Shown piece after piece: positions 1 through 64,000 of a stretch of DNA of 64,000 bases (position 1 is its first letter; each line of letters opens with the position of its first letter). The notes under the pieces were generated by a model that worked only from the letters and a program-made list of their open reading frames with translations, was not told where the DNA came from and did no database searches. A program made the translations under genes and the position numbers. Source of the DNA: Prosthecobacter sp. (lineage in GTDB: Bacteria > Verrucomicrobiota > Verrucomicrobiia > Verrucomicrobiales > Verrucomicrobiaceae); the NCBI RefSeq assembly GCF_034366625.1, contig NZ_JAXMIH010000024.1:186001-250000 (forward strand), read 5' to 3'.

Positions 1-1
1 G

Positions 2-112
2 CGTGATGCGATCAAAGCGCTGCTCCCGCAGGCCGTGATCCACTGGGATCGTCAGCATATGTTTTCCCGCGTCACCATCCCCGCCCCGAGTCTCGACGTT
101 CATGAAACTTGA
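2..112 (+). CDS. C-terminal end of an unidentified protein (partial)
   Basis: An open frame enters from the left edge and ends at a TGA at 110-112, giving the last 36 residues of a protein whose start lies outside the window. The tail has no motif I recognise. It lies on the same strand as the sulfotransferase gene and only 24 bp before it, so the two are probably co-transcribed as part of the polysaccharide locus. Function cannot be assigned from this fragment. Confidence 0.5.
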   Translation, partial: RDAIKALLPQAVIHWDRQHMFSRVTIPAPSLDVHET

Positions 113-136
113 GCAGTCCCTTGAAGTGCTACTGCG

Positions 137-1153
137 ATGAAGAAAATGATCCAAAAGCTCACCCAGGGCATCAGAGAGCGCAAGCATCTGACCGAGGCGG
201 TTTTAACCTACTTGGTCCCTGTCAGACAGCCTTTGCTTCTCATCTCGCAGGTGCAGCGTTCCGGCGGCACACTGCTGAGCCAGTTGCTCGATGCCCATCC
301 TGAACTGCACGCCCATCCTCACGAACTGAAAATTGGCCGGCCGAAAAAAGAGGACTGGCCGCAGCTCGACCCCAAGGAATCTCCGGGAAAACTGTTCGGC
401 GAGATATGGGAGGAAAACACCCGGTTCTTCCTGCAAAACGGCTATCGTAAGGACATCAAAACCCGCGAACAGAAAGAGACCTTTCGCTGCCTTTTTCTGC
501 CCAGCATCATGCGTCGGGCTTTTCTCGCCGACCTGGGCTCCAAGCCCAGCCCTGCTCAGCGCGACGTTTTGGATTCGTATTTCACCGCCTATTTCAACGG
601 ATGGCTCGACAATCGCAATCTACATGGCGCCAAAAAATACGTTTCCGGCTTTGTACCCAGCCTGTCTTCAAGGCCTGCAAGCATGGAAAGATACTGGCAG
701 GATTATCCAGATGGACGCGTGATTTTCATCGTTCGTGATCCATGCAGCTGGTATGCTTCGGCTTCCAAGTACATGCCTCAGAAGTTTGGCAACCTGGAAG
801 ATGGCCTCCACCAGTGGACAGCCTCCACGGAGGCCATCCTTGAATCGCGCGGCAAAAAGCCGCAGCAGACTTTGCTTTACACCTTTGAGGACCTGGTGAC
901 CCGCACCGAAGAAGTGATGCGCTCCATCTGCCGCAACACCGGCTTGAGCTACCATCCAACGGTGCTGGAGCCCACCTTCAATGGCATGCCCATTCGTGCC
1001 GCATCCAGTTTTTCAGTCGATCACGTGAGCCACGGCGTGATCAAGGAGACCGCACAGCGCCGGCATTTGCTTGACGATTCCACAATTCGCCGCATTGAGG
1101 AAAAAACGTCCTCTATTTACAGCGACGCGCTCAACAAACTGACCCCCATCTAA
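137..1153 (+). CDS. Sulfotransferase-family protein
   Basis: This 338-residue protein looks like a PAPS-dependent sulfotransferase. A P-loop-like 5'-phosphosulfate-binding motif, RSGGTLLSQLL, follows a short hydrophobic strand at residues 41-51. The segment VIFIVRDPCSWYAS near residues 195-208 matches the 3'-phosphate-binding region (Arg-Asp-Pro followed by a serine). Such enzymes move sulfate from PAPS to hydroxyl or amino groups, here presumably on a surface glycan. There is no signal peptide, so it should act in the cytoplasm. It precedes an AMP-ligase/ACP/GNAT cassette and a second sulfotransferase-like gene at 4136. The acceptor is unknown, and a distant non-sulfotransferase P-loop role cannot be excluded. 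Confidence 0.75.
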   Translation: MKKMIQKLTQGIRERKHLTEAVLTYLVPVRQPLLLISQVQRSGGTLLSQLLDAHPELHAHPHELKIGRPKKEDWPQLDPKESPGKLFGEIWEENTRFFLQNGYRKDIKTREQKETFRCLFLPSIMRRAFLADLGSKPSPAQRDVLDSYFTAYFNGWLDNRNLHGAKKYVSGFVPSLSSRPASMERYWQDYPDGRVIFIVRDPCSWYASASKYMPQKFGNLEDGLHQWTASTEAILESRGKKPQQTLLYTFEDLVTRTEEVMRSICRNTGLSYHPTVLEPTFNGMPIRAASSFSVDHVSHGVIKETAQRRHLLDDSTIRRIEEKTSSIYSDALNKLTPI

Positions 1154-1219
1154 TCCTCTTCACAAGCATGCCGTAGATTGCATGGTTAAAAAGTAGTGCC
1201 GCCAATTTCGCTATCGCCT

Positions 1220-2845
1220 ATGAGCCGCCACGATCATTTAGTGCCCCACCAGCGCCTGCCCGGCGACTTTCAGATTGATCATGCCAATGTCGGCACCCTC
1301 CTCGCCTTCCAGGCCAAGGCGGCTCCAACCAAGACGTTTCTCATCTGCCCTGGAGCAGATAAGGAAGAATACTCCTACGCTGAGTTTCATGAGCTGGTGC
1401 TGCGGACTGCCCGGTTTCTACAGGCCCGAGGATTGAAGAAGGGGCACCGCATCAATCTGATCATTCCCAACTGCGCCGAGTTTCTTCTGCTCTACTTCGC
1501 AGCCCTGTCTTTGGGAATCGTCGTCGTGCCGATCAACGAGGATCTGGCGCCGAAGGAGATGAGCTTCATCATCAACAATTCGGAGTCCCGCATCGTCTTT
1601 TACGATCCCGGCTATCAGCACAAGGCATCTGAACTCGCCGGCATGATCTCCGCTTCGACCCAGGTCTGCGACGCCGGACGTTATCCCGAGTTCCTGCCTC
1701 TGCAGCACGCGACTGATGCGCCGCTTGTGCCGGAAGACTTTGGTGCGACAGACATCGGCATCATCATCTACACCTCCGGCACCACCGGAAATCCCAAGGG
1801 TGTGGTGCTGACCCACATGAGCATGCTGGCTGATGCGAAGGCTCTTTCAGAACGACTCAGCTTCAGTTCTGCCACCCGCACCATGACCATCCTGCCGATG
1901 TTTCACAACAACGGCCAGATTGTGACCCTGATGACGCCCCTTTACGCGGGCGGTTCGGTCGTTTTGACCAAGGGTAAGGTCTCGCTCATGTCCTTCTGGG
2001 GGCTCATCCAGAAGTACGAGGTGACATGGACCAGCGTGATGCCCGCGATCCTTTCCATTCTGCTGAGCTTAAAATCCGAGCGGAAAGATCACTCCTTGGA
2101 AGGCATCATCTGCGGCGGCCAGCCATTGACCAAGGCTTTGCAGCAGTCTTTTGAAGATCGTTTCAAGGTGCCTGTGTTCGAAGGCTACGGACTCACCGAA
2201 TCCACCGCCTACGCCTCATTCAGTGACTATCCGGCGAAAAACAGGAAGCCCGGCTCCATTGGCAAGGCGCTGCCATGCAACCAGATGGCCGTGCTCGACG
2301 ACAACGGCACCGAGGTGCCCCCCGGCACCGAGGGCGAGATCTGCATGCGGGGTCTGAATGTCGCCAACGAATATCTCAGCCTCCCTGAACGCAACCGCAT
2401 CTCCTTTGCCAACGGCTGGTTCCACAGCGGTGATTTTGGCCATATGGACAAGGACGGCTTTTTCTATTTTGGCTCTCGAAAGGATCACATGATCATCCGT
2501 GGCGGTGAAAATATCTACCCTGCCGAACTCGAGAACGTCATCTTCGAACATCCCTCTGTCGCCGAAGTCGCCGTCATCGGTGTGCCCGATTCCTTGCTCG
2601 GAGAGGCCATCGTCGCGTTTGTGAAACTTCATGATGATGCGCAGGCGACCACGGATGAACTCGCCGCCTTCTGCACCGGCAAGATCGCTCACTTCAAACA
2701 GGCGCGGGAGATTTACATCATCGACCATTTGCCCAATCTTGACTCCCTGCCCAAAGGCCCCACCAAAAAGGTCTTGTACCGGGAATTGAAGGACTATTAT
2801 CTAACCAAACTGCCGAAAGAATGCATACCAGGCTCCAAACCGTAA
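1220..2845 (+). CDS. AMP-forming acyl/aryl ligase (ANL superfamily)
   Basis: A full-length adenylating enzyme of about 541 residues. It carries the phosphate-binding core motif YTSGTTGNPKGVV, the FEGYGLTES motif, the WFHSGDFG adenosine-binding motif, the hinge RKDHMIIRGGENIYP and a C-terminal catalytic-lysine region near LPKGPTKKVLY. These features fit activation of a carboxylic acid to an acyl-adenylate. A discrete acyl carrier protein gene overlaps its end, so the likely acceptor is that carrier rather than CoA. Start choice is uncertain: ATG at 1220 is preferred, but an in-frame GTG at 1196 adds eight residues, and neither has a clear ribosome site. The acyl substrate cannot be read from sequence. 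Context suggests it supplies an acyl group for glycan decoration. Confidence 0.88.
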   Translation: MSRHDHLVPHQRLPGDFQIDHANVGTLLAFQAKAAPTKTFLICPGADKEEYSYAEFHELVLRTARFLQARGLKKGHRINLIIPNCAEFLLLYFAALSLGIVVVPINEDLAPKEMSFIINNSESRIVFYDPGYQHKASELAGMISASTQVCDAGRYPEFLPLQHATDAPLVPEDFGATDIGIIIYTSGTTGNPKGVVLTHMSMLADAKALSERLSFSSATRTMTILPMFHNNGQIVTLMTPLYAGGSVVLTKGKVSLMSFWGLIQKYEVTWTSVMPAILSILLSLKSERKDHSLEGIICGGQPLTKALQQSFEDRFKVPVFEGYGLTESTAYASFSDYPAKNRKPGSIGKALPCNQMAVLDDNGTEVPPGTEGEICMRGLNVANEYLSLPERNRISFANGWFHSGDFGHMDKDGFFYFGSRKDHMIIRGGENIYPAELENVIFEHPSVAEVAVIGVPDSLLGEAIVAFVKLHDDAQATTDELAAFCTGKIAHFKQAREIYIIDHLPNLDSLPKGPTKKVLYRELKDYYLTKLPKECIPGSKP

Positions 2846-3054
2846 TGGCCGAGACCTTCAAGGTTCCCGCCGACTCCATCAACGAAAACTCCTCCGCAGA
2901 AAACATCGAGCGCTGGGATTCCTTTGGTTATCTGCAGCTTGTGACCAATCTGGAGGAGGAATATCACGTCAGCTTTGATGAGACCGAGCTGCTGCGAATG
3001 ACCTCCTACCGCTCCATCAAAGCCATCTTGGAGGGCAAAGGAATTGAAATATGA
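2821..3054 (+). CDS. Acyl carrier protein
   Basis: A 77-residue carrier protein with the four-helix ACP pattern. The phosphopantetheine attachment serine is Ser34 in the motif RWDSFGYLQL. An acidic helix (NLEEEYHVSF) follows. The ATG at 2821 lies 25 nt inside the upstream ligase gene. A TAATG junction gives an alternative in-frame start at 2845, but that would remove most of helix 1, so 2821 is preferred. Tight overlap with the ligase implies that the ligase loads this carrier. The next gene, a GNAT-like protein, begins before its stop codon, giving a three-gene translationally coupled cassette. Confidence 0.88.
   Translation: MHTRLQTVMAETFKVPADSINENSSAENIERWDSFGYLQLVTNLEEEYHVSFDETELLRMTSYRSIKAILEGKGIEI
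3030..3034 (+). promoter_or_regulatory. Ribosome binding site for the GNAT-like gene
   Basis: GGAGG lies 9 nt before a TTG codon at 3044, inside the end of the ACP gene. It supports TTG as the true start of the GNAT-like gene, which has no suitable ATG nearby. Confidence 0.5.
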
Positions 3055-4111
3055 CAAATATCTGCGCCGCTATGAGGACAGGGACTGGCGGTCATTCAAG
3101 CAGATGGTCCAGCGGATGTATGGACCACATTATATTTTTACCAACAAGCGCTTTGTTGACTGGCAGCATCGCCACAATGGCAGCCCGTCCTCGCTGTTTC
3201 TCATTGATCTGGCCGGGGAACTGAAAGGAGTCCTCGGCTCCGTTCCCCTCAGCCTGAATTTTTTTGGGCGCGACCTTTTTGCGTGGTGCTACGCCAACAT
3301 TCGGGTGGATCCAGAACTGCGCAAAGTCGGCCTGGGGGTGGCGCTCATCGAATATGGCCGAGCGCCAGACAAACTGGTGTACGGCATGGGCCACAGCGAC
3401 GAGATGACATCGGTTTACCGCAATCTGGGATGGCGGAGCAACATCCTGCTGAAGCGCTATCTTAAAGTGCTCAATCCAGGCCATGTTGAGCGCTTAAAAA
3501 CACAGGACTCCCCGCTCACGGCAGAACGGAAACCCTTGGAAGACGGATTCTCCCAGAATTCCTGCGTTCAGATCGACTCTTTCGATGAGACTGTGGACGA
3601 TTTTTGGCTGTCTGTCCGGGAGAAATACCCCATCACCATCAACCGCTACAGTTCCTACCTCAACTGGCGGTATGCCGATCATCCCATGATCCCGTATAAG
3701 ATGTTTGTGTGTCGAGGGCCTGACGGCGAGGTCCAGGGTTACGCGATCGTACGCATTGAGGATTCCTCCGGCTACCGGATCGCTCGAATCATCGACTTTG
3801 TTTCAAGCGACGCCGCCGAGGCCTCCCTCCTCATGCATGTGGTCGGTTATGGTGAAAAAAACGACGTGGATCTGGTGGATTTCTTTTTTTCAGGCGCTTT
3901 CCATGTTCCTGCCTTGCTGGCTGCAGGCTTTATCAGCAATGAAATGCCCGGCTATGAAACGATCCCCATGCTGTTCAACCCCATTGACCGGAACCGCAAG
4001 ACCGTCAATTTCGCCTATTACCTGCCGTCAGAAGAGCTGCGCCTCCAAGGCGACGATCCTGACAAATGGTACGTCACCAAGGGAGATGGAGACATCGACA
4101 GGCCTTATTAA
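3044..4111 (+). CDS. GNAT-like acyltransferase
   Basis: A 355-residue protein starting at TTG, overlapping the ACP gene by 11 nt and preceded by a good GGAGG site. The N-terminal half resembles a GNAT domain: a strand ending in a bulge, then RVDPELRKVGLGVALIEYG, which fits the acyl-CoA pyrophosphate-binding motif (R/Q-x-x-G-x-G/A) near residues 87-105. The C-terminal half (about residues 170-340) looks like a second, more divergent GNAT-type fold, as in FemAB-like or N-acyl amino acid synthase-like proteins. Position beside the ligase and ACP suggests that it takes the activated acyl group from the carrier and moves it to an amine, perhaps an amino sugar. That role is inference. Confidence 0.65.
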   Translation: MKYDKYLRRYEDRDWRSFKQMVQRMYGPHYIFTNKRFVDWQHRHNGSPSSLFLIDLAGELKGVLGSVPLSLNFFGRDLFAWCYANIRVDPELRKVGLGVALIEYGRAPDKLVYGMGHSDEMTSVYRNLGWRSNILLKRYLKVLNPGHVERLKTQDSPLTAERKPLEDGFSQNSCVQIDSFDETVDDFWLSVREKYPITINRYSSYLNWRYADHPMIPYKMFVCRGPDGEVQGYAIVRIEDSSGYRIARIIDFVSSDAAEASLLMHVVGYGEKNDVDLVDFFFSGAFHVPALLAAGFISNEMPGYETIPMLFNPIDRNRKTVNFAYYLPSEELRLQGDDPDKWYVTKGDGDIDRPY

Positions 4112-4135
4112 CGCCCTCCCGCATTCGCATTCATT

Positions 4136-4945
4136 ATGATCAACCGTCAGATCCGAAAACTTCTTCTCCAGGACTCCTTGTCTGGCCGGCTGACGCGGAC
4201 CCTATGCGGTCACAAAAATCCGGACGCACTGGCCAACCGCTGCATTTTTCTGGCGTGCCTGCCGAAATCCGGTTCCACCTACATGGCACGTTTGCTCGAA
4301 GCCGCCACCCATCGGGTTGGATTGAAGGCCACCTGCCAGATGGGACACGATGAACAGAACATTTTTGAACCGGCGCTTGAACGCTGCGTGCGCAAGCTCT
4401 CCGTGGTACAGCAGCACACCCAGGGTGGTGACAACAATGTGGCCTTGCTGGCCAAGTACCGGATGCAGCCTGTCGTCCTGACCCGAAACCTGCCTGACAT
4501 CGTCCTCTCGCTGCTGGATCACATTCACCTGCACAAGCACACTCGAAATCCCATGGCCTTCGCGCCAGGTGATTTTCTTGACTGGTCGCGCGAAGATCAA
4601 CTTCGCTGGATCACCTGGGCCTATATGCCCTGGTATTTCAGCTTCTACCAGTCGTGGAAAACCAATGGTGACAAGGTCAACGCCCACTGGGTCGAGTTTA
4701 GCGACATGATCGCCCGCCCGACTGAGGTGGTGCGTGAAGTGCTGGAACATATGAATCTGCCATGTGATCTCCAGGCGCTCGAGCAGGCCTCCGACCCGCA
4801 CAACAGTGGAAAATTCACTCGCATCAACAAGGGAGTGGAAGGTCGTGGCGCGGAACTGCCGCCTGATCTTTTGAGGCACTTGCAACAACTGGCCGATGTC
4901 TGGAAATTGAACGCAACTGACCGCCGCCGACTGGGCCTCACCTAA
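4136..4945 (+). CDS. Sulfotransferase-family protein
   Basis: A 269-residue cytoplasmic protein with the classical sulfotransferase 5'-PSB motif PKSGST at residues 43-48, preceded by the strand CIFLACL. A 3'-phosphate-binding-like segment, PVVLTRNLPDIVLSLLDH, lies near residues 111-128. It differs clearly from the first sulfotransferase-like protein at 137, so the locus may add sulfate at two positions. It lies 24 bp after the GNAT-like gene on the same strand. The acceptor is unknown, but the surrounding genes point to a surface polysaccharide. Confidence 0.8.
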   Translation: MINRQIRKLLLQDSLSGRLTRTLCGHKNPDALANRCIFLACLPKSGSTYMARLLEAATHRVGLKATCQMGHDEQNIFEPALERCVRKLSVVQQHTQGGDNNVALLAKYRMQPVVLTRNLPDIVLSLLDHIHLHKHTRNPMAFAPGDFLDWSREDQLRWITWAYMPWYFSFYQSWKTNGDKVNAHWVEFSDMIARPTEVVREVLEHMNLPCDLQALEQASDPHNSGKFTRINKGVEGRGAELPPDLLRHLQQLADVWKLNATDRRRLGLT

Positions 4946-4981
4946 AGACACCGGCCCGGGCCGCCTGAGCACCTCCCATCC

Positions 4982-6433
4982 GTGCGCCACCCCCACTTCT
5001 TATCCTCGTTCGTGAACGCAAGACCTCCCAAGCTCCTGTTCTTTGTCGAGAACCCCACCTCGTTTCAGCACCTGACGCGCTCGAGGCTGCTGCCTCTCAT
5101 CTCCGGCGACGAAGGATTTGAATGCACCGTGGTGCTGCCGCCAAGCCTGGATCCCTCGCCCGCCGAACGGGAACGTCTTCCCGGAGTCAAATTCCATCTG
5201 CTGGACATCCACCAGTTGCGTCCCCGCGACTGGCTGGGCCGGACGCTGAAAAAGGGTGTTCACGTGGTTTCCAGAGATCTCCTCACAGTGCATGCGCCTC
5301 ACGCCACGCTCTCGCAGGATCGCCGCCATCAATTGAAGCAGCGGGGCAAGAATCTGGACGTGCGGCTTGGTTACGCGCATCTGTTAAAATGGGCAGGGCT
5401 GAGCTGGCGGCATATCAGCCGCGTTGCGCAGAACTTTGGGCGCTATACGGAGATTGCCGCCATCCTCGACGAGGTGCGGCCCGATTACGTCGTTTACTTC
5501 AACATTCTCATCGGACAGATGGACTTCCTAAGGGAGGTCAAACGTCGTGGCATTCCGCTGATTCTCGACATGCCCAACTGGGATCAGGCGTCATCCAAGG
5601 GGCCCATGACCGTCCTTCCCGACCATGTCTTCGTCTGGTCGGAGTTCATCAAGCGTGACTTTTGCGAGATTCACGATTTTCCAACGGATCGCGTGCATCC
5701 GATCGGTGTGCTGCAGTTTGACTGTTACTTTCAAGGCAACCCGCCGCTGTCGCGGGAGGAGTTTTGCCAACTCCACCAGATCGACCCCGCCGCGAAAATC
5801 GTCCTGTACGCCTACGGCCAGCCGCCGGGCATCAAGGCATGCGAACCCTTCGTGAACGAGATTCTTGGCATCATCGGGGACAATCGTCTGGGGTTTCCAT
5901 GTCATCTGCTCTTCCGTGCCAGTCCGCGCGTGCCGTTTCCCGCCACGCTGCGTGAACGCCAGAGCATCTCGATCCAGCATCCCCTGGGTCATGAAGCGCC
6001 GGACGGGCTGGGATGGATCCCCTCTCCCGAGGAAGACCGCATGCGCATGTCCACGCTGATGCACAGCGATGTGATCATCAACGTCTTCTCCACCATGTGC
6101 CTCGACTCATTGTGTCTGCACAAACCGGTGATCAATCTCGGCTATGTGTGCGGTGCGGACGAGAGCCAGCCGAACCTCATGGAGCGGTTCTTCACCTACA
6201 CGCACGTCATCCCCGTGATACGCAGCAGCGGCACGTGGATTCCACGAAGCCGGCGCGAGCTGGAGCAGTCTCTCACCGAGGCCCTGTCATCCCCCGGAAC
6301 CAGAAGAAGCGCCGCGGACGAACTGCTGCATGAGATTTGTGGTCCTTCCGACGGCGAGTCCTACCAGCGCTGGCTGGCGGCCTTTGAGAAGGTGCGTGCC
6401 GTCGAATCGGGCAAAACAGGAGCGCGTTCATGA
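4982..6433 (+). CDS. GT-B-like glycosyl/glycerophospho-transferase of a polysaccharide locus
   Basis: A protein of up to 483 residues with a two-lobed GT-B-like layout. The N-terminal part has a PKLLFFVENP strand and a DYVVYFNILIGQMDFLRE segment. The C-terminal donor lobe carries a DVIINVFSTMCLDSLCL segment followed by HKPVINLGY, resembling the sugar-nucleotide end of GT-B enzymes and of CDP-glycerol glycerophosphotransferase-like proteins. No signal peptide is present. GTG at 4982 and GTG at 5012 are both possible starts and neither has a convincing ribosome site. The stop overlaps the start of the deacetylase gene (ATGA), so the two are coupled. Donor and acceptor are unknown. Confidence 0.6.
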   Translation: MRHPHFLSSFVNARPPKLLFFVENPTSFQHLTRSRLLPLISGDEGFECTVVLPPSLDPSPAERERLPGVKFHLLDIHQLRPRDWLGRTLKKGVHVVSRDLLTVHAPHATLSQDRRHQLKQRGKNLDVRLGYAHLLKWAGLSWRHISRVAQNFGRYTEIAAILDEVRPDYVVYFNILIGQMDFLREVKRRGIPLILDMPNWDQASSKGPMTVLPDHVFVWSEFIKRDFCEIHDFPTDRVHPIGVLQFDCYFQGNPPLSREEFCQLHQIDPAAKIVLYAYGQPPGIKACEPFVNEILGIIGDNRLGFPCHLLFRASPRVPFPATLRERQSISIQHPLGHEAPDGLGWIPSPEEDRMRMSTLMHSDVIINVFSTMCLDSLCLHKPVINLGYVCGADESQPNLMERFFTYTHVIPVIRSSGTWIPRSRRELEQSLTEALSSPGTRRSAADELLHEICGPSDGESYQRWLAAFEKVRAVESGKTGARS

Positions 6434-7380
6434 ATTCCCGCGTCCTCGTCATTTCCTATCACTACGTGCGCGGGAAGGAGAACATCCCCCACCCTGGCAT
6501 CCACCCGGTCACACCGGAGCTGTTTCTGCATCAAATCGAAAAGCTCAGGAGCCACTACCCCATCATCACACCTGACCAGTTCGAGTCATGGATGAACGGC
6601 GCTCCACCCGCAACTTCCTCCGTGCTGCTCACCTACGATGACGGCCTCCGCGACCATCTTCATGCAGCGGCTGAACTCGAACGACTCGGCCTGCGTGGCG
6701 CCTTCTTTGTCTGCTCGCGTCCGGCACTGGAAGGCCGGGCGCTGCCGGTTCACAAGGTGCACTGGCTCCGCGCTCATACGCCACCGGAGGATTTTCTGCA
6801 TCAGTTCTCCAGCTTGCTTCCAGCCAACTGGCAGGCTGTGCTCGCCTCGCCTCCTGCGGACGTCCAGAAGGCCGCCACCGAAACCTACCAGTTCGACGCC
6901 CCAGAACATCAGGTGCTGAAATACCTGATCAACTTCACCCTGCCGTACGAATGCGTGGACGATGTAACCACCCGCATGCTGCCTGCCCACGGTCTGGACG
7001 AGGAGGAGTTCTGCCGGCGCACCTACCTTTCGCGTGATGAGATCCGCGCCATGGCCGAACGTGGGCACTTGATCGGCTGCCACGGCCATCTTCATCAACC
7101 CTTCTCCCGTTTTGACCACGCGGGTCTGCTCGCAGACATCGACACGAACAAGCGCTTCCTGCAAGACCTCGGCATCACGCCGTCATGGCTGGCTTATCCC
7201 TATGGCAGCGAGTGGTCGCTGCCGTCGGACACCCGCCGCTTCATCGCTGGCGCAGGCATCCGCGCGGCCTTCACGTATGATCGCGGGTGGAACACCCCAC
7301 AGGTCCCCCATGACCGTCTCCGGCGCATCGATTGCAACGAGATCGACGCACACCTCACCTCCACCACCACCATCTCCTGA
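6430..7380 (+). CDS. Polysaccharide deacetylase (NodB homology domain)
   Basis: A 316-residue carbohydrate esterase family 4 protein. The catalytic/metal Asp pair is in LLTYDDGL (Asp70-Asp71), followed by the typical AFFVC strand. The metal-binding HxxxH is HGHLH near residues 218-222. An aromatic-rich segment, WLAYPYGSEW, follows. These enzymes remove N- or O-acetyl groups from glycans. There is no signal peptide, so it may act on a cytoplasmic intermediate such as a lipid-linked or nucleotide sugar. It overlaps the upstream gene by 4 nt and the downstream CMP-sugar synthase gene by 1 nt. Confidence 0.85.
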   Translation: MNSRVLVISYHYVRGKENIPHPGIHPVTPELFLHQIEKLRSHYPIITPDQFESWMNGAPPATSSVLLTYDDGLRDHLHAAAELERLGLRGAFFVCSRPALEGRALPVHKVHWLRAHTPPEDFLHQFSSLLPANWQAVLASPPADVQKAATETYQFDAPEHQVLKYLINFTLPYECVDDVTTRMLPAHGLDEEEFCRRTYLSRDEIRAMAERGHLIGCHGHLHQPFSRFDHAGLLADIDTNKRFLQDLGITPSWLAYPYGSEWSLPSDTRRFIAGAGIRAAFTYDRGWNTPQVPHDRLRRIDCNEIDAHLTSTTTIS

Positions 7381-8081
7381 TGCACGAAAACCTTCGAATC
7401 CTTGCCGTGGTGCCCGCCCGGGGCGGCAGCAAGGGCGTGCCGCTCAAAAACATCAAGCTGCTCGCGGGTCTGCCTTTGATCGCCCACACCGCACGGGTCA
7501 TCCAGCAGGTGCCACGCATCGACCGTGCCGTGGTTTCGACAGATCACACGGAAATCGCGCGCATTGCCACGGAGCATGGCCTTGCCTGCCTCGGTCCACG
7601 TCCCGATGATCTCTCCGGCGACCGCATCAGCGATCTCCCGGTTCTACAGCACGCCTTGGAACAGGCCGAGGCGGCGGACGGCTGTCGTTATGACATCATT
7701 CTCATGCTGCAGCCAACCTCCCCCCTCCGGCTGCCAGAAGACATCGACGCCTGCATCGACAAACTGGTGGCGGACGGCCATGACGCCGTGTGGACCGTGT
7801 CGCCCATTGATCTCAAATTCCATCCCTTGAAAGTGCTCCGCATCGACGAGGGAAAACTCGATCTCTGGGACAGCCGCGGACACCAAATCATCGCCCGGCA
7901 GCAATTGGAACCGCTCTATTACCGCAACGGCATCTGCTATGCCTTCACCCGCAGTTGCCTCATGGAAACCTGTAGCATCTACGGCACCCATGCGGGTGCT
8001 TGCATTGTGAACCACGCCTTTGTTAACATCGACACGGAGTCGGATTTTCAAACCGCCGAAACACTGCTGACCCAGTCCTAG
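7380..8081 (+). CDS. neuA: Acylneuraminate cytidylyltransferase (CMP-nonulosonate synthetase)
   Basis: From the ATG at 7380 (TGATG junction with the deacetylase gene) this is a 233-residue nucleotidyltransferase. It has the CTP-binding signature VVPARGGSKGVPLKNIK at the N-terminus and LMLQPTSPLR downstream, both typical of NeuA/PseF/LegF-type enzymes. It should activate a nine-carbon sialic-acid-like sugar to its CMP form. A matching synthase (neuB-type) is encoded on the opposite strand at 12374-13417. Which nonulosonate is made (neuraminic, legionaminic, pseudaminic or other) cannot be decided here. An upstream in-frame start at 7332 exists but lies deep inside the deacetylase gene. Confidence 0.85.
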   Translation: MHENLRILAVVPARGGSKGVPLKNIKLLAGLPLIAHTARVIQQVPRIDRAVVSTDHTEIARIATEHGLACLGPRPDDLSGDRISDLPVLQHALEQAEAADGCRYDIILMLQPTSPLRLPEDIDACIDKLVADGHDAVWTVSPIDLKFHPLKVLRIDEGKLDLWDSRGHQIIARQQLEPLYYRNGICYAFTRSCLMETCSIYGTHAGACIVNHAFVNIDTESDFQTAETLLTQS

Positions 8082-8117
8082 AAAACCCCTCGACCTTGAC
8101 CCGCTCCTGATTCCGTC

Positions 8118-8966
8118 ATGCAGACAACAGCCCCCTCCCCTCCAGATCTCCCAGATCTCAAAGTCGCCGTCTTTTCCTGCGACTTATACTGCGACATGTG
8201 GCCGCTGTTTTTCCACTTTCTCTTCAAACACTGGCCGGATGTTCCCACTCCCGTCTATTTGCTGACCAACCACCTGTCGTATGACGATCCTCGCGTCATC
8301 ACTGTCAAAGTCGGCGAGGACACTTCCTGGACTGACGGTATCGCCAGAGGGCTTGCCCAAGTGCCGTCCGAATACGTCTTTTGCTTCCTGGATGACTTCA
8401 TGCTCACCAAGCCGATGCCCGTTCAACGGCTTGCTGATGTTTACCACCCGCTGAAAAATCAGGATGGCAACTGGGTCTGCCTGCGACCTAAAGCACCCGC
8501 CCCAGAAAACGATCCTCCGGCGTTGATTGCCCCCATCACAGATGCCGCGCAGTCGGCCGGATTTCATGCCGGCATCTGGCGCACCACCTATCTTCAAAAA
8601 CTTTGCGCCGAGGTTCAGCTCAACATCTGGCACACCGAAGGACACATCCGAAAGCTCATCCGCGGCGGCAGGGCGGAAAAACTGTTCTACATGACCGAAA
8701 ACGCCGCCGGTCTCGTCTCCTACATCGAGGTTGTCAAACGCTTCTGGCAGAAGGACGGCATTGACTATGTGCGCGCCAACAATATCCGCCCAGACCTCTG
8801 GAGGCGTCCTTATCCACCACAGGGAGACAATGTCTTCGCCCGTTTCATCCGCAGCATCTTGAAACGTTACGTGCGCCTGAGATCCTCACTCGAAACCAAA
8901 CGCCTGCTGAAAGAGAACAACGGCGTCGTCAGTTCTGCGGTGCGCTTCATCAAGGCGGAAAATTGA
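8118..8966 (+). CDS. Uncharacterised glycosyltransferase-like protein
   Basis: A 282-residue cytoplasmic protein. The N-terminus has a strand-helix pattern (VAVFSCDLYCDMWPLFFHFL). A YVFCFLDDFMLTKP segment has an Asp pair at residues 92-93 that could be the DxD-like metal site of a GT-A fold. The later region is helical and basic. Size and context, between neuA and glycosyltransferase genes, suggest a sugar transferase, but no family signature is decisive. Its end overlaps the convergent GT9 gene by 17 bp. Confidence 0.55.
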   Translation: MQTTAPSPPDLPDLKVAVFSCDLYCDMWPLFFHFLFKHWPDVPTPVYLLTNHLSYDDPRVITVKVGEDTSWTDGIARGLAQVPSEYVFCFLDDFMLTKPMPVQRLADVYHPLKNQDGNWVCLRPKAPAPENDPPALIAPITDAAQSAGFHAGIWRTTYLQKLCAEVQLNIWHTEGHIRKLIRGGRAEKLFYMTENAAGLVSYIEVVKRFWQKDGIDYVRANNIRPDLWRRPYPPQGDNVFARFIRSILKRYVRLRSSLETKRLLKENNGVVSSAVRFIKAEN

Positions 8967-9885
8967 TTCCCCGCAGCCAGTCTTCCGTTCGTCCCAGCAA
9001 ACCCTCAATGGTGATGTCGCTTATCTTGCGGCCCTTCGCTGCGGCAGGGTCATTGCCCGGATAAACCGCGCACGTCCATGGGGCGGTCATGTGCCAGTGA
9101 TTCACATTGGTGGGGCCAAACAGGGTCATGCAGGGCCGTCGAAATGCGGAAGCGAGATGCGACACGAAGCCGTCCACCGCCAGCACCAGCGTCGCCCGTG
9201 AGGCCACGGCCATGATGCCCCGCAGATTGGTCTGACCTCCGAAGTTGGTCACCCTTGGTATTCCGTCTGCTATCTCGGCACACAGTCCGCGCTCCCATTC
9301 GGAAGCGCCCCCGGTCAGCACCACCGGCAGTCCGGTCATTTGTTTGACTCGTTCAATGACCGGCCGCCACGACTGTGCAGGCAGGCACTTGCGTTGCCAG
9401 GCAGAGGTCGCATGGATCAGCAGGTAGGGTTCGGCTGGCAGCCCCTTGGGCAGCCAGTCTTCAGGCGGCTGATTCAGTTTTGGCGGTTCGAGAGCATCTT
9501 CCACCTCTCCAGGTGTGATGGACCAAAAGTAGAGCCCCCGATACATCTGCACCTGATCGCGCAAATGAATGTGATCAAAGATCCAGCGATGAAAGAAGCG
9601 TACGTAAAAGCTGCTAAAAGTCAGCAGGTGCTTTGTCCGGGCTCGGCACCAGAGACTCACAAAAGAGCTGCGGTCACCGGCGTCGTAAGCCAGCAGACGC
9701 TCCACGGCGGGTGCGTTCCTCCAGGACACACACCTCACGTCAGGCATGAGGCTGACGAGATCGGCAAAACCAGGCCGGGCAACGAGACCGACCGGCTCAC
9801 CATCTTGACGCGCCAGCCTGGCCAGCGCCGATTGAAGCAGCAGCGTGTCGCCCAGTTGCTTGTGATAAACCGCCAGTGTCTTCAT
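8950..9885 (-). CDS. Glycosyltransferase family 9 (heptosyltransferase-like)
   Basis: A 311-residue protein starting at the ATG at 9885, which overlaps the stop of the GT61 gene (ATGA). The start MKTLAVYHKQLGDTLLLQSAL matches the GT9/ADP-heptose:LPS heptosyltransferase pattern, with the invariant Gly12-Asp13 near the active site. The C-terminal donor site shows LAVDGFVSHLASAFRRP and MTLFGPTN, as in this family. It probably adds a heptose or related sugar to lipopolysaccharide or to the polysaccharide of this locus. It forms a two-gene operon with the GT61 gene. Confidence 0.82.
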   Translation of the reverse strand: MKTLAVYHKQLGDTLLLQSALARLARQDGEPVGLVARPGFADLVSLMPDVRCVSWRNAPAVERLLAYDAGDRSSFVSLWCRARTKHLLTFSSFYVRFFHRWIFDHIHLRDQVQMYRGLYFWSITPGEVEDALEPPKLNQPPEDWLPKGLPAEPYLLIHATSAWQRKCLPAQSWRPVIERVKQMTGLPVVLTGGASEWERGLCAEIADGIPRVTNFGGQTNLRGIMAVASRATLVLAVDGFVSHLASAFRRPCMTLFGPTNVNHWHMTAPWTCAVYPGNDPAAAKGRKISDITIEGLLGRTEDWLRGINFPP

Positions 9886-11039
9886 CTCCCAGCAAATGCC
9901 CTGTCTTGTTGAAACAACTTCCACGCACGCGCCAGCACGTCGGCAAACCGGTCCTCATTGAACGACCAGTTGCGGTCCGCATCCCACGGCGTGTCGCGGG
10001 TCAGCAGCACGGCCTTGTTGCCGCCCAGCAGCGCCAGATTGTGGTACGCCCTCCCCCAGGACCGTCTGCCCGGCAGAATTTTTTCCTCCACAGTCATCAC
10101 CAGTACCAGTTTGCCGGTGGCGCAGAGCACCTCGGTCAAATTCTGCCCCACCGCTCCGATGATGACGGTGGCTGACGCAAACAACCGCAACTGTTCCGCC
10201 AGTGAGTGCTCCGAGAGCTTGATCGTGCGGACGTCACCGAGAATTTCTCGCGCCCTCTCTGCCAGACGCTCTTCATTGAGCAGTTTTTTGTTCGGTGCAT
10301 CCAGACGTGAAGCGAATATGCACAGTGGTGCGTCCTTGGAATCTGGCTCCGCCGCCAGCGCATCTCGGGCCGCGAAATGGTTCCTAGGAGCTGACAACTT
10401 GGCCACTCCGTCCTCCGCATGCAGTATCGGCACATACCACAGTTCATCCGCAGCCAGCGTGCCATAGCCTGCCTCAATCACCCGATCCTCAGGAATACCG
10501 AAGCGCGCCAGGTAACGGCACTGCCATTTTTTTCGCCCGGGGCTCAGCAGAATGCGGGCACGCGGTTCGGCACGAAAACGTTCCAAAAAAGGCATCAACT
10601 TCGGCAGGTAATCGAGGATGAAATGGCCGTGATTCTCGGAATTCGGTCCGCACAGGTGCAGCAGCGGCCCCTTCACCTCATGTCTCATGCCCGGCACCGG
10701 CCTGCGCAGCACACGATCCTTCTTCTCCCTGCGCGTGAGAGGATCCACGTTGAAGATTTCTCCGTTTTGGAAGTACACCTGCCCCGCCCCGCCTGCCAAC
10801 CGGACGTTACGCAGCCGATAGGCCGAGGCATCCGGCCACCAGTAACGCGTCGTGTTTTCCGCAGTGCCCAGCACCTCTGCTTCAAAGCGGTTGTCGAAAA
10901 CATGCTCCCCTGCGGTTTGAATCTGCCATTGTTCGATCAAGGCATCCACGGGGGGCTTCTCCGTGCGCCTGAGCTTGGAAACTGAGGATGCAAGGCCTGC
11001 ATACCAGTCATGAATCTTGCGTGTCAAAAGCTGGCTCAT
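9882..11039 (-). CDS. Glycosyltransferase family 61-like protein
   Basis: A 385-residue protein with the GT61 (DUF563) pattern. HLCGPNSENHGHFILDYLPK around residues 128-147 carries the Asn/His-rich core. A basic, Asp-containing middle section follows. The C-terminal SATVIIGAVGQNLTEVLCAT resembles the conserved 'GAHGA.L.N' region, with Val-Gly-Gln replacing part of the usual motif. Family members transfer pentoses, GlcNAc or related sugars. It is upstream of and translationally coupled to the GT9 gene, and divergent from a GT4 gene. Confidence 0.75.
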   Translation of the reverse strand: MSQLLTRKIHDWYAGLASSVSKLRRTEKPPVDALIEQWQIQTAGEHVFDNRFEAEVLGTAENTTRYWWPDASAYRLRNVRLAGGAGQVYFQNGEIFNVDPLTRREKKDRVLRRPVPGMRHEVKGPLLHLCGPNSENHGHFILDYLPKLMPFLERFRAEPRARILLSPGRKKWQCRYLARFGIPEDRVIEAGYGTLAADELWYVPILHAEDGVAKLSAPRNHFAARDALAAEPDSKDAPLCIFASRLDAPNKKLLNEERLAERAREILGDVRTIKLSEHSLAEQLRLFASATVIIGAVGQNLTEVLCATGKLVLVMTVEEKILPGRRSWGRAYHNLALLGGNKAVLLTRDTPWDADRNWSFNEDRFADVLARAWKLFQQDRAFAGR

Positions 11040-11270
11040 AGGAAGTCAGACAGTTCAGAACTCTCCAAGCAGCGAGGATGTGCTTGCCGCCGCGCCTGCC
11101 CGCAGCATGCTGTTCATCATTTCACAAGCGCGCATGACCTTTAGAGGACACAACAAGTCCGCCGGGAAATCCGGTGACAAGAGCAATGGAAGGCGGGGTT
11201 CGATCACAACTCTGCATTCATGCATGATTCCCGCCTGTCGTCGCATTTTTTCTTCTCCCAGCCGCGGTTC
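11040..11270. other. Divergent intergenic region, no assignable site
   Basis: This 231-bp gap separates the divergent GT61 and GT4 genes and must hold the start signals for both. It contains a short interrupted palindrome, CGCCGG-N5-CCGGTG, near 11162. I see no convincing -35/-10 pair or ribosome site. Confidence 0.3.
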
Positions 11271-12380
11271 ATGAAGATAGCTCACGTGTTCATCCGCATG
11301 CCCGTGGGCGGCGCCGAAGATTTGGTGGGCGACATCCTGCGAACCGCTCCTTCAGGCGTGGAAATGCGCGTCGTCTGCCTGCAAGAGCTGGGCAAGGTCG
11401 GTGAGTCGTTGCAACAGCGGTTCCCTGGTATGGTGGAACTTCTGCCCTGGGTTCCAGGAAAACGCTTCCGCCTCGGAGCCGTCCTAAAGCTCGCCAAATG
11501 GCTGCGCGAGCAGGACATCCAGCTCGTCCACACACATGTCTATAACGCGCATGTCTATGGCGTGCTCGCGGCACACCGCGCCGGCATCCCTGCCGTGCTG
11601 CATCATCACAAGACCTATGCGGAAATGCGCTGGCGGCGGAAAATCGTCCTGCGTGCGCTTGCCCGCCGTGCGGCAGCCCACATCACACTCTCCGCGCAGA
11701 CCCGTGAGGATTTGTGCCGCGTGTTCGGCATCCCGCCGGAAAACGTGCGCGTCTTCACCAATCCGGTGGATGAGGAAACCTTTTACCCAGCGGCCGACCC
11801 TGTGAAATTGCAGCAATCCCTTGGTATGGAAGCCGGCCGGCCACTCGTCGGCACCGTCGCGTCGCTTACTCCACCGAAGAATCATCTGTTGAATGTTGCG
11901 ATGACCGCCAGGCTCAGCGAGCGGGGTTTCACCGGCCGTTTTCTTGCCTTTGGTGAGGGGGGGGAGCGTGCGCGCATCACCGAAGCCGTGCAGCAGATGC
12001 GGTTGACGAATTTTGAGCTCATGGGCGCGCGCCGCCCCATCGCCCCATGGATGCAGGCTCTGGATGTGTTCACATTGGGCTCAACGTGGGAAGGACAACC
12101 GATGGCCCTGCTCCAGGCGCTGGCCTGCGATCTGCCCATCGTGGCCTCTCGCATTGAAGGCAACGAGGCCGTGCTCGGCTCCGGTCATCCGGCGTTGTTT
12201 GAGGTGAACGATGTGGATGGTTACGCGGACACAGTGTGGCGCGTGTTGAAAGACGCCGCCTTCCGTGCCGCCATTTTGGAGCACCAAAAACGCCGCAAAT
12301 CCGAACTGCCAATGCTCGGCGATTACAGCCGCGAACTCGCGGAGTTTTACCAGACCGTCATCAACCAGGCGCGTCACTGA
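11271..12380 (+). CDS. Glycosyltransferase family 4
   Basis: A 369-residue GT-B glycosyltransferase. The N-terminus MKIAHVFIRMPVGGAEDLV fits the acceptor-domain start. The C-terminal donor domain has FLAFGEGGERARI, then LMGARRPIAPWMQALDVFTL and a GQPMALLQALACDLPIVAS segment, which is the E/Q-x7-E-like nucleotide-sugar site of GT4. ATG at 11271 is preferred because it begins exactly at the first strand. An in-frame ATG at 11220 would add 17 residues with no matching homology. Its end overlaps the convergent neuB gene by 7 bp. Confidence 0.85.
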   Translation: MKIAHVFIRMPVGGAEDLVGDILRTAPSGVEMRVVCLQELGKVGESLQQRFPGMVELLPWVPGKRFRLGAVLKLAKWLREQDIQLVHTHVYNAHVYGVLAAHRAGIPAVLHHHKTYAEMRWRRKIVLRALARRAAAHITLSAQTREDLCRVFGIPPENVRVFTNPVDEETFYPAADPVKLQQSLGMEAGRPLVGTVASLTPPKNHLLNVAMTARLSERGFTGRFLAFGEGGERARITEAVQQMRLTNFELMGARRPIAPWMQALDVFTLGSTWEGQPMALLQALACDLPIVASRIEGNEAVLGSGHPALFEVNDVDGYADTVWRVLKDAAFRAAILEHQKRRKSELPMLGDYSRELAEFYQTVINQARH

Positions 12381-13417
12381 AAATCGTCCAAACTCAGAAA
12401 CTGGGCCGCCTTCACGGCATGCTTGAGTTTCTTGCCAATCACTGAATTCACATCAGCGGCGGAGATGCCATGACCGGGCTTGCGGCAGGAGAGGTTTTCA
12501 CGCGTGAGCACGGCTCCAGCGGGCAGATCAGCCCCGGCGACGAGACTCTGGCCAAACATGCGGCGGAGCGGCTCCATCTGGTCTGCGGAAGCATTTTTTT
12601 CCATCGGGCTGGCCATCATTTTTTCGATGAACCGCACGCCTTCGACCATGTGCGTGAATTCCTGCGTGGTGAGCGATGCTGAAACATCCGGCCCGAACAA
12701 TTCACGGCTGAAGGTGATGTGAACCTCGATCAGCTTCGCCCCGAGCGTGACAGCAGCAAGCGAGGGATAAGGCGTACCGGAATGATCCGACAACCCCACC
12801 GGGCAACCATAACGAGCGGCCAGCTCGGCGATCTGATTGATGCCGATTTTCTCCGGTGGACAAGGATAGGCCGTGGTACATTGGAACACGGCCACAGGAG
12901 TCTGCGCGACCTTCAACAAAGCCACCGTGGCGTCCATTTCCTCTATGTAACTCATGCCGCTGGACACGAGCACGGGCTTGCCTGTGGCGATCATGGCGTC
13001 GAGAAACAAACGGTTCGTGACCTCGCCGGAGGCAACCTTCCACGCCGGCATGCCGACGCGCTCCAGCAGGCGGATGGCAGCAAGCGAGAACGGCGAACTC
13101 AGAAAAACGAGGCTCTTCTCCTCCGCGTGCTGCTTGAGTTCGAGCCACTGAGGCTCGGTGAACTCCATGCGACGCCAGTAATCATGGCGCGTAGCGTCCT
13201 GGCGGCTGAATTTCACACGCCAGGTGTCGAGTTCGGAGCTTTCCTCCGCCGCGATATGCGTCTGAAATTTCACCGCATCCGCGCCGGTCTTGGCAATCGC
13301 GTCGATGTAAGCATGCGCAGAGCCGAGGCTGCCATCGTGCGCCTGCGCGACCTCGGCGATGATGAAGGCCGGTGCGTCAGGAGTTTCCCACAAGTCATTG
13401 ATGTCACGCGGATTCAT
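12374..13417 (-). CDS. neuB: N-acetylneuraminate synthase family protein
   Basis: A 347-residue nonulosonate synthase starting at ATG 13417, which shares one base with the stop of the nucleotide-sugar dehydrogenase gene (TGATG). The TIM-barrel part shows AFIIAEVAQAHDGSLG, DAVKFQTHIA and WKVASGEVTN, typical of NeuB/SpsE enzymes that condense phosphoenolpyruvate with a HexNAc sugar. The C-terminal antifreeze-like SAF domain (VLTRENLSCRKPGHGIS) is present. It pairs functionally with neuA at 7380, although the two genes lie on opposite strands. The exact sugar product is not determinable from sequence alone. Confidence 0.88.
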   Translation of the reverse strand: MNPRDINDLWETPDAPAFIIAEVAQAHDGSLGSAHAYIDAIAKTGADAVKFQTHIAAEESSELDTWRVKFSRQDATRHDYWRRMEFTEPQWLELKQHAEEKSLVFLSSPFSLAAIRLLERVGMPAWKVASGEVTNRLFLDAMIATGKPVLVSSGMSYIEEMDATVALLKVAQTPVAVFQCTTAYPCPPEKIGINQIAELAARYGCPVGLSDHSGTPYPSLAAVTLGAKLIEVHITFSRELFGPDVSASLTTQEFTHMVEGVRFIEKMMASPMEKNASADQMEPLRRMFGQSLVAGADLPAGAVLTRENLSCRKPGHGISAADVNSVIGKKLKHAVKAAQFLSLDDFQ

Positions 13418-14760
13418 CAGGCACGGAAGACGTTTTTGCCACCGGAGGGCATGACATTGCGTGTGTCGACAATGATGGAGGCCCACTGGGCGAGCGAGCG
13501 GTAGTCCACGTTGGAGTGATCTGTGCAGATGAGCACTGCATCGGCTTCGGCAACGTTTTTCCGGGTAAGCGGCACGCTCTTGCGCGGCTTCAGGGCGGGG
13601 AAATGATGATCGCCTGGGAATTGCGGGATGAACGAATCGTGGAAAGTCACCCGGCACTGATTGCGCTCCAGGATTTCCATGAGCTTGAGCGTGGGAGACT
13701 CGCGGAAGTCATCGACGTCACGCTTGTAGGCAAGGCCGAGCAGAAGAACACGGCTGCCGCGCAGCGATTTGCCACGGCTGCCAAGCGCGTCCTGCAGTTT
13801 GGAGATCACGAAGTAGGGCATGTTGGTATTCACCTCGCCCGCGAGCTCGATGAATTTCGTGGAGATGTCGAACTCACGTGCTTTCCACGTCAGATAGAAC
13901 GGATCGATCGGGATGCAGTGCCCGCCGAGTCCCGGACCGGGGTAAAACGGCATGAAGCCAAATGGCTTGGTCTTCGCGGCATTCACCACCTCCCAGATGT
14001 CTATGCCCATGCGGTCAAAGACGATCTTTAATTCGTTCACCATCGCGATGTTCACCGAGCGGAAGATGTTTTCGAGCAGCTTGGCGGCCTCGGCCACCTC
14101 AGCACTGGTCACGGGGATAACTTTGGAGATGATCTGCTCATACAGCAAGACTGCCAGTTTTCCACTGGTGGAGTCCGTACCGCCAACGAGCTTCGGTATG
14201 CTGGCGGTGGAGAAGTTTGCGTTGTTCGGATCCTCGCGCTCCGGGCTGTAGGCCAGATACACGTTCGTGCCGGGCTTGAGCCCCGCTTTTCTCAGAATGG
14301 GCGCCACGATGTCTCGTGTGGTGCCCGGATAGGTGGTGGATTCCAGAATGACGAGACAGCCGGGCTTGACGTTTCCCGCCACCCACTCGGAGGCGGACTC
14401 GACATAGGATAGATCTGGTTCACGCTGTTTCGTCAATGGCGTGGGCACGCAGATCAGAACCACATCCACCTCGCTCAAACCAGATGGCGCCGCAGTTGCC
14501 TGAAATGTGCCGTTCTTTACCACGGCTTTGACACGCTCGTTTTTGATATGCCTGATCGGGGACCGTCCTTGATTCAAGGTGCGGATGCGACGCTCATCAG
14601 GATCCACGCCGACAACCTTGAAGCCTTTTTCCGCGAACAGCAGCCCGAGAGGCAGTCCCACGTAACCCATTCCCATGATCCCCACTTTGAGGCTGTGATT
14701 GTGTAGCTTTTTCTGCCATGAGGACAGCACGGCTGCGGACGATTTTTCTCTGACGGGCAT
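13417..14760 (-). CDS. Nucleotide-sugar dehydrogenase (UDP-N-acetylglucosamine/mannosamine 6-dehydrogenase type)
   Basis: A 447-residue three-domain UDP-sugar dehydrogenase. The Rossmann motif is VGIMGMGYVGLPLG near residue 27. LICVPTPL and ESTTYPGTTRD follow. The catalytic Cys lies in GLGGHCIPIDPFYL near residue 281, and a C-terminal domain (LLLGLAYKRDVDDFRESP) is complete. The length and the PGTTRD and GHCIPIDPFYL variants fit the WbpA/VipA/WecC branch rather than UDP-glucose dehydrogenase. It would produce a HexNAc uronic acid building block. It is directly coupled to the downstream neuB-type gene and divergent from the ABC exporter. Confidence 0.87.
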   Translation of the reverse strand: MPVREKSSAAVLSSWQKKLHNHSLKVGIMGMGYVGLPLGLLFAEKGFKVVGVDPDERRIRTLNQGRSPIRHIKNERVKAVVKNGTFQATAAPSGLSEVDVVLICVPTPLTKQREPDLSYVESASEWVAGNVKPGCLVILESTTYPGTTRDIVAPILRKAGLKPGTNVYLAYSPEREDPNNANFSTASIPKLVGGTDSTSGKLAVLLYEQIISKVIPVTSAEVAEAAKLLENIFRSVNIAMVNELKIVFDRMGIDIWEVVNAAKTKPFGFMPFYPGPGLGGHCIPIDPFYLTWKAREFDISTKFIELAGEVNTNMPYFVISKLQDALGSRGKSLRGSRVLLLGLAYKRDVDDFRESPTLKLMEILERNQCRVTFHDSFIPQFPGDHHFPALKPRKSVPLTRKNVAEADAVLICTDHSNVDYRSLAQWASIIVDTRNVMPSGGKNVFRA

Positions 14761-14865
14761 AAATGTGATGAGGATGGAAAGCCAGAGAGCATCAAAGCCT
14801 CAAGCGCCAGCCTTGTAAAGCCGCGTCAACCATCTGCTTGGAAGATTACCATGCGCAATTCCCTG

Positions 14866-14895
14866 TTGAGTGTCCGGCCTTGCGGCGGTTAGTGC
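14866..14895 (+). promoter_or_regulatory. Possible promoter of the MsbA-like gene
   Basis: TTGAGT (14866-14871) and TAGTGC (14890-14895) are separated by 18 nt, with the -10-like box only 9 nt from the ATG at 14905. This spacing predicts a nearly leaderless transcript. The boxes were picked by eye and could be chance. Confidence 0.3.
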
Positions 14896-14904
14896 CGCAC
14901 GTTG

Positions 14905-16812
14905 ATGCCCAGCACTCCCAAAAAACAAGCCCCGGCCCCTCTTCACCTGTCCGATCCACATCTGTCCGCAGTGGTGAAACAAACCATGAAAGCCATGTGG
15001 AAGTACATGCTTCCCTATCGTGGACGTTTCGCTCTGAGCCTGATGCTGGGCATGCTCAGCGCCGTCTTCAATGGTGTGATGCTCATCGGTTTTCAACTCA
15101 TCTTCTCCCTTGTCCTCAAAGGGCAGACCCGCACGCTGGGTGAGCCGACCAAGCTGCCCCTGATCGGCGAAATCAATATCGCTCAGATCATCGGTGCGGA
15201 CAACGACACGCCCGTTGGATTCATCGGCGTCATGATTGCCTGTTCCTTCATCCCAGTACTGATCTTCCTCCGTGGGTTTCTGGGGTATCTGTCCAGTTAC
15301 ATGCAGGCCTGGGTGACCAGCAAGGTCGTGTACCAGATTCGGAGCGACGCCTTTCGCAGTGTATTGCGTCAGTCCCCCGGTTTCTTCAACAGTGCCAAGA
15401 CTGGCGAGCTGATGCAGACGGTCACCAGCCAGACCAGCGTGGTACAGCGCAATGCCATGATGCTCATTCAAACGCTGGCACAGCGTCCGCTCACGATCAT
15501 CTCGATCCTCGTCGTGCTTTTCGCACAGGACTGGCTCTTCACGCTGATGTCGCTCATTGTGTTCCCGGCCTGTCTCGTGCCAATCATCCGCATCGGCAAG
15601 CGCGTGCGCAAAAACGGAGCCAGGGAGGAATACGATGCGCGTGCCCTCATGGTCGCCATGCAGGAGTCCTTCGCCGGCATCCGGCTGGTGAAATCTTATG
15701 CACGCGAAGACCATGCCGCGGCCCGCTTTGACCGTGCCAACGCCAGCATGACGCGCAACATGGTGCGCTGGACGAAAGCCATGGAACTCGTCGGCCCCAT
15801 CGTGGAGACCGTCGCCTCCTTCGGGATCGCCGCCGGACTCGTGTATGCCTGGGAACGTGGCCTGGAGGCGGAGAATTTCTTCCTGCTCGTCATGGCGCTG
15901 ACACAGATCTACCCGCCGGTGAAAGAGCTGAGCCGTGTGCAGATGCTGCTGCAAAAGACCACCATCGCCGCCGGCATGGTCTTTGAGCTGCTCGAACGCC
16001 GACCGGACATCGAGGATTCGCCTGGAGCCGTTGACATCGGCCGCGCCACCGGCGCGGCAAGCTTCCAAAACGTCACCTTTTTCTACCGCGACAAGGACGG
16101 CGTGAGAAAAGAGACGCCCGCCGTGCGCAACATCCAGTTGCAGCTCGATCCCGGCAAATTCTACGCCTTTGTCGGCCCCAGCGGTGCCGGCAAAAGCACG
16201 CTTTACTCCCTGCTGCTGCGTTTTTACGATCCTGATCAGGGTGCGGTGATGCTGGATGGCCGTGACGTCCGCAGCATCACGCAGGACTCATTACGCGCCA
16301 ACATCGGCGTCGTCAGCCAGGACACCTTCCTGTTCCACGACACGATCCGCGAGAATATCCGCTACGGACGCCTCAACGCGACTGAGGACGAGATCATCGC
16401 CGCCGCGCAAAAAGCGCATGCTCATGAGTTTGTCACTCAAATCGCCGGCGGCTACAATGCCATCGTCGGCGAAGGCGGCTGCAACCTCTCCGGCGGTCAA
16501 AAGCAGCGGATTTCCATCGCGCGCGCCATTTTGCGCGATGCGCCGATCCTGCTCCTCGACGAGGCCACCTCCGCGCTCGACACCGAGAGCGAAAAAATCA
16601 TCCAGGAAGCCATTCATCTGCTCTCTGAGGGCAGAACCGTCGTCGCCATCGCCCACCGCCTCTCCACCATTCTGGAGGCGGATCAAATCGTGGTCATGGA
16701 GCACGGGTGCATTCTGGACTGTGGCACACATGCAGAATTGCTCGACCGCTGTCCGCTTTACCAAAAGCTCTATCATTTGCAGTTCAGCGGCGACGAACGC
16801 CGCGAGCCATGA
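14905..16812 (+). CDS. ABC exporter, MsbA-like (fused membrane and ATPase domains)
   Basis: A half-transporter of 635 residues with a six-helix transmembrane domain (about residues 30-340) followed by an ATPase domain. Walker A is GPSGAGKST near residue 425, the signature is LSGGQKQR near 528 and Walker B is ILLLDEATSALD near 550. It probably works as a homodimer in the inner membrane, exporting a lipid-linked substrate such as lipid A or a polysaccharide intermediate. The ATG at 14905 is chosen over an adjacent TTG. It lies within the polysaccharide locus, divergent from the dehydrogenase and 16 bp before a sugar epimerase gene. Confidence 0.88.
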   Translation: MPSTPKKQAPAPLHLSDPHLSAVVKQTMKAMWKYMLPYRGRFALSLMLGMLSAVFNGVMLIGFQLIFSLVLKGQTRTLGEPTKLPLIGEINIAQIIGADNDTPVGFIGVMIACSFIPVLIFLRGFLGYLSSYMQAWVTSKVVYQIRSDAFRSVLRQSPGFFNSAKTGELMQTVTSQTSVVQRNAMMLIQTLAQRPLTIISILVVLFAQDWLFTLMSLIVFPACLVPIIRIGKRVRKNGAREEYDARALMVAMQESFAGIRLVKSYAREDHAAARFDRANASMTRNMVRWTKAMELVGPIVETVASFGIAAGLVYAWERGLEAENFFLLVMALTQIYPPVKELSRVQMLLQKTTIAAGMVFELLERRPDIEDSPGAVDIGRATGAASFQNVTFFYRDKDGVRKETPAVRNIQLQLDPGKFYAFVGPSGAGKSTLYSLLLRFYDPDQGAVMLDGRDVRSITQDSLRANIGVVSQDTFLFHDTIRENIRYGRLNATEDEIIAAAQKAHAHEFVTQIAGGYNAIVGEGGCNLSGGQKQRISIARAILRDAPILLLDEATSALDTESEKIIQEAIHLLSEGRTVVAIAHRLSTILEADQIVVMEHGCILDCGTHAELLDRCPLYQKLYHLQFSGDERREP

Positions 16813-16828
16813 TTTCACTCCCTCTGCC

Positions 16829-17767
16829 ATGAAAGTACTCGTCACCGGCGGTGCCGGATTCATCGGCTCCCACATCGCCCAAACACTCTCCCGCATGGGA
16901 GCCACTGTCGTGGTCTTGGATGATTTCAGCACCGGTGATCGTCAGAACCTCGACTGGAGTAACGGGAACAGTGCTTTGGAGGTCATCCAAGGAGATGCTG
17001 GTAATGAAAGCCTGCTGGCACAAATCGTTCCCGGCTGTGACTGGGTTTTTCATCAGGCGGCAGTCGCTTCGGTACCGCAGTCCGTGGCACACCCGCTGGA
17101 AACCAACCGGCAAAACATGGACGCCACGCTGAAGCTGCTCATCGCGGCGCGGGACGCAGGCGTGAAGCGATTCCTCTTCGCCTCCTCCTCCGCCATCTAT
17201 GGCGACAGCTCTGCCGCCTCCAAGCATGAGTCTCACGCGCCTGCGCCGGTCACTCCCTACGGACTGCAAAAGTACGCCTCTGAGCGCTACTGCCAGCTTT
17301 TCCATCAGCTTTACGGCCTGCCCACAGTGGCGCTGCGCTACTTCAATGTGTTTGGGCCGCGTCAGTCGTTCGATTCTCCTTATTCGGGTGTCATCGCACG
17401 GTTCTGCACCCTCATGCTGCGCGGTGAGACGCCAGTGATCTTTGGGGACGGCGGCCAGTCACGTGATTTCATCTTCATCGACAACATCGTGCAGGCCAAC
17501 CTGCTCGCCGCTGAAGCCCCGGCGGAACGTGTGGCCGGGCAGGTCTTCAATGCAGGCACAGGAGAAAGCATCACGCTCAATCAACTCGTCGCCGACATCA
17601 ACGATCTGACGCGTCAAAATCTGGTGGCACGGCATGAGCCCGCACGTCCCGGTGACATCCGGCACTCGCAGGCGGACATCTCGGCCTTGCGCACGGCGCT
17701 GGGTTGCGAGCCCAAAGTTACTTGGAAGGATGGCCTGGCACAGACGCTGGAATTCTATCGCCAGTAG
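16829..17767 (+). CDS. NAD-dependent sugar epimerase/dehydratase (extended SDR)
   Basis: A 312-residue extended short-chain dehydrogenase. The NAD-binding motif is GGAGFIGSHI at residues 7-16. The active-site Tyr and Lys lie in YGLQKYASE near residues 144-148, with a preceding FASSSAIYG strand carrying the catalytic Ser/Thr region. The RYFNVFGPRQ segment is typical of UDP-(GlcNAc/Gal) 4-epimerases such as WbpP/GalE. A role in making UDP-GalNAc or a uronic acid epimer for the locus is likely. A longer in-frame reading from 16256 is an artefact of the overlapping exporter gene. Confidence 0.85.
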   Translation: MKVLVTGGAGFIGSHIAQTLSRMGATVVVLDDFSTGDRQNLDWSNGNSALEVIQGDAGNESLLAQIVPGCDWVFHQAAVASVPQSVAHPLETNRQNMDATLKLLIAARDAGVKRFLFASSSAIYGDSSAASKHESHAPAPVTPYGLQKYASERYCQLFHQLYGLPTVALRYFNVFGPRQSFDSPYSGVIARFCTLMLRGETPVIFGDGGQSRDFIFIDNIVQANLLAAEAPAERVAGQVFNAGTGESITLNQLVADINDLTRQNLVARHEPARPGDIRHSQADISALRTALGCEPKVTWKDGLAQTLEFYRQ

Positions 17768-17804
17768 TCTGTAAAAAATCGCAGCGGAATGAATCTCCGA
17801 GGCA

Positions 17805-17833
17805 TTGACGGCTTGAACCCGGACGGCATAGAG
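17805..17833 (+). promoter_or_regulatory. Possible promoter of the Kef-type antiporter gene
   Basis: TTGACG at 17805-17810 is followed about 18 nt later by TAGAGG (17829-17834). The ATG is at 17851. The -35 box is good, the -10 box is weak. Confidence 0.3.
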
Positions 17834-17850
17834 GCGAAAACCGTCCGCAC

Positions 17851-19545
17851 ATGATTTTCACATTCCACATCGCCGCCGCGGAAGGCATTCCGCCGTTGTT
17901 TGCCCTGCTGGCGCTGATGCTGGCGGGTGTGGTGCTGGTTTCCCTGCTCCTCCTGAGGCTCCAGCAGTCCATGCTGGCCGGTTACTTCATCTGTGGCGTC
18001 ATCATCGCCAATTCAGGTGTGCTCGACCTGCTCGGTGGCGGTGAATCGCATGAGCGTGTCTCGCAGATGGCGGAATTCGGCGTGGTGTTGCTCATGTTCA
18101 CGCTCGGGTTGGAGTTTTCCCTCGGTGAACTGCGCTTCCTGCGCCGCCAGGCCTTCGTCGGCGGTGGCTGGCAGATGGGGCTGTGCATGCTCATTGCCGC
18201 AGCGGCCTCCACCGTGCTGCATCTGCCGTGGCAGGCGGCGGTGATTGTCGCCGTGGCGCTCGCCATGAGTTCCACGGCGGTCAGTTTGAAAAGTTTTCAG
18301 GACATGGGTCTCGAAGCCAGTCCCGGTGCGCGCATGGCGCTGGCCGTGGCGATTTTTCAAGACCTGTTCATCATCGTCTTCTTTTTGTTCCTGCCTGTGT
18401 TGCTGCCGCAGCCAGGAGTGGAGGCAGCGCTCATGCCACGCCTTGGCTCGCTCGCTCTGCGCGGTGGCTTGTTTGTGGTCCTGTCCGGCGTGGCGGCACG
18501 CTGGATCATTCCGTGGGTGCTCAATGCGGTGTCGCGCACACGCAGCCGCGAACTCTTCACCCTCACGGTCATCGGCAGTTGTGTCGGCCTCGCCTTCATC
18601 GGCGGCTTGCTCGGTCTCGGCCTGGCCCTCGGTGCTTTCGTCGCCGGTTTGGCAGTCAGCGAATCCATCTTCAAGCACCGCATTCTCGCGGACGTGATGC
18701 CCTTGAAGGATCTCTTCCTCACTCTGTTCTTCGTTTCCGTTGGCCTGATGATCGACCTGAAAGCCGCCGCGCAACTCTGGCTGCCCATCTGTACCCTCAC
18801 CACCGTCCTGATGCTCATCAAGGCAGGGGTCATCACCTTCATCGCCCGTTATCTCGGCCTGGCGCGTCGCCAGTCGCTCATGGCAGGCATCGGCCTGTGC
18901 AGCGCGGGGGAGTTTTCACTCGTGCTGCTCCAGCAGGCCGGGGCCGCGAATCTTTGGAGCGTCGAGACGCAGCAGACCTTGCTCGTCGCCAGCGCCTTCT
19001 CGATGGGCCTCCTCCCTGCCCTGCTCAAACTCGGCCTGCCGCTCGGTGACTGGCTCGTGAAGCGCGGCTGGGGCCGTGGGAAGCCGGTCAAATCCGACGC
19101 AGGCACTCTGCGCCAGCGTGTCGCGGGACTCACGGATCACGCCATCATCTGCGGACACGGTCCCGTCGGCGAAAAGCTCAACAAGGCCCTGCTCGACGCC
19201 GGTGTGCCGACGCTTGTGGTCGAGTTGAATGCTGAAACCGTGCGCCAGCTTCAGCGCCAGGGCCAGACCGTGCTCTTTGCCGATGCCTCGCATCAGGAAA
19301 CGTGGGAGCTGACACGCCTCAAGCACGCGCGACTCGTCGCGCTCACCTTCCCGGATGCCACCGTCAACGCCCAGGCTCTCGCCGTCATCCGTGAGCTGCG
19401 CCCGGACATCGCCGTGCTCGCGCGTGCGCGTTTCAGCTCTGATGTCGAGCGTCTCAAACGGCTCGGAGCCACGCATGTCGTCAATGACGAGACCGAAGCC
19501 GGTCGTGCCATCGTCGATCGCGCGCGGATTCTTCAAGGCGCTTGA
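17851..19545 (+). CDS. Kef-type cation:proton antiporter (CPA2) with RCK/TrkA-N domain
   Basis: A 564-residue membrane protein. About twelve hydrophobic segments form the antiporter domain (residues 1-400), including the conserved GVVLLMFTLGLEFSL and AMSSTAVSLKSFQDM stretches. A cytosolic Rossmann TrkA-N/RCK domain follows from about residue 430 (AIICGHGPVGEKLNKALLDA). It should exchange K+ or Na+ for protons at the inner membrane, gated by nucleotide or thiol ligands. An ion channel gene follows 30 bp downstream on the same strand, giving a small K+-handling unit. Confidence 0.88.
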   Translation: MIFTFHIAAAEGIPPLFALLALMLAGVVLVSLLLLRLQQSMLAGYFICGVIIANSGVLDLLGGGESHERVSQMAEFGVVLLMFTLGLEFSLGELRFLRRQAFVGGGWQMGLCMLIAAAASTVLHLPWQAAVIVAVALAMSSTAVSLKSFQDMGLEASPGARMALAVAIFQDLFIIVFFLFLPVLLPQPGVEAALMPRLGSLALRGGLFVVLSGVAARWIIPWVLNAVSRTRSRELFTLTVIGSCVGLAFIGGLLGLGLALGAFVAGLAVSESIFKHRILADVMPLKDLFLTLFFVSVGLMIDLKAAAQLWLPICTLTTVLMLIKAGVITFIARYLGLARRQSLMAGIGLCSAGEFSLVLLQQAGAANLWSVETQQTLLVASAFSMGLLPALLKLGLPLGDWLVKRGWGRGKPVKSDAGTLRQRVAGLTDHAIICGHGPVGEKLNKALLDAGVPTLVVELNAETVRQLQRQGQTVLFADASHQETWELTRLKHARLVALTFPDATVNAQALAVIRELRPDIAVLARARFSSDVERLKRLGATHVVNDETEAGRAIVDRARILQGA

Positions 19546-19575
19546 AGATGCGTTCTTCGTGCTCAAACTGCCGCC

Positions 19576-20316
19576 ATGATCACCCACGACAAACGCGGTC
19601 ATGCTCAGTTCGGCAGGCTCGAAGGCTTTCTTCAGCTCCTCATCCTGGTCAATCTCATCGCCTTCGCCTTTGAGACGCTCCCCGATCTCAGTCCCGGCAT
19701 GCAGCGTGCCTTTGCCTGGTTTGAAACATTCAGCGTCATGGTCTTCACCATCGAGTTTGTCACTCGTGTGGCACTCTCACGTCCGCCTATGGGCTATGTC
19801 CGCTCATTCATGGGCGTGATCGACCTGATCTCCATCGTCCCCTTTTACCTCGGCCTTGCCTTTGACCTGCGCAGCATGCGGGCCATCCGGCTCATGCGCA
19901 TCTTCCGCATCTTCAAACTGGCACGCTACTCTGCTGCGATCCGCCGTTTCCAGCAGGCCTTTCGTTATGCCCGTGAGGAGCTCGTCCTATTCGGTGCCGC
20001 GGCTCTCATTGTGCTCTACCTCGCTGGAGTGGGCATCTATCAGTTCGAGCACGAGGCGCAGCCGCAGGTGTTTGCCTCGGTCTTCCATAGCCTGTGGTGG
20101 GCTGTCGTCACTCTGACCACCGTCGGTTATGGCGATGCCTATCCCATCACCGCAGGAGGACGCATTTTCACCTCGCTCGTGCTGATTGTCGGCCTCGGCA
20201 TCGTCGCCATTCCCACCGGTTTGCTTGCCGCCGCGCTTACCAAGGCCCGCGACCATGAGAAGGATCTCGAAATCGAGGAGAAAAAACAGCGCGAGACCCA
20301 ATCTGGCCCACAGTAG
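19576..20316 (+). CDS. Voltage-gated-type potassium channel
   Basis: A 246-residue six-transmembrane channel. The S4-like helix has regularly spaced arginines (LRSMRAIRLMRIFRIFKLAR). The selectivity filter is TTVGYGD near residues 180-187, between a pore helix and a glycine-hinged last helix (VGLGIVAIPTGLL). The C-terminus is short and charged (EKDLEIEEKKQRET), so there is no large ligand-binding domain. It should conduct K+ across the inner membrane as a tetramer. It is probably co-transcribed with the upstream antiporter. Confidence 0.9.
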   Translation: MITHDKRGHAQFGRLEGFLQLLILVNLIAFAFETLPDLSPGMQRAFAWFETFSVMVFTIEFVTRVALSRPPMGYVRSFMGVIDLISIVPFYLGLAFDLRSMRAIRLMRIFRIFKLARYSAAIRRFQQAFRYAREELVLFGAAALIVLYLAGVGIYQFEHEAQPQVFASVFHSLWWAVVTLTTVGYGDAYPITAGGRIFTSLVLIVGLGIVAIPTGLLAAALTKARDHEKDLEIEEKKQRETQSGPQ

Positions 20317-20322
20317 CATCGT

Positions 20323-20350
20323 TTGCGCGTGTCCGCTGCCCGCCTAGTCT
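20323..20350 (+). promoter_or_regulatory. Possible promoter of polA
   Basis: TTGCGC (20323-20328) and TAGTCT (20345-20350) are spaced by 16 nt and end 8 nt before the ATG of polA. A small CCGCC/GGCGG inverted repeat straddles the -10-like box. The pattern resembles that before the exporter gene at 14905. Confidence 0.3.
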
Positions 20351-20358
20351 GGCGGCGA

Positions 20359-23160
20359 ATGTCCCAACGCCTCTTCCTCCTCGACGGCATGGCGCTGCTT
20401 TACCGCGCGCACTTCGCCTTCATCAAAGCCCCCATCCGCACCAGCGACGGGCTGAACACCTCCGCGCTCTACGGCTTCGCCAACACGCTGCTCGACATCC
20501 TCAAAAATCAGCAGCCCACGCATCTGGCCGTCGCCTTGGACACCTCCGCGCCCACACCGCGCCATGAGATGTTTCCCGCCTACAAAGCGCAGCGCGAGGA
20601 GATGCCGGAGGACATCAGCATGGCCATCCCGCAGATCAAACGCCTCATGGAGGCCATGAACGTGCCCATCCTCGTGCGTGATGGCTACGAGGCCGATGAC
20701 ATCATCGGCATCCTGGCGAAACGAGCAGAGAAAGAAGGCATCGAGACCTTCATGGTCACGCCGGACAAAGATTTCGGCCAGCTCGTCTCCGAGCACGTCA
20801 AAATCTACAAACCCGGCCGCGCGGGAGCCGACGTGGAAATCCTTGGCGTGAAGGAAGTCTGCGAACGCTGGGGCATCAAGTGCCCCGAGCAGGTCATCGA
20901 CATCCTCGCGCTCATGGGCGATGCCGTCGATAACATCCCCGGCGTGAAAGGCTTTGGCGAAAAAACCGCCACCGCGCTCATCCAGCAGTTCGGCAGCGTC
21001 GAAAATCTCCTCGCCAACACCGATCAGCTCAAAGGCAAGCAGAAGGAAAAGCTCGAAGCCAGCAAGGACGACGCCCTGCTCTCCAAACAGCTCGCCACCA
21101 TCTTCGTGGACGCGCCTTACGACGCGCAGGTCGCCGATCTCATCCTCAAACCGCACAACGACGACGCGCTGAAGGCCTTCTTCACCGAGTTCGAGTTCAA
21201 CGCTCTTGGTCGTCGGCTCTATGGCGATGACTTCAAAGCAGGACGTGGCCGCAAAACCGCTGCTGAAGCCGCGCCGAGCGACCTTTTCGCTGCTGCGGAA
21301 GTGGAAGCCCCTGTCGCTGCGAAACTCACCACCATCGCCGACACACCACATGTTTATCATCTCGTGCAGAGTGCTGAAGAACGCCAAAACCTCCTCACGC
21401 AGCTCGCCCAGCAGAAATCCTTCTGCTTCGACCTCGAAACCACCGGACTCGATCCACGCGACACGAATATCGTCGGCATCGCGTTCTCGTGGAAAGCGCA
21501 TGAAGGCTGGTTTGCGCATTTCCCACGCGACAAAGCCGCCGCGAAGGCCGTGCTCGAAGAATTCCGCGATGTTCTCACGCGTGAAGGCATCGAGAAGATC
21601 GGCCACAACCTCAAGTTCGACCTCAGCGTGCTCCTCGCGCATGGCGTCGAGGTCAGTGGCCCGTATTTCGACACCATGCTCGCGCATGCCTTGATCGAGC
21701 CCGAGCAGCGCCACGGCATGGACTTCCTCTCGGAGACTTACCTGCGCTACACGCCCGTGCCCATCACGGCGCTCATCGGCGTCGAGAAGGACGATTTGTT
21801 CAGCCAATCGACCATGGCCGACGTGGCGGTAGAAGATGCGCGCAAAGTCGCCGACTACGCCGCCGAGGACGCCGACGTCACCTGGCAGCTTGCAGCCAAA
21901 CTGCGGCCTGAAATGGCTCCGCATGGCCAGACGCGTGTGTTTGACACCATCGAGTCCCCTTTGCTGCCTGTGCTCACCAGCATGGAGAATTTCGGCGTGA
22001 AGATCGACGTGCAGGCCTTACGCGAATACGGCGTCGAACTCGACAAGAAAGCCGTCGAACTGCAAAAGCGCATCCACGAGACCGCAGGCGGCCCGTTCAA
22101 CCTCAACAGCCCCAAACAGCTCGGCGAGGTGTTGTTTGATCGCCTCAAACTCATCGAGAAGCCGAAGAAGACCGCCACCGGCCAGTATCAAACGAACGAG
22201 CAGGTCTTGCAGTCGCTCACCGGCCTGCATCCCATCATTCAGGACATCCTCGACTACCGCGAGGTCACCAAGCTCAACAACACTTACGTCGAAGCGCTGC
22301 CGCATGCCGTTTCAAAGGTCACCGGCCGCGTCCACACCACTTTCCATCAACTCATGGCCGCCACCGGTCGCATGGCATCGAGCGATCCGAACCTGCAAAA
22401 CATCCCCATCCGCTCCGACCTCGGCCGCGAGATCCGCAAAGCCTTCGTGCCCGGCTTCGATGGCTGGGTCTTGATGAGCGCCGACTACTCGCAGATCGAA
22501 CTCCGCGTCATGGCCGCGCTCAGCGGTGACAAGGCCATGATCGAAGCCTTCGCCCAAGGTCTCGACATTCACCAAGCCACCGCAGCGCGCGTTTATGGCG
22601 TCGAACTCGACGGCGTGCTGCCCGAGATGCGCCGCACCGCCAAGATGGTCAATTTCGGCATCATCTACGGCATCTCCGCCTTCGGCCTGAGCCAGCGCCT
22701 CGGCATCCCGCGTGGCGAGGCCGCCACCATCATCGACAACTACTTCAAGCAGTTCCCCGGCGTGAAGCGCTTCATGGAGCAGATCGTCGAGGACGCCAAA
22801 AACCGCGGCTACGTCGAAACCCTCACCGGCCGCCGCCGCACCATCCGCGACATCACCAGCGGCAACGCCACCATTCGTGGAGCCGCCGAACGCGTCGCCA
22901 TGAACACCCCCATCCAAGGCACCGCCGCCGACATGATCAAGCTCGCCATGATCCAGGTCGCCACCGCCTTGAAAAAAGCCGGCCTGAAAACCCGCATGCT
23001 CCTCCAAGTCCACGATGAACTCCTCTTCGAAATGCCCGAGAGCGAGGTCGATCAAGCTCGCGCGATCATTCTCGATGCGATGAAAAACGCGCTGCCACTC
23101 GAAGGCGTGCCGGTTGAAGTCGAAGCTGGCACAGGCTTGAATTGGCTCCAGGCGCATTGA
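20359..23160 (+). CDS. polA: DNA polymerase I
   Basis: A complete 933-residue family A polymerase. The N-terminal 5'-3' exonuclease spans residues 1-290 (LFLLDGMALLYRAHFAF, then EADDIIGILAKRAE). The 3'-5' exonuclease domain appears active, because FCFDLETTGLDP (the D-x-E pair), GHNLKFDLSVL and YAAEDADVTW are all intact. The polymerase domain has SADYSQIELRVMAAL (motif A), RRTAKMVNFGIIYGIS (motif B) and LLQVHDELLFEMP (motif C). It fills gaps in repair and replaces Okazaki primers. The ATG at 20359 is preferred to an upstream TTG because it begins at the conserved first strand. Confidence 0.96.
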   Translation: MSQRLFLLDGMALLYRAHFAFIKAPIRTSDGLNTSALYGFANTLLDILKNQQPTHLAVALDTSAPTPRHEMFPAYKAQREEMPEDISMAIPQIKRLMEAMNVPILVRDGYEADDIIGILAKRAEKEGIETFMVTPDKDFGQLVSEHVKIYKPGRAGADVEILGVKEVCERWGIKCPEQVIDILALMGDAVDNIPGVKGFGEKTATALIQQFGSVENLLANTDQLKGKQKEKLEASKDDALLSKQLATIFVDAPYDAQVADLILKPHNDDALKAFFTEFEFNALGRRLYGDDFKAGRGRKTAAEAAPSDLFAAAEVEAPVAAKLTTIADTPHVYHLVQSAEERQNLLTQLAQQKSFCFDLETTGLDPRDTNIVGIAFSWKAHEGWFAHFPRDKAAAKAVLEEFRDVLTREGIEKIGHNLKFDLSVLLAHGVEVSGPYFDTMLAHALIEPEQRHGMDFLSETYLRYTPVPITALIGVEKDDLFSQSTMADVAVEDARKVADYAAEDADVTWQLAAKLRPEMAPHGQTRVFDTIESPLLPVLTSMENFGVKIDVQALREYGVELDKKAVELQKRIHETAGGPFNLNSPKQLGEVLFDRLKLIEKPKKTATGQYQTNEQVLQSLTGLHPIIQDILDYREVTKLNNTYVEALPHAVSKVTGRVHTTFHQLMAATGRMASSDPNLQNIPIRSDLGREIRKAFVPGFDGWVLMSADYSQIELRVMAALSGDKAMIEAFAQGLDIHQATAARVYGVELDGVLPEMRRTAKMVNFGIIYGISAFGLSQRLGIPRGEAATIIDNYFKQFPGVKRFMEQIVEDAKNRGYVETLTGRRRTIRDITSGNATIRGAAERVAMNTPIQGTAADMIKLAMIQVATALKKAGLKTRMLLQVHDELLFEMPESEVDQARAIILDAMKNALPLEGVPVEVEAGTGLNWLQAH

Positions 23161-23181
23161 TTTTCAAAATTTCCGAAAGCC

Positions 23182-23463
23182 ATGGAATCACCATCCTCTC
23201 ATCGGCTCTTTTGTTCCAAATGCCAGAGCACTCAGGTCATTTCTCATGGCAAACGCTATGCGCTCTATCCGTCCGGCTGCGTGGCGATTCTCTCCTTGCC
23301 CTTGGCGTGGCTTCATCGCGAATCTACACCACACGACTTTGAGTGCAGGGCATGCGGTCATCGTTTTTCTAAGCGTACGCCAACTGCCAAGATCGCCTAT
23401 GCAGCTTTATGGACGACAGTTGGTATAATAATCTGGTGGATCGTGATGATGATTTGGAACTAA
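23182..23463 (+). CDS. Small zinc-ribbon membrane protein, uncharacterised
   Basis: A 93-residue protein with two CxxC pairs (CSKCQ near residue 12 and CRACG near residue 56), which would form a zinc ribbon. A C-terminal transmembrane helix (AALWTTVGIIIWWIVMMI) follows. It starts 21 bp after polA on the same strand. GC content is slightly lower than in its neighbours. I cannot name a family. The paired cysteines and single membrane helix make it more likely to be a real gene than chance. Confidence 0.6.
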   Translation: MESPSSHRLFCSKCQSTQVISHGKRYALYPSGCVAILSLPLAWLHRESTPHDFECRACGHRFSKRTPTAKIAYAALWTTVGIIIWWIVMMIWN

Positions 23464-23476
23464 TTTGCAAGCCAAA

Positions 23477-23539
23477 TTACTCTCCGCTCTTCGCATCAAA
23501 CGCATCACGCAGGCCTTCGCTGGCGAGGTGGCTGGCGGA
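23477..23539 (-). pseudogene. Degraded second copy of the oppC 3' end
   Basis: Read on the minus strand, these 63 bp encode SASHLASEGLRDAFDAKSGE and a TAA stop. The end of the intact oppC gene encodes a close match ending GLRDAFDPKSGE with a TAG stop. The first 40 bp (from the stop codon inward) match oppC at 34 positions. The last 17 match at 16, and a 12-bp in-frame deletion separates the two blocks. The homology stops exactly at the toxin gene's stop codon. It is a remnant left when the toxin-antitoxin cassette arrived, or an older tandem copy of the gene end. Confidence 0.75.
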
Positions 23540-23860
23540 TCAGAACATCTGCTTCGCCTCATTGATGCGCTTGCGCCAGTAGTAGGGGCGGCGCTTGGCG
23601 TGGGCGATGGCGAGAATCACGACCTTCTCCCGCCAGATCATGTAAGCGATGTAGTATTCGCCGAAACTGGGCTTGAGGTTTGCCCGGCGGGTGGGTGGGC
23701 GGCGGAGATTGAACAGCAGCGGGCTCTCGCAGATCTGCTGGCGATAGCGGCGATAGTGTTCATCAAAGGAATGAGCCAGTTCAACGTCCACGCTGAGGTA
23801 GTGCTCGAACGCTGCTTCCAATTCGTCTTCCGCCGCCGGATGGATATTCCACGGGGTCAT
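23540..23860 (-). CDS. RelE/ParE-family toxin
   Basis: A 106-residue basic protein with the ParE/RelE layout: PAAEDELEAAFEHYL helix at the N-terminus, a central LRRPPTRRANLKP turn and a C-terminal beta-hairpin (EKVVILAIAHAKRRPYYWRKR). Its start overlaps the antitoxin stop by 4 nt (ATGA). Members of this family either inhibit gyrase or cut ribosome-bound mRNA, and the sequence alone does not decide which. It is the second gene of a toxin-antitoxin pair inserted beside oppC. Confidence 0.85.
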   Translation of the reverse strand: MTPWNIHPAAEDELEAAFEHYLSVDVELAHSFDEHYRRYRQQICESPLLFNLRRPPTRRANLKPSFGEYYIAYMIWREKVVILAIAHAKRRPYYWRKRINEAKQMF

Positions 23861-24129
23861 GCGATGCGGCGTTGAATCCCGTGTCTGGCAAACACGGCGT
23901 CCACGCGGCGCTCAGACTCTTCGGCGGTGAGCAACTGGACGGTGCCGTCTTCGATCTCCTGCACCCGGCGGTCGATCTCCGCAGCCCATTCGGCTTCAAC
24001 GGACGCCTCATCAGCATCGACAGGAGACGGCATCACGTATTCATTTTGAAGATCACGAAGCAGCGCTTCGACATCCGAGGGATCGAGGCCTCGAATTTCC
24101 TTTTTGATGCGTTCCACAGTGGCAGTCAT
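23857..24129 (-). CDS. Addiction-module antitoxin
   Basis: A 90-residue acidic helical protein. The N-terminal half (VERIKKEIRGLDPSDVEALLRDL) and the EAEWAAEIDRRVQEIEDGTVQ stretch match the 'addiction module component' family that pairs with RelE/ParE-like toxins. It precedes the toxin gene and is coupled to it. It should bind and neutralise the toxin and probably repress its own promoter in the 142-bp upstream region, which contains an inverted repeat. Confidence 0.82.
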   Translation of the reverse strand: MTATVERIKKEIRGLDPSDVEALLRDLQNEYVMPSPVDADEASVEAEWAAEIDRRVQEIEDGTVQLLTAEESERRVDAVFARHGIQRRIA

Positions 24130-24183
24130 GGCGTGATTCTACCTTGAGGAATTGGATTTGTCGAGAGGCTGAAAAGCATCTGA

Positions 24184-24251
24184 TTGAACAGAAGATAACG
24201 AAGACAATAGAGTTTCTGAATTCTCCGTTCTCTTTGTTATCTCCTGTTGAA
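24184..24251. repeat. Inverted repeat of 9-nt units upstream of the antitoxin
   Basis: Arms at 24184-24204 and 24231-24251 match at 18 of 21 positions when one is reversed, around a central GAATTC. Each arm is built of roughly 9-nt units rich in AACGAAG-like sequence. It lies between oppC and the antitoxin gene and could be a dispersed intergenic element, an operator or a terminator-like hairpin. Confidence 0.6.
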
Positions 24252-24271
24252 CTCCGGTTCTGAATGCATGG

Positions 24272-25258
24272 CTACTCCCCGCTCTTCGGATCAAAGGCAT
24301 CGCGCAGGCCGTCGCCGAGGAAGTTGAGGGCGAGGAGGCTGGCGGACATGAGAAGGGCGGGGAAAACGAGGAGCCACCACTTGCTTTCGAGCGGGTTGAT
24401 GACCTGTGCGCCGTCTTTGAGGAGCGATCCCCAGCTTGCGGCGGGGTCTTCGATGCCGAGACCGAGGAAGCTGAGGAAGGATTCGTCGAGGATGACGGCG
24501 GGAATCGTCAGCGTGAGGTAGGTGAGGATGATGGTGCTCAGGTTCGGCAGCAGGTGACGGCGCAGGACGCCCCAACTGCTCTGTCCCATCGCGCGTGACG
24601 CGGTGACGAAGGTCATCTCGCGCAGCACGAGCACCTGACCACGCACGATGCGGGCCATGGTCAGCCATTCGACGAGGCCGAGGGAGACGATCATCACCAG
24701 CACCTTCGAGTAGGCCTTCAAATCGCTCATGGATTCAGCGGTATCCTGCCAGTTGCTCTTCTGCGCGAGCAGGCGCCAACCGTCGATCCATTCCTTCACG
24801 TAGTCGTCAAGCGCGGCAATGAGGATCATGATGAACAGGATGCGCGGCACGGATTGCAGCACTTCGACCGTGCGCATCATGATCGCATCGACCCGGCCAC
24901 CCGCATAACCGCTGACCATGCCGTAGAGCGTGCCGATGACGAGACTGATAAGAGCACCGACGAGACCCACGCCGAGTGACACACGCGCACCAGCCAGAAT
25001 GCGGTAAAGCATGTCCTGGCCGTTCACATCGGTTCCGAGGACGTGCAGTGCGGAGGTTTCCACCGCACGCTGCATCGGCGGCACGAACGAGGCGCTGCTA
25101 GTGACTTTCAACGACTCTGGCAGCAGCATGGGCACCACGATGGCGATGAGCGACAGCGCGGCGAGAAAGCCGAGCGCGATGAGCGCCGTGCGGTTGCGCT
25201 TGAGGATCTGCCAGCCGTCGGGCCGCGCGATTCGTGCTGGAACGACGGCATCAGGCAT
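24272..25258 (-). CDS. oppC: Peptide-type ABC transporter permease (OppC/DppC family)
   Basis: A 328-residue inner-membrane permease. The N-terminal cytoplasmic tail and first helix (LIALGFLAALSLIAIVVPML) are followed by a large periplasmic loop, then LGTDVNGQDMLYRILAGARVSL, and the EAA-type loop (TASRAMGQSSWGVLRRHLLPN). An extra stretch of about 35 residues (around EWIDGWRLLAQKSNWQDTAE) lies between two helices and is unusual. ATG at 25258 overlaps the oppB stop by 8 nt. No binding protein or ATPase gene is nearby, so partners must be encoded elsewhere. Confidence 0.88.
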   Translation of the reverse strand: MPDAVVPARIARPDGWQILKRNRTALIALGFLAALSLIAIVVPMLLPESLKVTSSASFVPPMQRAVETSALHVLGTDVNGQDMLYRILAGARVSLGVGLVGALISLVIGTLYGMVSGYAGGRVDAIMMRTVEVLQSVPRILFIMILIAALDDYVKEWIDGWRLLAQKSNWQDTAESMSDLKAYSKVLVMIVSLGLVEWLTMARIVRGQVLVLREMTFVTASRAMGQSSWGVLRRHLLPNLSTIILTYLTLTIPAVILDESFLSFLGLGIEDPAASWGSLLKDGAQVINPLESKWWLLVFPALLMSASLLALNFLGDGLRDAFDPKSGE

Positions 25259-26171
25259 AGAGTTTGATGCGTTTGTCCAGCAGCGTGTAGAGCACGTCCA
25301 CGAACAGGTTGAAGAGCACAAGCAGCACGCAGTAAACGATGACGGCACCGCTGAGCAGGAAGACATCGCGGTTCTGAATCGAGTTCACAAAGATCATGCC
25401 GGCCCCGGAAATGTTGAAGACGCTTTCGACGATCATCGAACCCGTGAGCAGATGCGCGGCAAGCGGCCCAAGGAAGGTCACGACAGGCAGGATCGCGACT
25501 TTCGCGGCATGTCTGGCCACGGCCTGCGTTTCGGTGAGGCCTTTGGCGCGTGCGGTGCGCAGGAAGTCGCTTTTGAGGACATCGAGCAGGCTGTTGCGCA
25601 TCAAACGGGCGACATAGGCGATGTAGGGAGCGGCGAGGCAGATTGCAGGCAGGATCATCTGCTGTGCTGTGCCCCAACCGCCGACGGGCAGCCAGCCAAG
25701 ACCTAGCGCTACCACGGCGATTAAAAACGGGCCGCTGATGAACGAGGGAATCGAAATGGAGAGCAGCGCACCGAACATGGCCGCACGATCCGTCCATGTG
25801 TCCTTCTTCATTGCAGCCAGACTGCCGAGCAGGACGCCTGCACAGCTTGCGATGACGAAGGCCAGCGTGCCGAGCGCGAAGGAGTTCGGCATTTTTTGCC
25901 GCAGCAGCTCGGAGACACGCCAGTCGCGATAGCGCGTGGACAAACCGAGGTCGAAACGCATCAAAGAGCCGACATAGGCGGTGTATTGCTCCCAGACGGT
26001 CCCATTGAGCTTGTAGCGCGTGAGCAGCGCCTCCTTGATGTGCGGCGGCGGCTCCTTCTCCTTGTCAAACGGGCCGCCCTTCGTGATGCGTGCGAGCACG
26101 AACGTGATCGAGATCACGCAGAAGATCACGATCACGCTGCTGAGGGCGCGGCGGAGGAGGAAGGGGAGCAT
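25251..26171 (-). CDS. oppB: Peptide-type ABC transporter permease (OppB/DppB family)
   Basis: A 306-residue permease beginning MLPFLLRRALSSVIVIFCVI, with the typical first helix. The conserved FDLGLSTRYRDWRVSELL region and the EAA loop (TARAKGLTETQAVARHAAK) are present. It pairs with OppC to form the membrane channel for peptides or, in some family members, nickel or oligosaccharides. The substrate is not determined. The ATG at 26171 is preferred to a start at 26228, because the extra residues would be translated from a short tandem repeat. Confidence 0.88.
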   Translation of the reverse strand: MLPFLLRRALSSVIVIFCVISITFVLARITKGGPFDKEKEPPPHIKEALLTRYKLNGTVWEQYTAYVGSLMRFDLGLSTRYRDWRVSELLRQKMPNSFALGTLAFVIASCAGVLLGSLAAMKKDTWTDRAAMFGALLSISIPSFISGPFLIAVVALGLGWLPVGGWGTAQQMILPAICLAAPYIAYVARLMRNSLLDVLKSDFLRTARAKGLTETQAVARHAAKVAILPVVTFLGPLAAHLLTGSMIVESVFNISGAGMIFVNSIQNRDVFLLSGAVIVYCVLLVLFNLFVDVLYTLLDKRIKLYA

Positions 26172-26175
26172 CTGA

Positions 26176-26211
26176 CGAAATGTCGAATGACGAATGTGGA
26201 ATGTCGAATGG
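26176..26211. repeat. Short tandem repeat of 7-nt units
   Basis: After an initial 8-nt unit, CGAATGA, CGAATGT, GGAATGT and CGAATGG follow with an exact 7-nt step. The repeat fills the 44-bp gap between oppB and the methyltransferase gene. Its 7-nt period is not a multiple of three, so it is unlikely to be coding. Confidence 0.65.
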
Positions 26212-26215
26212 TCAA

Positions 26216-27073
26216 TCAGGCGAGCCACCAGGCAAAACTGCCACTGGGCAGCGGCAGGACGTTCGCTGCACCACGAAGCTGCATCTCGCCATGCTCCACC
26301 GTGCCGCTGGTTCGGCCAAACTGCTGCTGGAGCAGGTGATGGAGCGAGATGGGCGTGAGTTCCGGCGTGTGGCAGGACAGCAGAACGCCGAGCGGCTGCG
26401 GCGACAAGAGTTTGCCGAGCAAGGCAAGCAGCGGTGGCAGATCGTTTTCGATTTTGAAGACTTCGCCCTTCGCTCCGCGACCGTAGCTGGGAGGATCGAG
26501 GATGAGCAGGTCGTATTGGCGTTCACGGCGCAGTTCACGCTCCAGGAACTTCGTCACGTCGTCCACAATCCAGCGCACGGGCTTTTCTTCGAGACCGTTG
26601 AGCGTGGCATTCTTGCGCGCCCAATCGACCATGCCCTTCGAGGCATCGACGTGACAGACTTCGGCACCCGCCAGCGCTGCGGCCAGCGTGCTGCCGCCGG
26701 AGTAGGCGAAGAGATTGAGCACACGAGCAGGCCTGCCATTTCGCTTGGCATATTCCTCACACGTTTCGCGAATGCGCCGCCACTGATCGCGCTGTTCGGG
26801 AAAGATGCCGAGGTGACCGAAGTCCGTGGAACTGAGCTGAAATTTCGTGCCATCAACTTCGATGGTCCAGGTTTCGGGCAGTTTGTCGCGGCCACGCCAT
26901 TGATTGCCACCCTCGCGGAAGAAGGTGGCGGTCACCTTTTGCCAGTCGGCTTTGGGCAAAGTCTGCTGCCAGACGGCTTGCGCACAAGGTCGTGAGAGCA
27001 CGACGCTGCCAAAGCGCTCCAGCTTTTGAAAAGCGCCGCTGTCGAGGAGTTCATAGCCGTTGGGGTCAGACAT
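26216..27073 (-). CDS. Class I SAM-dependent methyltransferase (RlmI/RlmK-like)
   Basis: A 285-residue cytoplasmic methyltransferase. SAM-binding motif I is VLNLFAYSGGSTLAAALAGA near residues 118-137. The acidic VCHVDASKGMVDWARKN follows, and the catalytic-type motif is LILDPPSYGRG. This matches the RlmI/RlmK/RlmL-K family that methylates 23S rRNA, or YwbD-like relatives. It lacks an N-terminal PUA domain, so the exact target is uncertain. It is the first gene of a probable operon with oppB and oppC, divergent from the GHMP kinase gene. Confidence 0.82.
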   Translation of the reverse strand: MSDPNGYELLDSGAFQKLERFGSVVLSRPCAQAVWQQTLPKADWQKVTATFFREGGNQWRGRDKLPETWTIEVDGTKFQLSSTDFGHLGIFPEQRDQWRRIRETCEEYAKRNGRPARVLNLFAYSGGSTLAAALAGAEVCHVDASKGMVDWARKNATLNGLEEKPVRWIVDDVTKFLERELRRERQYDLLILDPPSYGRGAKGEVFKIENDLPPLLALLGKLLSPQPLGVLLSCHTPELTPISLHHLLQQQFGRTSGTVEHGEMQLRGAANVLPLPSGSFAWWLA

Positions 27074-27131
27074 GTGAATGGACTCCGCTCATGGCCTCAA
27101 ATCGGGATTGAATCAACGAACGTCTTTAATC

Positions 27132-27160
27132 TTGTCAGCACAGAGGGCAGTCGTTAGCCT
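27132..27160 (+). promoter_or_regulatory. Possible promoter of the GHMP kinase gene
   Basis: TTGTCA (27132-27137) and TAGCCT (27155-27160) are separated by 17 nt in the divergent region. The ATG follows 31 nt after the -10-like box. Confidence 0.35.
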
Positions 27161-27191
27161 TCGCGTTTTATTCCACCCGCCCAACCACCTC

Positions 27192-28196
27192 ATGCTCTTC
27201 AAAAAGAAAGCCTATGCCCGTGCGGGTCTAATCGGAAACCCGTCAGACGGCTACTTCGGCAAGACCGTTTCCTTCATCATCCGTGATTTCTGGGCCGAGG
27301 TGACGCTATTTGAATCGCCTGAGTTGCGCATCTCGCCGAGCGAACGAGATGATTCAGTGTTCGACAGCATCGAAGAGCTGACACGCAACGTGCGGCAGTT
27401 CGGCTACTACGGAGGCATCCGCCTGCTGAAAGCGGGTGTGAAGCGTTTCTTCGAATACTGCCAGAAGAACGGCATTCCGATGCACGACCGCAATTTCACA
27501 CTGCGGTATCGTACCAATATCCCTCCCCAAGTCGGCATGGCCGGCTCCAGTGCGATCATCACCGCCTGCTGGCGTGCTTTGATGGACTTCTACGGCGTCG
27601 AAATCCCGAAGGAGATCATTCCCACCTTGGTTCTGGCCGTGGAAAACGAGGAACTTGGCATCCCGGCTGGTTTGCAGGACCGCGTGATTCAGAACTACGA
27701 AGGCATGGTGTTCATGAACTTCGACCGGGAGCACATCGCCCGGAACGGCCACGGAATCTATGAGGAACTCGATCCTTCCACGCTGCCGCCGGTCTATGTG
27801 GCCTACACCACGCGCCTCAGCGAGGGCACCGAGGTCCTGCACAATGATCTGCGCGGACGCTGGAATCGCGGAGAAATAGACGTGGTGAGCGCGATGCATC
27901 AATGGGGCGACCTCGCCCAACGCGTACGCGACATGCTGGTCGCAGGCCGTGGCCGTGAAATCGGTCCGCTGCTCAACGAGAACTTCGATTTGCGCCGCCG
28001 CATCTGCAAACTCAGCCAGGGCAATGTCGATATGATCGAAGGCGCCCGCAGCGTGGGCGCCAGCGCCAAATTCACCGGCAGTGGCGGCGCCATCGTGGGT
28101 ACCTACGAGGATGACGCGATGTTTAAGCGGCTCAAAACCGTGCTCGAACCGATGCAGGTGGCGGTGCTGAAGCCGCAGGTGCTGCCGGTGGCGTGA
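27192..28196 (+). CDS. GHMP-family sugar kinase (glucuronokinase-like)
   Basis: A 334-residue kinase. The N-terminus KAYARAGLIGNPSDGYFGKT gives the substrate-binding strand. The ATP-binding glycine-rich motif is PPQVGMAGSSAIIT near residues 111-124, and the C-terminal motif is GASAKFTGSGGAIVGTY. The GNPSDGYFGKT variant resembles glucuronokinase and other sugar-1-kinases more than galactokinase or mevalonate kinase. It would phosphorylate a sugar or uronic acid at C1, feeding nucleotide-sugar synthesis or salvage. An in-frame ATG at 27078 adds 38 residues with no recognisable homology. Its end lies 1 bp from the convergent gpsA stop. Confidence 0.8.
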   Translation: MLFKKKAYARAGLIGNPSDGYFGKTVSFIIRDFWAEVTLFESPELRISPSERDDSVFDSIEELTRNVRQFGYYGGIRLLKAGVKRFFEYCQKNGIPMHDRNFTLRYRTNIPPQVGMAGSSAIITACWRALMDFYGVEIPKEIIPTLVLAVENEELGIPAGLQDRVIQNYEGMVFMNFDREHIARNGHGIYEELDPSTLPPVYVAYTTRLSEGTEVLHNDLRGRWNRGEIDVVSAMHQWGDLAQRVRDMLVAGRGREIGPLLNENFDLRRRICKLSQGNVDMIEGARSVGASAKFTGSGGAIVGTYEDDAMFKRLKTVLEPMQVAVLKPQVLPVA

Positions 28197-28197
28197 T

Positions 28198-29199
28198 TCA
28201 ATCCGCCTCTGGTCGCGGATCGCGGGAAAGCAGAGCACGCATGCCGTCCTTGGGAGACTTGCCTTGATGCAGGATGGCGTAGATCTCGTCGAGCAGCGGT
28301 GTGCGCACACCGCGTGCTTTGGCGGCACGATGCAGGCTGGCGGTGTTCGGCACGCCTTCGGCGACCATGCGGGTGCTGGCGATGATGTCATCAAGCGCCT
28401 TGCCCTGGCCAAGCATGAGGCCAACGCGGTGATTGCGGCTGTGCTCGGAGTAGCACGTCGCCATCAAATCGCCAACGCCGCTTAGACCGTAGCAGGTTTC
28501 GATCCTGCCGCCTTCAGCGACACCGAGACGCACCATTTCGGCGAGTGCGCGAGTGACGAGCGCGGCGATGGCGTTGTCGCCGAGTTTCAAACCGAGCGCC
28601 ATGCCGGCAGCGATGGCATAGGGATTCTTCATCGCCCCGGCCCATTCGGCTCCGATGATGTCATCGGTGGTGTAGGTGCGGAAAAATGGCAGGGTGAAGC
28701 AGGACTGCACTGCCTTGGCAATATCATCGTCGGCACATGCCACGACAGCGGCGGTGGCGAGCTTGTTGGCGACTTCCTCGGCATGATTGGGGCCGGTTAA
28801 CACGGCCAATGGAATGCTAGGGAGCGATTCGCCGATCATCTCGCTCATGCGGCGGCCAGTTTCGAGTTCGATGCCTTTGGCACAGGAGACCAGCACACGC
28901 GCTTTAGAGGCCGCGCTGCTTTGCGCGACGAGTTCCGCCGTACTGCGCATCGCCTTGGACGGCACGACGAAGACGAGCATGCCGGCAGGCTGCAATGCCG
29001 CGAGATCGGACGTGACCACGATGTTGTCCGGCAGCACCAAGTCCGGCAGATAGCGCTCGTTGCGACGTGTCGCGCGAATCTGAGCCATCAATTCGGCATC
29101 GCGCCCCCAGAACTGCACCTGGAGGCCGCGCAATGACAGCAGGATAGCAAGTGCGGTGCCCCAGCTTCCGGCACCGATGACTGTGGCGGATTGAATCAT
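28198..29199 (-). CDS. gpsA: Glycerol-3-phosphate dehydrogenase [NAD(P)+]
   Basis: A 333-residue enzyme with the NAD motif GAGSWGTALA at residues 9-18 and a catalytic-lysine region in WAGAMKNPYAIAAG. TGPNHAEEVANK and the C-terminal GLSGVGDLMATCYS segments are typical of GpsA. It reduces dihydroxyacetone phosphate to sn-glycerol-3-phosphate, the backbone of membrane lipids. The ATG at 29199 overlaps the plsY stop by 4 nt. The two genes therefore form a phospholipid-precursor operon. Confidence 0.94.
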   Translation of the reverse strand: MIQSATVIGAGSWGTALAILLSLRGLQVQFWGRDAELMAQIRATRRNERYLPDLVLPDNIVVTSDLAALQPAGMLVFVVPSKAMRSTAELVAQSSAASKARVLVSCAKGIELETGRRMSEMIGESLPSIPLAVLTGPNHAEEVANKLATAAVVACADDDIAKAVQSCFTLPFFRTYTTDDIIGAEWAGAMKNPYAIAAGMALGLKLGDNAIAALVTRALAEMVRLGVAEGGRIETCYGLSGVGDLMATCYSEHSRNHRVGLMLGQGKALDDIIASTRMVAEGVPNTASLHRAAKARGVRTPLLDEIYAILHQGKSPKDGMRALLSRDPRPEAD

Positions 29200-29846
29200 G
29201 ATTGCGGCGTCTTTTTCGTGAAGGCCTTGCTCTCCGTGCCTGCGAGCAGGCGCTGGATGTTCGAACGATGCCGGATGAAGGCCAGAACCATCACCACGAG
29301 GCCAAAGCTGAGCAGCACGTAATCCCAACGGCCTTCACGCCACATTTGAATGGCCATCGCCGTGGGAACGCCGATCGCCGCGGCCAGCGAACCGAGCGAG
29401 ACATAACGAAACGCGAAGAGAAACGTGAGAAAGCCGACCCAGCCACCGATCATCCCGGCCAGTGAGATGCCGAGCAACACACCGCCCGTGGTGGCGATGC
29501 CCTTGCCGCCTTTGAAGCCCAGCCAGAAGGTGAACATGTGGCCCAGCACGGCGGCGAAACCTGCCAGCACTTTGCCCAAGGAGACCATTTCGACCGAAGC
29601 ACCTGCGTGCGCGATCCAGCCCGCCGCCAGCCAGACCGGCAGCCAGCCCTTGAACATGTCGAGAAGGAAGACCGGAATGCCGATCCCCTTCCCCAGCACG
29701 CGGATCGCATTCGTGGCGCCGATGTTGCCGCTGCCGTGCAGGCGAATGTCGATGCCTTTCAATTTCCCGGCGAGGTATCCAAACGGGATGGAGCCGCAAA
29801 GATAGCCGCAGGCAATGCTGACGAGAGTGGCGGTGGTTGTGGTCAT
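29196..29846 (-). CDS. plsY: Acyl-phosphate:glycerol-3-phosphate acyltransferase
   Basis: A 216-residue polytopic membrane protein. The three conserved cytoplasmic motifs are visible: CGSIPFGYLAGKLKG near the N-terminus, GSGNIGATNAIRVLGKG near residue 37 and FKGGKGIATTGGVL near residue 113. It transfers the acyl group of acyl phosphate to glycerol-3-phosphate, the first step of phospholipid synthesis in PlsX/PlsY organisms. It is the first gene of the operon with gpsA, so substrate production and use are coupled. plsX is not in the window. Confidence 0.94.
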   Translation of the reverse strand: MTTTTATLVSIACGYLCGSIPFGYLAGKLKGIDIRLHGSGNIGATNAIRVLGKGIGIPVFLLDMFKGWLPVWLAAGWIAHAGASVEMVSLGKVLAGFAAVLGHMFTFWLGFKGGKGIATTGGVLLGISLAGMIGGWVGFLTFLFAFRYVSLGSLAAAIGVPTAMAIQMWREGRWDYVLLSFGLVVMVLAFIRHRSNIQRLLAGTESKAFTKKTPQS

Positions 29847-29862
29847 GGCGGTGGGCAGGCTC

Positions 29863-29892
29863 CTAGTAGCCGAATTCGGAGTGATCTGGCAA
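29863..29892 (-). promoter_or_regulatory. Probable promoter of plsY-gpsA
   Basis: On the minus strand TTGCCA (29892-29887) is followed after 18 nt by TACTAG (29868-29863), 16 nt before the plsY ATG. A 10-bp palindrome, CCGAATTCGG, lies in the spacer. Confidence 0.4.
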
Positions 29893-30083
29893 GCATTTCG
29901 TCCTGCTGGCTGGATTCAGTCCACAGGCGACCCGATGTCTCATCTTCAAATGACGCACGGTTTCGGCGGCGGTGGCGGCCTGGATCACGATGAGATCGTC
30001 CGGCCGGGCAGGATGCCTCCCCCAATCACCATGTTGCATATAAAATCTTGCCTTCGTCGCCATAACGCCTTGAATCGCCGCGC

Positions 30084-30908
30084 ATGTCGATTCCCCTCGA
30101 AGATCTTTTCAATGATGTCATCGCCAAGGCCCAGCGTGGACTCGGCCTGAGCGACTCACGGCTTGCCGCCCAGTCCGGGCTCTCCGTGGATGAAATCCTG
30201 GACGCAAGAGCCGGCAAAGCGGATTACGCACAACTGCTCAAGCTGGCCCCGCATCTCAAGCTGCATGGCCCCTCGCTTGTGACAATGTCACACAATGCCT
30301 GGCGTCCTGTGGAAGTGAACCTGACCGGCCTGGCGCAATTCAACACACCTTGGAATGACATGACGGTGAACTCCTACCTTGTGTGGGATGTTGAGACGAA
30401 AAACGCCGCCGCCTTCGACACCGGGGCCAATGCCGGCCCGATGATCGAGTTCATCCAAAAGAACCATCTCAACCTCAGCCTGATCTTTCTCACGCACACG
30501 CACCCCGATCATATCATGGATCTGGCAAAACTGTCCGTGAACGGTGCCGTCACGACCTTCGTCAACGAGCGGGAATCCTGCGACGGTGGCAAAACATTCC
30601 GCATCGAGGACACCGAATCCTGGCAGACCGGTGCTCTTAAAATCGAACCCCGCAGCACTTGGGGACACACGAAAGGCGGCATCACCTACATCGTGAGCGG
30701 TCTCGAACGCCCGGTTGCAATCGTGGGTGACGCCCTGTTTGCGTCCAGCATGGGCGGAGGCCTGGTTTCATATGCTGACGCGCTCGCCACGAACCGCCAA
30801 GAGATCTTCACCCTGCCCGACAATACCGTGATCTGCCCCGGCCACGGGCCCATGACGAGCGTCGGCGAGGAAAAAGCGCGCAATCCGTTTTATCCCGAGT
30901 TCAAATAA
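30084..30908 (+). CDS. Metallo-beta-lactamase-fold hydrolase with N-terminal HTH-like segment
   Basis: A 274-residue protein. The metal-binding motif is THTHPDHIMD near residues 137-146, with later ligands in WGHTKGGI, VGDALFAS and ICPGHGPMTS, as in glyoxalase II-like hydrolases. The first 65 residues are not part of the fold. They contain GLSDSRLAAQSGLSVDEILD, which resembles a helix-turn-helix of the Cro/XRE type. A hydrolase fused to a DNA-binding-like domain is unusual, and it could sense a metabolite or simply use the segment for dimerisation. A dehydrogenase gene follows 15 bp downstream. Confidence 0.82.
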   Translation: MSIPLEDLFNDVIAKAQRGLGLSDSRLAAQSGLSVDEILDARAGKADYAQLLKLAPHLKLHGPSLVTMSHNAWRPVEVNLTGLAQFNTPWNDMTVNSYLVWDVETKNAAAFDTGANAGPMIEFIQKNHLNLSLIFLTHTHPDHIMDLAKLSVNGAVTTFVNERESCDGGKTFRIEDTESWQTGALKIEPRSTWGHTKGGITYIVSGLERPVAIVGDALFASSMGGGLVSYADALATNRQEIFTLPDNTVICPGHGPMTSVGEEKARNPFYPEFK

Positions 30909-30923
30909 CCAACCATCTCAATC

Positions 30924-31808
30924 ATGTCCCAAACCGTTGCATTCGTCGGAGTCGGCAAAATGGGGGCCAACATGGCCCGTCGTCTTAAAGATTGTGGCTA
31001 CAGCGTCACCGCTGTGCTCGATGTGAACACCCAGGCCGCCGCCGATCTGGCCGCCGAACTCGGCTGCAAGGCCTGCACAAAGCTGGCCGATGTCACCGCA
31101 GCCGCCGATGTCATTTTTACCGTCGTGACAAACGATGCCTCGATGCGTGGCATCTTTTTTGGCGGCGGTGACAGCCTGCTCACCAATGCGAAGGGCAAGA
31201 TCTTCATCAACTGCGCCACGCTTTCGCCCGCGATCCATCGCGAAGTCTATGCCGCCGCTGAAAAAGCCGGTGCGCACAGTCTCGAAGCCTGCATGGCCTC
31301 CAGCATCAGCCATGCGCGTGAAGGCAAGCTCTACCTCATGCTCGCCGGTGATGAAGCCATTTACAAACAGGTGCAGCCGATGATCGAGCAGATGAGCGTG
31401 AACCGCCGCTTCATCGGCGGCCCGGGACGTGCCGCGGAAGTGAAGGCGCTGGTGAACATGGTCATGAACATCAATACCGCCGGTCTCGCCGAAGGCTTGG
31501 GTCTCGCCGCCGCGCTTGGACATGATTTGAGCATGATCCGCGAAGTCTTCAGCCAGACCGGGGCCAATTCACGCGTGCTGGAGACCGATGGCGGCGACAT
31601 GGTGGCCCGCGAGCACGACTGCTGGTTCTCCGCCGAACACGCCGCCAAGGACAGCGGCATCGCCGCCGATGTCGCGAAGACCGTGGGTCTGAATCTGCCG
31701 CTCAACGACGCCACGAAGTCCCAATACGACAAGATGGTCGTGCTCGGCCTTGGTGGTCTCGACAAATCCGGCATCGCTGAGCTGACGTTCAAGGGACGGC
31801 ACGCCTGA
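30924..31808 (+). CDS. NAD(P)-dependent beta-hydroxyacid dehydrogenase
   Basis: A 294-residue member of the 3-hydroxyisobutyrate dehydrogenase family. The nucleotide motif is FVGVGKMGANMARRL at residues 7-21. The substrate-binding loop is SLEACMASSISHAREGKL (a variant of the usual DAPVSGG). The catalytic Lys is probably in GRAAEVKALVNMVMN. It likely reduces or oxidises a small beta-hydroxyacid such as tartronate semialdehyde, 3-hydroxyisobutyrate or succinic semialdehyde. Position after the hydrolase suggests a shared small-molecule pathway. The stop codon overlaps the left end of the palindromic element at 31808. Confidence 0.87.
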   Translation: MSQTVAFVGVGKMGANMARRLKDCGYSVTAVLDVNTQAAADLAAELGCKACTKLADVTAAADVIFTVVTNDASMRGIFFGGGDSLLTNAKGKIFINCATLSPAIHREVYAAAEKAGAHSLEACMASSISHAREGKLYLMLAGDEAIYKQVQPMIEQMSVNRRFIGGPGRAAEVKALVNMVMNINTAGLAEGLGLAAALGHDLSMIREVFSQTGANSRVLETDGGDMVAREHDCWFSAEHAAKDSGIAADVAKTVGLNLPLNDATKSQYDKMVVLGLGGLDKSGIAELTFKGRHA

Positions 31809-32062
31809 TCCCGAAGGGATCAAAGATGGTAGCCGGGGGTAAGTATGCGCAGCAGACGCCACCCCCGGACAACCAGATGCCACTCACATTCCCAAGGAGG
31901 CATGCCGGAGGTATGCAAGAGGTGTCCGACGGCTCCTCGTTGACGCCGGATTGGCGCATGCCTCTCGCATACCTCCGGCATGCGCCCTTGAAAGAATGTG
32001 ATGGAACTTGCATTCCAGGGGTCATGCGACCCCTGGCTAATTTCTCTGATCCCTTCGGGATC
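31808..32062. repeat. Composite palindromic element (REP-like, inverted pair)
   Basis: This 255-bp element fills the space between two convergent genes. Both ends carry the same 15-bp palindrome in inverted orientation (GATCCCGAAGGGATC at 31808-31822 and its reverse at 32048-32062). Next inside lie related hairpins with G-rich stems (31834-31868 and 32015-32036). The centre is a long hairpin with 23-bp arms at 31900-31922 and 31961-31983 that match at 22 positions. No open frame longer than chance fits it. It may also act as a bidirectional terminator. Confidence 0.8.
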
Positions 32063-32065
32063 GAC

Positions 32066-34789
32066 TCACCTCGCTCCACTGAGTTTCAGCACTTCCAGCT
32101 TCTTGCCAATCTTGTGGCGTTGCAACTCACGGCCGCCGGTGGTGGCTTTGATGATGAAGGTCTGGCCGATGGCGGCGGGAATCATCGCCTCCTCGCCGGA
32201 TTGCAGCGAGCGCACGAATTGCTCGTTCTCCGCTCCGGGCGCGATGCCAAAGATGCGCACCGCACCGGTGTGATTGTTGGTAACAACGACTTCAGCTGGA
32301 TCACCCAGGTTGGGCGGCGGTTTGACCGCTGTGGCGGATGCAGGCAACGGTTTAGGCGGCGGCAGGCCGGGGTTCTGCGGAGCCAGCGTCGTCGAAGGCA
32401 TCGCGGACGAAGGCGCGGGTGTCAGCGGAGCCACGGCGGGCAAAGTACGCATCGGAGCGGTTGCCGAGGCCGGGAACGTTGAGACCGGGCGTTGCGCGGT
32501 GAAAGGGGGTTCATTGATCGAGATGGGTGTCATCGCGTTCATGGGCCGTTGGGGATCCTTGGCGGCTCCGCAGTCGAATTGATCGAGCAATTCCTCACGA
32601 CGCGGCTCCAGCGGCAGGTCGCAGTAGGTTTTGAGCGCACACTCCTGGCGCACAAGGTTATCAATCTCCGGCGTGCTGAACGAGGCGGGGTCAAACGGGG
32701 CGGTGCGCTGGTGGTCGAGCGTGTCAAACTCAGTCGCCATCCTTTCACGCTGCTGCAATTTGGTGTTCAGGCTGGCCTGGGCGGTTCCAGCACTGGCGGC
32801 AAACTGATTTTGCAGATTCACGATCTGCGCGGCCATCTGCGCATCCTGATTTTGAATCAGCACCATCTGCTGCCGGATCTGCTGAATCTCCACCTGATGC
32901 TGCTGTATCTCGGCCATGATGGCCAGGCCACCAGCGCCGGGCTGCATGCCAGGTTGCATGGTCGGGCTCTGTTGCATCGGCTGCCGGGCGGCCTGCATGT
33001 TTACCTGGTCCTGCGCCATGCAGGCGGTGATCTGCTGCAGGCGTGCGTTCAGCGGCGCGATCTGCGCGGCGTTCATCTGCCGCTGCTGCATGAAACCGGC
33101 GGCCTGCACGCGGAACTGCTGGTCAAACTGGTTCACCGTGGCCTGCAGCGTCTGGATGTCCGCGTCGAGCACCGCCACGTCTTTGCTAATCACCGTCTGG
33201 CGCTCCGCCATGCGCGCCACCTCGGCGTTTCGTTTCTCGGTGACCTCGGCCATCAGTTTGTTGCGCGCCGCGTCCTCGGCGGTTTTGAGCTTGCCGTATT
33301 CCACGGCCACATGATCGCGGGCCTTCGCGCACTCGGCCTGCAGATCGCCTTTGAGCGCGGAGAGCAGCTCGCTTTCCAGCAGCACAGCTTCGCCCGCGGC
33401 GATTTGATCCTTCCACGGACCTTTGAACAGACCCAAGGCGATGCCGCACACATGCGCGGTATCTTTTGCGGCGGGAGTCGGGGCACGGGTGGCATAGTGG
33501 TTCTGCATCAACGAGCGAATCTCCCGCAACGCCTGCGTCGGCTGATGCAGGCAAAGATTCATCCATAGGCGTGCTTCGCAGGCGCGATCCCACACGGAGT
33601 CGTCGGCTTTCTTGCCGATGGCGGCGGCGAGGCTTTGCTGCGCGGCGGCATGATCCCCGGCGCTGAGGCGGCAGAGCGCCTGGGCATAGTTCAGGCTGCA
33701 ATCCAACGGCCCGGCCTTCACAGCACGCTGCCAGGCACGGTCACACGCGGCCTTCGCCTGCGCTGAAGTGCCCCAGCCGTCGTTCAGCATCGCGCGCACG
33801 TAGCCGTGCAGCAGTTCGTTGCAGGGCTGGAGTTCAAAGATGACCTCGCCGTCTTTGTCGCACTTCACGATGAGCGTTCCGGTGAACGGCTCGCACTCCG
33901 GCGCGTCGATGGCGACGGTGTAATCCCCTTCCCCGAGCATTTTGGCAAGGTATTCACCCTTCGCATCGGTCACGAAGGGTTGGCCGGCCGGAGTGGGCAG
34001 ATTGCCCGTGGGTTGGAGGATGAGTTTGGCGTTAGCCACCGGCAGACGCGCGTCATTGGCCGGGTCTTTGCCGCTGCTGATGCGTTTCACCACGAGGATC
34101 GCGAGATCGCAGCGGTCACGCTTGGGCGGTGTTTTGCTCAGCAGGAAGTCATGAACGTATTCGAGCGTGTTCTTCGGCACGGTGAAGCCGCGACCAGCAT
34201 CTTCCGTCGCAAATCCGGCGGCGCTGACGCGATACGCGTAATCGGCGGGCGACAGATTCTTGATCTCGTAGTAACCGCCGGGCGAGTTCGCCATCGCAGT
34301 CGCCACCACCGTGCCGCCTTGCCCGGACAGCAGCTCAATCTTCGCGCCGGGAATCGGGCCGAGGTTCTCTCCCTTCTCATCCTGGCCGTAAACGCGGCCA
34401 TGCACGGCCGGCTGCACCACATTTGACTGCGCGGGGCCGCTGCCAGGCTTTGGCTCACGCGTGAGAAGGAAATCATGCACGAACTCGCGCGTGTCCTGCG
34501 GCATGGCGAAGCCGCGCTGCTCATCCTCATCACGAAATCCAGCGGCGGCGACCTTGTAGCGATACGCGCCCGGTGTGAGCGTGGCGATCTGGTAGTAACC
34601 GTGGTTGTTCGTCGTCACCGTCGCCGCAGCGCCGCCCGTCTCGCTTTTCAGTTCGATCCGCGCCCCGGCGACGGGACCGAGGTTTTCACCTTTCACGTCC
34701 TGGCCGTAAACACGGCCGTGTACACCGCCATCGGCGGCATGGAGCGATGTGAAGCACAAAAGAATGAAAAGGGGCAGGAGCGTTTTCAT
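32066..34789 (-). CDS. Large secreted protein with carboxypeptidase-regulatory-like repeats
   Basis: A 907-residue protein with a signal peptide (MKTLLPLFILLCFTSLHAA). Two near-identical modules follow, each beginning HGRVYGQD and running through KGENLGP (about residues 23-112 and 129-220). A third, more divergent module lies near 230-320. These look like carboxypeptidase-regulatory-like beta-sandwich domains. The middle part is TPR-like with Cys pairs, then a long Gln/Met-rich coiled-coil (about residues 500-690). A Pro-rich linker and a small C-terminal domain end it. It probably acts in the periplasm or outer envelope. Its start overlaps the stop of the 925-residue gene (ATGA), so the two probably work together. 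Function unknown. Confidence 0.75.
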   Translation of the reverse strand: MKTLLPLFILLCFTSLHAADGGVHGRVYGQDVKGENLGPVAGARIELKSETGGAAATVTTNNHGYYQIATLTPGAYRYKVAAAGFRDEDEQRGFAMPQDTREFVHDFLLTREPKPGSGPAQSNVVQPAVHGRVYGQDEKGENLGPIPGAKIELLSGQGGTVVATAMANSPGGYYEIKNLSPADYAYRVSAAGFATEDAGRGFTVPKNTLEYVHDFLLSKTPPKRDRCDLAILVVKRISSGKDPANDARLPVANAKLILQPTGNLPTPAGQPFVTDAKGEYLAKMLGEGDYTVAIDAPECEPFTGTLIVKCDKDGEVIFELQPCNELLHGYVRAMLNDGWGTSAQAKAACDRAWQRAVKAGPLDCSLNYAQALCRLSAGDHAAAQQSLAAAIGKKADDSVWDRACEARLWMNLCLHQPTQALREIRSLMQNHYATRAPTPAAKDTAHVCGIALGLFKGPWKDQIAAGEAVLLESELLSALKGDLQAECAKARDHVAVEYGKLKTAEDAARNKLMAEVTEKRNAEVARMAERQTVISKDVAVLDADIQTLQATVNQFDQQFRVQAAGFMQQRQMNAAQIAPLNARLQQITACMAQDQVNMQAARQPMQQSPTMQPGMQPGAGGLAIMAEIQQHQVEIQQIRQQMVLIQNQDAQMAAQIVNLQNQFAASAGTAQASLNTKLQQRERMATEFDTLDHQRTAPFDPASFSTPEIDNLVRQECALKTYCDLPLEPRREELLDQFDCGAAKDPQRPMNAMTPISINEPPFTAQRPVSTFPASATAPMRTLPAVAPLTPAPSSAMPSTTLAPQNPGLPPPKPLPASATAVKPPPNLGDPAEVVVTNNHTGAVRIFGIAPGAENEQFVRSLQSGEEAMIPAAIGQTFIIKATTGGRELQRHKIGKKLEVLKLSGAR

Positions 34790-37563
34790 GGCGTGTTGTC
34801 AGGGACGAGGCGAACTCCGATCACACCGACGCCGTCCGTTAAATCGGTGGTGGTAAGCGAAATCATGTAGGTGAGCGTGACGTACATCGTGCCAGTGCCT
34901 GCCTGCGCGGTGTAGGCGGGGAAATTGAAGGCGGGAACCGCTGGCGGCACGAAGGTAAAGGACGCGCCATTCACCGGATCGAGCGGGTAACCCACTAGGT
35001 TGTTGGCCCCCAGGCGGTCGGAGCGCAACGGCATGTCCACGAGCAACAGTGGCTGCGTTTTGGTCAGCGGAGCAGGCGGCAGTTGTGTGGTGGTTTCCAG
35101 GCTGAAAAACGGCTGAAACCCAGGCAAAATCGCCGTTCCGGCGAGATTGCGCCGCAGCGCGCCACTGCTGAGTTCCGCGCGCGTCAGCACCTGGCCCGTG
35201 GTGCCCGCCGCCGAGCCGCCGACGAAAGCCACATGCGCGATGGCGCGCAGCCCGTTTGCCCCGGCGGGAGGCCACGGTACAAACCCCTCGAAACGTATCG
35301 TGATCGTCTCCGCTCCATTTCCCGTGGGGCGCCCCGCTGTGCTCCACGCGGGCAGCGTGACCGCACCCGGAATGTTCTCATGACTCGCGAAAAGAAGACC
35401 GAAATGACTGCCATGCTCGGCAGTGAGGCTCCACGCATTGCGGCTCACCAGCGGATCGGCCAGCGGCATCGCCGACCAGTTCAAAAAAGGCGGCGTCACC
35501 ACCGGAGTGACCTGAAAACTCGGCGCGGGAGCGCTGGCAAGGATCGGTGGCGGCCGCAAAACACCGCCACGGCGCAGGCTCACCGCAGCAGTCGGCGTGC
35601 CCGCCGGGAACAACGGCAGCAACGAGCCGTTTGCCGCCGTCAGCACATTGCCCGTGGGTCCGAGCGCTGTGACACGCGGCTGGACGTAAAGATAAAGCGC
35701 CTCCGCTGAACCGGGCGCGAGCAGCGCGGCCACCGCCGCACGGTTGATCGGCGGCATCACGACACTCGTGGAGCCGGGAAAACCACCAATCCTTGTCGCC
35801 ATCGGCGTGATCAGCACCGGCGCGGGCTTGTGCGGCAGCACCGCGAACAAATCGACACGCCAGGAGGTAATCTGCGATGTATTGCCCCCCACGGCCCAGT
35901 TCACCGTCACCACATCGCCATCACACACGATCGGTGTCGTGGGTGCGATGCGCACGCCGCTGATGAGCGGCGCGGCAGGCGGTGGCAGCGGGAACAGCAA
36001 CTGCGCCAGCGTATTGAGCAGCGGCAGCAATCCACCACCTCCCGGCGGCGGCAACCCTCCCGGCAAAATGGTGCGGTCCGGTGGCAGCAGCGGCGGCGGT
36101 GGCAGAGGCGGCACACCCGGCCCGGTGACCAGCGGCGGCAGTTTGGGTGGCTCTGGTGGCAAAGGCGTGACCGCAGGCGTTCCGGCAGTTTTCATGCCGG
36201 ATGTCCACACCGGAATCTCCGTTGCGGTGGCCGTCGAGCGCACCAGATCACCCGCTTCATCGAAATGCGCCGCAGGCGTCAGCCACAGCACGGGCAGCGT
36301 CTTCTGATCGTCCGGCTGCTTCTCACTGTCATACACTGGCTGGCCGTCGGCCTCAATCAGCACCCGCTGAAGCTGCGCACGATCGGGAATCTTGTTTGTC
36401 GGTGCGCCGCTGCCGATGACCCCGACTCCGGGCGTGCCCAGTGATTCTTTGGTCAGCGGATTCAGCGCGAGTTCAAAACCGGCCAGTTCAAACATCTGTG
36501 GCTTTGCTTCATCGGCCAAAGGAGCGGATTCAGACGAGAGCAGAAACTTCCGCGACCCGGCCTGAAGGTACACCGGATTCCGCGTGCCCTGCTGCGGCCC
36601 GCTGCCGCCGGTGAGCGTGATGCGCAGGCTTTCCACCATCGTGCCTGCGACAGGAGTGGTTTGAAATTTCTCATCCGACTCCTCATGCCAGGGCGTCGCT
36701 CCCACGACACGTCCGCTCAAGGCGCGCACCAGCGCGTGCTCCGTCTTCAGCACCGCCTTCTCATCCTCGCTCAGCGTGGTCTTGTTCACCTTCGCCTCAT
36801 ACTCCGGCAGCATTTTCATGAGACTTTCGCGGCTGGCGGCCAGCTTCTCCTGCGCGCGCGCATCGACGAGGCCGTTCGCGGCGAAAAGTTTGCCATTCAC
36901 CTCGATGCGGTAGCCCGCCAGCACCCAGTCCGTGCGGCCCTGCGAGGCAAAACCGATGCTCTGTAGATCACCGCACTTCACCCCGGTCAAAAGCTGCTGC
37001 GAGGTGCGCAACGCATCGCTCCCGGCATCGCCGGCCTTCGCCGAAAACTCAAACGTCGCCATCTGTCCCGGCTGAATCGCCGTCATCATGCCTTCAAGCG
37101 ATGACTTGTGCGGAAACGCCGCGAACGACGGCTCCCGCTTCACTCCGCCAAGCGGATAGAGCCGCAGCGGGAAACCAAGACCCAGATGCACATCCACCGG
37201 TTCGCTCAACGCCGCGCCCTCCGTGCCCACCCCGAGCGTGATCTTGATGGAATCCACCACTTCGGCTGGCGGCAGCGATCCCATTTCAAACGGCGTGCGT
37301 GGCAGACCCTCGTGTTTCACCGGCGCCTCCACCTCCTCGCCCGCAGCAGCGGCAGTGGTCGGCGACTGCGACGAAGGTGATGTCACCTTGGCTAGCAACG
37401 AGGGATCGACCTTCGTCAGATACAACGCTCCTGCACCCACGGCACCTCCCAGCACGAGTCCGATGAAGATATTCCCCCAACGTGATGGTGGCTTGGCAGA
37501 AAATGCAGAGTCATCAGGGGAACCGTCGCGCATGGCAATTTCAAGGTTTGAGTCCACCAGCAT
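34786..37563 (-). CDS. Large membrane-anchored proline-rich protein, uncharacterised
   Basis: A 925-residue protein with one N-terminal transmembrane helix (IFIGLVLGGAVGAGALYL, near residues 32-50), so most of it should lie in the periplasm. Two related beta-rich modules begin SIKITLGVGTEGA (about residue 110) and SLRITLTGGSGP (about residue 318). A very proline-rich segment follows (VPPLPPPPLLPPDR), then a C-terminal beta-rich region. I recognise no named family. An alternative ATG at 37533 would shorten it by ten residues. It lies 84 bp downstream of the DUF1501 gene and overlaps the next gene by 4 nt. Confidence 0.7.
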   Translation of the reverse strand: MLVDSNLEIAMRDGSPDDSAFSAKPPSRWGNIFIGLVLGGAVGAGALYLTKVDPSLLAKVTSPSSQSPTTAAAAGEEVEAPVKHEGLPRTPFEMGSLPPAEVVDSIKITLGVGTEGAALSEPVDVHLGLGFPLRLYPLGGVKREPSFAAFPHKSSLEGMMTAIQPGQMATFEFSAKAGDAGSDALRTSQQLLTGVKCGDLQSIGFASQGRTDWVLAGYRIEVNGKLFAANGLVDARAQEKLAASRESLMKMLPEYEAKVNKTTLSEDEKAVLKTEHALVRALSGRVVGATPWHEESDEKFQTTPVAGTMVESLRITLTGGSGPQQGTRNPVYLQAGSRKFLLSSESAPLADEAKPQMFELAGFELALNPLTKESLGTPGVGVIGSGAPTNKIPDRAQLQRVLIEADGQPVYDSEKQPDDQKTLPVLWLTPAAHFDEAGDLVRSTATATEIPVWTSGMKTAGTPAVTPLPPEPPKLPPLVTGPGVPPLPPPPLLPPDRTILPGGLPPPGGGGLLPLLNTLAQLLFPLPPPAAPLISGVRIAPTTPIVCDGDVVTVNWAVGGNTSQITSWRVDLFAVLPHKPAPVLITPMATRIGGFPGSTSVVMPPINRAAVAALLAPGSAEALYLYVQPRVTALGPTGNVLTAANGSLLPLFPAGTPTAAVSLRRGGVLRPPPILASAPAPSFQVTPVVTPPFLNWSAMPLADPLVSRNAWSLTAEHGSHFGLLFASHENIPGAVTLPAWSTAGRPTGNGAETITIRFEGFVPWPPAGANGLRAIAHVAFVGGSAAGTTGQVLTRAELSSGALRRNLAGTAILPGFQPFFSLETTTQLPPAPLTKTQPLLLVDMPLRSDRLGANNLVGYPLDPVNGASFTFVPPAVPAFNFPAYTAQAGTGTMYVTLTYMISLTTTDLTDGVGVIGVRLVPDNTP

Positions 37564-37647
37564 CCACGCAGATCAGCCCGCGTTGAATCAGGCAGATATT
37601 ACCTCCCCGCCTCGCAGGACCGCAATCCCAATCTTAGGCCAGATTCG

Positions 37648-39051
37648 TTACGCCAAAATCCCTTTCGCCACCTCACCACTCACATTCGTCAGGCGGAAAT
37701 TCCTGCCGCCGTAGTTGTAGGTGAGCTTGGTGTGATCGAGGCCGAGCAGATGCAGCATGGTCGCGTGCCAGTCGTGGATGTGCATGGGGTTCAGCGCGGC
37801 TTTGTAGCCGGTTTCATCGGTGGCACCGTAAGTGATGCCGCCTTTCACGCCGCCACCCGCCATCCAGATGGAGTAGCCTTTGTGATTGTGATCGCGACCG
37901 TCCTCGCTTTGCGCATACGGCGTGCGGCCGAACTCGCCGGCCCAGACGACGAGCGTGTCCTTCAACATGCCGCGTGCTTTCAAATCGGTGAGCAGCGCCG
38001 CGATGGGCTGATCCGTGGCCGCGCAATTCGTGGCGAGGAGTTCGCGCAGGCGATTGTGGTGGTCCCAGTTGCCCGGCGAGGCGATTTCGATGAAACGCAC
38101 GCCCGCTTCGGCCATGCGCCGTGCCAGCAGGCACTGCCGCGCGAACTGATCTTTTCCCTGGCCGATGCCGTAGAGTTTCAGGATGTGCTCCGGCTCGCTA
38201 CGCAGGTCGAGCACGTTGGGAACTTCGCTCTGCATGCGAAACGCGAGTTCAAAGGACTGGATGGCACCTTCGATCTCAGGATGAAAGCCATCGCGATCCA
38301 GCTTCCGCTCGTTCAAACCGCGAATGAGGTCGATCTGCGCGCGCTGAAGGTCGCGTGGCACGTTTTTGTTGTCGATGTTCTTCATCGGCGGTCCGGGAGC
38401 CACGTCCTTCTTCAACAAGGCTGCATACAGCTCCGGCAACTGACTGCCGCCGAGTTTCGTGCCCTGGCAGATCGCGGGCAAAAACGCGCTGCCGTAGTTT
38501 TGAGCGCCACCATTGTCCGCCGGTGGATTCAGTGTGATGAAGCCCGGCAGATTCTCATTCTCAGTGCCGAGGCCATACAGCGTCCACGCACCAATCGAAG
38601 GCCGCACGAACTGAAAACTGCCCGTGTGCATCTGCCCGAAAGCCTGCGCGTGATTCGGCAAGTCGGTGTGCATTGAGTTGATGATGCACAGGTCGTCCGC
38701 ATGCTTCGCCAGCTTCGGATACAGCGTCGTCATCCACTGTCCCGACTTCCCATATTGCGCAAACGGATGCACCGGCCCAAACAGCTTCGCGCCTGATGAA
38801 TCACGGCCCAAACTCGCCGTCTTGCCATTTCGGGCGATCAACTCCGGCTTGTAATCAAAGAGGTCCACATGCGACGGCCCGCCGCGCATCGTCAGAAAGA
38901 TCACCCGCTTCGCCCGGGGTGCAAAATGCGGTTCTTTGGCGGCCAGACCGCCCTTGGCTGCGGCCTGTTGGGCCAAGGCTGAAAAAGCGAGCCAGCCTAT
39001 TCCCGACGACATCGTCGTCAGCATTTCGCGTCGTGAATGGATCGTATTCAT
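37648..39051 (-). CDS. DUF1501 family protein
   Basis: A 467-residue exported protein. The N-terminus HSRREMLTTMSSGIGWLAF is a twin-arginine-type signal. Conserved alkaline-phosphatase-superfamily features follow: RVIFLTMRGGPSHVDLFDYKP, WAGEFGRTPYAQ and RDHNHKGYSIWMAGGGVKGG. DUF1501 proteins are common in Planctomycetes and Verrucomicrobia, usually next to PSCyt1/DUF1549/DUF1553 proteins, as here. They are proposed to act in breakdown of sulfated or complex organic material, but no activity is established. Its start overlaps the stop of the upstream propeller gene by 4 nt. Confidence 0.9.
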   Translation of the reverse strand: MNTIHSRREMLTTMSSGIGWLAFSALAQQAAAKGGLAAKEPHFAPRAKRVIFLTMRGGPSHVDLFDYKPELIARNGKTASLGRDSSGAKLFGPVHPFAQYGKSGQWMTTLYPKLAKHADDLCIINSMHTDLPNHAQAFGQMHTGSFQFVRPSIGAWTLYGLGTENENLPGFITLNPPADNGGAQNYGSAFLPAICQGTKLGGSQLPELYAALLKKDVAPGPPMKNIDNKNVPRDLQRAQIDLIRGLNERKLDRDGFHPEIEGAIQSFELAFRMQSEVPNVLDLRSEPEHILKLYGIGQGKDQFARQCLLARRMAEAGVRFIEIASPGNWDHHNRLRELLATNCAATDQPIAALLTDLKARGMLKDTLVVWAGEFGRTPYAQSEDGRDHNHKGYSIWMAGGGVKGGITYGATDETGYKAALNPMHIHDWHATMLHLLGLDHTKLTYNYGGRNFRLTNVSGEVAKGILA

Positions 39052-40430
39052 GGTTTGAGTCCTGCGGGTTTTAGCTTGGGATCATCCAGGTCCAGCCGAT
39101 AGAGGATCTGGTTATAGTCGTAACGCGGCGTGGGATGCGCGTGCTTGGCAAACTCCTTGGTGTAGGTGCCTTCAAAAAAGAGTACCGGCGAGCCGTCAGG
39201 AGTGAACTCGGGATGAATGCGCGGGTTGTAGAAGGTGTAGTTGTCATGCGTGAGGATCTTCACGGCAGGCCCCCATGGACCTGTGGGCGCATCAGTCTCG
39301 GCATACCAGAGCTCACCGAAGACTGAGGGCTTGCCGAAGTTCTCCATGAATACGGTGACCCAGCGTTTGCGGAAGGCATTCCAGGCAATCGATCCAGTGT
39401 GAGGTTTGACCGTGCCGCCATCTGCCGATGCGAGCGTCGTCTGCGGCTTCAGCGCTTCCCAGGTGTTCGAGTCCTGCCATGCTTCAAAGGTGGCGGGGCA
39501 GCGCAGCGTCGGCAGCGGATTGCCAAACAGCACCCATTCTTTGCCTTGTTCGTCTTTCCACAGCGCGGGGTGACCTTCCGGCATCGGCGGCTGTTTTGGA
39601 GCGGCGGCGGATTTCGTCCAAAGCACGCGCAGCAGGTCAAAGCGGCTCGTGTCGTCATTCCACACACACAGGCCGGACTCATAGGCATCCAGGGGCGGCT
39701 TGATCTTCACATAGGAGCCGACGAGTCGCGACGTGCCGTTTTTATCGGGCAAGCTGACATAAGCGGTGACCCATGTCGGACCGCTGCCGGGCATCTTGGC
39801 CACGCCACGCACCTTGCCCTTGTCGTCGGTGAAGTAGTCGAGCTTCAAACGCAGCGGCGGCTCCAGCGAGGCGAGCGGCTGCATCGCCGTGGTGGCGCTG
39901 CTCATGTCGAAGATGCCGAGTGGATAGCAAGGCATCTGGGTATCGCCCCAGGCCCAGAACAAGCGGCCGCGATGCACGGCGTTTTGCACGCTGTCGGAGC
40001 CGTGAATGCCCGAGTCCTTCCAGTCCAGCTCGCTGCCGAGTTTCTGGCTTTCTGCAAACAATCCCGCGCCGGTCAGGCGGCCGATGCGGCGTGCGATGTT
40101 CGTGCGCGTCACCTCCACACGCAGCGTTTTGCCAGGTTCCGGAGTCAAACGCACGCCGCGCATGCCAAAACCATCCTTCGGCACCTCGTAGCCGTGGCCG
40201 ATGACATCAAACCATGTCAAACTCCCCATCAGCTCCGGCGCGTCGAAGGCGATGACGCCTGCGTTGTCGGTGATGAAACGCAAATGATGTGTCGTGCGCA
40301 GCTCGATGAGCGGCACGGGCCACCCGCTGCCTTTCTCCACCACCTCGATGCGGCAGAGAGACGGTGAATCCGCGGCTGCAATGAACGAGGTCAGCAGCAG
40401 GCAGGTGAAAATGGAAAGGCGTGAACTCAT
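39048..40430 (-). CDS. Secreted beta-propeller-like protein (DUF4185/glycosyl hydrolase-like)
   Basis: A 460-residue protein with a signal peptide (SIFTCLLLTSFIAAADSP). After an N-terminal beta domain it shows propeller blade features: HRGRLFWAWGDTQM, RWVTVFMENFGKPSVFGELWYAE and GPWGPAVKILTHDNYTFYNP. These resemble five-bladed glycosyl hydrolase propellers and DUF4185 proteins. A role in binding or cutting glycans outside the cytoplasm is possible. It sits between the PSCyt1 and DUF1501 genes, with gaps of 7 nt and an overlap of 4 nt. A start at 40478 is possible but would lose the clean signal peptide. Confidence 0.7.
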   Translation of the reverse strand: MSSRLSIFTCLLLTSFIAAADSPSLCRIEVVEKGSGWPVPLIELRTTHHLRFITDNAGVIAFDAPELMGSLTWFDVIGHGYEVPKDGFGMRGVRLTPEPGKTLRVEVTRTNIARRIGRLTGAGLFAESQKLGSELDWKDSGIHGSDSVQNAVHRGRLFWAWGDTQMPCYPLGIFDMSSATTAMQPLASLEPPLRLKLDYFTDDKGKVRGVAKMPGSGPTWVTAYVSLPDKNGTSRLVGSYVKIKPPLDAYESGLCVWNDDTSRFDLLRVLWTKSAAAPKQPPMPEGHPALWKDEQGKEWVLFGNPLPTLRCPATFEAWQDSNTWEALKPQTTLASADGGTVKPHTGSIAWNAFRKRWVTVFMENFGKPSVFGELWYAETDAPTGPWGPAVKILTHDNYTFYNPRIHPEFTPDGSPVLFFEGTYTKEFAKHAHPTPRYDYNQILYRLDLDDPKLKPAGLKP

Positions 40431-40437
40431 GACAGGA

Positions 40438-42816
40438 TCAATCCGCAAAGCGGAACTCCGCGCTCGACAGCAGCGCATGGCAATAGGCCGTCATGAGCTT
40501 TGTTTCGTCGCCAGCAGCGGTTTGGAAGAAGGACTCGGCGAGTTGCTGTTCTTTAGCATCGGGGGCCCGATTGAAACACAGTGCGAAGGCACGACGGATA
40601 CGCTCTGGTAGATTGAGCTTCTCCTTCATCACACGCTGGGCCAATGCGGCGGCTTGCTCCTGCACGAAGGGGCCGTTCATGAGGTAGAGGGCTTGCAGCG
40701 GCACGTTCGTCACATCACGATCGCCGGTGACGAGATTCGGATTCGCCACATCGAACTGCTCCAGCACGTCGGGCAGGTTGTCGCGGAGCACGGGCAGGTA
40801 AATCGAGCGGCGCTTCGAGCCATCGAGGTCCGGCGGCAGTTTGGTGTTGAAGCCGATCAACGACACCGACTGCCCATCCAGTTCCGCCACGAGCGATCCT
40901 GGTCTGCGGGACGTGTCGAGCAAGCCGGAGACAGCGAGCATCGAGTCTCGGATCACCTCGGCATCGAGGCGTCGTTTGGGGGCACGCCAAAGCAGCCGGT
41001 TGTCGGGATCTTTCTCGAAAGCATCCGTACGATGCGTCGAAGCCTGCCGATAAGTCTTGGAGAACACGATTTCTCGGATCAGCGACTTCACCGACCAGCC
41101 GCTGTCCATGAACTTGATCGCGAGATGATCCAGCAGCTCCGGGTGGCTCGAACGCTCGCCACTGAAGCCAAAATTATCCACCGTGCGCACCAATCCCGCG
41201 CCAAACAGATGACGCCACACACGATTCGCCATCACGCGGGCGGTGAGCGGGTTATCGCGGCTGGTGAGCCACTGCGCGAATTCGAGGCGGCCGCTTTGCT
41301 GCTTCGACACGCTGCCTTTAACTTCAATCACACGCGGAAAACCACGCGGCACCGCCTTCACTGGATGCGCGATCTCACCACGAACATAGAGCTGCGAGTC
41401 CTGGATGCGTTTCGCGTCCTGGACCCCCATGCACAGCGGCAGTGCGCGGCCTTGGTCATCCACTGTTTCGAGCTGGCCTTCGAGCCCGCCGCGCGTCCAC
41501 AGGATGCCGATGGCGATGCGCAGCATCTCGTAAAACTCGCCGCTGATGTCGCGGCCCTCCAACTTCGCCTTCAGCGCGTAGGCCTGCTGGTCCTTCTCCT
41601 TTTGATTGAGCTTCGCCAGGTCGCTCTTGAGCTGCTTCACACGCTCTGCGGACACCGGACGGTTCGGGATGATTTGTCCGGGCACTTCCGGCAGGCGGAT
41701 GAGATGGCCGTGGTTGTTGTTCTCGGAGTCGATCCAGTTGCCGTAAAAAGTCTGCGTGCTTTTGAAAATGCCCGCCAGCGCATAGTAGTCCTCCATGCTG
41801 AACGGCTCCGTCTTGTGATCATGGCAGCGTGCACAGGCCACTGAACTTGCCATCACCGCGCGTGTCACGGTGTCGAGCTGCTCATCGGCCACATCAGCGG
41901 CAAACTGCGCTTTGTTCTGTTCATTCAATCCCTTCGGACCAAAGGCGAGAAATCCCGTCGCGACGAGTAGGCGTGCGCGCTCGGCATCATCCTTCGCGGT
42001 CAGAAGATCGCCCGCGATCTGCTCGGTGATGAAGCGGTCAAACGGCACGTCTGCATTCACAGCATCGATGACGTAGTCGCGATACCGCCATGCATGCGGG
42101 AAGGTCAGATTCGACTCACGCCCGTTCGACTCCGCAAACCGCGCCACATCCAGCCAGTGACGGCCCCAGCGCTCGCCAAAGCGCGGGCTTTTCAAAAGCT
42201 CGTCCACAGTCGCCTCCAGCTTATCCATCGAAAACGCCTTCACCTCCTTCGGAGTCGGCGGCAGGCCGATCAGGTCAAAATACAGCCTGCGCAGCAGCGC
42301 CACCGGTTCCGCCTCCGGCGCAGAAACCAGCCCGTCTTCCTTCAGCTTCGCCTGAATGAAGCCATCAATGCTCCCGGCAACCTGTTTTGGTTTTTGATAG
42401 CTCCAAAACTTTCTCCCAGCTTCCAAATCCACCGGCGGACGCTCCGCCACTTTCACCGCTGACTCACGCGGATCAGCAGCACCCGCTTTGATCCACGTTT
42501 CAAAGTCCGCGATGACCGATGGAGGCAACTGCGGCTCCTTCGGCGGCATTTCGAGATCAGGATCGCTGTGCTTGATCGCGGTGAGCAGCAGGCTTTTCGC
42601 CGCATCGCCCGGCACGACCGCCGGTCCTGTCTCGCCGCCTTCGCGGATGCCGTGTTTCGTGTCGAGCATCAGTCCGCCCTTCGATTTACCGGACTCAGCG
42701 GAGTGGCATTCGTAGCAGTGCTTCACGAGCACCGGGCGGATCTTCGATTCAAAGAAGGCTGTGTCGGCGGCATGAAGACTGCTGGCCACGAGCAGAAATG
42801 AAAGGGTGTGTTTCAT
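40438..42816 (-). CDS. PSCyt1/DUF1549/DUF1553 protein (Planctomycete-type cytochrome)
   Basis: A 792-residue secreted protein. After the signal peptide (MKHTLSFLLVASSLHAA) comes a PSCyt1 domain with the heme-binding CYECH at residues 34-38 and a distal Met region (LEMPPKEPQLPPS). A DUF1549 domain follows (RRLYFDLIGLPPTPKEV, near residue 168). Next comes CARCHDHKTEPFSMEDYYA, a second CxxCH site, then a DUF1553 domain (NPLTARVMANRVWRHLFGAG, near residue 515). Two CxxCH motifs suggest two covalent hemes. The family is abundant in Planctomycetes and Verrucomicrobia and usually neighbours DUF1501 genes. It overlaps the upstream lipoprotein gene by 4 nt. Confidence 0.92.
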   Translation of the reverse strand: MKHTLSFLLVASSLHAADTAFFESKIRPVLVKHCYECHSAESGKSKGGLMLDTKHGIREGGETGPAVVPGDAAKSLLLTAIKHSDPDLEMPPKEPQLPPSVIADFETWIKAGAADPRESAVKVAERPPVDLEAGRKFWSYQKPKQVAGSIDGFIQAKLKEDGLVSAPEAEPVALLRRLYFDLIGLPPTPKEVKAFSMDKLEATVDELLKSPRFGERWGRHWLDVARFAESNGRESNLTFPHAWRYRDYVIDAVNADVPFDRFITEQIAGDLLTAKDDAERARLLVATGFLAFGPKGLNEQNKAQFAADVADEQLDTVTRAVMASSVACARCHDHKTEPFSMEDYYALAGIFKSTQTFYGNWIDSENNNHGHLIRLPEVPGQIIPNRPVSAERVKQLKSDLAKLNQKEKDQQAYALKAKLEGRDISGEFYEMLRIAIGILWTRGGLEGQLETVDDQGRALPLCMGVQDAKRIQDSQLYVRGEIAHPVKAVPRGFPRVIEVKGSVSKQQSGRLEFAQWLTSRDNPLTARVMANRVWRHLFGAGLVRTVDNFGFSGERSSHPELLDHLAIKFMDSGWSVKSLIREIVFSKTYRQASTHRTDAFEKDPDNRLLWRAPKRRLDAEVIRDSMLAVSGLLDTSRRPGSLVAELDGQSVSLIGFNTKLPPDLDGSKRRSIYLPVLRDNLPDVLEQFDVANPNLVTGDRDVTNVPLQALYLMNGPFVQEQAAALAQRVMKEKLNLPERIRRAFALCFNRAPDAKEQQLAESFFQTAAGDETKLMTAYCHALLSSAEFRFAD

Positions 42817-44258
42817 CGGGTGGAATCAGGTTTGGAGATCGGGGAGGAGTTCGTGGTGCTATCGCTCTTTTGCTCCAGCCACTTTGCGGTTTTGGTTTTC
42901 GACCAGGATTCGCTGATGCAGCGCAGGGGCTTGCCTTCGCTCCACAGCATCCATGCGGGCGCGCCTTCGTGCAGCGCGGCGAAGGTCAATTCAGTGGCGG
43001 ATTTCCACGCGGGCATGGTGCGGCACTGCCAGCGCGGATGCGGTGGCGAGATGATCTGCGTTTTGCCCGTGTCGATCTCGACCACGGCCACGGCATCAGT
43101 CTCGCTCTCGACGACCGCGACGTGTTTGCCATCCGGCGAGGCGATGAAGAAGCCGAGATTCACCGGCAGATCACCCGGCGCGGTCGGGACCGGTGTCACC
43201 GCGCTGCCATCGGCGGCGATGACATACAATCGCGGTGCCAGCTCCGGCCCCGTGCCCGTCGCGGGCAACGTGACCGGCTGGCTGGCGAAAAGCACGCGTC
43301 CGTCCGCCAGCACCTGCACCACCGGACGGTTCAGCGTGATCGCCGTGGCCAGCGTGGCCGGCTTGCCCGGTTTGGTGAACGTTCCATTTTCCTCGATGAC
43401 AGTGAGGCGATGAATGCTTTGCAGTTTTTCTCCCTCGCCACCGAGCGGTGCCATAAAGACCAGCGCGCGACCGTCCGGCGTCCAGTCAAACGCACCGTTC
43501 ACCTGACGTGCGACCGTCTGCTCCGCACCATCATCGAGCGTGATGACCTCCAACGCCACGCTCTCTCCATCCTCGTCGAGACGCAGAAACGCGAGCGCGT
43601 CATGCTTCGGCGACATGCGCGGCATCAAAGCCGGCCGCAGCAGGCTGCGAGTGAGCGATTTCGAGTCAATAAACTCTGTATCACCCAGTTTGAAGACACA
43701 CAGCTCGCTGATTTCGTAACCCGTGCCGGATTTCTTGAACGATGAGGCCAGTTCGCCTCCCTTCGGCAGGGCGAGGAGCAGCTTCTCGACACGCTCCGGC
43801 TCTTGCTCGAATTTCCGCCGTATCGCGTGTGCAAAACGAGTCATTTGCTCCTCCGACAGGCCGGAGATCATATCTTCGAGCGTCTTCGCCTGATCACCGA
43901 GACTCGCCGCCGCCTCCAGCAACGGGATGACCAACGGCAGCAGCATCTCCACCGAGCGAATCTCCTCCACCGGGATCAAGCCGCGCAGTTCATCCCACTT
44001 TGCGACCACCCGCGTGCGTTGCGCCACGAAACCGCTCCCATCGCGCAACCAGCTCACGCTTTTGAACAGGGATCCTTCCATCGAGAGGTTAAGCGCACGC
44101 CCGCGATGTCCGTCCACCGTCGCGAGATGCACGCTGTCTCCTGCGGCGACCACCGCGACGTCTCCCTGCGGTGACCACCACACACGCTCCTCCGGCAGAC
44201 AGCCGGGGAGAAGCAGAGCGGTCAGCGCGAGGGCAAAAAAGACGCGTTTCGAGTTCAT
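42813..44258 (-). CDS. TolB/WD40-like beta-propeller lipoprotein
   Basis: A 481-residue lipoprotein. The lipobox is LLPGC with the lipidated Cys at residue 20, so it should be membrane-anchored outside the cytoplasm. Repeated blade-like segments such as GAFDWTPDGRALVFMAPL, FFIASPDGKHVAVVESE and MPRMSPKHDALAFLRLDE match TolB/PD40 propeller repeats. Between them lies a helical stretch of about 110 residues (from about 85). Position between an anti-sigma-like gene and the PSCyt1 gene suggests a scaffold or sensor for the operon. Overlaps both neighbours by 4 nt. Confidence 0.75.
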   Translation of the reverse strand: MNSKRVFFALALTALLLPGCLPEERVWWSPQGDVAVVAAGDSVHLATVDGHRGRALNLSMEGSLFKSVSWLRDGSGFVAQRTRVVAKWDELRGLIPVEEIRSVEMLLPLVIPLLEAAASLGDQAKTLEDMISGLSEEQMTRFAHAIRRKFEQEPERVEKLLLALPKGGELASSFKKSGTGYEISELCVFKLGDTEFIDSKSLTRSLLRPALMPRMSPKHDALAFLRLDEDGESVALEVITLDDGAEQTVARQVNGAFDWTPDGRALVFMAPLGGEGEKLQSIHRLTVIEENGTFTKPGKPATLATAITLNRPVVQVLADGRVLFASQPVTLPATGTGPELAPRLYVIAADGSAVTPVPTAPGDLPVNLGFFIASPDGKHVAVVESETDAVAVVEIDTGKTQIISPPHPRWQCRTMPAWKSATELTFAALHEGAPAWMLWSEGKPLRCISESWSKTKTAKWLEQKSDSTTNSSPISKPDSTR

Positions 44259-44728
44259 GGCAGCGATTTGGTTTCAAGTTTCTCCGTGTCCACGCGCACG
44301 ACCTGCATGCCTTCACCCGCAGGATCGAAACTCATGCGATACTTTGCCCACGGACTTTCTTTGTGCGGTGTTTGCGTAGGTGATTCAACATCACGCGTTG
44401 CCATGCGTGATTCGGAACGTCCGGCGAAGAAGCCCGCAGTACCCGCCAGCAGCGCAATCACCGCCGCACGCGCGAGCCACGATGGAACCAAAGAGCGGCG
44501 AGGCGCTCGCACGATGTTTTTTTCCACCGGCGCAGGCATCACACGCGCCAGCTCCGGGTGCCGCAGCACCGCGTCATGCGTGACGGAAAGCGATGCCAGG
44601 ATGCGCTCCGCCTCGGCGCGGGCGTCTGCGTTCTGCGCGAGATGTAGCTCTAGCAGTTCAGATGCCTCCGGCGTCAGTTCGCCAAAGTGCCGGTCGATGA
44701 TCAAAGCGTGCAAGGATTCAGGTTTCAT
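44255..44728 (-). CDS. Anti-sigma-factor-like membrane protein without zinc cysteines
   Basis: A 157-residue single-pass protein. The N-terminal part (DRHFGELTPEASELLELHLA) matches the zinc anti-sigma (ZAS) domain layout, but the usual CxxC after the His is replaced by NADA (HLAQNADARAEAE), so zinc binding is probably lost. A transmembrane helix (AAVIALLAGTAGFFAG) is near residue 90, with a short extracytoplasmic tail of about 45 residues. It lies 5 bp after the ECF sigma gene, which it likely holds inactive. Confidence 0.75.
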   Translation of the reverse strand: MKPESLHALIIDRHFGELTPEASELLELHLAQNADARAEAERILASLSVTHDAVLRHPELARVMPAPVEKNIVRAPRRSLVPSWLARAAVIALLAGTAGFFAGRSESRMATRDVESPTQTPHKESPWAKYRMSFDPAGEGMQVVRVDTEKLETKSLP

Positions 44729-44733
44729 GGTTT

Positions 44734-45240
44734 TCAGGGGTTGATTTCAGATTCAAGACGGTGCCGAACCTCCGCGACCGCGTGATGCAAACGCGAACGC
44801 ACAGTGCCGATGGGAATGCCCAAGGCCTCGGCGATCTCCGCATACGACAGCCCCTGGGCGAAGCGCAGATCCAAGATCTCGCGCTGCACAGGCTCCAGCG
44901 CAGAGATTGTCTCCCTCGCGGCTTCCACGCGGTCATCCCGAGTCGGCTCGGCGACATCATGTAACTCCGCGTTCAGCGGAATCACCTCCGCACGTTTCGA
45001 CCACGCCGCCTGGCTCAGATGCCGCGCGATGCCAAACAAATACCCGCGCGCGCATTTCGGCGACTTCCCATCACGCAAGCCGCGCGCCATTTCCAGAAAC
45101 GTCTCCTGCACCAAGTCCTGCACACCTTCCGCACCGCCATGGCGACGCGCGAAGTAGCGCGTCAGATCCCCCGCGCTCTCGGTGAAGAGGCGTTCGAGCA
45201 AGGGTGGTTGGTTCGTGGTGTCCACGCGGTTGGGAGGCAA
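44734..45240 (-). CDS. ECF-family RNA polymerase sigma factor
   Basis: A 168-residue sigma-70 family protein. Region 2 shows LTRYFARRHGGAEGVQDLVQ and ARGYLFGIARHLSQ. Region 4 shows PVQREILDLRFAQGLSYAEI and GIPIGTVRSRLHHAVAEVRH. There is no ATG: TTG at 45240, preceded by a GGTGAA stretch, is the best start, and GTG at 45225 is an alternative. It is the first gene of a six-gene minus-strand cluster containing an anti-sigma-like protein and the PSCyt1/DUF1501 genes. The sigma factor probably directs transcription of this cluster and itself. Confidence 0.92.
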   Translation of the reverse strand: MPPNRVDTTNQPPLLERLFTESAGDLTRYFARRHGGAEGVQDLVQETFLEMARGLRDGKSPKCARGYLFGIARHLSQAAWSKRAEVIPLNAELHDVAEPTRDDRVEAARETISALEPVQREILDLRFAQGLSYAEIAEALGIPIGTVRSRLHHAVAEVRHRLESEINP

Positions 45241-45335
45241 TTCACCGGCTGCAAGCGCAGCCTATCATCCCCAACGTGGGCCTTTCGATCCAAAAGGTTC
45301 ACCGAACGCGGATTATTTTTGAGCGGGAGCCAAAC

Positions 45336-46589
45336 TCACGCCGGAAGATGGCTTTTCACCACGGCCATGCTGGCGGCAAATCTGCCCATCACAAAATCAC
45401 GCGCCTTCGCGGCCTTCGCCTTTGATCCGGCGGGATCTTTCGCCATCGCAAGCACTGTGGCGACCACGTTTTGCAACTCCTCTTCCTTGTCCAGGTCGAA
45501 GAGCCACTCGTTGAGGCCGATGTCGCGCCACATGTAGCCTTTGCTCGTTTGCTCGGCCCAGCGGCAGACGATGGCGGGGATGCCGTTGCCGATGCACATG
45601 ATCGGGCTGTGCATCTCGTGACCGAACAGGCCGGCGCTGCGGCGATAGGTGCTGATGGCCTCGTCGGTGAGCCAGTAGTTCTCGCGCCACACCACGCGTG
45701 CCTTCATGTCTTCCGGCAGCTTGTCGTAGAGCATCTCCTTGTTCACGGCCATCTGCGTTTTGTCTTCGGGGCAGAGCAGGATTTTGAGATCGGTCTGCTG
45801 GATCACGCTGACAATCGCATCGCGCAGCGGTTTGCAGTCGTGCTCCTTCATCGCCTCGTTGCGGGCATGCTTCGTTTCGTCCTTCGAGGCCTTCTTTTCG
45901 GGAATCGTCCAGTAGGGCGTGAAGCGCAGACGCGGGATGCAGCAGAGGAATTTGCCCTCTTCGAGGCCGTTGGCCTTCAGGAACGCCTCCGCCTTCGCAT
46001 CGTCCTTCAAATCGACCGCAAAGGCACCGTCGGGGCCATATTCCATGAGCGGGCGGGTGCAGCCTTTGCTTTTCGCGAGTTCGAGCGACACCGAGTCGCG
46101 GAAATACACAAACTTCGCTCCATTGAACACGTCGATCGTCGATAAGATGGATTTGTCCGACGACGGCTTCGTCGCTGTGGAACCCTGCGACGAAAACGTG
46201 ATGCCATACACGCCGTAAGGCTTGCCGGTGGCCTTGCTCCACTTCGCCACATCGTTCTGCGCCACCAGCGACGGCCCGGAGCCATGGAGCAGGAAGTCAC
46301 ACTCCTCGAAGGCCTTCTTCACCTCCTCACCGCGAATGATCTTCACCTTCGGAAAACGTGCGTTCAGCATTTCCTCAACGCCGTTGTCCACCTTGCTCGG
46401 CCACAGCCGCACCTCGACCTCTGGAAGATGTTTTTCCAAAAGCGCCAGCACACCCGGCGTGTGCGCGATGTCGCCGATGTTCACCGTCTGCCACGACGAA
46501 CGCAGGATGAGGCGCTTGGGTTTCTCCGCAGCAAGCGCTGAAATGAAAGGCAGCGCGGCGGCGGAGCGGATGAAGTGGCGGCGGTTCAT
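45336..46589 (-). CDS. Polysaccharide pyruvyl transferase-like protein with Tat-type signal
   Basis: A 417-residue protein beginning [20 protein letters not shown], a twin-arginine-type export signal. The rest resembles the polysaccharide pyruvyl transferase (CsaB/WcaK) family: [19 protein letters not shown] at the front, [15 protein letters not shown] in the middle and the C-terminal [20 protein letters not shown]. Known family members ketalise cytoplasmic lipid-linked sugars, so an exported form is odd. It may be a catalytically different relative. ATG at 46589 is preferred to an upstream in-frame start at 46649. Divergent from the macroglobulin gene. Confidence 0.75.
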
Positions 46590-46650
46590 GGTGTGGAAGG
46601 GGTGCTGTCTGTAAACTGAACGTAAATTGACGCCACTCATCTCATGCACC

Positions 46651-46680
46651 TTGCCATGTGCAACTTCGGAAGAGCATAAT
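46651..46680 (+). promoter_or_regulatory. Probable promoter of the macroglobulin-like gene
   Basis: TTGCCA (46651-46656) and CATAAT (46675-46680) are spaced by 18 nt, 25 nt before the chosen ATG. A TGCAC-N8-GTGCA inverted repeat overlaps the -35 box and might be an operator. Confidence 0.45.
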
Positions 46681-46693
46681 GGCCCAACAACCC

Positions 46694-46699
46694 AAGGAG
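46694..46699 (+). promoter_or_regulatory. Ribosome binding site of the macroglobulin-like gene
   Basis: AAGGAG lies 6 nt before the ATG at 46706. It selects this start over earlier in-frame codons and places the signal peptide exactly at the N-terminus. Confidence 0.7.
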
Positions 46700-46705
46700 T
46701 CCGTC

Positions 46706-49700
46706 ATGCACCATCGTATCGTTCTGATCCTCACGCTCGCGTTTGCAGCTTTTCTCCATGCCGGCCCCGTCGAAGACGCCAGCCTGCTGCTGCAACAGCA
46801 ACGCTATCAGGACGCCGCCACCAAGCTCACGGACGCGGTCATCAACGCTGAAAAGGACGCCGGTTACGCGCATTACCTGCGGGCCGTCGCCTTGTCGGAA
46901 TCCAAACAGCACGCCAAGGCCATCACCGACTGTGACGCGGTGCCCGCAGGCCACGCGTGGCAGCGGAAGGCGCTTTTCCTCAAGGCGCAGTGCCTCGCCG
47001 AGCTGAAACGGCATCAGGAGGCCGAGGCGATCTACAGCGCGGAGGCCACACAGTTGTTTGCGACGATGCGGAAGGAAAAACTGGCCGAGTCACTCGTCGT
47101 GCTCGCACAGGAGATCACGAAACCGGCCGTGCCGGGCCAAAGCGTGAGTGGTGACGCCTACAACAAGGCGCTGGCGCTTTACCGCAAGGCATTGGAACTC
47201 GAAACCGGTCCCACGGTGCGCGAGAACCTGCTGTTTCAATCCGCCGCGATCATCCGCCGCATCAAGAAGCATCAGGAGTTTCCCGCCGCCTGCGATATGT
47301 ATCTACGCGAGTTCGATCCTGACTGGCGCGGTCTCACTGGCAGCGAAGCACCGAAGACTCCCGCGAAGGAAACTGGCGCGCGCCGCTGGGAGGTGCGGGC
47401 GATGCTCATCGAGAACCTGCTCGTCAACGGCGCGGGTGATGCTTCACGCGTTTACGCCGAGGACATGCTGAAGCTCTGGAAGACCAAGCCGCCCGCCGCA
47501 GGCACGAAGCCGGACATTGGCGAGCTGGAGTGGCTGCTGTGCCGCAGTCATGGCGCTCCGGCTTACAGCGAGTTTGATCCGCCGCAGATCGCGCAAGTCC
47601 GGGAGGACGTTCAGCAGGGATCTTTTCAGCGGCTGCAAATCCAGCAGGGCGCGATGCAGCATTTTCCTGTCTCAGCAGGCGATCCCGTGAAGCATGTCGC
47701 GGCGCTGCGCGCCTTTTTGAAGTCGTATCCGGCGCATGCGCGATCCGCCGAGGCAGCGATAACGTTGGTGCAGGCACTCGTTGCTCAAAACAAACCGGAT
47801 GAGGCCATCGAGGCCTGCAAGGCGCTCTATGATCGTGCCGACTGGCCCGCGCCCGCCGCGAACGAGATGGACAAACGCACACCGGTGGAACGCCTGGAAG
47901 CCTGGAGGCAGATGGCGTTCTTCCAGATTGGCGCGCTGCATTTCGCCGCGCGGCGTTATCCGCAGGCAATCGAGCAATGGCGTGGCTACATTGCCAAGCA
48001 TCCCGATGGCGGCCTCTGGCAGCAGGCGCAGGCGCGGATCATCGAGGCGGAGTTTCAGCTCTGCCTCGAAGCGGTGGCGGCGGACAACCGCGAGGAGGCC
48101 ACGAAGCGCTTCGATGCCTTCATCGCCGCGCATCCCCTCGATGCTCGCTGCGCGCAGTTGCTGTTCTTGAACGGGCAGTGGCCTTACGCGGCCGCGTTGA
48201 AGGAAAAAGATGCCGCCAAGGCCAAGCCGCTGTTTGAAAGCGCCATCGCCGAATGGGCGCGGCTCATCATCAAGCATCCGCAGAGCGAGGAAGCCTCGCT
48301 CGCACTCTACCGCACCGGCGTGATCCAGGCGGAGCATCTGGACCGGCATGAAGACGCGCTGAACACTTTTCAGCGCCTGAACTGGGGCGGCTGGAAACAA
48401 CTGGCCGCCGAACGCGCCGCGATGATGCCGCAGCACTCGCTGGCGCTCCGCACGCCGCGCACCTTCCGCACGAACGAAACCGCACAGGTGCGCGTGAACG
48501 TGCGCAACATCGAGAAGCTGAAGGTCTCGCGCTACACGCTGAATCTCGAAGATTTCTTCCGCAGCCGCCATCGTCTTGATGGCGAGTCGGGCATCGGCTC
48601 ACTCGACATTGATTTGATCCAGCCGGACAAAACCTGGGAAGTGGCCGTGGCGGACTACACGCGGCTCAAACCCATCGAGCAGGCCATCGACGTGCCTTTT
48701 GACGATGCGAAGCCCGGCGTGTGCCTCATCCGCGTCGAAGGCGAGGACTGGCAGGCCAGCACCATTGTCATTCGCAGTGATATTGAACTGATCGTGCAGT
48801 CCGCATGGAAGGAGGCGCTCGTGTTTGTGCAGGACCGCGTCAAAGGCACCGCCGTGGCCGATGTGGAGGTGTTGATCAGCAACGGCAAGGAAATCATCGG
48901 TCAGGGCAAGACGGCAAAGGACGGTGTGTTCCGCCTGCGCGGCGAAATGATCCGCGAGGCGGCCGATCTCTGCGTGCATGTGCGCACCGAGGCCGGCGTG
49001 GCGATCCAACGGCTCAATCTGCGCGGTATGACGCAAGAAATCACCGGCGGCAGCACGGATCGCGACAGCGTGGTGCTGTCACGACGCGGTTTCATTTACA
49101 CGGACAAGCCCGCCTACCGCGCGGGCGATGCGGTTCACTTCCGCGGCATCATCCGCGAGGTGCAGGACGGTGCTTACAGCGTGCCCGTGGGCCGCGAATA
49201 CAACATCAGCATCACGGATGACGGTGGTCGCGTGCTGCGTCGCATGAAGTCGAAGCTCAGCGACTTCGGCACCTTCACGCACAGCGTGCCCCTGCCCGCC
49301 AGCACGCCGGTCGGCAGCTATCGCATCACCGCGAAGGCCGTGGAGGGCGACGAAACGCACAGCGCGTGGTTTGAGGTGAAGGAATTCGAGATTGAGGAGA
49401 TCAGCGCCGTCATCGAGACAAAGCCGGAGGCCGTGTTTCGCGGTGATCGAATCGAAGGCACGCTGCGCGTGAGCTACTCCTGGGGTTCGCCGCTCGTGGA
49501 CGAGCCGGTGCGTCTGCGCATGCCTGATGGACGGCTGCTTGAAGGCAAAACCGACACAAAAGGTGTCTTCGCCTTCACCCAAGAGACCACGGCGTTTCAG
49601 CCCGGCAGCTTTGTGTCCTTCAATGCCGAACTGCCCGCACGCAGTCGCAGCGTGCCGCACACTGTCGCCATCTTGAGCGCTGGATTGCGGCTCGTGTGGG

Positions 49701-52700
49701 ATCGCGTGCCAGCTCCCGCGCTCACGGACGAACCCGCGCTCATTCGTGTGAAGGCGCTCGATCATCGCGGTAAACCTGCTGCGACATCGGTGAAGGTCAC
49801 GCTCTCGCGTCTCGACACGCAACCGGCGAACCCGGTGCTCTCCGGCCTGCCGGGACTCGTTTACATCCCAAACGCCAGCGTTCCGGAGCGGATCGCGGAG
49901 TTCACCGTGCAAACCGATGCCGCCACCGGTCTCGGCAGTTCCACCGTGGTGCTGCAATCCGCCACCCCGCACCAGCTTCACGCGCAGGCCGCCGACGCAC
50001 GCGGTAATACCGTTGAGATCACCACCAGCGTGCAGGCCTCCGGCCCCGAGGACACGACGAAGCTTCGCTTGTTCAGCGACGATGACGAGGTCAACGAAGG
50101 AGCCGCGCTCAAGGTTGATGCGCACAGCCGGATCCCCGCGCCGCTCGCGCTCATCACGCTCGCAGGCGAGGAGATGATCGAGCATCGCATTCTCAAGCTC
50201 GCGCCCGGTCACAATGAACTTCCCGTCACCATCGCCGCCGCGCACTGGCCGCACTTCGAGGTCAGCATCGCCTGCCTCGACGGCGACAAGCTGCACAGCG
50301 CCCGCAAGGGCTTCGCGGTGAAGCGTCCGCTCAAGATTGAAATTCAAACACCCGCTCAAGCGGTGAAACCCGGCGCAGCCGCCGAGATCACGCTCACCAC
50401 CACCGATGCAAACGGCAAACCCGTCGCCGCCGAGCTGAGCCTCGCACTCGCCAGCGCCGCGCTCTTTGCGCAATACGCGGATGGCACCGAAAACATCGAC
50501 GACTTCTTCCACGGCAGCCTGCGCCGCGCCACCAGCCTGCGTATCAACAGCAACGCCGGCTTCCAGCATCGCGCCGCTTCCCAAGTCCTCACGCGCGATG
50601 AGTCCGGTAACGTCATCGCCAGCGCGAACACCACGCCGTCGCATGTCGAGCGTTTGCGTGACATGCAGTTGAACGAAAGCCGCGTGTGGTATCAGCAGTC
50701 CAGCGAACGCCAGCGTCTTTATCGCAGCGTCGATGAACTGCTCGTCCAACGCGAAAGCCTCTTTTTGACAGAGTTTGATCCGCCGCAACTGCCGCAAGGA
50801 GGCCAGGCACTGGCCTTGGGCGACGGCGTGATGACACTCAACATCAGTGGCAGCAATGGTTTGGTCGTGTCCGGCAGCAGCGCAGTTTTCAGCGGCGGCT
50901 TGGTCATGAACACACCAACTTCTCCGACAGCTTTCGACATCAATGGCACGACGCGTTTCAACACTTATGGCTTCCGCTCCGGTGATCAACCCATTGTCGG
51001 AAGGATGGCCTTCCAAGCCGACGATGCGCGTTCGACTGGCGGCAAACCGTTCGCCTCGGATGCGCAGTGGCTTTGCCCACTCGTCACCGATGCCTCGGGC
51101 AAAGTGAAAGTGTCCATGACCGCACCCGGCGTCGGCGGTGCCTGGCGTTTGTCGAGCCGTGGCTGCACGATCACCACGAGCGTCGGCCAGGCGGAGAAGG
51201 AGATGATCACGAAATGGGACTTCGCTCCCGAGATTCGTACGCCGGTCGCGGTCAGTCCCGGCGACAGCTTCACACCGCGCATGCTGCTTCACGGCGCTCC
51301 CGAAGGTGAAACAACTGCGGAGGCCACGTTTGAATCGACTAGCACTCAAAAACGCATGGTGACCTTGAAGCCGGATGGAACTGCCGAAGTTATCTTCGAT
51401 CCGGTCACGGCGCCCGCGTCGCATGGTTTGAGCATTGCCACCGCCTCTGCGAAGACCGACAAGGGCACGGTTGCGCTCTCGGCGAACTTCATCGTGCCGC
51501 CCGTTGGCGAAACTCAACGCACTCACGCCGCGAATCTCCTCGCTGTTCCGGGCGAGGCCTTGATCGCTGCTGCTCCGGGTCAAAGTCTGCAGGCGTCTGT
51601 GTTCGGCTCGCCGTTCGTGTTGCTGCAGAACATGTCTTCTCTGTCGCAAACGGCTGCCAGCCGTCTGCTGAGCCGCGTTTCCACGGCACGTGCTGGCAAA
51701 GCATCGAATGAGGAGCAGATTCGTCTCCTCATCTCCGAGCTCCAAATCACCCAACGCGATGGTGGCTGGACATGGCAGGACGTGAAGTGGCAGCATGACA
51801 GCGTCGTGAGCAGCCTCGCGTTGTGGGCGCTGGTGGAGGCGAAGGCGCTCGGCCTTGAGGTGGAGGAAACCGCCGTCAAAGGTACCAGCGCCTACTTGAA
51901 GAAAGCGCTGGCGATCATTCCACCGGATGAACCGGACAAGGCGGCGGTGATTCTGCATGCGCTGGCCTGTGTGAATGAGGCGGACTTTTCGGTAGCGAAC
52001 CGCATGTATCGCGACCGTGCGAAACTGAACGATCCGGCGCTTGCGTGGCTGGCGGCGGCGTTCCAACGCATGAATCGCGTCGATGAGGCGAAGGAATTGC
52101 TCAAGGCGCTCGAAGCGAAGCCTGTATGGGTAGGAAGCAAGACCACCTCACGCCTCAGCAGTGACGATGACACCACCGCCATCGTACTGTACGCGGCGGC
52201 GAAGACCGAACCCGGCTCCACGTTGGCAAAAAAGGCAGCAGATGTGCTGTTGCAGCGGCTTGGCGTCGATCTCGGCGCGCAGTCGGCCTTGCAAGGCCTG
52301 TGGACGGCGGCGTTGGCGGAGCATTTCATCAGCACCGGCATGCATCAAACGCCGGAAGCCGAGGAAATGAAACTGACGCTGAATGGCAACACGAGGAATG
52401 TCGGCTCGGGTGAGAAGATTCAAATCCCGACACCCAAACCGGGTGCGGACGGCAAGATTCATCTCGGACTGAGCTGGAAGGACAACAAAGGCACGCCCAT
52501 CGTTATCACGACCTTCATCAACGAGAAGCCCGTCGATCTAAAAGCAGCCACCGTCGATTCGTTACCGACGATCGCGAAACGGCAGTGGCTGCATGAAGGC
52601 TTGCGGCATCACGATCTGCCATTGCAGGCGGAAAGCAGCTCGCCGGTGAATGTGGCGGCGCAGGGGCAGCGGTTGCGCGTGCGGCTGGAGTTGAAGACAC

Positions 52701-54778
52701 CGAAGCAGCCGCAAAACGGCTACGTCATCATCGATGAACCGTTGCCCGGCGGCTGCATGTTCGTGCCGGGTTCTCTTTCTGCGAACGAGGCTCGCGTGGA
52801 ACAGCTTCCGGGCATGCTGCGGCTGTGGTTCATCCCCGGCATGTTTGTTGAGAGCACTGAGATCAGTTACGAGTTAATCGCGCTGCATCCGGGCACCTAT
52901 CGCATCCCGCACACGCGCGTGCGCGACGCCTGCCGTCCAGAGCGCTTCAATGCCGGGCCGGAGGGCAAACTGACAATTCTCGCGCCGGGCAAGCCTTCCA
53001 CCGATCCGTATGTGATGAACGGTTTCGAGCGTCTGGAGCTGGCGGAACTGCTCTTCAATGAGAACGCGCTCGAAGAAGCCCGCACACATCTCGAAATCCT
53101 GCGCAACGACGCCGAGGCGATGAAATCCCATGAGCGTGACATCGCGCGCATGCTGCTGTGGATTCACACCACACGCGAGAAAACAGACGCACGACAGGTG
53201 GTGGAGCTGTTCGAGGCGCTGAGCGAACGCCATCCCGACATCGTCATTCCCTTCGACAAAATTTTGAAGGTGGCCGCCGCGTATCGCCAGATCGGCGAGT
53301 TTGAGCGTGCCTGGCTCGTGTATCGCGCCACGATGGACAGCAGCTTCGTCAGCGACGCGGGCGTGAGCGCCGCGCTCGAAACTGCCGGTGACTTCCCCGG
53401 CAGCGCCGAGCATCAAACAAGCCTGTGGATGGAGTATCCCGATGGCGCGGACGGCTTGCTCGCCTCCTTCAGCCTCGCGCAACGCTTCCAGGAAATGGCG
53501 GCGAATCCCACCAGTGTGCCGCTGCGGCCTGGAGCGGCGAAGTGGACGAAGAACCAGCTTCTGGAACGCAGCCGCGATCTTTTGAGGCAGTTGGTGACGC
53601 TGCATGCAAAGGACGATCTCGCCGACGATGCCGCGTTCAGTCTCGCGAATGTGTTCTTCGATCTCAAAGACTACGCCAGCGTCGTCACAACGGCCGGGAA
53701 TGCCGCGACGACGTTCACCAAGAGCACCTTCCTGAACAACTTCCATTACATGACCGCGCTGGGCCGCTTCTGGCAGTATCAGTTTCCTGAGGCACTCGCC
53801 GCCGCCGCGCCGGTGGCTTCTGGCATGAGCGAGGATGCGCCGAACGCGCGCTACATCACCGCGCAGATTCATCACGCGCAGGGCAAGGTCGCCGAGGCGA
53901 TCCGCTGGTATGAAAAGGTGAAGGACGATTTCGATGATGCCCGAGAGTCCATTGCCGTGCTTCAGGAAAAAGGCGTGAAGCTGCCACATGCGACACGGGT
54001 GAAGCCCGGACAGCCGGTGAAGCTCGAACTCGACCACCGCAACGTGAAGGAGGCGGCATTGCTCATCTACCGTGTCGATTTGATGAAGTTGCACGAACGC
54101 CAGAAGGATCTGAGCAGCGTCAGCGGTGTGAATCTCTCTGGCATCACACCACAGGCGGAGATGAAGGTGCCGCTGGGCGACGGACTCGACTACGCGTGGA
54201 AGAAACGCAGCATCGAGCTGCCACTCAAAGACGAAGGCGCGTATCTCGTGATCTGCCGTGGCGATTCACAAATGACCAGCGGGCTTGTGCTGCTCACCAC
54301 GCTCGATTTGGAGGTCAATGAGGACGCCACGAATGGCGGCATCCGCGTGCAGTTGCGCGACACCATCCGCAACGCCTACGTAGCCGACGCCGACATCGCC
54401 GCCTACGACAGCAGCGGCACCGCCCAGCCGCAGAAAGGCCGCACCGATCCACGCGGTGCCTTCAGCGCCAGCGGCATCCACGGTCATGCGACCGTGGTGG
54501 TGAAACTCGGTGAGAATCGTTATGCCATTCATCGCAGCGCCACGCCCTTGATGCCTCCGCAGGTCGCGGTGCGCACCCCCGTGCCGATGCCAACGAACGG
54601 TGCCCCCGCGCAGCAACCCAGCGCGCCCGCCGCTGGCAAGCCGATGAGCAAAGACGATTATCTCTTCAACGTGAAAGGCAGATTCAACGATCTCAATACC
54701 GGCAACAAGGCCGCGTGGTTCGACAAGCTGCAAAACGAGGGAAAGGGCGTGAAAGCGGAGAAGGCGTTCAAGAAATGA
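46706..54778 (+). CDS. Giant alpha-2-macroglobulin-like protein with TPR-type flanks
   Basis: This 2690-residue exported protein has a signal peptide (MHHRIVLILTLAFAAFLHAG). Residues 25-580 are helical repeats of TPR type. MG2-like domains follow (YTDKPAYRAGDAVHFRG near residue 795). A glycine/serine-rich bait-like stretch lies near 1370-1430. The A2M core contains KWDFAPEIRTPVAVSPGD near 1502. Where thioester macroglobulins have the CxEQ motif, this protein has SLSQTAASRLL near 1640, so no thioester can form. An alpha/alpha-toroid, a C-terminal beta domain (DEPLPGGCMFVPGS near 2013), a second TPR-like block (2100-2420) and beta domains end it. It probably traps proteases or guards the periplasm. 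Function is inference. Confidence 0.9.
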   Translation: MHHRIVLILTLAFAAFLHAGPVEDASLLLQQQRYQDAATKLTDAVINAEKDAGYAHYLRAVALSESKQHAKAITDCDAVPAGHAWQRKALFLKAQCLAELKRHQEAEAIYSAEATQLFATMRKEKLAESLVVLAQEITKPAVPGQSVSGDAYNKALALYRKALELETGPTVRENLLFQSAAIIRRIKKHQEFPAACDMYLREFDPDWRGLTGSEAPKTPAKETGARRWEVRAMLIENLLVNGAGDASRVYAEDMLKLWKTKPPAAGTKPDIGELEWLLCRSHGAPAYSEFDPPQIAQVREDVQQGSFQRLQIQQGAMQHFPVSAGDPVKHVAALRAFLKSYPAHARSAEAAITLVQALVAQNKPDEAIEACKALYDRADWPAPAANEMDKRTPVERLEAWRQMAFFQIGALHFAARRYPQAIEQWRGYIAKHPDGGLWQQAQARIIEAEFQLCLEAVAADNREEATKRFDAFIAAHPLDARCAQLLFLNGQWPYAAALKEKDAAKAKPLFESAIAEWARLIIKHPQSEEASLALYRTGVIQAEHLDRHEDALNTFQRLNWGGWKQLAAERAAMMPQHSLALRTPRTFRTNETAQVRVNVRNIEKLKVSRYTLNLEDFFRSRHRLDGESGIGSLDIDLIQPDKTWEVAVADYTRLKPIEQAIDVPFDDAKPGVCLIRVEGEDWQASTIVIRSDIELIVQSAWKEALVFVQDRVKGTAVADVEVLISNGKEIIGQGKTAKDGVFRLRGEMIREAADLCVHVRTEAGVAIQRLNLRGMTQEITGGSTDRDSVVLSRRGFIYTDKPAYRAGDAVHFRGIIREVQDGAYSVPVGREYNISITDDGGRVLRRMKSKLSDFGTFTHSVPLPASTPVGSYRITAKAVEGDETHSAWFEVKEFEIEEISAVIETKPEAVFRGDRIEGTLRVSYSWGSPLVDEPVRLRMPDGRLLEGKTDTKGVFAFTQETTAFQPGSFVSFNAELPARSRSVPHTVAILSAGLRLVWDRVPAPALTDEPALIRVKALDHRGKPAATSVKVTLSRLDTQPANPVLSGLPGLVYIPNASVPERIAEFTVQTDAATGLGSSTVVLQSATPHQLHAQAADARGNTVEITTSVQASGPEDTTKLRLFSDDDEVNEGAALKVDAHSRIPAPLALITLAGEEMIEHRILKLAPGHNELPVTIAAAHWPHFEVSIACLDGDKLHSARKGFAVKRPLKIEIQTPAQAVKPGAAAEITLTTTDANGKPVAAELSLALASAALFAQYADGTENIDDFFHGSLRRATSLRINSNAGFQHRAASQVLTRDESGNVIASANTTPSHVERLRDMQLNESRVWYQQSSERQRLYRSVDELLVQRESLFLTEFDPPQLPQGGQALALGDGVMTLNISGSNGLVVSGSSAVFSGGLVMNTPTSPTAFDINGTTRFNTYGFRSGDQPIVGRMAFQADDARSTGGKPFASDAQWLCPLVTDASGKVKVSMTAPGVGGAWRLSSRGCTITTSVGQAEKEMITKWDFAPEIRTPVAVSPGDSFTPRMLLHGAPEGETTAEATFESTSTQKRMVTLKPDGTAEVIFDPVTAPASHGLSIATASAKTDKGTVALSANFIVPPVGETQRTHAANLLAVPGEALIAAAPGQSLQASVFGSPFVLLQNMSSLSQTAASRLLSRVSTARAGKASNEEQIRLLISELQITQRDGGWTWQDVKWQHDSVVSSLALWALVEAKALGLEVEETAVKGTSAYLKKALAIIPPDEPDKAAVILHALACVNEADFSVANRMYRDRAKLNDPALAWLAAAFQRMNRVDEAKELLKALEAKPVWVGSKTTSRLSSDDDTTAIVLYAAAKTEPGSTLAKKAADVLLQRLGVDLGAQSALQGLWTAALAEHFISTGMHQTPEAEEMKLTLNGNTRNVGSGEKIQIPTPKPGADGKIHLGLSWKDNKGTPIVITTFINEKPVDLKAATVDSLPTIAKRQWLHEGLRHHDLPLQAESSSPVNVAAQGQRLRVRLELKTPKQPQNGYVIIDEPLPGGCMFVPGSLSANEARVEQLPGMLRLWFIPGMFVESTEISYELIALHPGTYRIPHTRVRDACRPERFNAGPEGKLTILAPGKPSTDPYVMNGFERLELAELLFNENALEEARTHLEILRNDAEAMKSHERDIARMLLWIHTTREKTDARQVVELFEALSERHPDIVIPFDKILKVAAAYRQIGEFERAWLVYRATMDSSFVSDAGVSAALETAGDFPGSAEHQTSLWMEYPDGADGLLASFSLAQRFQEMAANPTSVPLRPGAAKWTKNQLLERSRDLLRQLVTLHAKDDLADDAAFSLANVFFDLKDYASVVTTAGNAATTFTKSTFLNNFHYMTALGRFWQYQFPEALAAAAPVASGMSEDAPNARYITAQIHHAQGKVAEAIRWYEKVKDDFDDARESIAVLQEKGVKLPHATRVKPGQPVKLELDHRNVKEAALLIYRVDLMKLHERQKDLSSVSGVNLSGITPQAEMKVPLGDGLDYAWKKRSIELPLKDEGAYLVICRGDSQMTSGLVLLTTLDLEVNEDATNGGIRVQLRDTIRNAYVADADIAAYDSSGTAQPQKGRTDPRGAFSASGIHGHATVVVKLGENRYAIHRSATPLMPPQVAVRTPVPMPTNGAPAQQPSAPAAGKPMSKDDYLFNVKGRFNDLNTGNKAAWFDKLQNEGKGVKAEKAFKK

Positions 54779-54826
54779 GCAGACAGCCGCATTGCATGCG
54801 CCAGTATTTCATATTCTCATTGTCCT

Positions 54827-55288
54827 ATGAACATCCGCCACCTCTTCAGCCTGCTCTACGCCCTTCTCATCGCCTCCTGCGCCACGCCGCCTGACCCGGA
54901 AACAAAGCCGATGGGCGAGAATGCGCTGAGCAAGGAAGAGATCAAGGCCGCGAAGGCCGGCCCGGTGGATTTCGTGAGTCATGTGAAGCCGGTGCTGGAA
55001 CGGAAATGCGTGATGTGCCACAACCGCAAGGCGCTGCCGGGCCACATGAGCCTCGAAAACCGCACGCAGGCGATGCGCTCCGGGGCGTTGGGCGCTTACA
55101 TCGTGCCCGGTCATCCTGAGAACAGCCTGCTCATTGCCAATGTCCATTCCGCACATCAAAACGTCAGCGTCATGCCCGCCGTGGGCGAGCGCCTGACAAA
55201 GGATGAGTACGCCATCCTCACGAAGTGGGTGAAGGAAGGCGCAAACTGGCCTTCAGGAGCGGCAGGGACTCTGGAAATCGTTCGGTAA
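54827..55288 (+). CDS. Small cytochrome c-type lipoprotein (PSCyt1-like)
   Basis: A 153-residue lipoprotein with lipobox LIASC (lipidated Cys18). A single heme-binding motif, CVMCH (residues 61-65), follows VDFVSHVKPVLERK, as in PSCyt1 domains. A possible distal Met is in SVMPAVGERLTKDEYAI. It should be a membrane-attached periplasmic electron carrier or a structural relative. It lies 48 bp after the macroglobulin-like gene on the same strand. Confidence 0.82.
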   Translation: MNIRHLFSLLYALLIASCATPPDPETKPMGENALSKEEIKAAKAGPVDFVSHVKPVLERKCVMCHNRKALPGHMSLENRTQAMRSGALGAYIVPGHPENSLLIANVHSAHQNVSVMPAVGERLTKDEYAILTKWVKEGANWPSGAAGTLEIVR

Positions 55289-55358
55289 TCAGAATTTCCG
55301 ATCTCAGGCATTCGGAATTCGTCTTGGCCTCACGGACCGATCATGCTCTACATGCCGC

Positions 55359-56498
55359 ATGCCTGACACCCGCGCCCTCATTTCCAATCCCGCCGACCTC
55401 AAACCGTCCACCGCCTGGAACGAGACGGTCTGGGCTTACACGAGCGAGGAGGAACTCGTCGATCACACCACGAAGGCGCGTCTCTGCGTGGCCACGCTGC
55501 TGCCCTTCAAGGACAAGAAGCCCGACTGGGACGGCTTCAACAAGAGCGTGCGCTGGATGCAGCAGTGCGCCGCGCATTACGGCGTCGAGATGGTCTTCGT
55601 GCTCAATGCGGACACCGGTTACATCTTCGATCTCGACAACGACCTCTACGCCGAGGTACTGAAGCGATTCCGCGCCGAGTTTCCCGAGCAGCGCTTCATC
55701 GCCGGCGTCACCGCACGCGGTGCGGAGAACGACAGCGCCTTCAAAGCGGAGCGCTACTGGCCGCTGCTCGACATCGCGCAGGAGCACGACAACTGCGAGA
55801 TGATGATCATGACCAGCAAGCTGCTCAACACGCTGGAAAACGAGCCACGACGCGATGCCTACTTCCAAATCGCCGAGCATCTCATCCGCCCCGGCATCGC
55901 GCATGCGCTGGAGCCGTCCTTCGTGTCGTGGGCCACGCCGTTTGATCCGTGGCTGTTCCATGAGATCGCCGTGCATCCGGCCTATGTCGGCGGCAAGGTC
56001 AGCACGCTCGACGAGCCACACTTCCATTATTGGGCCGCCATGTGCAAAGGCTTGAACCTGCCCTTCTCACCGCACAGCGGCGACGACTACGGCATCGCCA
56101 CCGCCATCAAGCTCGGCCTGCCGCTGCTCATCGGCGCGGGCGTGAGCGCCTGCCCGCTCATCTGCGCCGCCCGCGACATGTGGCTGCTCGACAGCGTCGC
56201 CGACAAGCAATTCAAAACCGGCACCGGCCGCTTCGACACACGCGTGTACAAGCTCTTCGAAGCCTTCCAATCCTTCGAAGACCTCGTCTTCCGCCTCGAC
56301 GACCGCATGAGCGCCTCGCCCTACAAGCACAGCACCGCGCACGTTCTCCATCAACTCGGCCTCATCGCCGCTCCTGAAGCACATCCCGCCTGCAAAGACC
56401 TGCGCGGAGCCGACGAAGCCCAGCGCATGGAAGAAGCGATGAGAAGGCCGAAACGTCTCGCGAAGAAGCTGGGGATTCCGTTTTTTGGGGGGGAGTAG
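55359..56498 (+). CDS. Dihydrodipicolinate synthase-like (DapA superfamily) aldolase
   Basis: A 379-residue cytoplasmic protein with a TIM-barrel strand pattern. VEMVFVLNADTGYIF, FIAGVTARGAEN and MMIMTSKLLN are candidate strands. The segment AYVGGKVSTLDEPHFHYW aligns with the Schiff-base lysine strand of DapA-like class I aldolases, putting the catalytic Lys near residue 213. The usual YNxP tyrosine motif is not obvious, so it is probably not the lysine-pathway enzyme. It may cleave or form a keto-acid or sugar acid. It starts 70 bp after the cytochrome lipoprotein gene. Confidence 0.6.
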   Translation: MPDTRALISNPADLKPSTAWNETVWAYTSEEELVDHTTKARLCVATLLPFKDKKPDWDGFNKSVRWMQQCAAHYGVEMVFVLNADTGYIFDLDNDLYAEVLKRFRAEFPEQRFIAGVTARGAENDSAFKAERYWPLLDIAQEHDNCEMMIMTSKLLNTLENEPRRDAYFQIAEHLIRPGIAHALEPSFVSWATPFDPWLFHEIAVHPAYVGGKVSTLDEPHFHYWAAMCKGLNLPFSPHSGDDYGIATAIKLGLPLLIGAGVSACPLICAARDMWLLDSVADKQFKTGTGRFDTRVYKLFEAFQSFEDLVFRLDDRMSASPYKHSTAHVLHQLGLIAAPEAHPACKDLRGADEAQRMEEAMRRPKRLAKKLGIPFFGGE

Positions 56499-56506
56499 TC
56501 AGCAAC

Positions 56507-57532
56507 TCAAAGCCTATCAAAGTCACACTGTGGGTAACGCGTTTTTAGCTTCTGTCGCAGCTCTTCGAGATGTTTGATAAAAACACCTGTTTCTGATTGC
56601 CAACGCGAAAACGCAGGCCTGTGCCTTGCTAGGATTGATTCGAGCTCTTGTTGTTGTGCGGGTGCCAATCCTAGGCGCGTAATTGCCTCTCCAAAATCTC
56701 CTCCAAACTGATCTTGAGTGCGATTCAGCCCATACAAACGGCCAATGAATGCAAGAACCTCAACCTTGGCGGACAATTCCCGGGCTTCAGCCTCCATAGC
56801 CCCCATGGCCTTTTGGGCTTCGACGAGCGCTTGTATATAAGATCTTAAAAGGGACGCAAATTCGGCATCCACATTTGGCATCCTTGCTATCTCAGAAGAT
56901 CGCAAGATTGCGAAGCGAACACTTTCACTTGGAGAAGGAAATTGTGTCTTCCTAAGGTTGTCAATCATCTGTAAAAGTTCCTGGAATGCAGAATGAGTCG
57001 CCTGTGCTTGCACCGGTTCGCCTGATGGATTGGCTACGTCGTTCTTTGAACGTGTCCCCATCATGGTTCCAACTAGTCCAACAAGCAGAAGCAAGCCCAC
57101 CACGGTCTTTCCAATCAGCGAATAACAACCGCTGTCTTTGTTTTCTACGGTTACGGGTTGCGGCTGCACGGGCGCAATGTCATTTTTCTTCAAAGGAACT
57201 ATTGGGGGCCACTCCATTGCCTGTGTTTTGACAACGGGGGCTGGGTTACTGGAATAAAAAACTGCCTGCACATCCCCAAAGCCTACTCGATCCCCATCAT
57301 TGAGGCTGGCTTCCTCAATTTGGGCACCGTTCACCCGCGTGCCATTACTGGAACTGAGATCCTGAATGTCGAATTTAGAACCATGTTTACGAATGACGGC
57401 ATGATGTCCCGATACAGAATTGTGAGTGAGCATCACAATGCTTTGGGGATGACGACCAATTGTAGTCGCGTCATGTTTCAGGTCATGGACGATTGTAGTC
57501 CCGTCCCCTGTGTAAAAAAATAAATGGGCCAT
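56507..57532 (-). CDS. FHA-domain membrane protein
   Basis: A 341-residue protein. The N-terminal FHA domain has its conserved residues: TTIGRHPQSIV (Gly-Arg), NSVSGHHAVI (Ser-x-x-His) and SSSNGTRVNG (Asn-Gly). Such domains bind phosphothreonine peptides. A transmembrane helix (TVVGLLLLVGLVGTMMG) lies near residue 145. The rest is helical. Codon use is AT-richer than in neighbours, suggesting transfer. ATG at 57532 is preferred to a TTG at 57550. It is convergent with the aldolase gene (8 bp gap). No Ser/Thr kinase is nearby. Confidence 0.82.
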   Translation of the reverse strand: MAHLFFYTGDGTTIVHDLKHDATTIGRHPQSIVMLTHNSVSGHHAVIRKHGSKFDIQDLSSSNGTRVNGAQIEEASLNDGDRVGFGDVQAVFYSSNPAPVVKTQAMEWPPIVPLKKNDIAPVQPQPVTVENKDSGCYSLIGKTVVGLLLLVGLVGTMMGTRSKNDVANPSGEPVQAQATHSAFQELLQMIDNLRKTQFPSPSESVRFAILRSSEIARMPNVDAEFASLLRSYIQALVEAQKAMGAMEAEARELSAKVEVLAFIGRLYGLNRTQDQFGGDFGEAITRLGLAPAQQQELESILARHRPAFSRWQSETGVFIKHLEELRQKLKTRYPQCDFDRL

Positions 57533-57560
57533 AAACGACTGTTCTGCCAATGCACCTATT

Positions 57561-58400
57561 TCACACGCTTGTCAAAATCGCCTCCATCATCCGCAGCGCT
57601 TCGCGATTGGGCCTCACATCGTGGACGCGGACGATGCGGGCGCCGTGTTCGCGGGCGTAGGCGCTAAGAGCGATGGTAGGCCAGAAGCGATCGTCCATGG
57701 CGTCGGAATGAAGGACTTTGGCGATCATGGATTTGCGTGAGACGCCGATGAGCAGTGGGCGCAGCGCGGCGAGCTTTGGCAGCTCGCGCATGAGGGTGAG
57801 GTTGTGCTCCAGGGTCTTGCCAAAGCCGAAGCCTGGGTCGAGCACGACGCGTTCGGGGGCGATGCCTTCATTTTCGAGCAGGCGCAGGCGGTTCTCAAAG
57901 TAACCGCGCACCTCGGCGACGACATCGTCGTAGTGCGGGTTCGCCTGCATGGTCTGCGGGGTGCCGGTCATGTGCATGACGACGAGGCCGGCGCTGGTTT
58001 GAGCTGCAAGACGCGGCATGGCGGCATCGGCGCGCAAGCCGGTGACGTCGTTGATGATGTCGGCCCCGGCATCGAGCGCAGCGCGGGCGACGGCGGCCTT
58101 CATGGTGTCGATGGAGATGAGCGCCTTGGTTTGGGAACGCACGGCGCGGATCACCGGCAATACGCGGCGCAGTTCCTCGGCTTCCTCGACGGGTTCGGCA
58201 CCGGGGCGGGTGGATTCGCCGCCGATGTCGAGGATGTCGGCTCCTTCGGCGATCAAGGCGAGCGCGTGCTCGACGGCGCGACCGTGGTCGTTGAAGCGGC
58301 CGCCGTCGGAAAAGCTGTCGGGCGTGACGTTGACGATGCCCATGATGAGGCCGCGATGCGTGAGATCGAGGTCGTGGTTGCCGAAACGCCAGCGGAACAT
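57561..58400 (-). CDS. folP: Dihydropteroate synthase
   Basis: A 279-residue TIM-barrel enzyme. Signatures include IMGIVNVTPDSFSDGG at residue 20, DIGGESTRPGAEPV near 58 and LDPGFGFGKT near 193. The C-terminal RVHDVRPN segment is the usual RxHD motif. It joins dihydropterin pyrophosphate and p-aminobenzoate in folate synthesis. ATG at 58400 is preferred over an upstream TTG at 58433. It is divergent from a hypothetical gene and lies upstream of the FHA gene on the same strand. Confidence 0.94.
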   Translation of the reverse strand: MFRWRFGNHDLDLTHRGLIMGIVNVTPDSFSDGGRFNDHGRAVEHALALIAEGADILDIGGESTRPGAEPVEEAEELRRVLPVIRAVRSQTKALISIDTMKAAVARAALDAGADIINDVTGLRADAAMPRLAAQTSAGLVVMHMTGTPQTMQANPHYDDVVAEVRGYFENRLRLLENEGIAPERVVLDPGFGFGKTLEHNLTLMRELPKLAALRPLLIGVSRKSMIAKVLHSDAMDDRFWPTIALSAYAREHGARIVRVHDVRPNREALRMMEAILTSV

Positions 58401-58477
58401 GCGGCATGGTGGCGTGAATTTGCGTCCGTCCAACGAGAAAACTGGAGATGATCGGCGGGCTGCTCTATGGAACCGGC

Positions 58478-59926
58478 ATGAAGCTCAACCCCACCGCCCT
58501 GCTGCTCATTCTCCTCGCGCTTGGAGGCGCGGCGGCGTTTTTTCTGGCGGGAACGAAGCCGGAGAAGCCGGTGGTGGTGGCCGCCAAGCCGGAAGCGGCG
58601 CCGATCAACGTGACGAACGGCACTGTGGACGATTTGCAGAAGCAGATCGTGCTGTTGCAGGGACAGATCGAGTATCTGCAAGGCCAGAACGACGCGCTCA
58701 AGGATGAGAACGCGCAGATGCTGCAAAAGCTCGGCACGCTGGGCATGAAGGACGCGCCGAAAATGAATTTGAAGGACGATGGCGTGGCTCCTGACTTCGT
58801 GGGCATGGGTTTGGAGATGATGAAGATGCGTAAGCTGCATGCGCTGCCGATGGTGACGACGACAGTGAGCCAGCAGGAGGTGGAATCAGCGATTCTCGCG
58901 TGGTTGAAACGGCAGCAGCCGAATGACGAGGCGAAGAAATTCGCTCGCGGCCTCGCGGCGCTGGGCTGGATTCCCGAAGCAATTGATCCGCTGCCGCTGC
59001 GTGCGGCGCTGCTGGCACGTCAGCTCGGCGGCTGGTATGACGCGGAAACGGAAACGATGCTCACCGTCGATCCTGAAACGGCATCCGGCCCTGCGGTGAC
59101 CTCGAACGAGCCGACGGGCATCGCCTTCGGACAATTGCTGCGTGAATACGGCAGCACCTTGTTTCAGCCGCAGCACGGACCGCTGACGACGGACATGCGG
59201 CTGGCGCGTGAGGCATTGATCTCGGGCGATGCGGGGCTGACGCGCTTCCTGCATTCGCTGCAAAATCCAGCTTCAGCGCCGAAGGACGATCTGCCCGCTG
59301 AAGATCCTGATCATCCGCTGAACCAGGTGCCGATGCCGGCCTTCCTGCGGGAAATGGCGTTGTTTCCTTTCAGCCGTGGCTTTGATTTCGCACAGACGCT
59401 GCATAGCGCGGGAAGTTTTCCGCAGCTCAACTCCGCCTACAGCCGTCCGCCGATCAACACGGCGGAAGTGATCGAACCAGAGGTGTATTTGAATCCCGAA
59501 CGGCCTGCGCCGGTGGAGATCAAGCTGGATGACGTGAAGCTCGGCGGCGCGCTGCCGTTTCTCGACGACCGCCTCGGCAAATTCGTCTGCGCGACGGCGC
59601 TGCGCACCTACAACAACGATGAGGACGCAGGTCTGGGCACGCGTGGCCTCGTGGCGGATCGATTTCTCGCCTGGGCGGCGGATGGCGGCGCGAAACGCGA
59701 TCACGCGGCGTGGCAGACGCTGTTCATGGACAAAGCGTCCGCCGATGCTTTTCACAAGGCAATGCTGAACTCGCTCAAACAACGCTATGACACGAAGGGC
59801 GAGGCCGAATTTACCGCGCAGGGCCGGTTTGTGACGCTGATGCGCAATCGCGGCGAGGCGGGCGTGGTTTTGATTGATGCGGCCAGTGAAGAAGCACGCG
59901 CCGCCTTGAAGCTTTTGATGAAGTGA
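58478..59926 (+). CDS. Membrane-anchored coiled-coil protein, uncharacterised
   Basis: A 482-residue protein with an N-terminal membrane helix ([19 protein letters not shown]). A coiled-coil of about 35 residues follows ([20 protein letters not shown]). The rest is a soluble domain of about 370 residues without a recognised motif, presumably periplasmic. A start at 58448 is possible, but its Shine-Dalgarno-like GGAG abuts the ATG. Its stop shares a base with the acylphosphatase start. Function is unknown. Confidence 0.7.
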
Positions 59927-60201
59927 TGACTGCCAAACATGTTTTCTACACCGGCCACGTCCAAGGCGTGGGTTTTCGCTACAGCACCAAACGGATCGCC
60001 TCCGGCTTCGATGTGACCGGCTGGGTCAAAAATCTGCCGGACGGCCGCGTGGAGCTGTTTGCGCAGGCCTTGGATATCGATGAGCTGGATGCGTTCCTCG
60101 AAGACATCGAGCGGAGCAGCCTGGGATCGCATATCAAGGGGAGCGAAGTAAAAGTGGTGCCCGCAGAGCCAAACTTGCGCGGATTCAGCATCGTGCGTTG
60201 A
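59926..60201 (+). CDS. acyP: Acylphosphatase
   Basis: A 91-residue enzyme with the full signature: [12 protein letters not shown] carries the phosphate-binding Arg18, and [13 protein letters not shown] carries the catalytic Asn36. It hydrolyses acyl phosphates such as acetyl phosphate or carbamoyl phosphate. Length and motif order are normal for the family. It is translationally coupled to the upstream coiled-coil gene (TGATG). Confidence 0.93.
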
Positions 60202-60221
60202 TTAGCGCCGCCCAACCATGA

Positions 60222-60344
60222 ATCAGAATCAAAACGCGAATGGCCGCAAATGGCCGCGAATTCACACGAATGGCTCGCTGCCAGCATGCAGATCGTCTGT
60301 ATTCGCGACGATTCGCGGGTATTCGTGCTCATTCGCGTTCTGAT
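60222..60344. repeat. Inverted repeat built from 10-nt tandem units
   Basis: The left arm has four consecutive 10-nt units from 60235 to 60274 (CGCGAATGGC, CGCAAATGGC, CGCGAATTCA, CACGAATGGC). The right arm has four inverted-type units from 60301 to 60340 (ATTCGCGACG, ATTCGCGGGT, ATTCGTGCTC, ATTCGCGTTC). Flanking ATCAGAA and TTCTGAT at 60222 and 60338 also pair. It fills the gap between acyP and the ABC ATPase gene. Confidence 0.75.
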
Positions 60345-60357
60345 CGACCCAACCGCC

Positions 60358-61221
60358 ATGTCCGACACGCCCGCCGTTTCCGTCAACCATCTGACCAAGG
60401 TCTTCAAAGGCACCTTGGTGAAGGGGGCGTTTCGTGCGGTGCATGATCTGTCTCTAACCGTGAAGGCGGGCGAGGTGTATGGCATCATCGGGCCGAATGG
60501 ATCAGGCAAATCGACAACGATGAAGGTCATCCTGGGCCTGCTGAAGCCGACCGAGGGTGACACGAGCATTTTCGGTGTGCCGAGCAGCGAAGTGGCCAGC
60601 CGCCACAGCGTCGGCTTCCTGCCGGAGAACCCGTATTTCTACAAGCATCTGACCGGACGCGAGACGCTCCACTTCTACGGCAGCCTGTGCGGAATGCGCG
60701 GCACGAAACTGAAGGAACGTGCGACGGAAATGCTGGAGCTGACCGGCCTTGAAGATGCGGCATCGCGCCGTGTCGGCGGTTATTCCAAAGGCATGCTGCA
60801 ACGTCTCGGTCTGGCACAGGCGTTGATTCACGAACCGCGCCTGCTGGTGCTGGATGAACCGACGGCGGGTGTTGATCCGGCGGGTTCGCGGAAAATTCGT
60901 GATCTGATCATCGAGTTCCGCTCCCGTGGTATCACGGTGCTCGTCACCTCTCACCTGCTGGAGCAGATGCAGGAGGTGTGCGACCGCGTGGGCATCATGG
61001 CGCATGGCCGCATGGTGCGGGAGGGAAGGCTGGAGGATTTGATCGCAGTGGAGAATCAAACCGAGATGGTGCTGGAGAATGCCTCGCCGGAGCTGCTGGC
61101 GAAGATTGATGCGTTGGTAAAAGCCGAAAGCGGTGGCACGAAGATCCTGCGCAGCGGCCATCCACGCACGACGCTGGAACGCCTGTTCCTCGAAGCCACG
61201 AACGAAGCGAAAAAATCATGA
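60358..61221 (+). CDS. ABC transporter ATP-binding protein (ABC-2 type)
   Basis: A 287-residue ATPase. Walker A is GPNGSGKST, the signature is YSKGMLQRLGLAQALI and Walker B is LLVLDEPTAGVDPAG, followed by VTSHLLEQMQEVCDRV with the switch His. The signature replaces the usual SGG with SKG, which is common in CcmA/NatA-type ATPases. It pairs with the permease gene that overlaps its stop by 4 nt. ATG at 60358 is preferred to a start at 60250, because the extra residues would come from the intergenic repeat. Confidence 0.92.
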   Translation: MSDTPAVSVNHLTKVFKGTLVKGAFRAVHDLSLTVKAGEVYGIIGPNGSGKSTTMKVILGLLKPTEGDTSIFGVPSSEVASRHSVGFLPENPYFYKHLTGRETLHFYGSLCGMRGTKLKERATEMLELTGLEDAASRRVGGYSKGMLQRLGLAQALIHEPRLLVLDEPTAGVDPAGSRKIRDLIIEFRSRGITVLVTSHLLEQMQEVCDRVGIMAHGRMVREGRLEDLIAVENQTEMVLENASPELLAKIDALVKAESGGTKILRSGHPRTTLERLFLEATNEAKKS

Positions 61222-62141
61222 GCGACGCCGCAAACATTTCTGTCGCCGCAATGACGCCCAAGGTGCGGTTCTCGCCACGGCGTGTCTGGACGTTGGCGAT
61301 GGCGACGGTGACGCAGCTCGTACGAATGAAGATCCTAGTGTTCCTGTTATTGTTCTGTTTGATGGCGATCGGCCTGGGGTTTGCGTTCTCGGTGATCAAC
61401 CCAGAGCAGCAACTCAACTTATTGAAAAGCGTGACGCTGGGAGCCTTGCAGATTTTCAGCATTGTGTTCGGTGTCGTCGCAACAGCTCTGCTGCTGCCGA
61501 AGGATCTGGAAGACCGTACGCTCTACACGATTCTGTCAAAACCCGTGCCGCGATTCGATTACCTGCTCGGCAAGCTGCTGGGCGTGCTGATGATGATCGG
61601 CGGCGGCTTGATCGTGATGGACGTGGTGCTGAGCCTGATCCTATGGCTGCGGCAGTCGATGGTATTTGAAGATGCCGTGGCCCGCATGCGTTTGGAAAAA
61701 ATGGACTCGCCAGAGGTGGTGGAGCAGGTGCGAGAGATCGTGGCCCGACAGGGGCTGACGTGGAATCTGCATTGGGCCGTGTGGGCGATCTTTTTGAAGG
61801 CTTCTGTCGTGACAATGGTTGCGCTGCTTCTGTCCTGCATCGCCAGCTCCACGCTGTTCACCATCATCATGACGTTTTGCATCACGATCATCGGGCACGG
61901 ACATGCCTTGATCCGTGAGTTCTTTTTCCAGCCGCATCTGTCCGGCTGGGCAGGCCGTGCGGCGGCGCTGCTGCTGGCGGCGATCTGCCCGGACCTGGCC
62001 CAGTTTGACATCGTGGACAGCGTGGTGAACGGCGAGATCGTGCCATGGGCGGCGGTTTACGACATGACGGGCATCGCGGCGCTGTATGTGACGGTTTATC
62101 TGTTCGTCACGCATCTCTTGTTCGTGGAGAAGGAGCTATGA
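61218..62141 (+). CDS. ABC-2 type transporter permease
   Basis: A 307-residue membrane protein with about six hydrophobic helices. Features include ILVFLLLFCLMAIGLGFAF, the cytoplasmic LEDRTLYTILSKPVPRFDYL and the final LYVTVYLFVTHLLFV. The TLYTILSKPV segment is typical of ABC-2 permeases such as NosY-like subunits. It works with the ATPase encoded just upstream. The transported substrate is unknown. It overlaps both neighbours by 4 nt. Confidence 0.88.
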   Translation: MSDAANISVAAMTPKVRFSPRRVWTLAMATVTQLVRMKILVFLLLFCLMAIGLGFAFSVINPEQQLNLLKSVTLGALQIFSIVFGVVATALLLPKDLEDRTLYTILSKPVPRFDYLLGKLLGVLMMIGGGLIVMDVVLSLILWLRQSMVFEDAVARMRLEKMDSPEVVEQVREIVARQGLTWNLHWAVWAIFLKASVVTMVALLLSCIASSTLFTIIMTFCITIIGHGHALIREFFFQPHLSGWAGRAAALLLAAICPDLAQFDIVDSVVNGEIVPWAAVYDMTGIAALYVTVYLFVTHLLFVEKEL

Positions 62142-62929
62142 AACGCGAACTCCAGGCCATCGCGGTGCTGCTGGTCTTCGGCGTGGCTAAGCTGCCGCTG
62201 GAGGAGCATGTGACGCAGGATTTGCGGAAGCAGAAGATGCTCGATGAGCCGATCCGTCTCGGTGTGGGAGAAAACCTGGGGCAGGCAGGCATCGCGGCAT
62301 CGTTGGGCGGACTGCGCGGGCTTGCGGCCAGCATGTTTCAACTGCGCGCCCATCTGGAGTTCACCCACGTCAATTGGGCGAAGGTGGACAGCCTCTACAA
62401 GCTGGTGACCCGGTTGCAGCCGCGAAACGTACGCTACTGGGAGGAGGCATCGTGGCACATGGCTTACAACGCGGCCTCCTACTACCTTTACAATCAGGAG
62501 CTGAAACCAGCTCTACGTGGGCAGCTTTTTCACGATCATGTGATGCGCGGCGTCGCCATCCTGGAGGAGGGTTTGAAATTTCTGCCGGACCATCCGCGCT
62601 TGTGGCAGAAACTCGGAGACACGCACTGGCATCGCAGCAAGGACTTCAAGCAGGCGGGTGACGCGTATTGGAACTCATTCCAGCACGGCGGGTTGAACTT
62701 CACCGAGCGCTTCGCCGGATTCGCCTATGCGCAGTCGAACGATCCTGACTCATGGCGAAAGGGTTATGCCATTTTGAAACGCCACTACGATGCGAACAAG
62801 GCCACGCCGGGGTTGGTCGAGTTTTTGAAGCTGCTGGAGCAGAATCTGCATATTCCGACCGAACAGCGCATCCCGGATGCGGCCCCGGTGCGGAAGGTGC
62901 CTGAGCCGCAAACTGGGCCACAAAGGTGA
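62138..62929 (+). CDS. TPR-like protein linked to the ABC-2 transporter
   Basis: A 263-residue protein with an N-terminal hydrophobic helix (LQAIAVLLVFGVAKLPL), probably a membrane anchor or signal. The rest is helical with TPR-like features: NWAKVDSLYKLVTRLQPRN, RGVAILEEGLKFLPDHPRLW and DFKQAGDAYWNSFQHGG. The ATG at 62138 overlaps the permease stop (ATGA) and has an AGGAG site just upstream. Its coupling suggests a periplasmic or membrane accessory of the transporter. No named family was recognised. Confidence 0.75.
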   Translation: MKRELQAIAVLLVFGVAKLPLEEHVTQDLRKQKMLDEPIRLGVGENLGQAGIAASLGGLRGLAASMFQLRAHLEFTHVNWAKVDSLYKLVTRLQPRNVRYWEEASWHMAYNAASYYLYNQELKPALRGQLFHDHVMRGVAILEEGLKFLPDHPRLWQKLGDTHWHRSKDFKQAGDAYWNSFQHGGLNFTERFAGFAYAQSNDPDSWRKGYAILKRHYDANKATPGLVEFLKLLEQNLHIPTEQRIPDAAPVRKVPEPQTGPQR

Positions 62930-62971
62930 GAAGGATGGCAATCTGGCAGGTTTGACTTCCGTGGCATCCGG

Positions 62972-62983
62972 GTGAAATTTCAC
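62972..62983 (+). promoter_or_regulatory. Perfect 12-bp palindrome upstream of rex
   Basis: GTGAAATTTCAC lies 13 nt before the rex start codon, downstream of a TTGACT box at 62952-62957. Known Rex operators use GTGAA and TTCAC half-sites, but with a 4-nt spacer, whereas this has a 2-nt spacer. Autoregulation by Rex is possible. Confidence 0.4.
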
Positions 62984-62996
62984 ATGCCCTGAACCA

Positions 62997-63614
62997 ATGC
63001 CCGCCAAAATAGACATCCCCCGCAAGTCGATCTACCGGCTTTCCATCTATCAGCGCTGCCTACAACGGCTGCGTGAGAACCGGGTGGACACCGTGTCCTC
63101 CGCCGCCTTGGCAAAGGCCGCCGGGGTGAAATCCACCCAGTTGCGCAAGGATCTGGCCTATTTCGGGCAGCTCGGCACCCGTGGCCTGGGTTATAACGTC
63201 GATGCCTTGAGCAGCACCATCGGTGAGGTGCTGGGTCAGAACAAACTTCAGCCGGTGATCCTCGTCGGCGTCGGAAATCTGGGTTCGGCGCTGCTGCGCT
63301 ACGGGGGGTTTCGCAAGGAGGGCTTCGAAATCACCGCCGCGTTCGACCTTTCTCCGCGCAAACTGCCACAGGTGACCGTGCCGGTGCTGGCAATGGCCGA
63401 GATGGAGAGCTTCATCCACCGTCACCACGTCAAAATGGCCATCCTGACCGTTCCGGCGCACAACGCACAATCCGTGGTCAACGAAATGGTCGATCACGGC
63501 ATCCAGGCCATCCTGAACTTCTCCCCCACAGTGCTCGACGTGCCGGAGCACGTCGTGGTGAACAGCGTCGATCTGGCGGTGGAACTGGAGAACCTGAGCT
63601 ACTTCATCCGTTGA
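62997..63614 (+). CDS. rex: Redox-sensing transcriptional repressor Rex
   Basis: A 205-residue repressor. The N-terminal winged helix is PRKSIYRLSIYQRCLQRL through STQLRKDLAYFGQLGTRG. The Rossmann NAD(H)-binding domain has ILVGVGNLGSALLRYGGF near residues 89-106. The C-terminal swapped helix is YFIR. Rex binds operator DNA when NADH is low and releases it when NADH rises, controlling fermentation and respiration genes. A palindrome just upstream suggests self-control. It is convergent with proS (12 bp gap). Confidence 0.94.
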   Translation: MPAKIDIPRKSIYRLSIYQRCLQRLRENRVDTVSSAALAKAAGVKSTQLRKDLAYFGQLGTRGLGYNVDALSSTIGEVLGQNKLQPVILVGVGNLGSALLRYGGFRKEGFEITAAFDLSPRKLPQVTVPVLAMAEMESFIHRHHVKMAILTVPAHNAQSVVNEMVDHGIQAILNFSPTVLDVPEHVVVNSVDLAVELENLSYFIR

Positions 63615-63626
63615 GGATGAAATGGC

Positions 63627-64000
63627 TCAATAACTCCGCGCAAACACCACGCGACGCATGCTCGCCTTGCCGGTGAGGAAGCACTTGCCTTCCTCGGCGT
63701 ATTGATCCCCGTGCGGGATACAGCGGATGGTAACTTTCAGATCCTTGCTGAGCGTGTCCTCATCCTCGCTGCTGCCAGCCCAGTGCATGAGGGCGAAGCC
63801 GCCTTCGGAGTTCTCGGCGAAGAAAGCTTTGAACTCTTCGAGTGTTTCGAGCTTCTTCATGTTCGTATCGCGCAGCGCGACGGCGCGCGCGAGCAGCGCA
63901 TCCTGAATCTCGTGCAGCCGCTCGGCCACGGTCTGGATGAAGTCCTCCTTCGGAATGAATTCCTTGTCCTTCGGCGTCTTGTCGCGGCGCACCACGGCCA
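63627..64000 (-). CDS. proS: Prolyl-tRNA synthetase, archaeal/eukaryotic type (3' part)
   Basis: The final 123 residues of a longer protein. The frame is open to the right edge. RRDKTPKDKEFIPKEDF and the EEFKAFFAENSEGGFALMHW stretch match the end of the anticodon-binding domain and the C-terminal zinc-binding-like domain of the archaeal/eukaryotic-type ProRS. The ending ASMRRVVFARSY carries the usual C-terminal Tyr. The catalytic core lies outside the window. An apparent start at 63995 is only an internal Val codon. Confidence 0.85.
   Translation of the reverse strand, partial: AVVRRDKTPKDKEFIPKEDFIQTVAERLHEIQDALLARAVALRDTNMKKLETLEEFKAFFAENSEGGFALMHWAGSSEDEDTLSKDLKVTIRCIPHGDQYAEEGKCFLTGKASMRRVVFARSY

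Follow-up and report, generated by a model that had tools for sequence, protein, structure and literature searches.

Homology-facilitated illegitimate recombination (HFIR), in which one side recombines by homology and the other is joined illegitimately, has been described for transformation (PMC3240628), and has been used to explain displaced 3′ gene parts in Vibrio (PMC5361080). Additionally, integrase-free hotspots flanked by core genes with elevated homologous recombination are common (PMC5635113). The locus described here, the interval between polA and oppC, lies in a stretch of 64,000 nucleotides (the window), which corresponds to contig C24:186001-250000 of a 6.6-Mb draft genome (G000), and was compared across a set of 48 same-genus genomes (Prosthecobacter-like Verrucomicrobiaceae). 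The named relatives retrieved through oppC were Prosthecobacter and Verrucomicrobiaceae MAGs, which makes the source a Prosthecobacter-like bacterium. G014, among the closest relatives of the window genome by polA, is an incomplete MAG (81% complete, 5% contamination), as is G016 (77% complete). All positions are those of the window unless a contig is named.

One flank of the interval is polA (DNA polymerase I; 20323..23160, plus strand), a core gene that scores over the cut-off of NCBIfam NF004397/TIGR00593 and lies near oppC in about a dozen relatives, and the other is an intact oppC (permease; 24272..25270, minus strand). Next to polA lies orf93 (23182..23463, plus strand), a small zinc-ribbon-like ORF with a weak match, under the cut-off, to DUF7560. 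It shares 65–70% amino acid identity with polA-adjacent counterparts in G020, G027, and G067, with one more weak match lying elsewhere (G059).

As claimed in a first-pass annotation of this DNA, a second, degraded oppC end is present in the same orientation as the intact end, located at 23477..23539 (minus strand), with 63 bp left of 75 and its own stop codon retained (TTA on the plus strand, 23477-23479). The match counts given there are also right, with identity at 34/40 positions between 23477-23516 and the oppC end at 24272-24311, and at 16/17 positions between 23523-23539 and 24330-24346, the two blocks being separated by a 12-bp deletion. The repeat cannot be chance, with the two oppC ends picked up by a repeat search (direct repeat of 60 nt; 18-nt block at 94%), blastn of the remnant against the intact end giving E = 9e-12 for a 43-bp block, plus an 18-bp block, and the global alignment scoring 40.7 compared with 9.8 for the best of 2000 shuffles. 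The remnant abuts the toxin stop codon exactly (TCA, 23540-23542), as had been noted, and this point is taken to be the junction because similarity among the genus copies of the toxin-antitoxin family also stops there. At the junction (23530..23542, minus strand), the toxin stop codon TGA is followed by TCCGCCAGCC of oppC, such that the toxin stop is joined to the interior of oppC, an unrelated sequence, with a possible microhomology of ~4–5 bp that is not significant.

Outside the gap, six codons differ between the remnant and the intact end, 4/6 of these differences being synonymous, and each of the four synonymous remnant codons is found in the intact oppC of 1–10 of 15 relatives. Since the synonymous differences match relatives’ alleles, both copies appear to have diverged as working alleles before their tandem placement, and they were probably once separate working alleles, not the products of an in-place duplication. 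The redundant end is now decaying, with a Pro to Ala change and a Leu to His change in addition to the 12-bp deletion. At the second base of a Leu codon, both the window remnant and the G014 remnant carry A where 15/15 intact genes have T, which, at this single site, favours one ancestral remnant.

The minus-strand toxin-antitoxin pair reported between the two oppC ends is likewise borne out. The ParE/RelE-superfamily toxin (106 aa; 23540..23860) matches ParE_toxin (PF05016, E = 3.8e-6, over cut-off), shows a weak match to the solved ParE2 structure 8c26 (E = 0.009), and is 55–71% identical to its copies in relatives. The antitoxin (90 aa; 23857..24129), which overlaps the toxin start by 4 bp, matches Unstab_antitox (PF09720, E = 3.1e-8, over cut-off), and scores under the NCBIfam cut-off of TIGR02574. 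Both Pfam profiles exceed their curated cut-offs with the ORFs adjacent and co-directional, and by sequence the pair is an ordinary, intact ParE-type type II module, in which the toxin is presumed to be neutralised by the antitoxin. Alignment of the sequences upstream of 19 copies reveals a promoter-like stretch conserved in the family (CTCGACAAATCC..TAGAAT; 24130..24175, minus strand in the window), and a PADLOC search with the toxin, antitoxin, and orf93 gave no match.

The palindrome placed by the first-pass annotation inside the unit is real (24184..24251, 20 bp past the oppC stop; 75% self-complementary over 69 columns). It belongs to a dispersed imperfect repeat of the form ACAGRAGATAACRRAG ... 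CTYYGTTATCTYCTGT, 60–73 bp in length, found 7 times in the window genome, 4 times in G032, and once in G016, and absent from 45 other members of the genus, with certain copies appearing orthologous between genomes. The further copies in the window genome lie at C8:74765, C10:81295, C11:174896, C14:566, C14:318683, and C28:149202. Matches to Y1_Tnp (PF01797) occur at 11 places in the same genome, with one half-site and no other palindrome found beside 8 checked Y1_Tnp (RAYT-like) genes. A role for the palindrome as a terminus or recombination site of the 732-bp unit was rejected, as elsewhere the repeat is dispersed and unlinked to the toxin-antitoxin pair.

About a dozen same-genus genomes have polA and oppC side by side in convergent orientation, and the intervening DNA is rarely alike from one to the next; among the 48 genomes compared, no fewer than seven alternative contents make the interval a swap site. 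The interval is essentially empty in G011, and contains a 178-aa ORF in G030, a 272-aa ORF in G004, and an 87-aa ORF, a nucleotidyltransferase-like gene, and a third ORF in G001 and G002, with part of this block present in G029. In G012 and G022, parts of the 87-aa/nucleotidyltransferase-like block are accompanied by the toxin-antitoxin pair, the toxin stop lying ~10–45 bp from polA. Pfam searches with the block genes other than the toxin-antitoxin pair gave no match, and the functional labels used for them are our own reading.

G020 and G027 carry orf93 only, with the orf93 stop positioned at the stop of a single oppC end, in keeping with the expectation that relatives without the pair have one oppC end. 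The window remnant occupies the exact position of this sole end, and because the remnant-orf93-polA layout of the window matches oppC-orf93-polA of G020 and G027, the remnant belongs with orf93 and polA. Both parental arrangements therefore exist, one of the orf93 type (G020/G027) and one of the toxin-antitoxin type (G012/G022), with polA common to both. The direction of transfer was sought in oppC and polA trees, with neither allele singled out as the recipient. No second oppC end lies in the interval of any relative described above, and a check of 19 relatives’ loci found none in direct orientation at a short distance behind oppC; among all loci examined a free oppC-end piece was found only in the window and G014. 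Elsewhere in the genus, the orf93 of G067 is only 70% identical to that of the window though the polA proteins are 98% identical, suggesting exchange of the orf93 slot.

On contig C581 of G014, polA is followed by an AAA ATPase and DUF4276 operon, an oppC-end remnant (73 bp, 85%), the 87-aa ORF, and the nucleotidyltransferase-like gene, with no toxin-antitoxin pair beside the remnant and the intact oppC end on another contig (C192). The operon is predicted to be a HEC-01-like defence system (HEC-01A, E = 4e-158; HEC-01B, E = 1e-57), and this candidate (L152, G014 C581 800-2800) fills the polA-side cargo slot beside the remnant. G016 presents a different order, with an intact polA followed by the 178-aa ORF, a short oppC-like stretch, the toxin-antitoxin pair, a displaced polA piece (74 bp, 78%, E = 3e-13), and the polA-tolQ spacer. 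This 101-bp spacer is 95% identical to that of G032, in which polA joins tolQ directly, without the 178-aa ORF or the pair; the G016 insertion between polA and tolQ spans 3900-5440 of L149 (G016 C61).

The oppC remnant of G016 is short and weak, with 1/2000 shuffles scoring as well; the 13-bp junction TGATCCGCCAGCC is identical in the window and G016, and the last ~100 bp of the G016 toxin are 96% identical to the window toxin, which points to common descent of the junction with cargo exchanged later. The oppC breakpoint itself (TCCGCC, 75 bp before the stop) is identical in the window, G016, and G014 despite differing flanks, the G014 remnant being cut at the same base as that of the window and joined to other sequence. 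Shared descent explains the breakpoint common to the window and G016, and explains that of G014 less easily.

The intact oppC of the window is itself a mosaic gene, with its last ~100 bp resembling a different sub-lineage from its 5′ half. Columns 150-375 are nearest to G014 and G025 (87–90%), and columns 375-600 to G016 (92–93%), whilst the last 96 bp are 95.8% identical to G011, G020, G027, and G030, and 80.2% identical to G025. Constraining G000, G014, and G025 to group with one another over the 3′ part of oppC costs 12.6 log units, with a borderline p-AU of 0.055; because of this value the signal is graded as suggestive of a patchwork gene with a foreign-looking 3′ end.

We consider these arrangements best explained by one-sided homologous recombination in a core gene with illegitimate closure at the other end, leaving a displaced gene end behind, and assign this reading a probability of roughly 0.7. 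The observations behind it are that pair and remnant occur apart from each other, that remnant-orf93-polA matches an allele of relatives, that oppC is mosaic, and that G016 carries a parallel displaced polA piece. The displaced ends of two different genes (oppC and polA) in one interval fit an exchange that used homology on one side and illegitimate joining on the other. Incoming chromosomal DNA from a relative would pair with a flanking core gene by ordinary homologous recombination, and in the usual case both ends would pair and the cargo would be cleanly replaced. Across related species, different small cargo genes occupy the interval, namely orf93, the 178-aa or 272-aa ORF, the toxin-antitoxin pair, the 87-aa/nucleotidyltransferase-like block, the HEC-01-like operon, or nothing. 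In the case of the window, one end would have paired and the other been joined illegitimately, stranding the oppC 3′ end between two sets of cargo, and yielding a product in which the toxin stop codon connects [oppC - palindrome - toxin-antitoxin] with [oppC end - orf93 - polA]. The one-sided mechanism, the enzymes behind it, and the identity of the resident half are inferences. On this reading, the toxin-antitoxin pair travels as one passenger of a frequently swapped stretch and does not form a small mobile element by itself.

A history in which the oppC end was first duplicated in tandem where it stands, with the toxin-antitoxin pair later inserted between the copies and one copy decaying neutrally, is unlikely. 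Such a history is compatible with the direct orientation of the copies and with the confinement of the decay features (the 12-bp deletion and the two amino acid changes noted above) to one of them, however it leaves unexplained the excess of synonymous differences matching other alleles, and the position of the remnant exactly at the sole oppC end of orf93-type relatives. Furthermore, no intact end accompanies the G014 remnant in tandem, and two independent events would be needed.

The first-pass annotation had proposed a minimal or decayed mobile unit (732 bp, comprising the pair and palindrome) that integrated at oppC, and had read the layout as that of an element integrating at a gene end and regenerating the gene. 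The duplicated gene end does stand as a real scar of DNA acquisition; the integrating element does not find support, with cargo and duplication dissociating and no recombinase present. Under this proposal, an element carrying an oppC-end copy would have regenerated the gene by site-specific integration at its 3′ end and displaced the original end, with its recombinase since lost or supplied in trans, a course of events that we regard as quite unlikely. The intact end, cargo, and displaced end in direct orientation, the oppC breakpoint that the window, G016, and G014 have in common, and the foreign-looking last ~100 bp of intact oppC would all suit integration. Against this, no recombinase is present among the ORFs of 23540-24271, and the proteins between polA and oppC in the window match only the toxin, the antitoxin, and a weak zinc-ribbon model, with no site-specific recombinase; a genome search for further copies of the unit found it to be single copy, with only the palindrome recurring. 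The pair and the duplication should co-occur if the pair were an oppC-end element, but G012 and G022 carry the pair without the duplication, and G014, in the very arrangement that the annotation had set against its own reading, carries a remnant without an adjacent pair. Flanking direct repeats were found at 0/18 other genus copies of the pair, and the idea that the pair moves as a unit bounded by direct repeats was rejected on this count. Additionally, the displaced polA end of G016 has the same geometry, and the phenomenon is thus not tied to oppC.

The shared breakpoint also speaks against one-sided recombination, as a preferred site would be unexpected for illegitimate joining. It could instead mean that the final 75 bp of oppC serve repeatedly as a crossover site, with cargo entering and leaving the polA-oppC interval by a site-preferring mechanism without an element-borne integrase and remnants cut at the same base in all three genomes, though we hold this to be very unlikely. 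Least credible, to the point of being highly improbable, is an assembly chimera between a strain with the pair and a strain with orf93, as while the window joins two apparent alleles and the G067 and G016 contigs break near this place, the two oppC ends are 80% identical with an indel, no long exact k-mer is common at the junction, and G016 independently has the junction 13-mer along with the 3′ third of the toxin (96%).

One-sided recombination of the kind preferred here would resemble HFIR in that incoming linear DNA would pair by homology at one end and be joined without it at the other, leaving resident gene parts beyond the insert; it differs in that the window case is inferred from sequence alone, and in that one breakpoint recurs. 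In the displacement of T6SS effector-immunity genes of Vibrio cholerae (PMC5361080), new cargo similarly lies beside a conserved anchor, with the older 3′ part shifted downstream and kept as an orphan, however the displaced immunity genes have a possible use, whereas the window retains a 63-bp non-coding transporter gene end of no evident use. Elements that integrate at gene ends (islands at the 3′ ends of tRNA or protein genes) also leave a directly oriented, displaced 3′ gene end on the far side of the cargo, but here there is no integrase, no conserved attachment core is shown, and cargo and duplication dissociate. Displaced gene ends of the kind seen in the window mimic the footprints of integrative elements, and can mislead island annotation. 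The cargo itself agrees with ParE_toxin/Unstab_antitox type II modules (PF05016/PF09720) in that both families score over the Pfam cut-offs and the ORFs overlap with the antitoxin first, and nothing notable differs. Whilst the present study is a cross-species comparison of a handful of genomes rather than a population analysis, the interval shares with integrase-free hotspots (PMC5635113) a fast turnover of cargo between two core genes, a mosaic flank, a replication/repair gene flank (polA), and the lack of any recombinase seen, and carries toxin-antitoxin and predicted defence genes without an integrase. As one genus provides the empty site, two parental alleles, and a hybrid, the history of such a hotspot can be read step by step.
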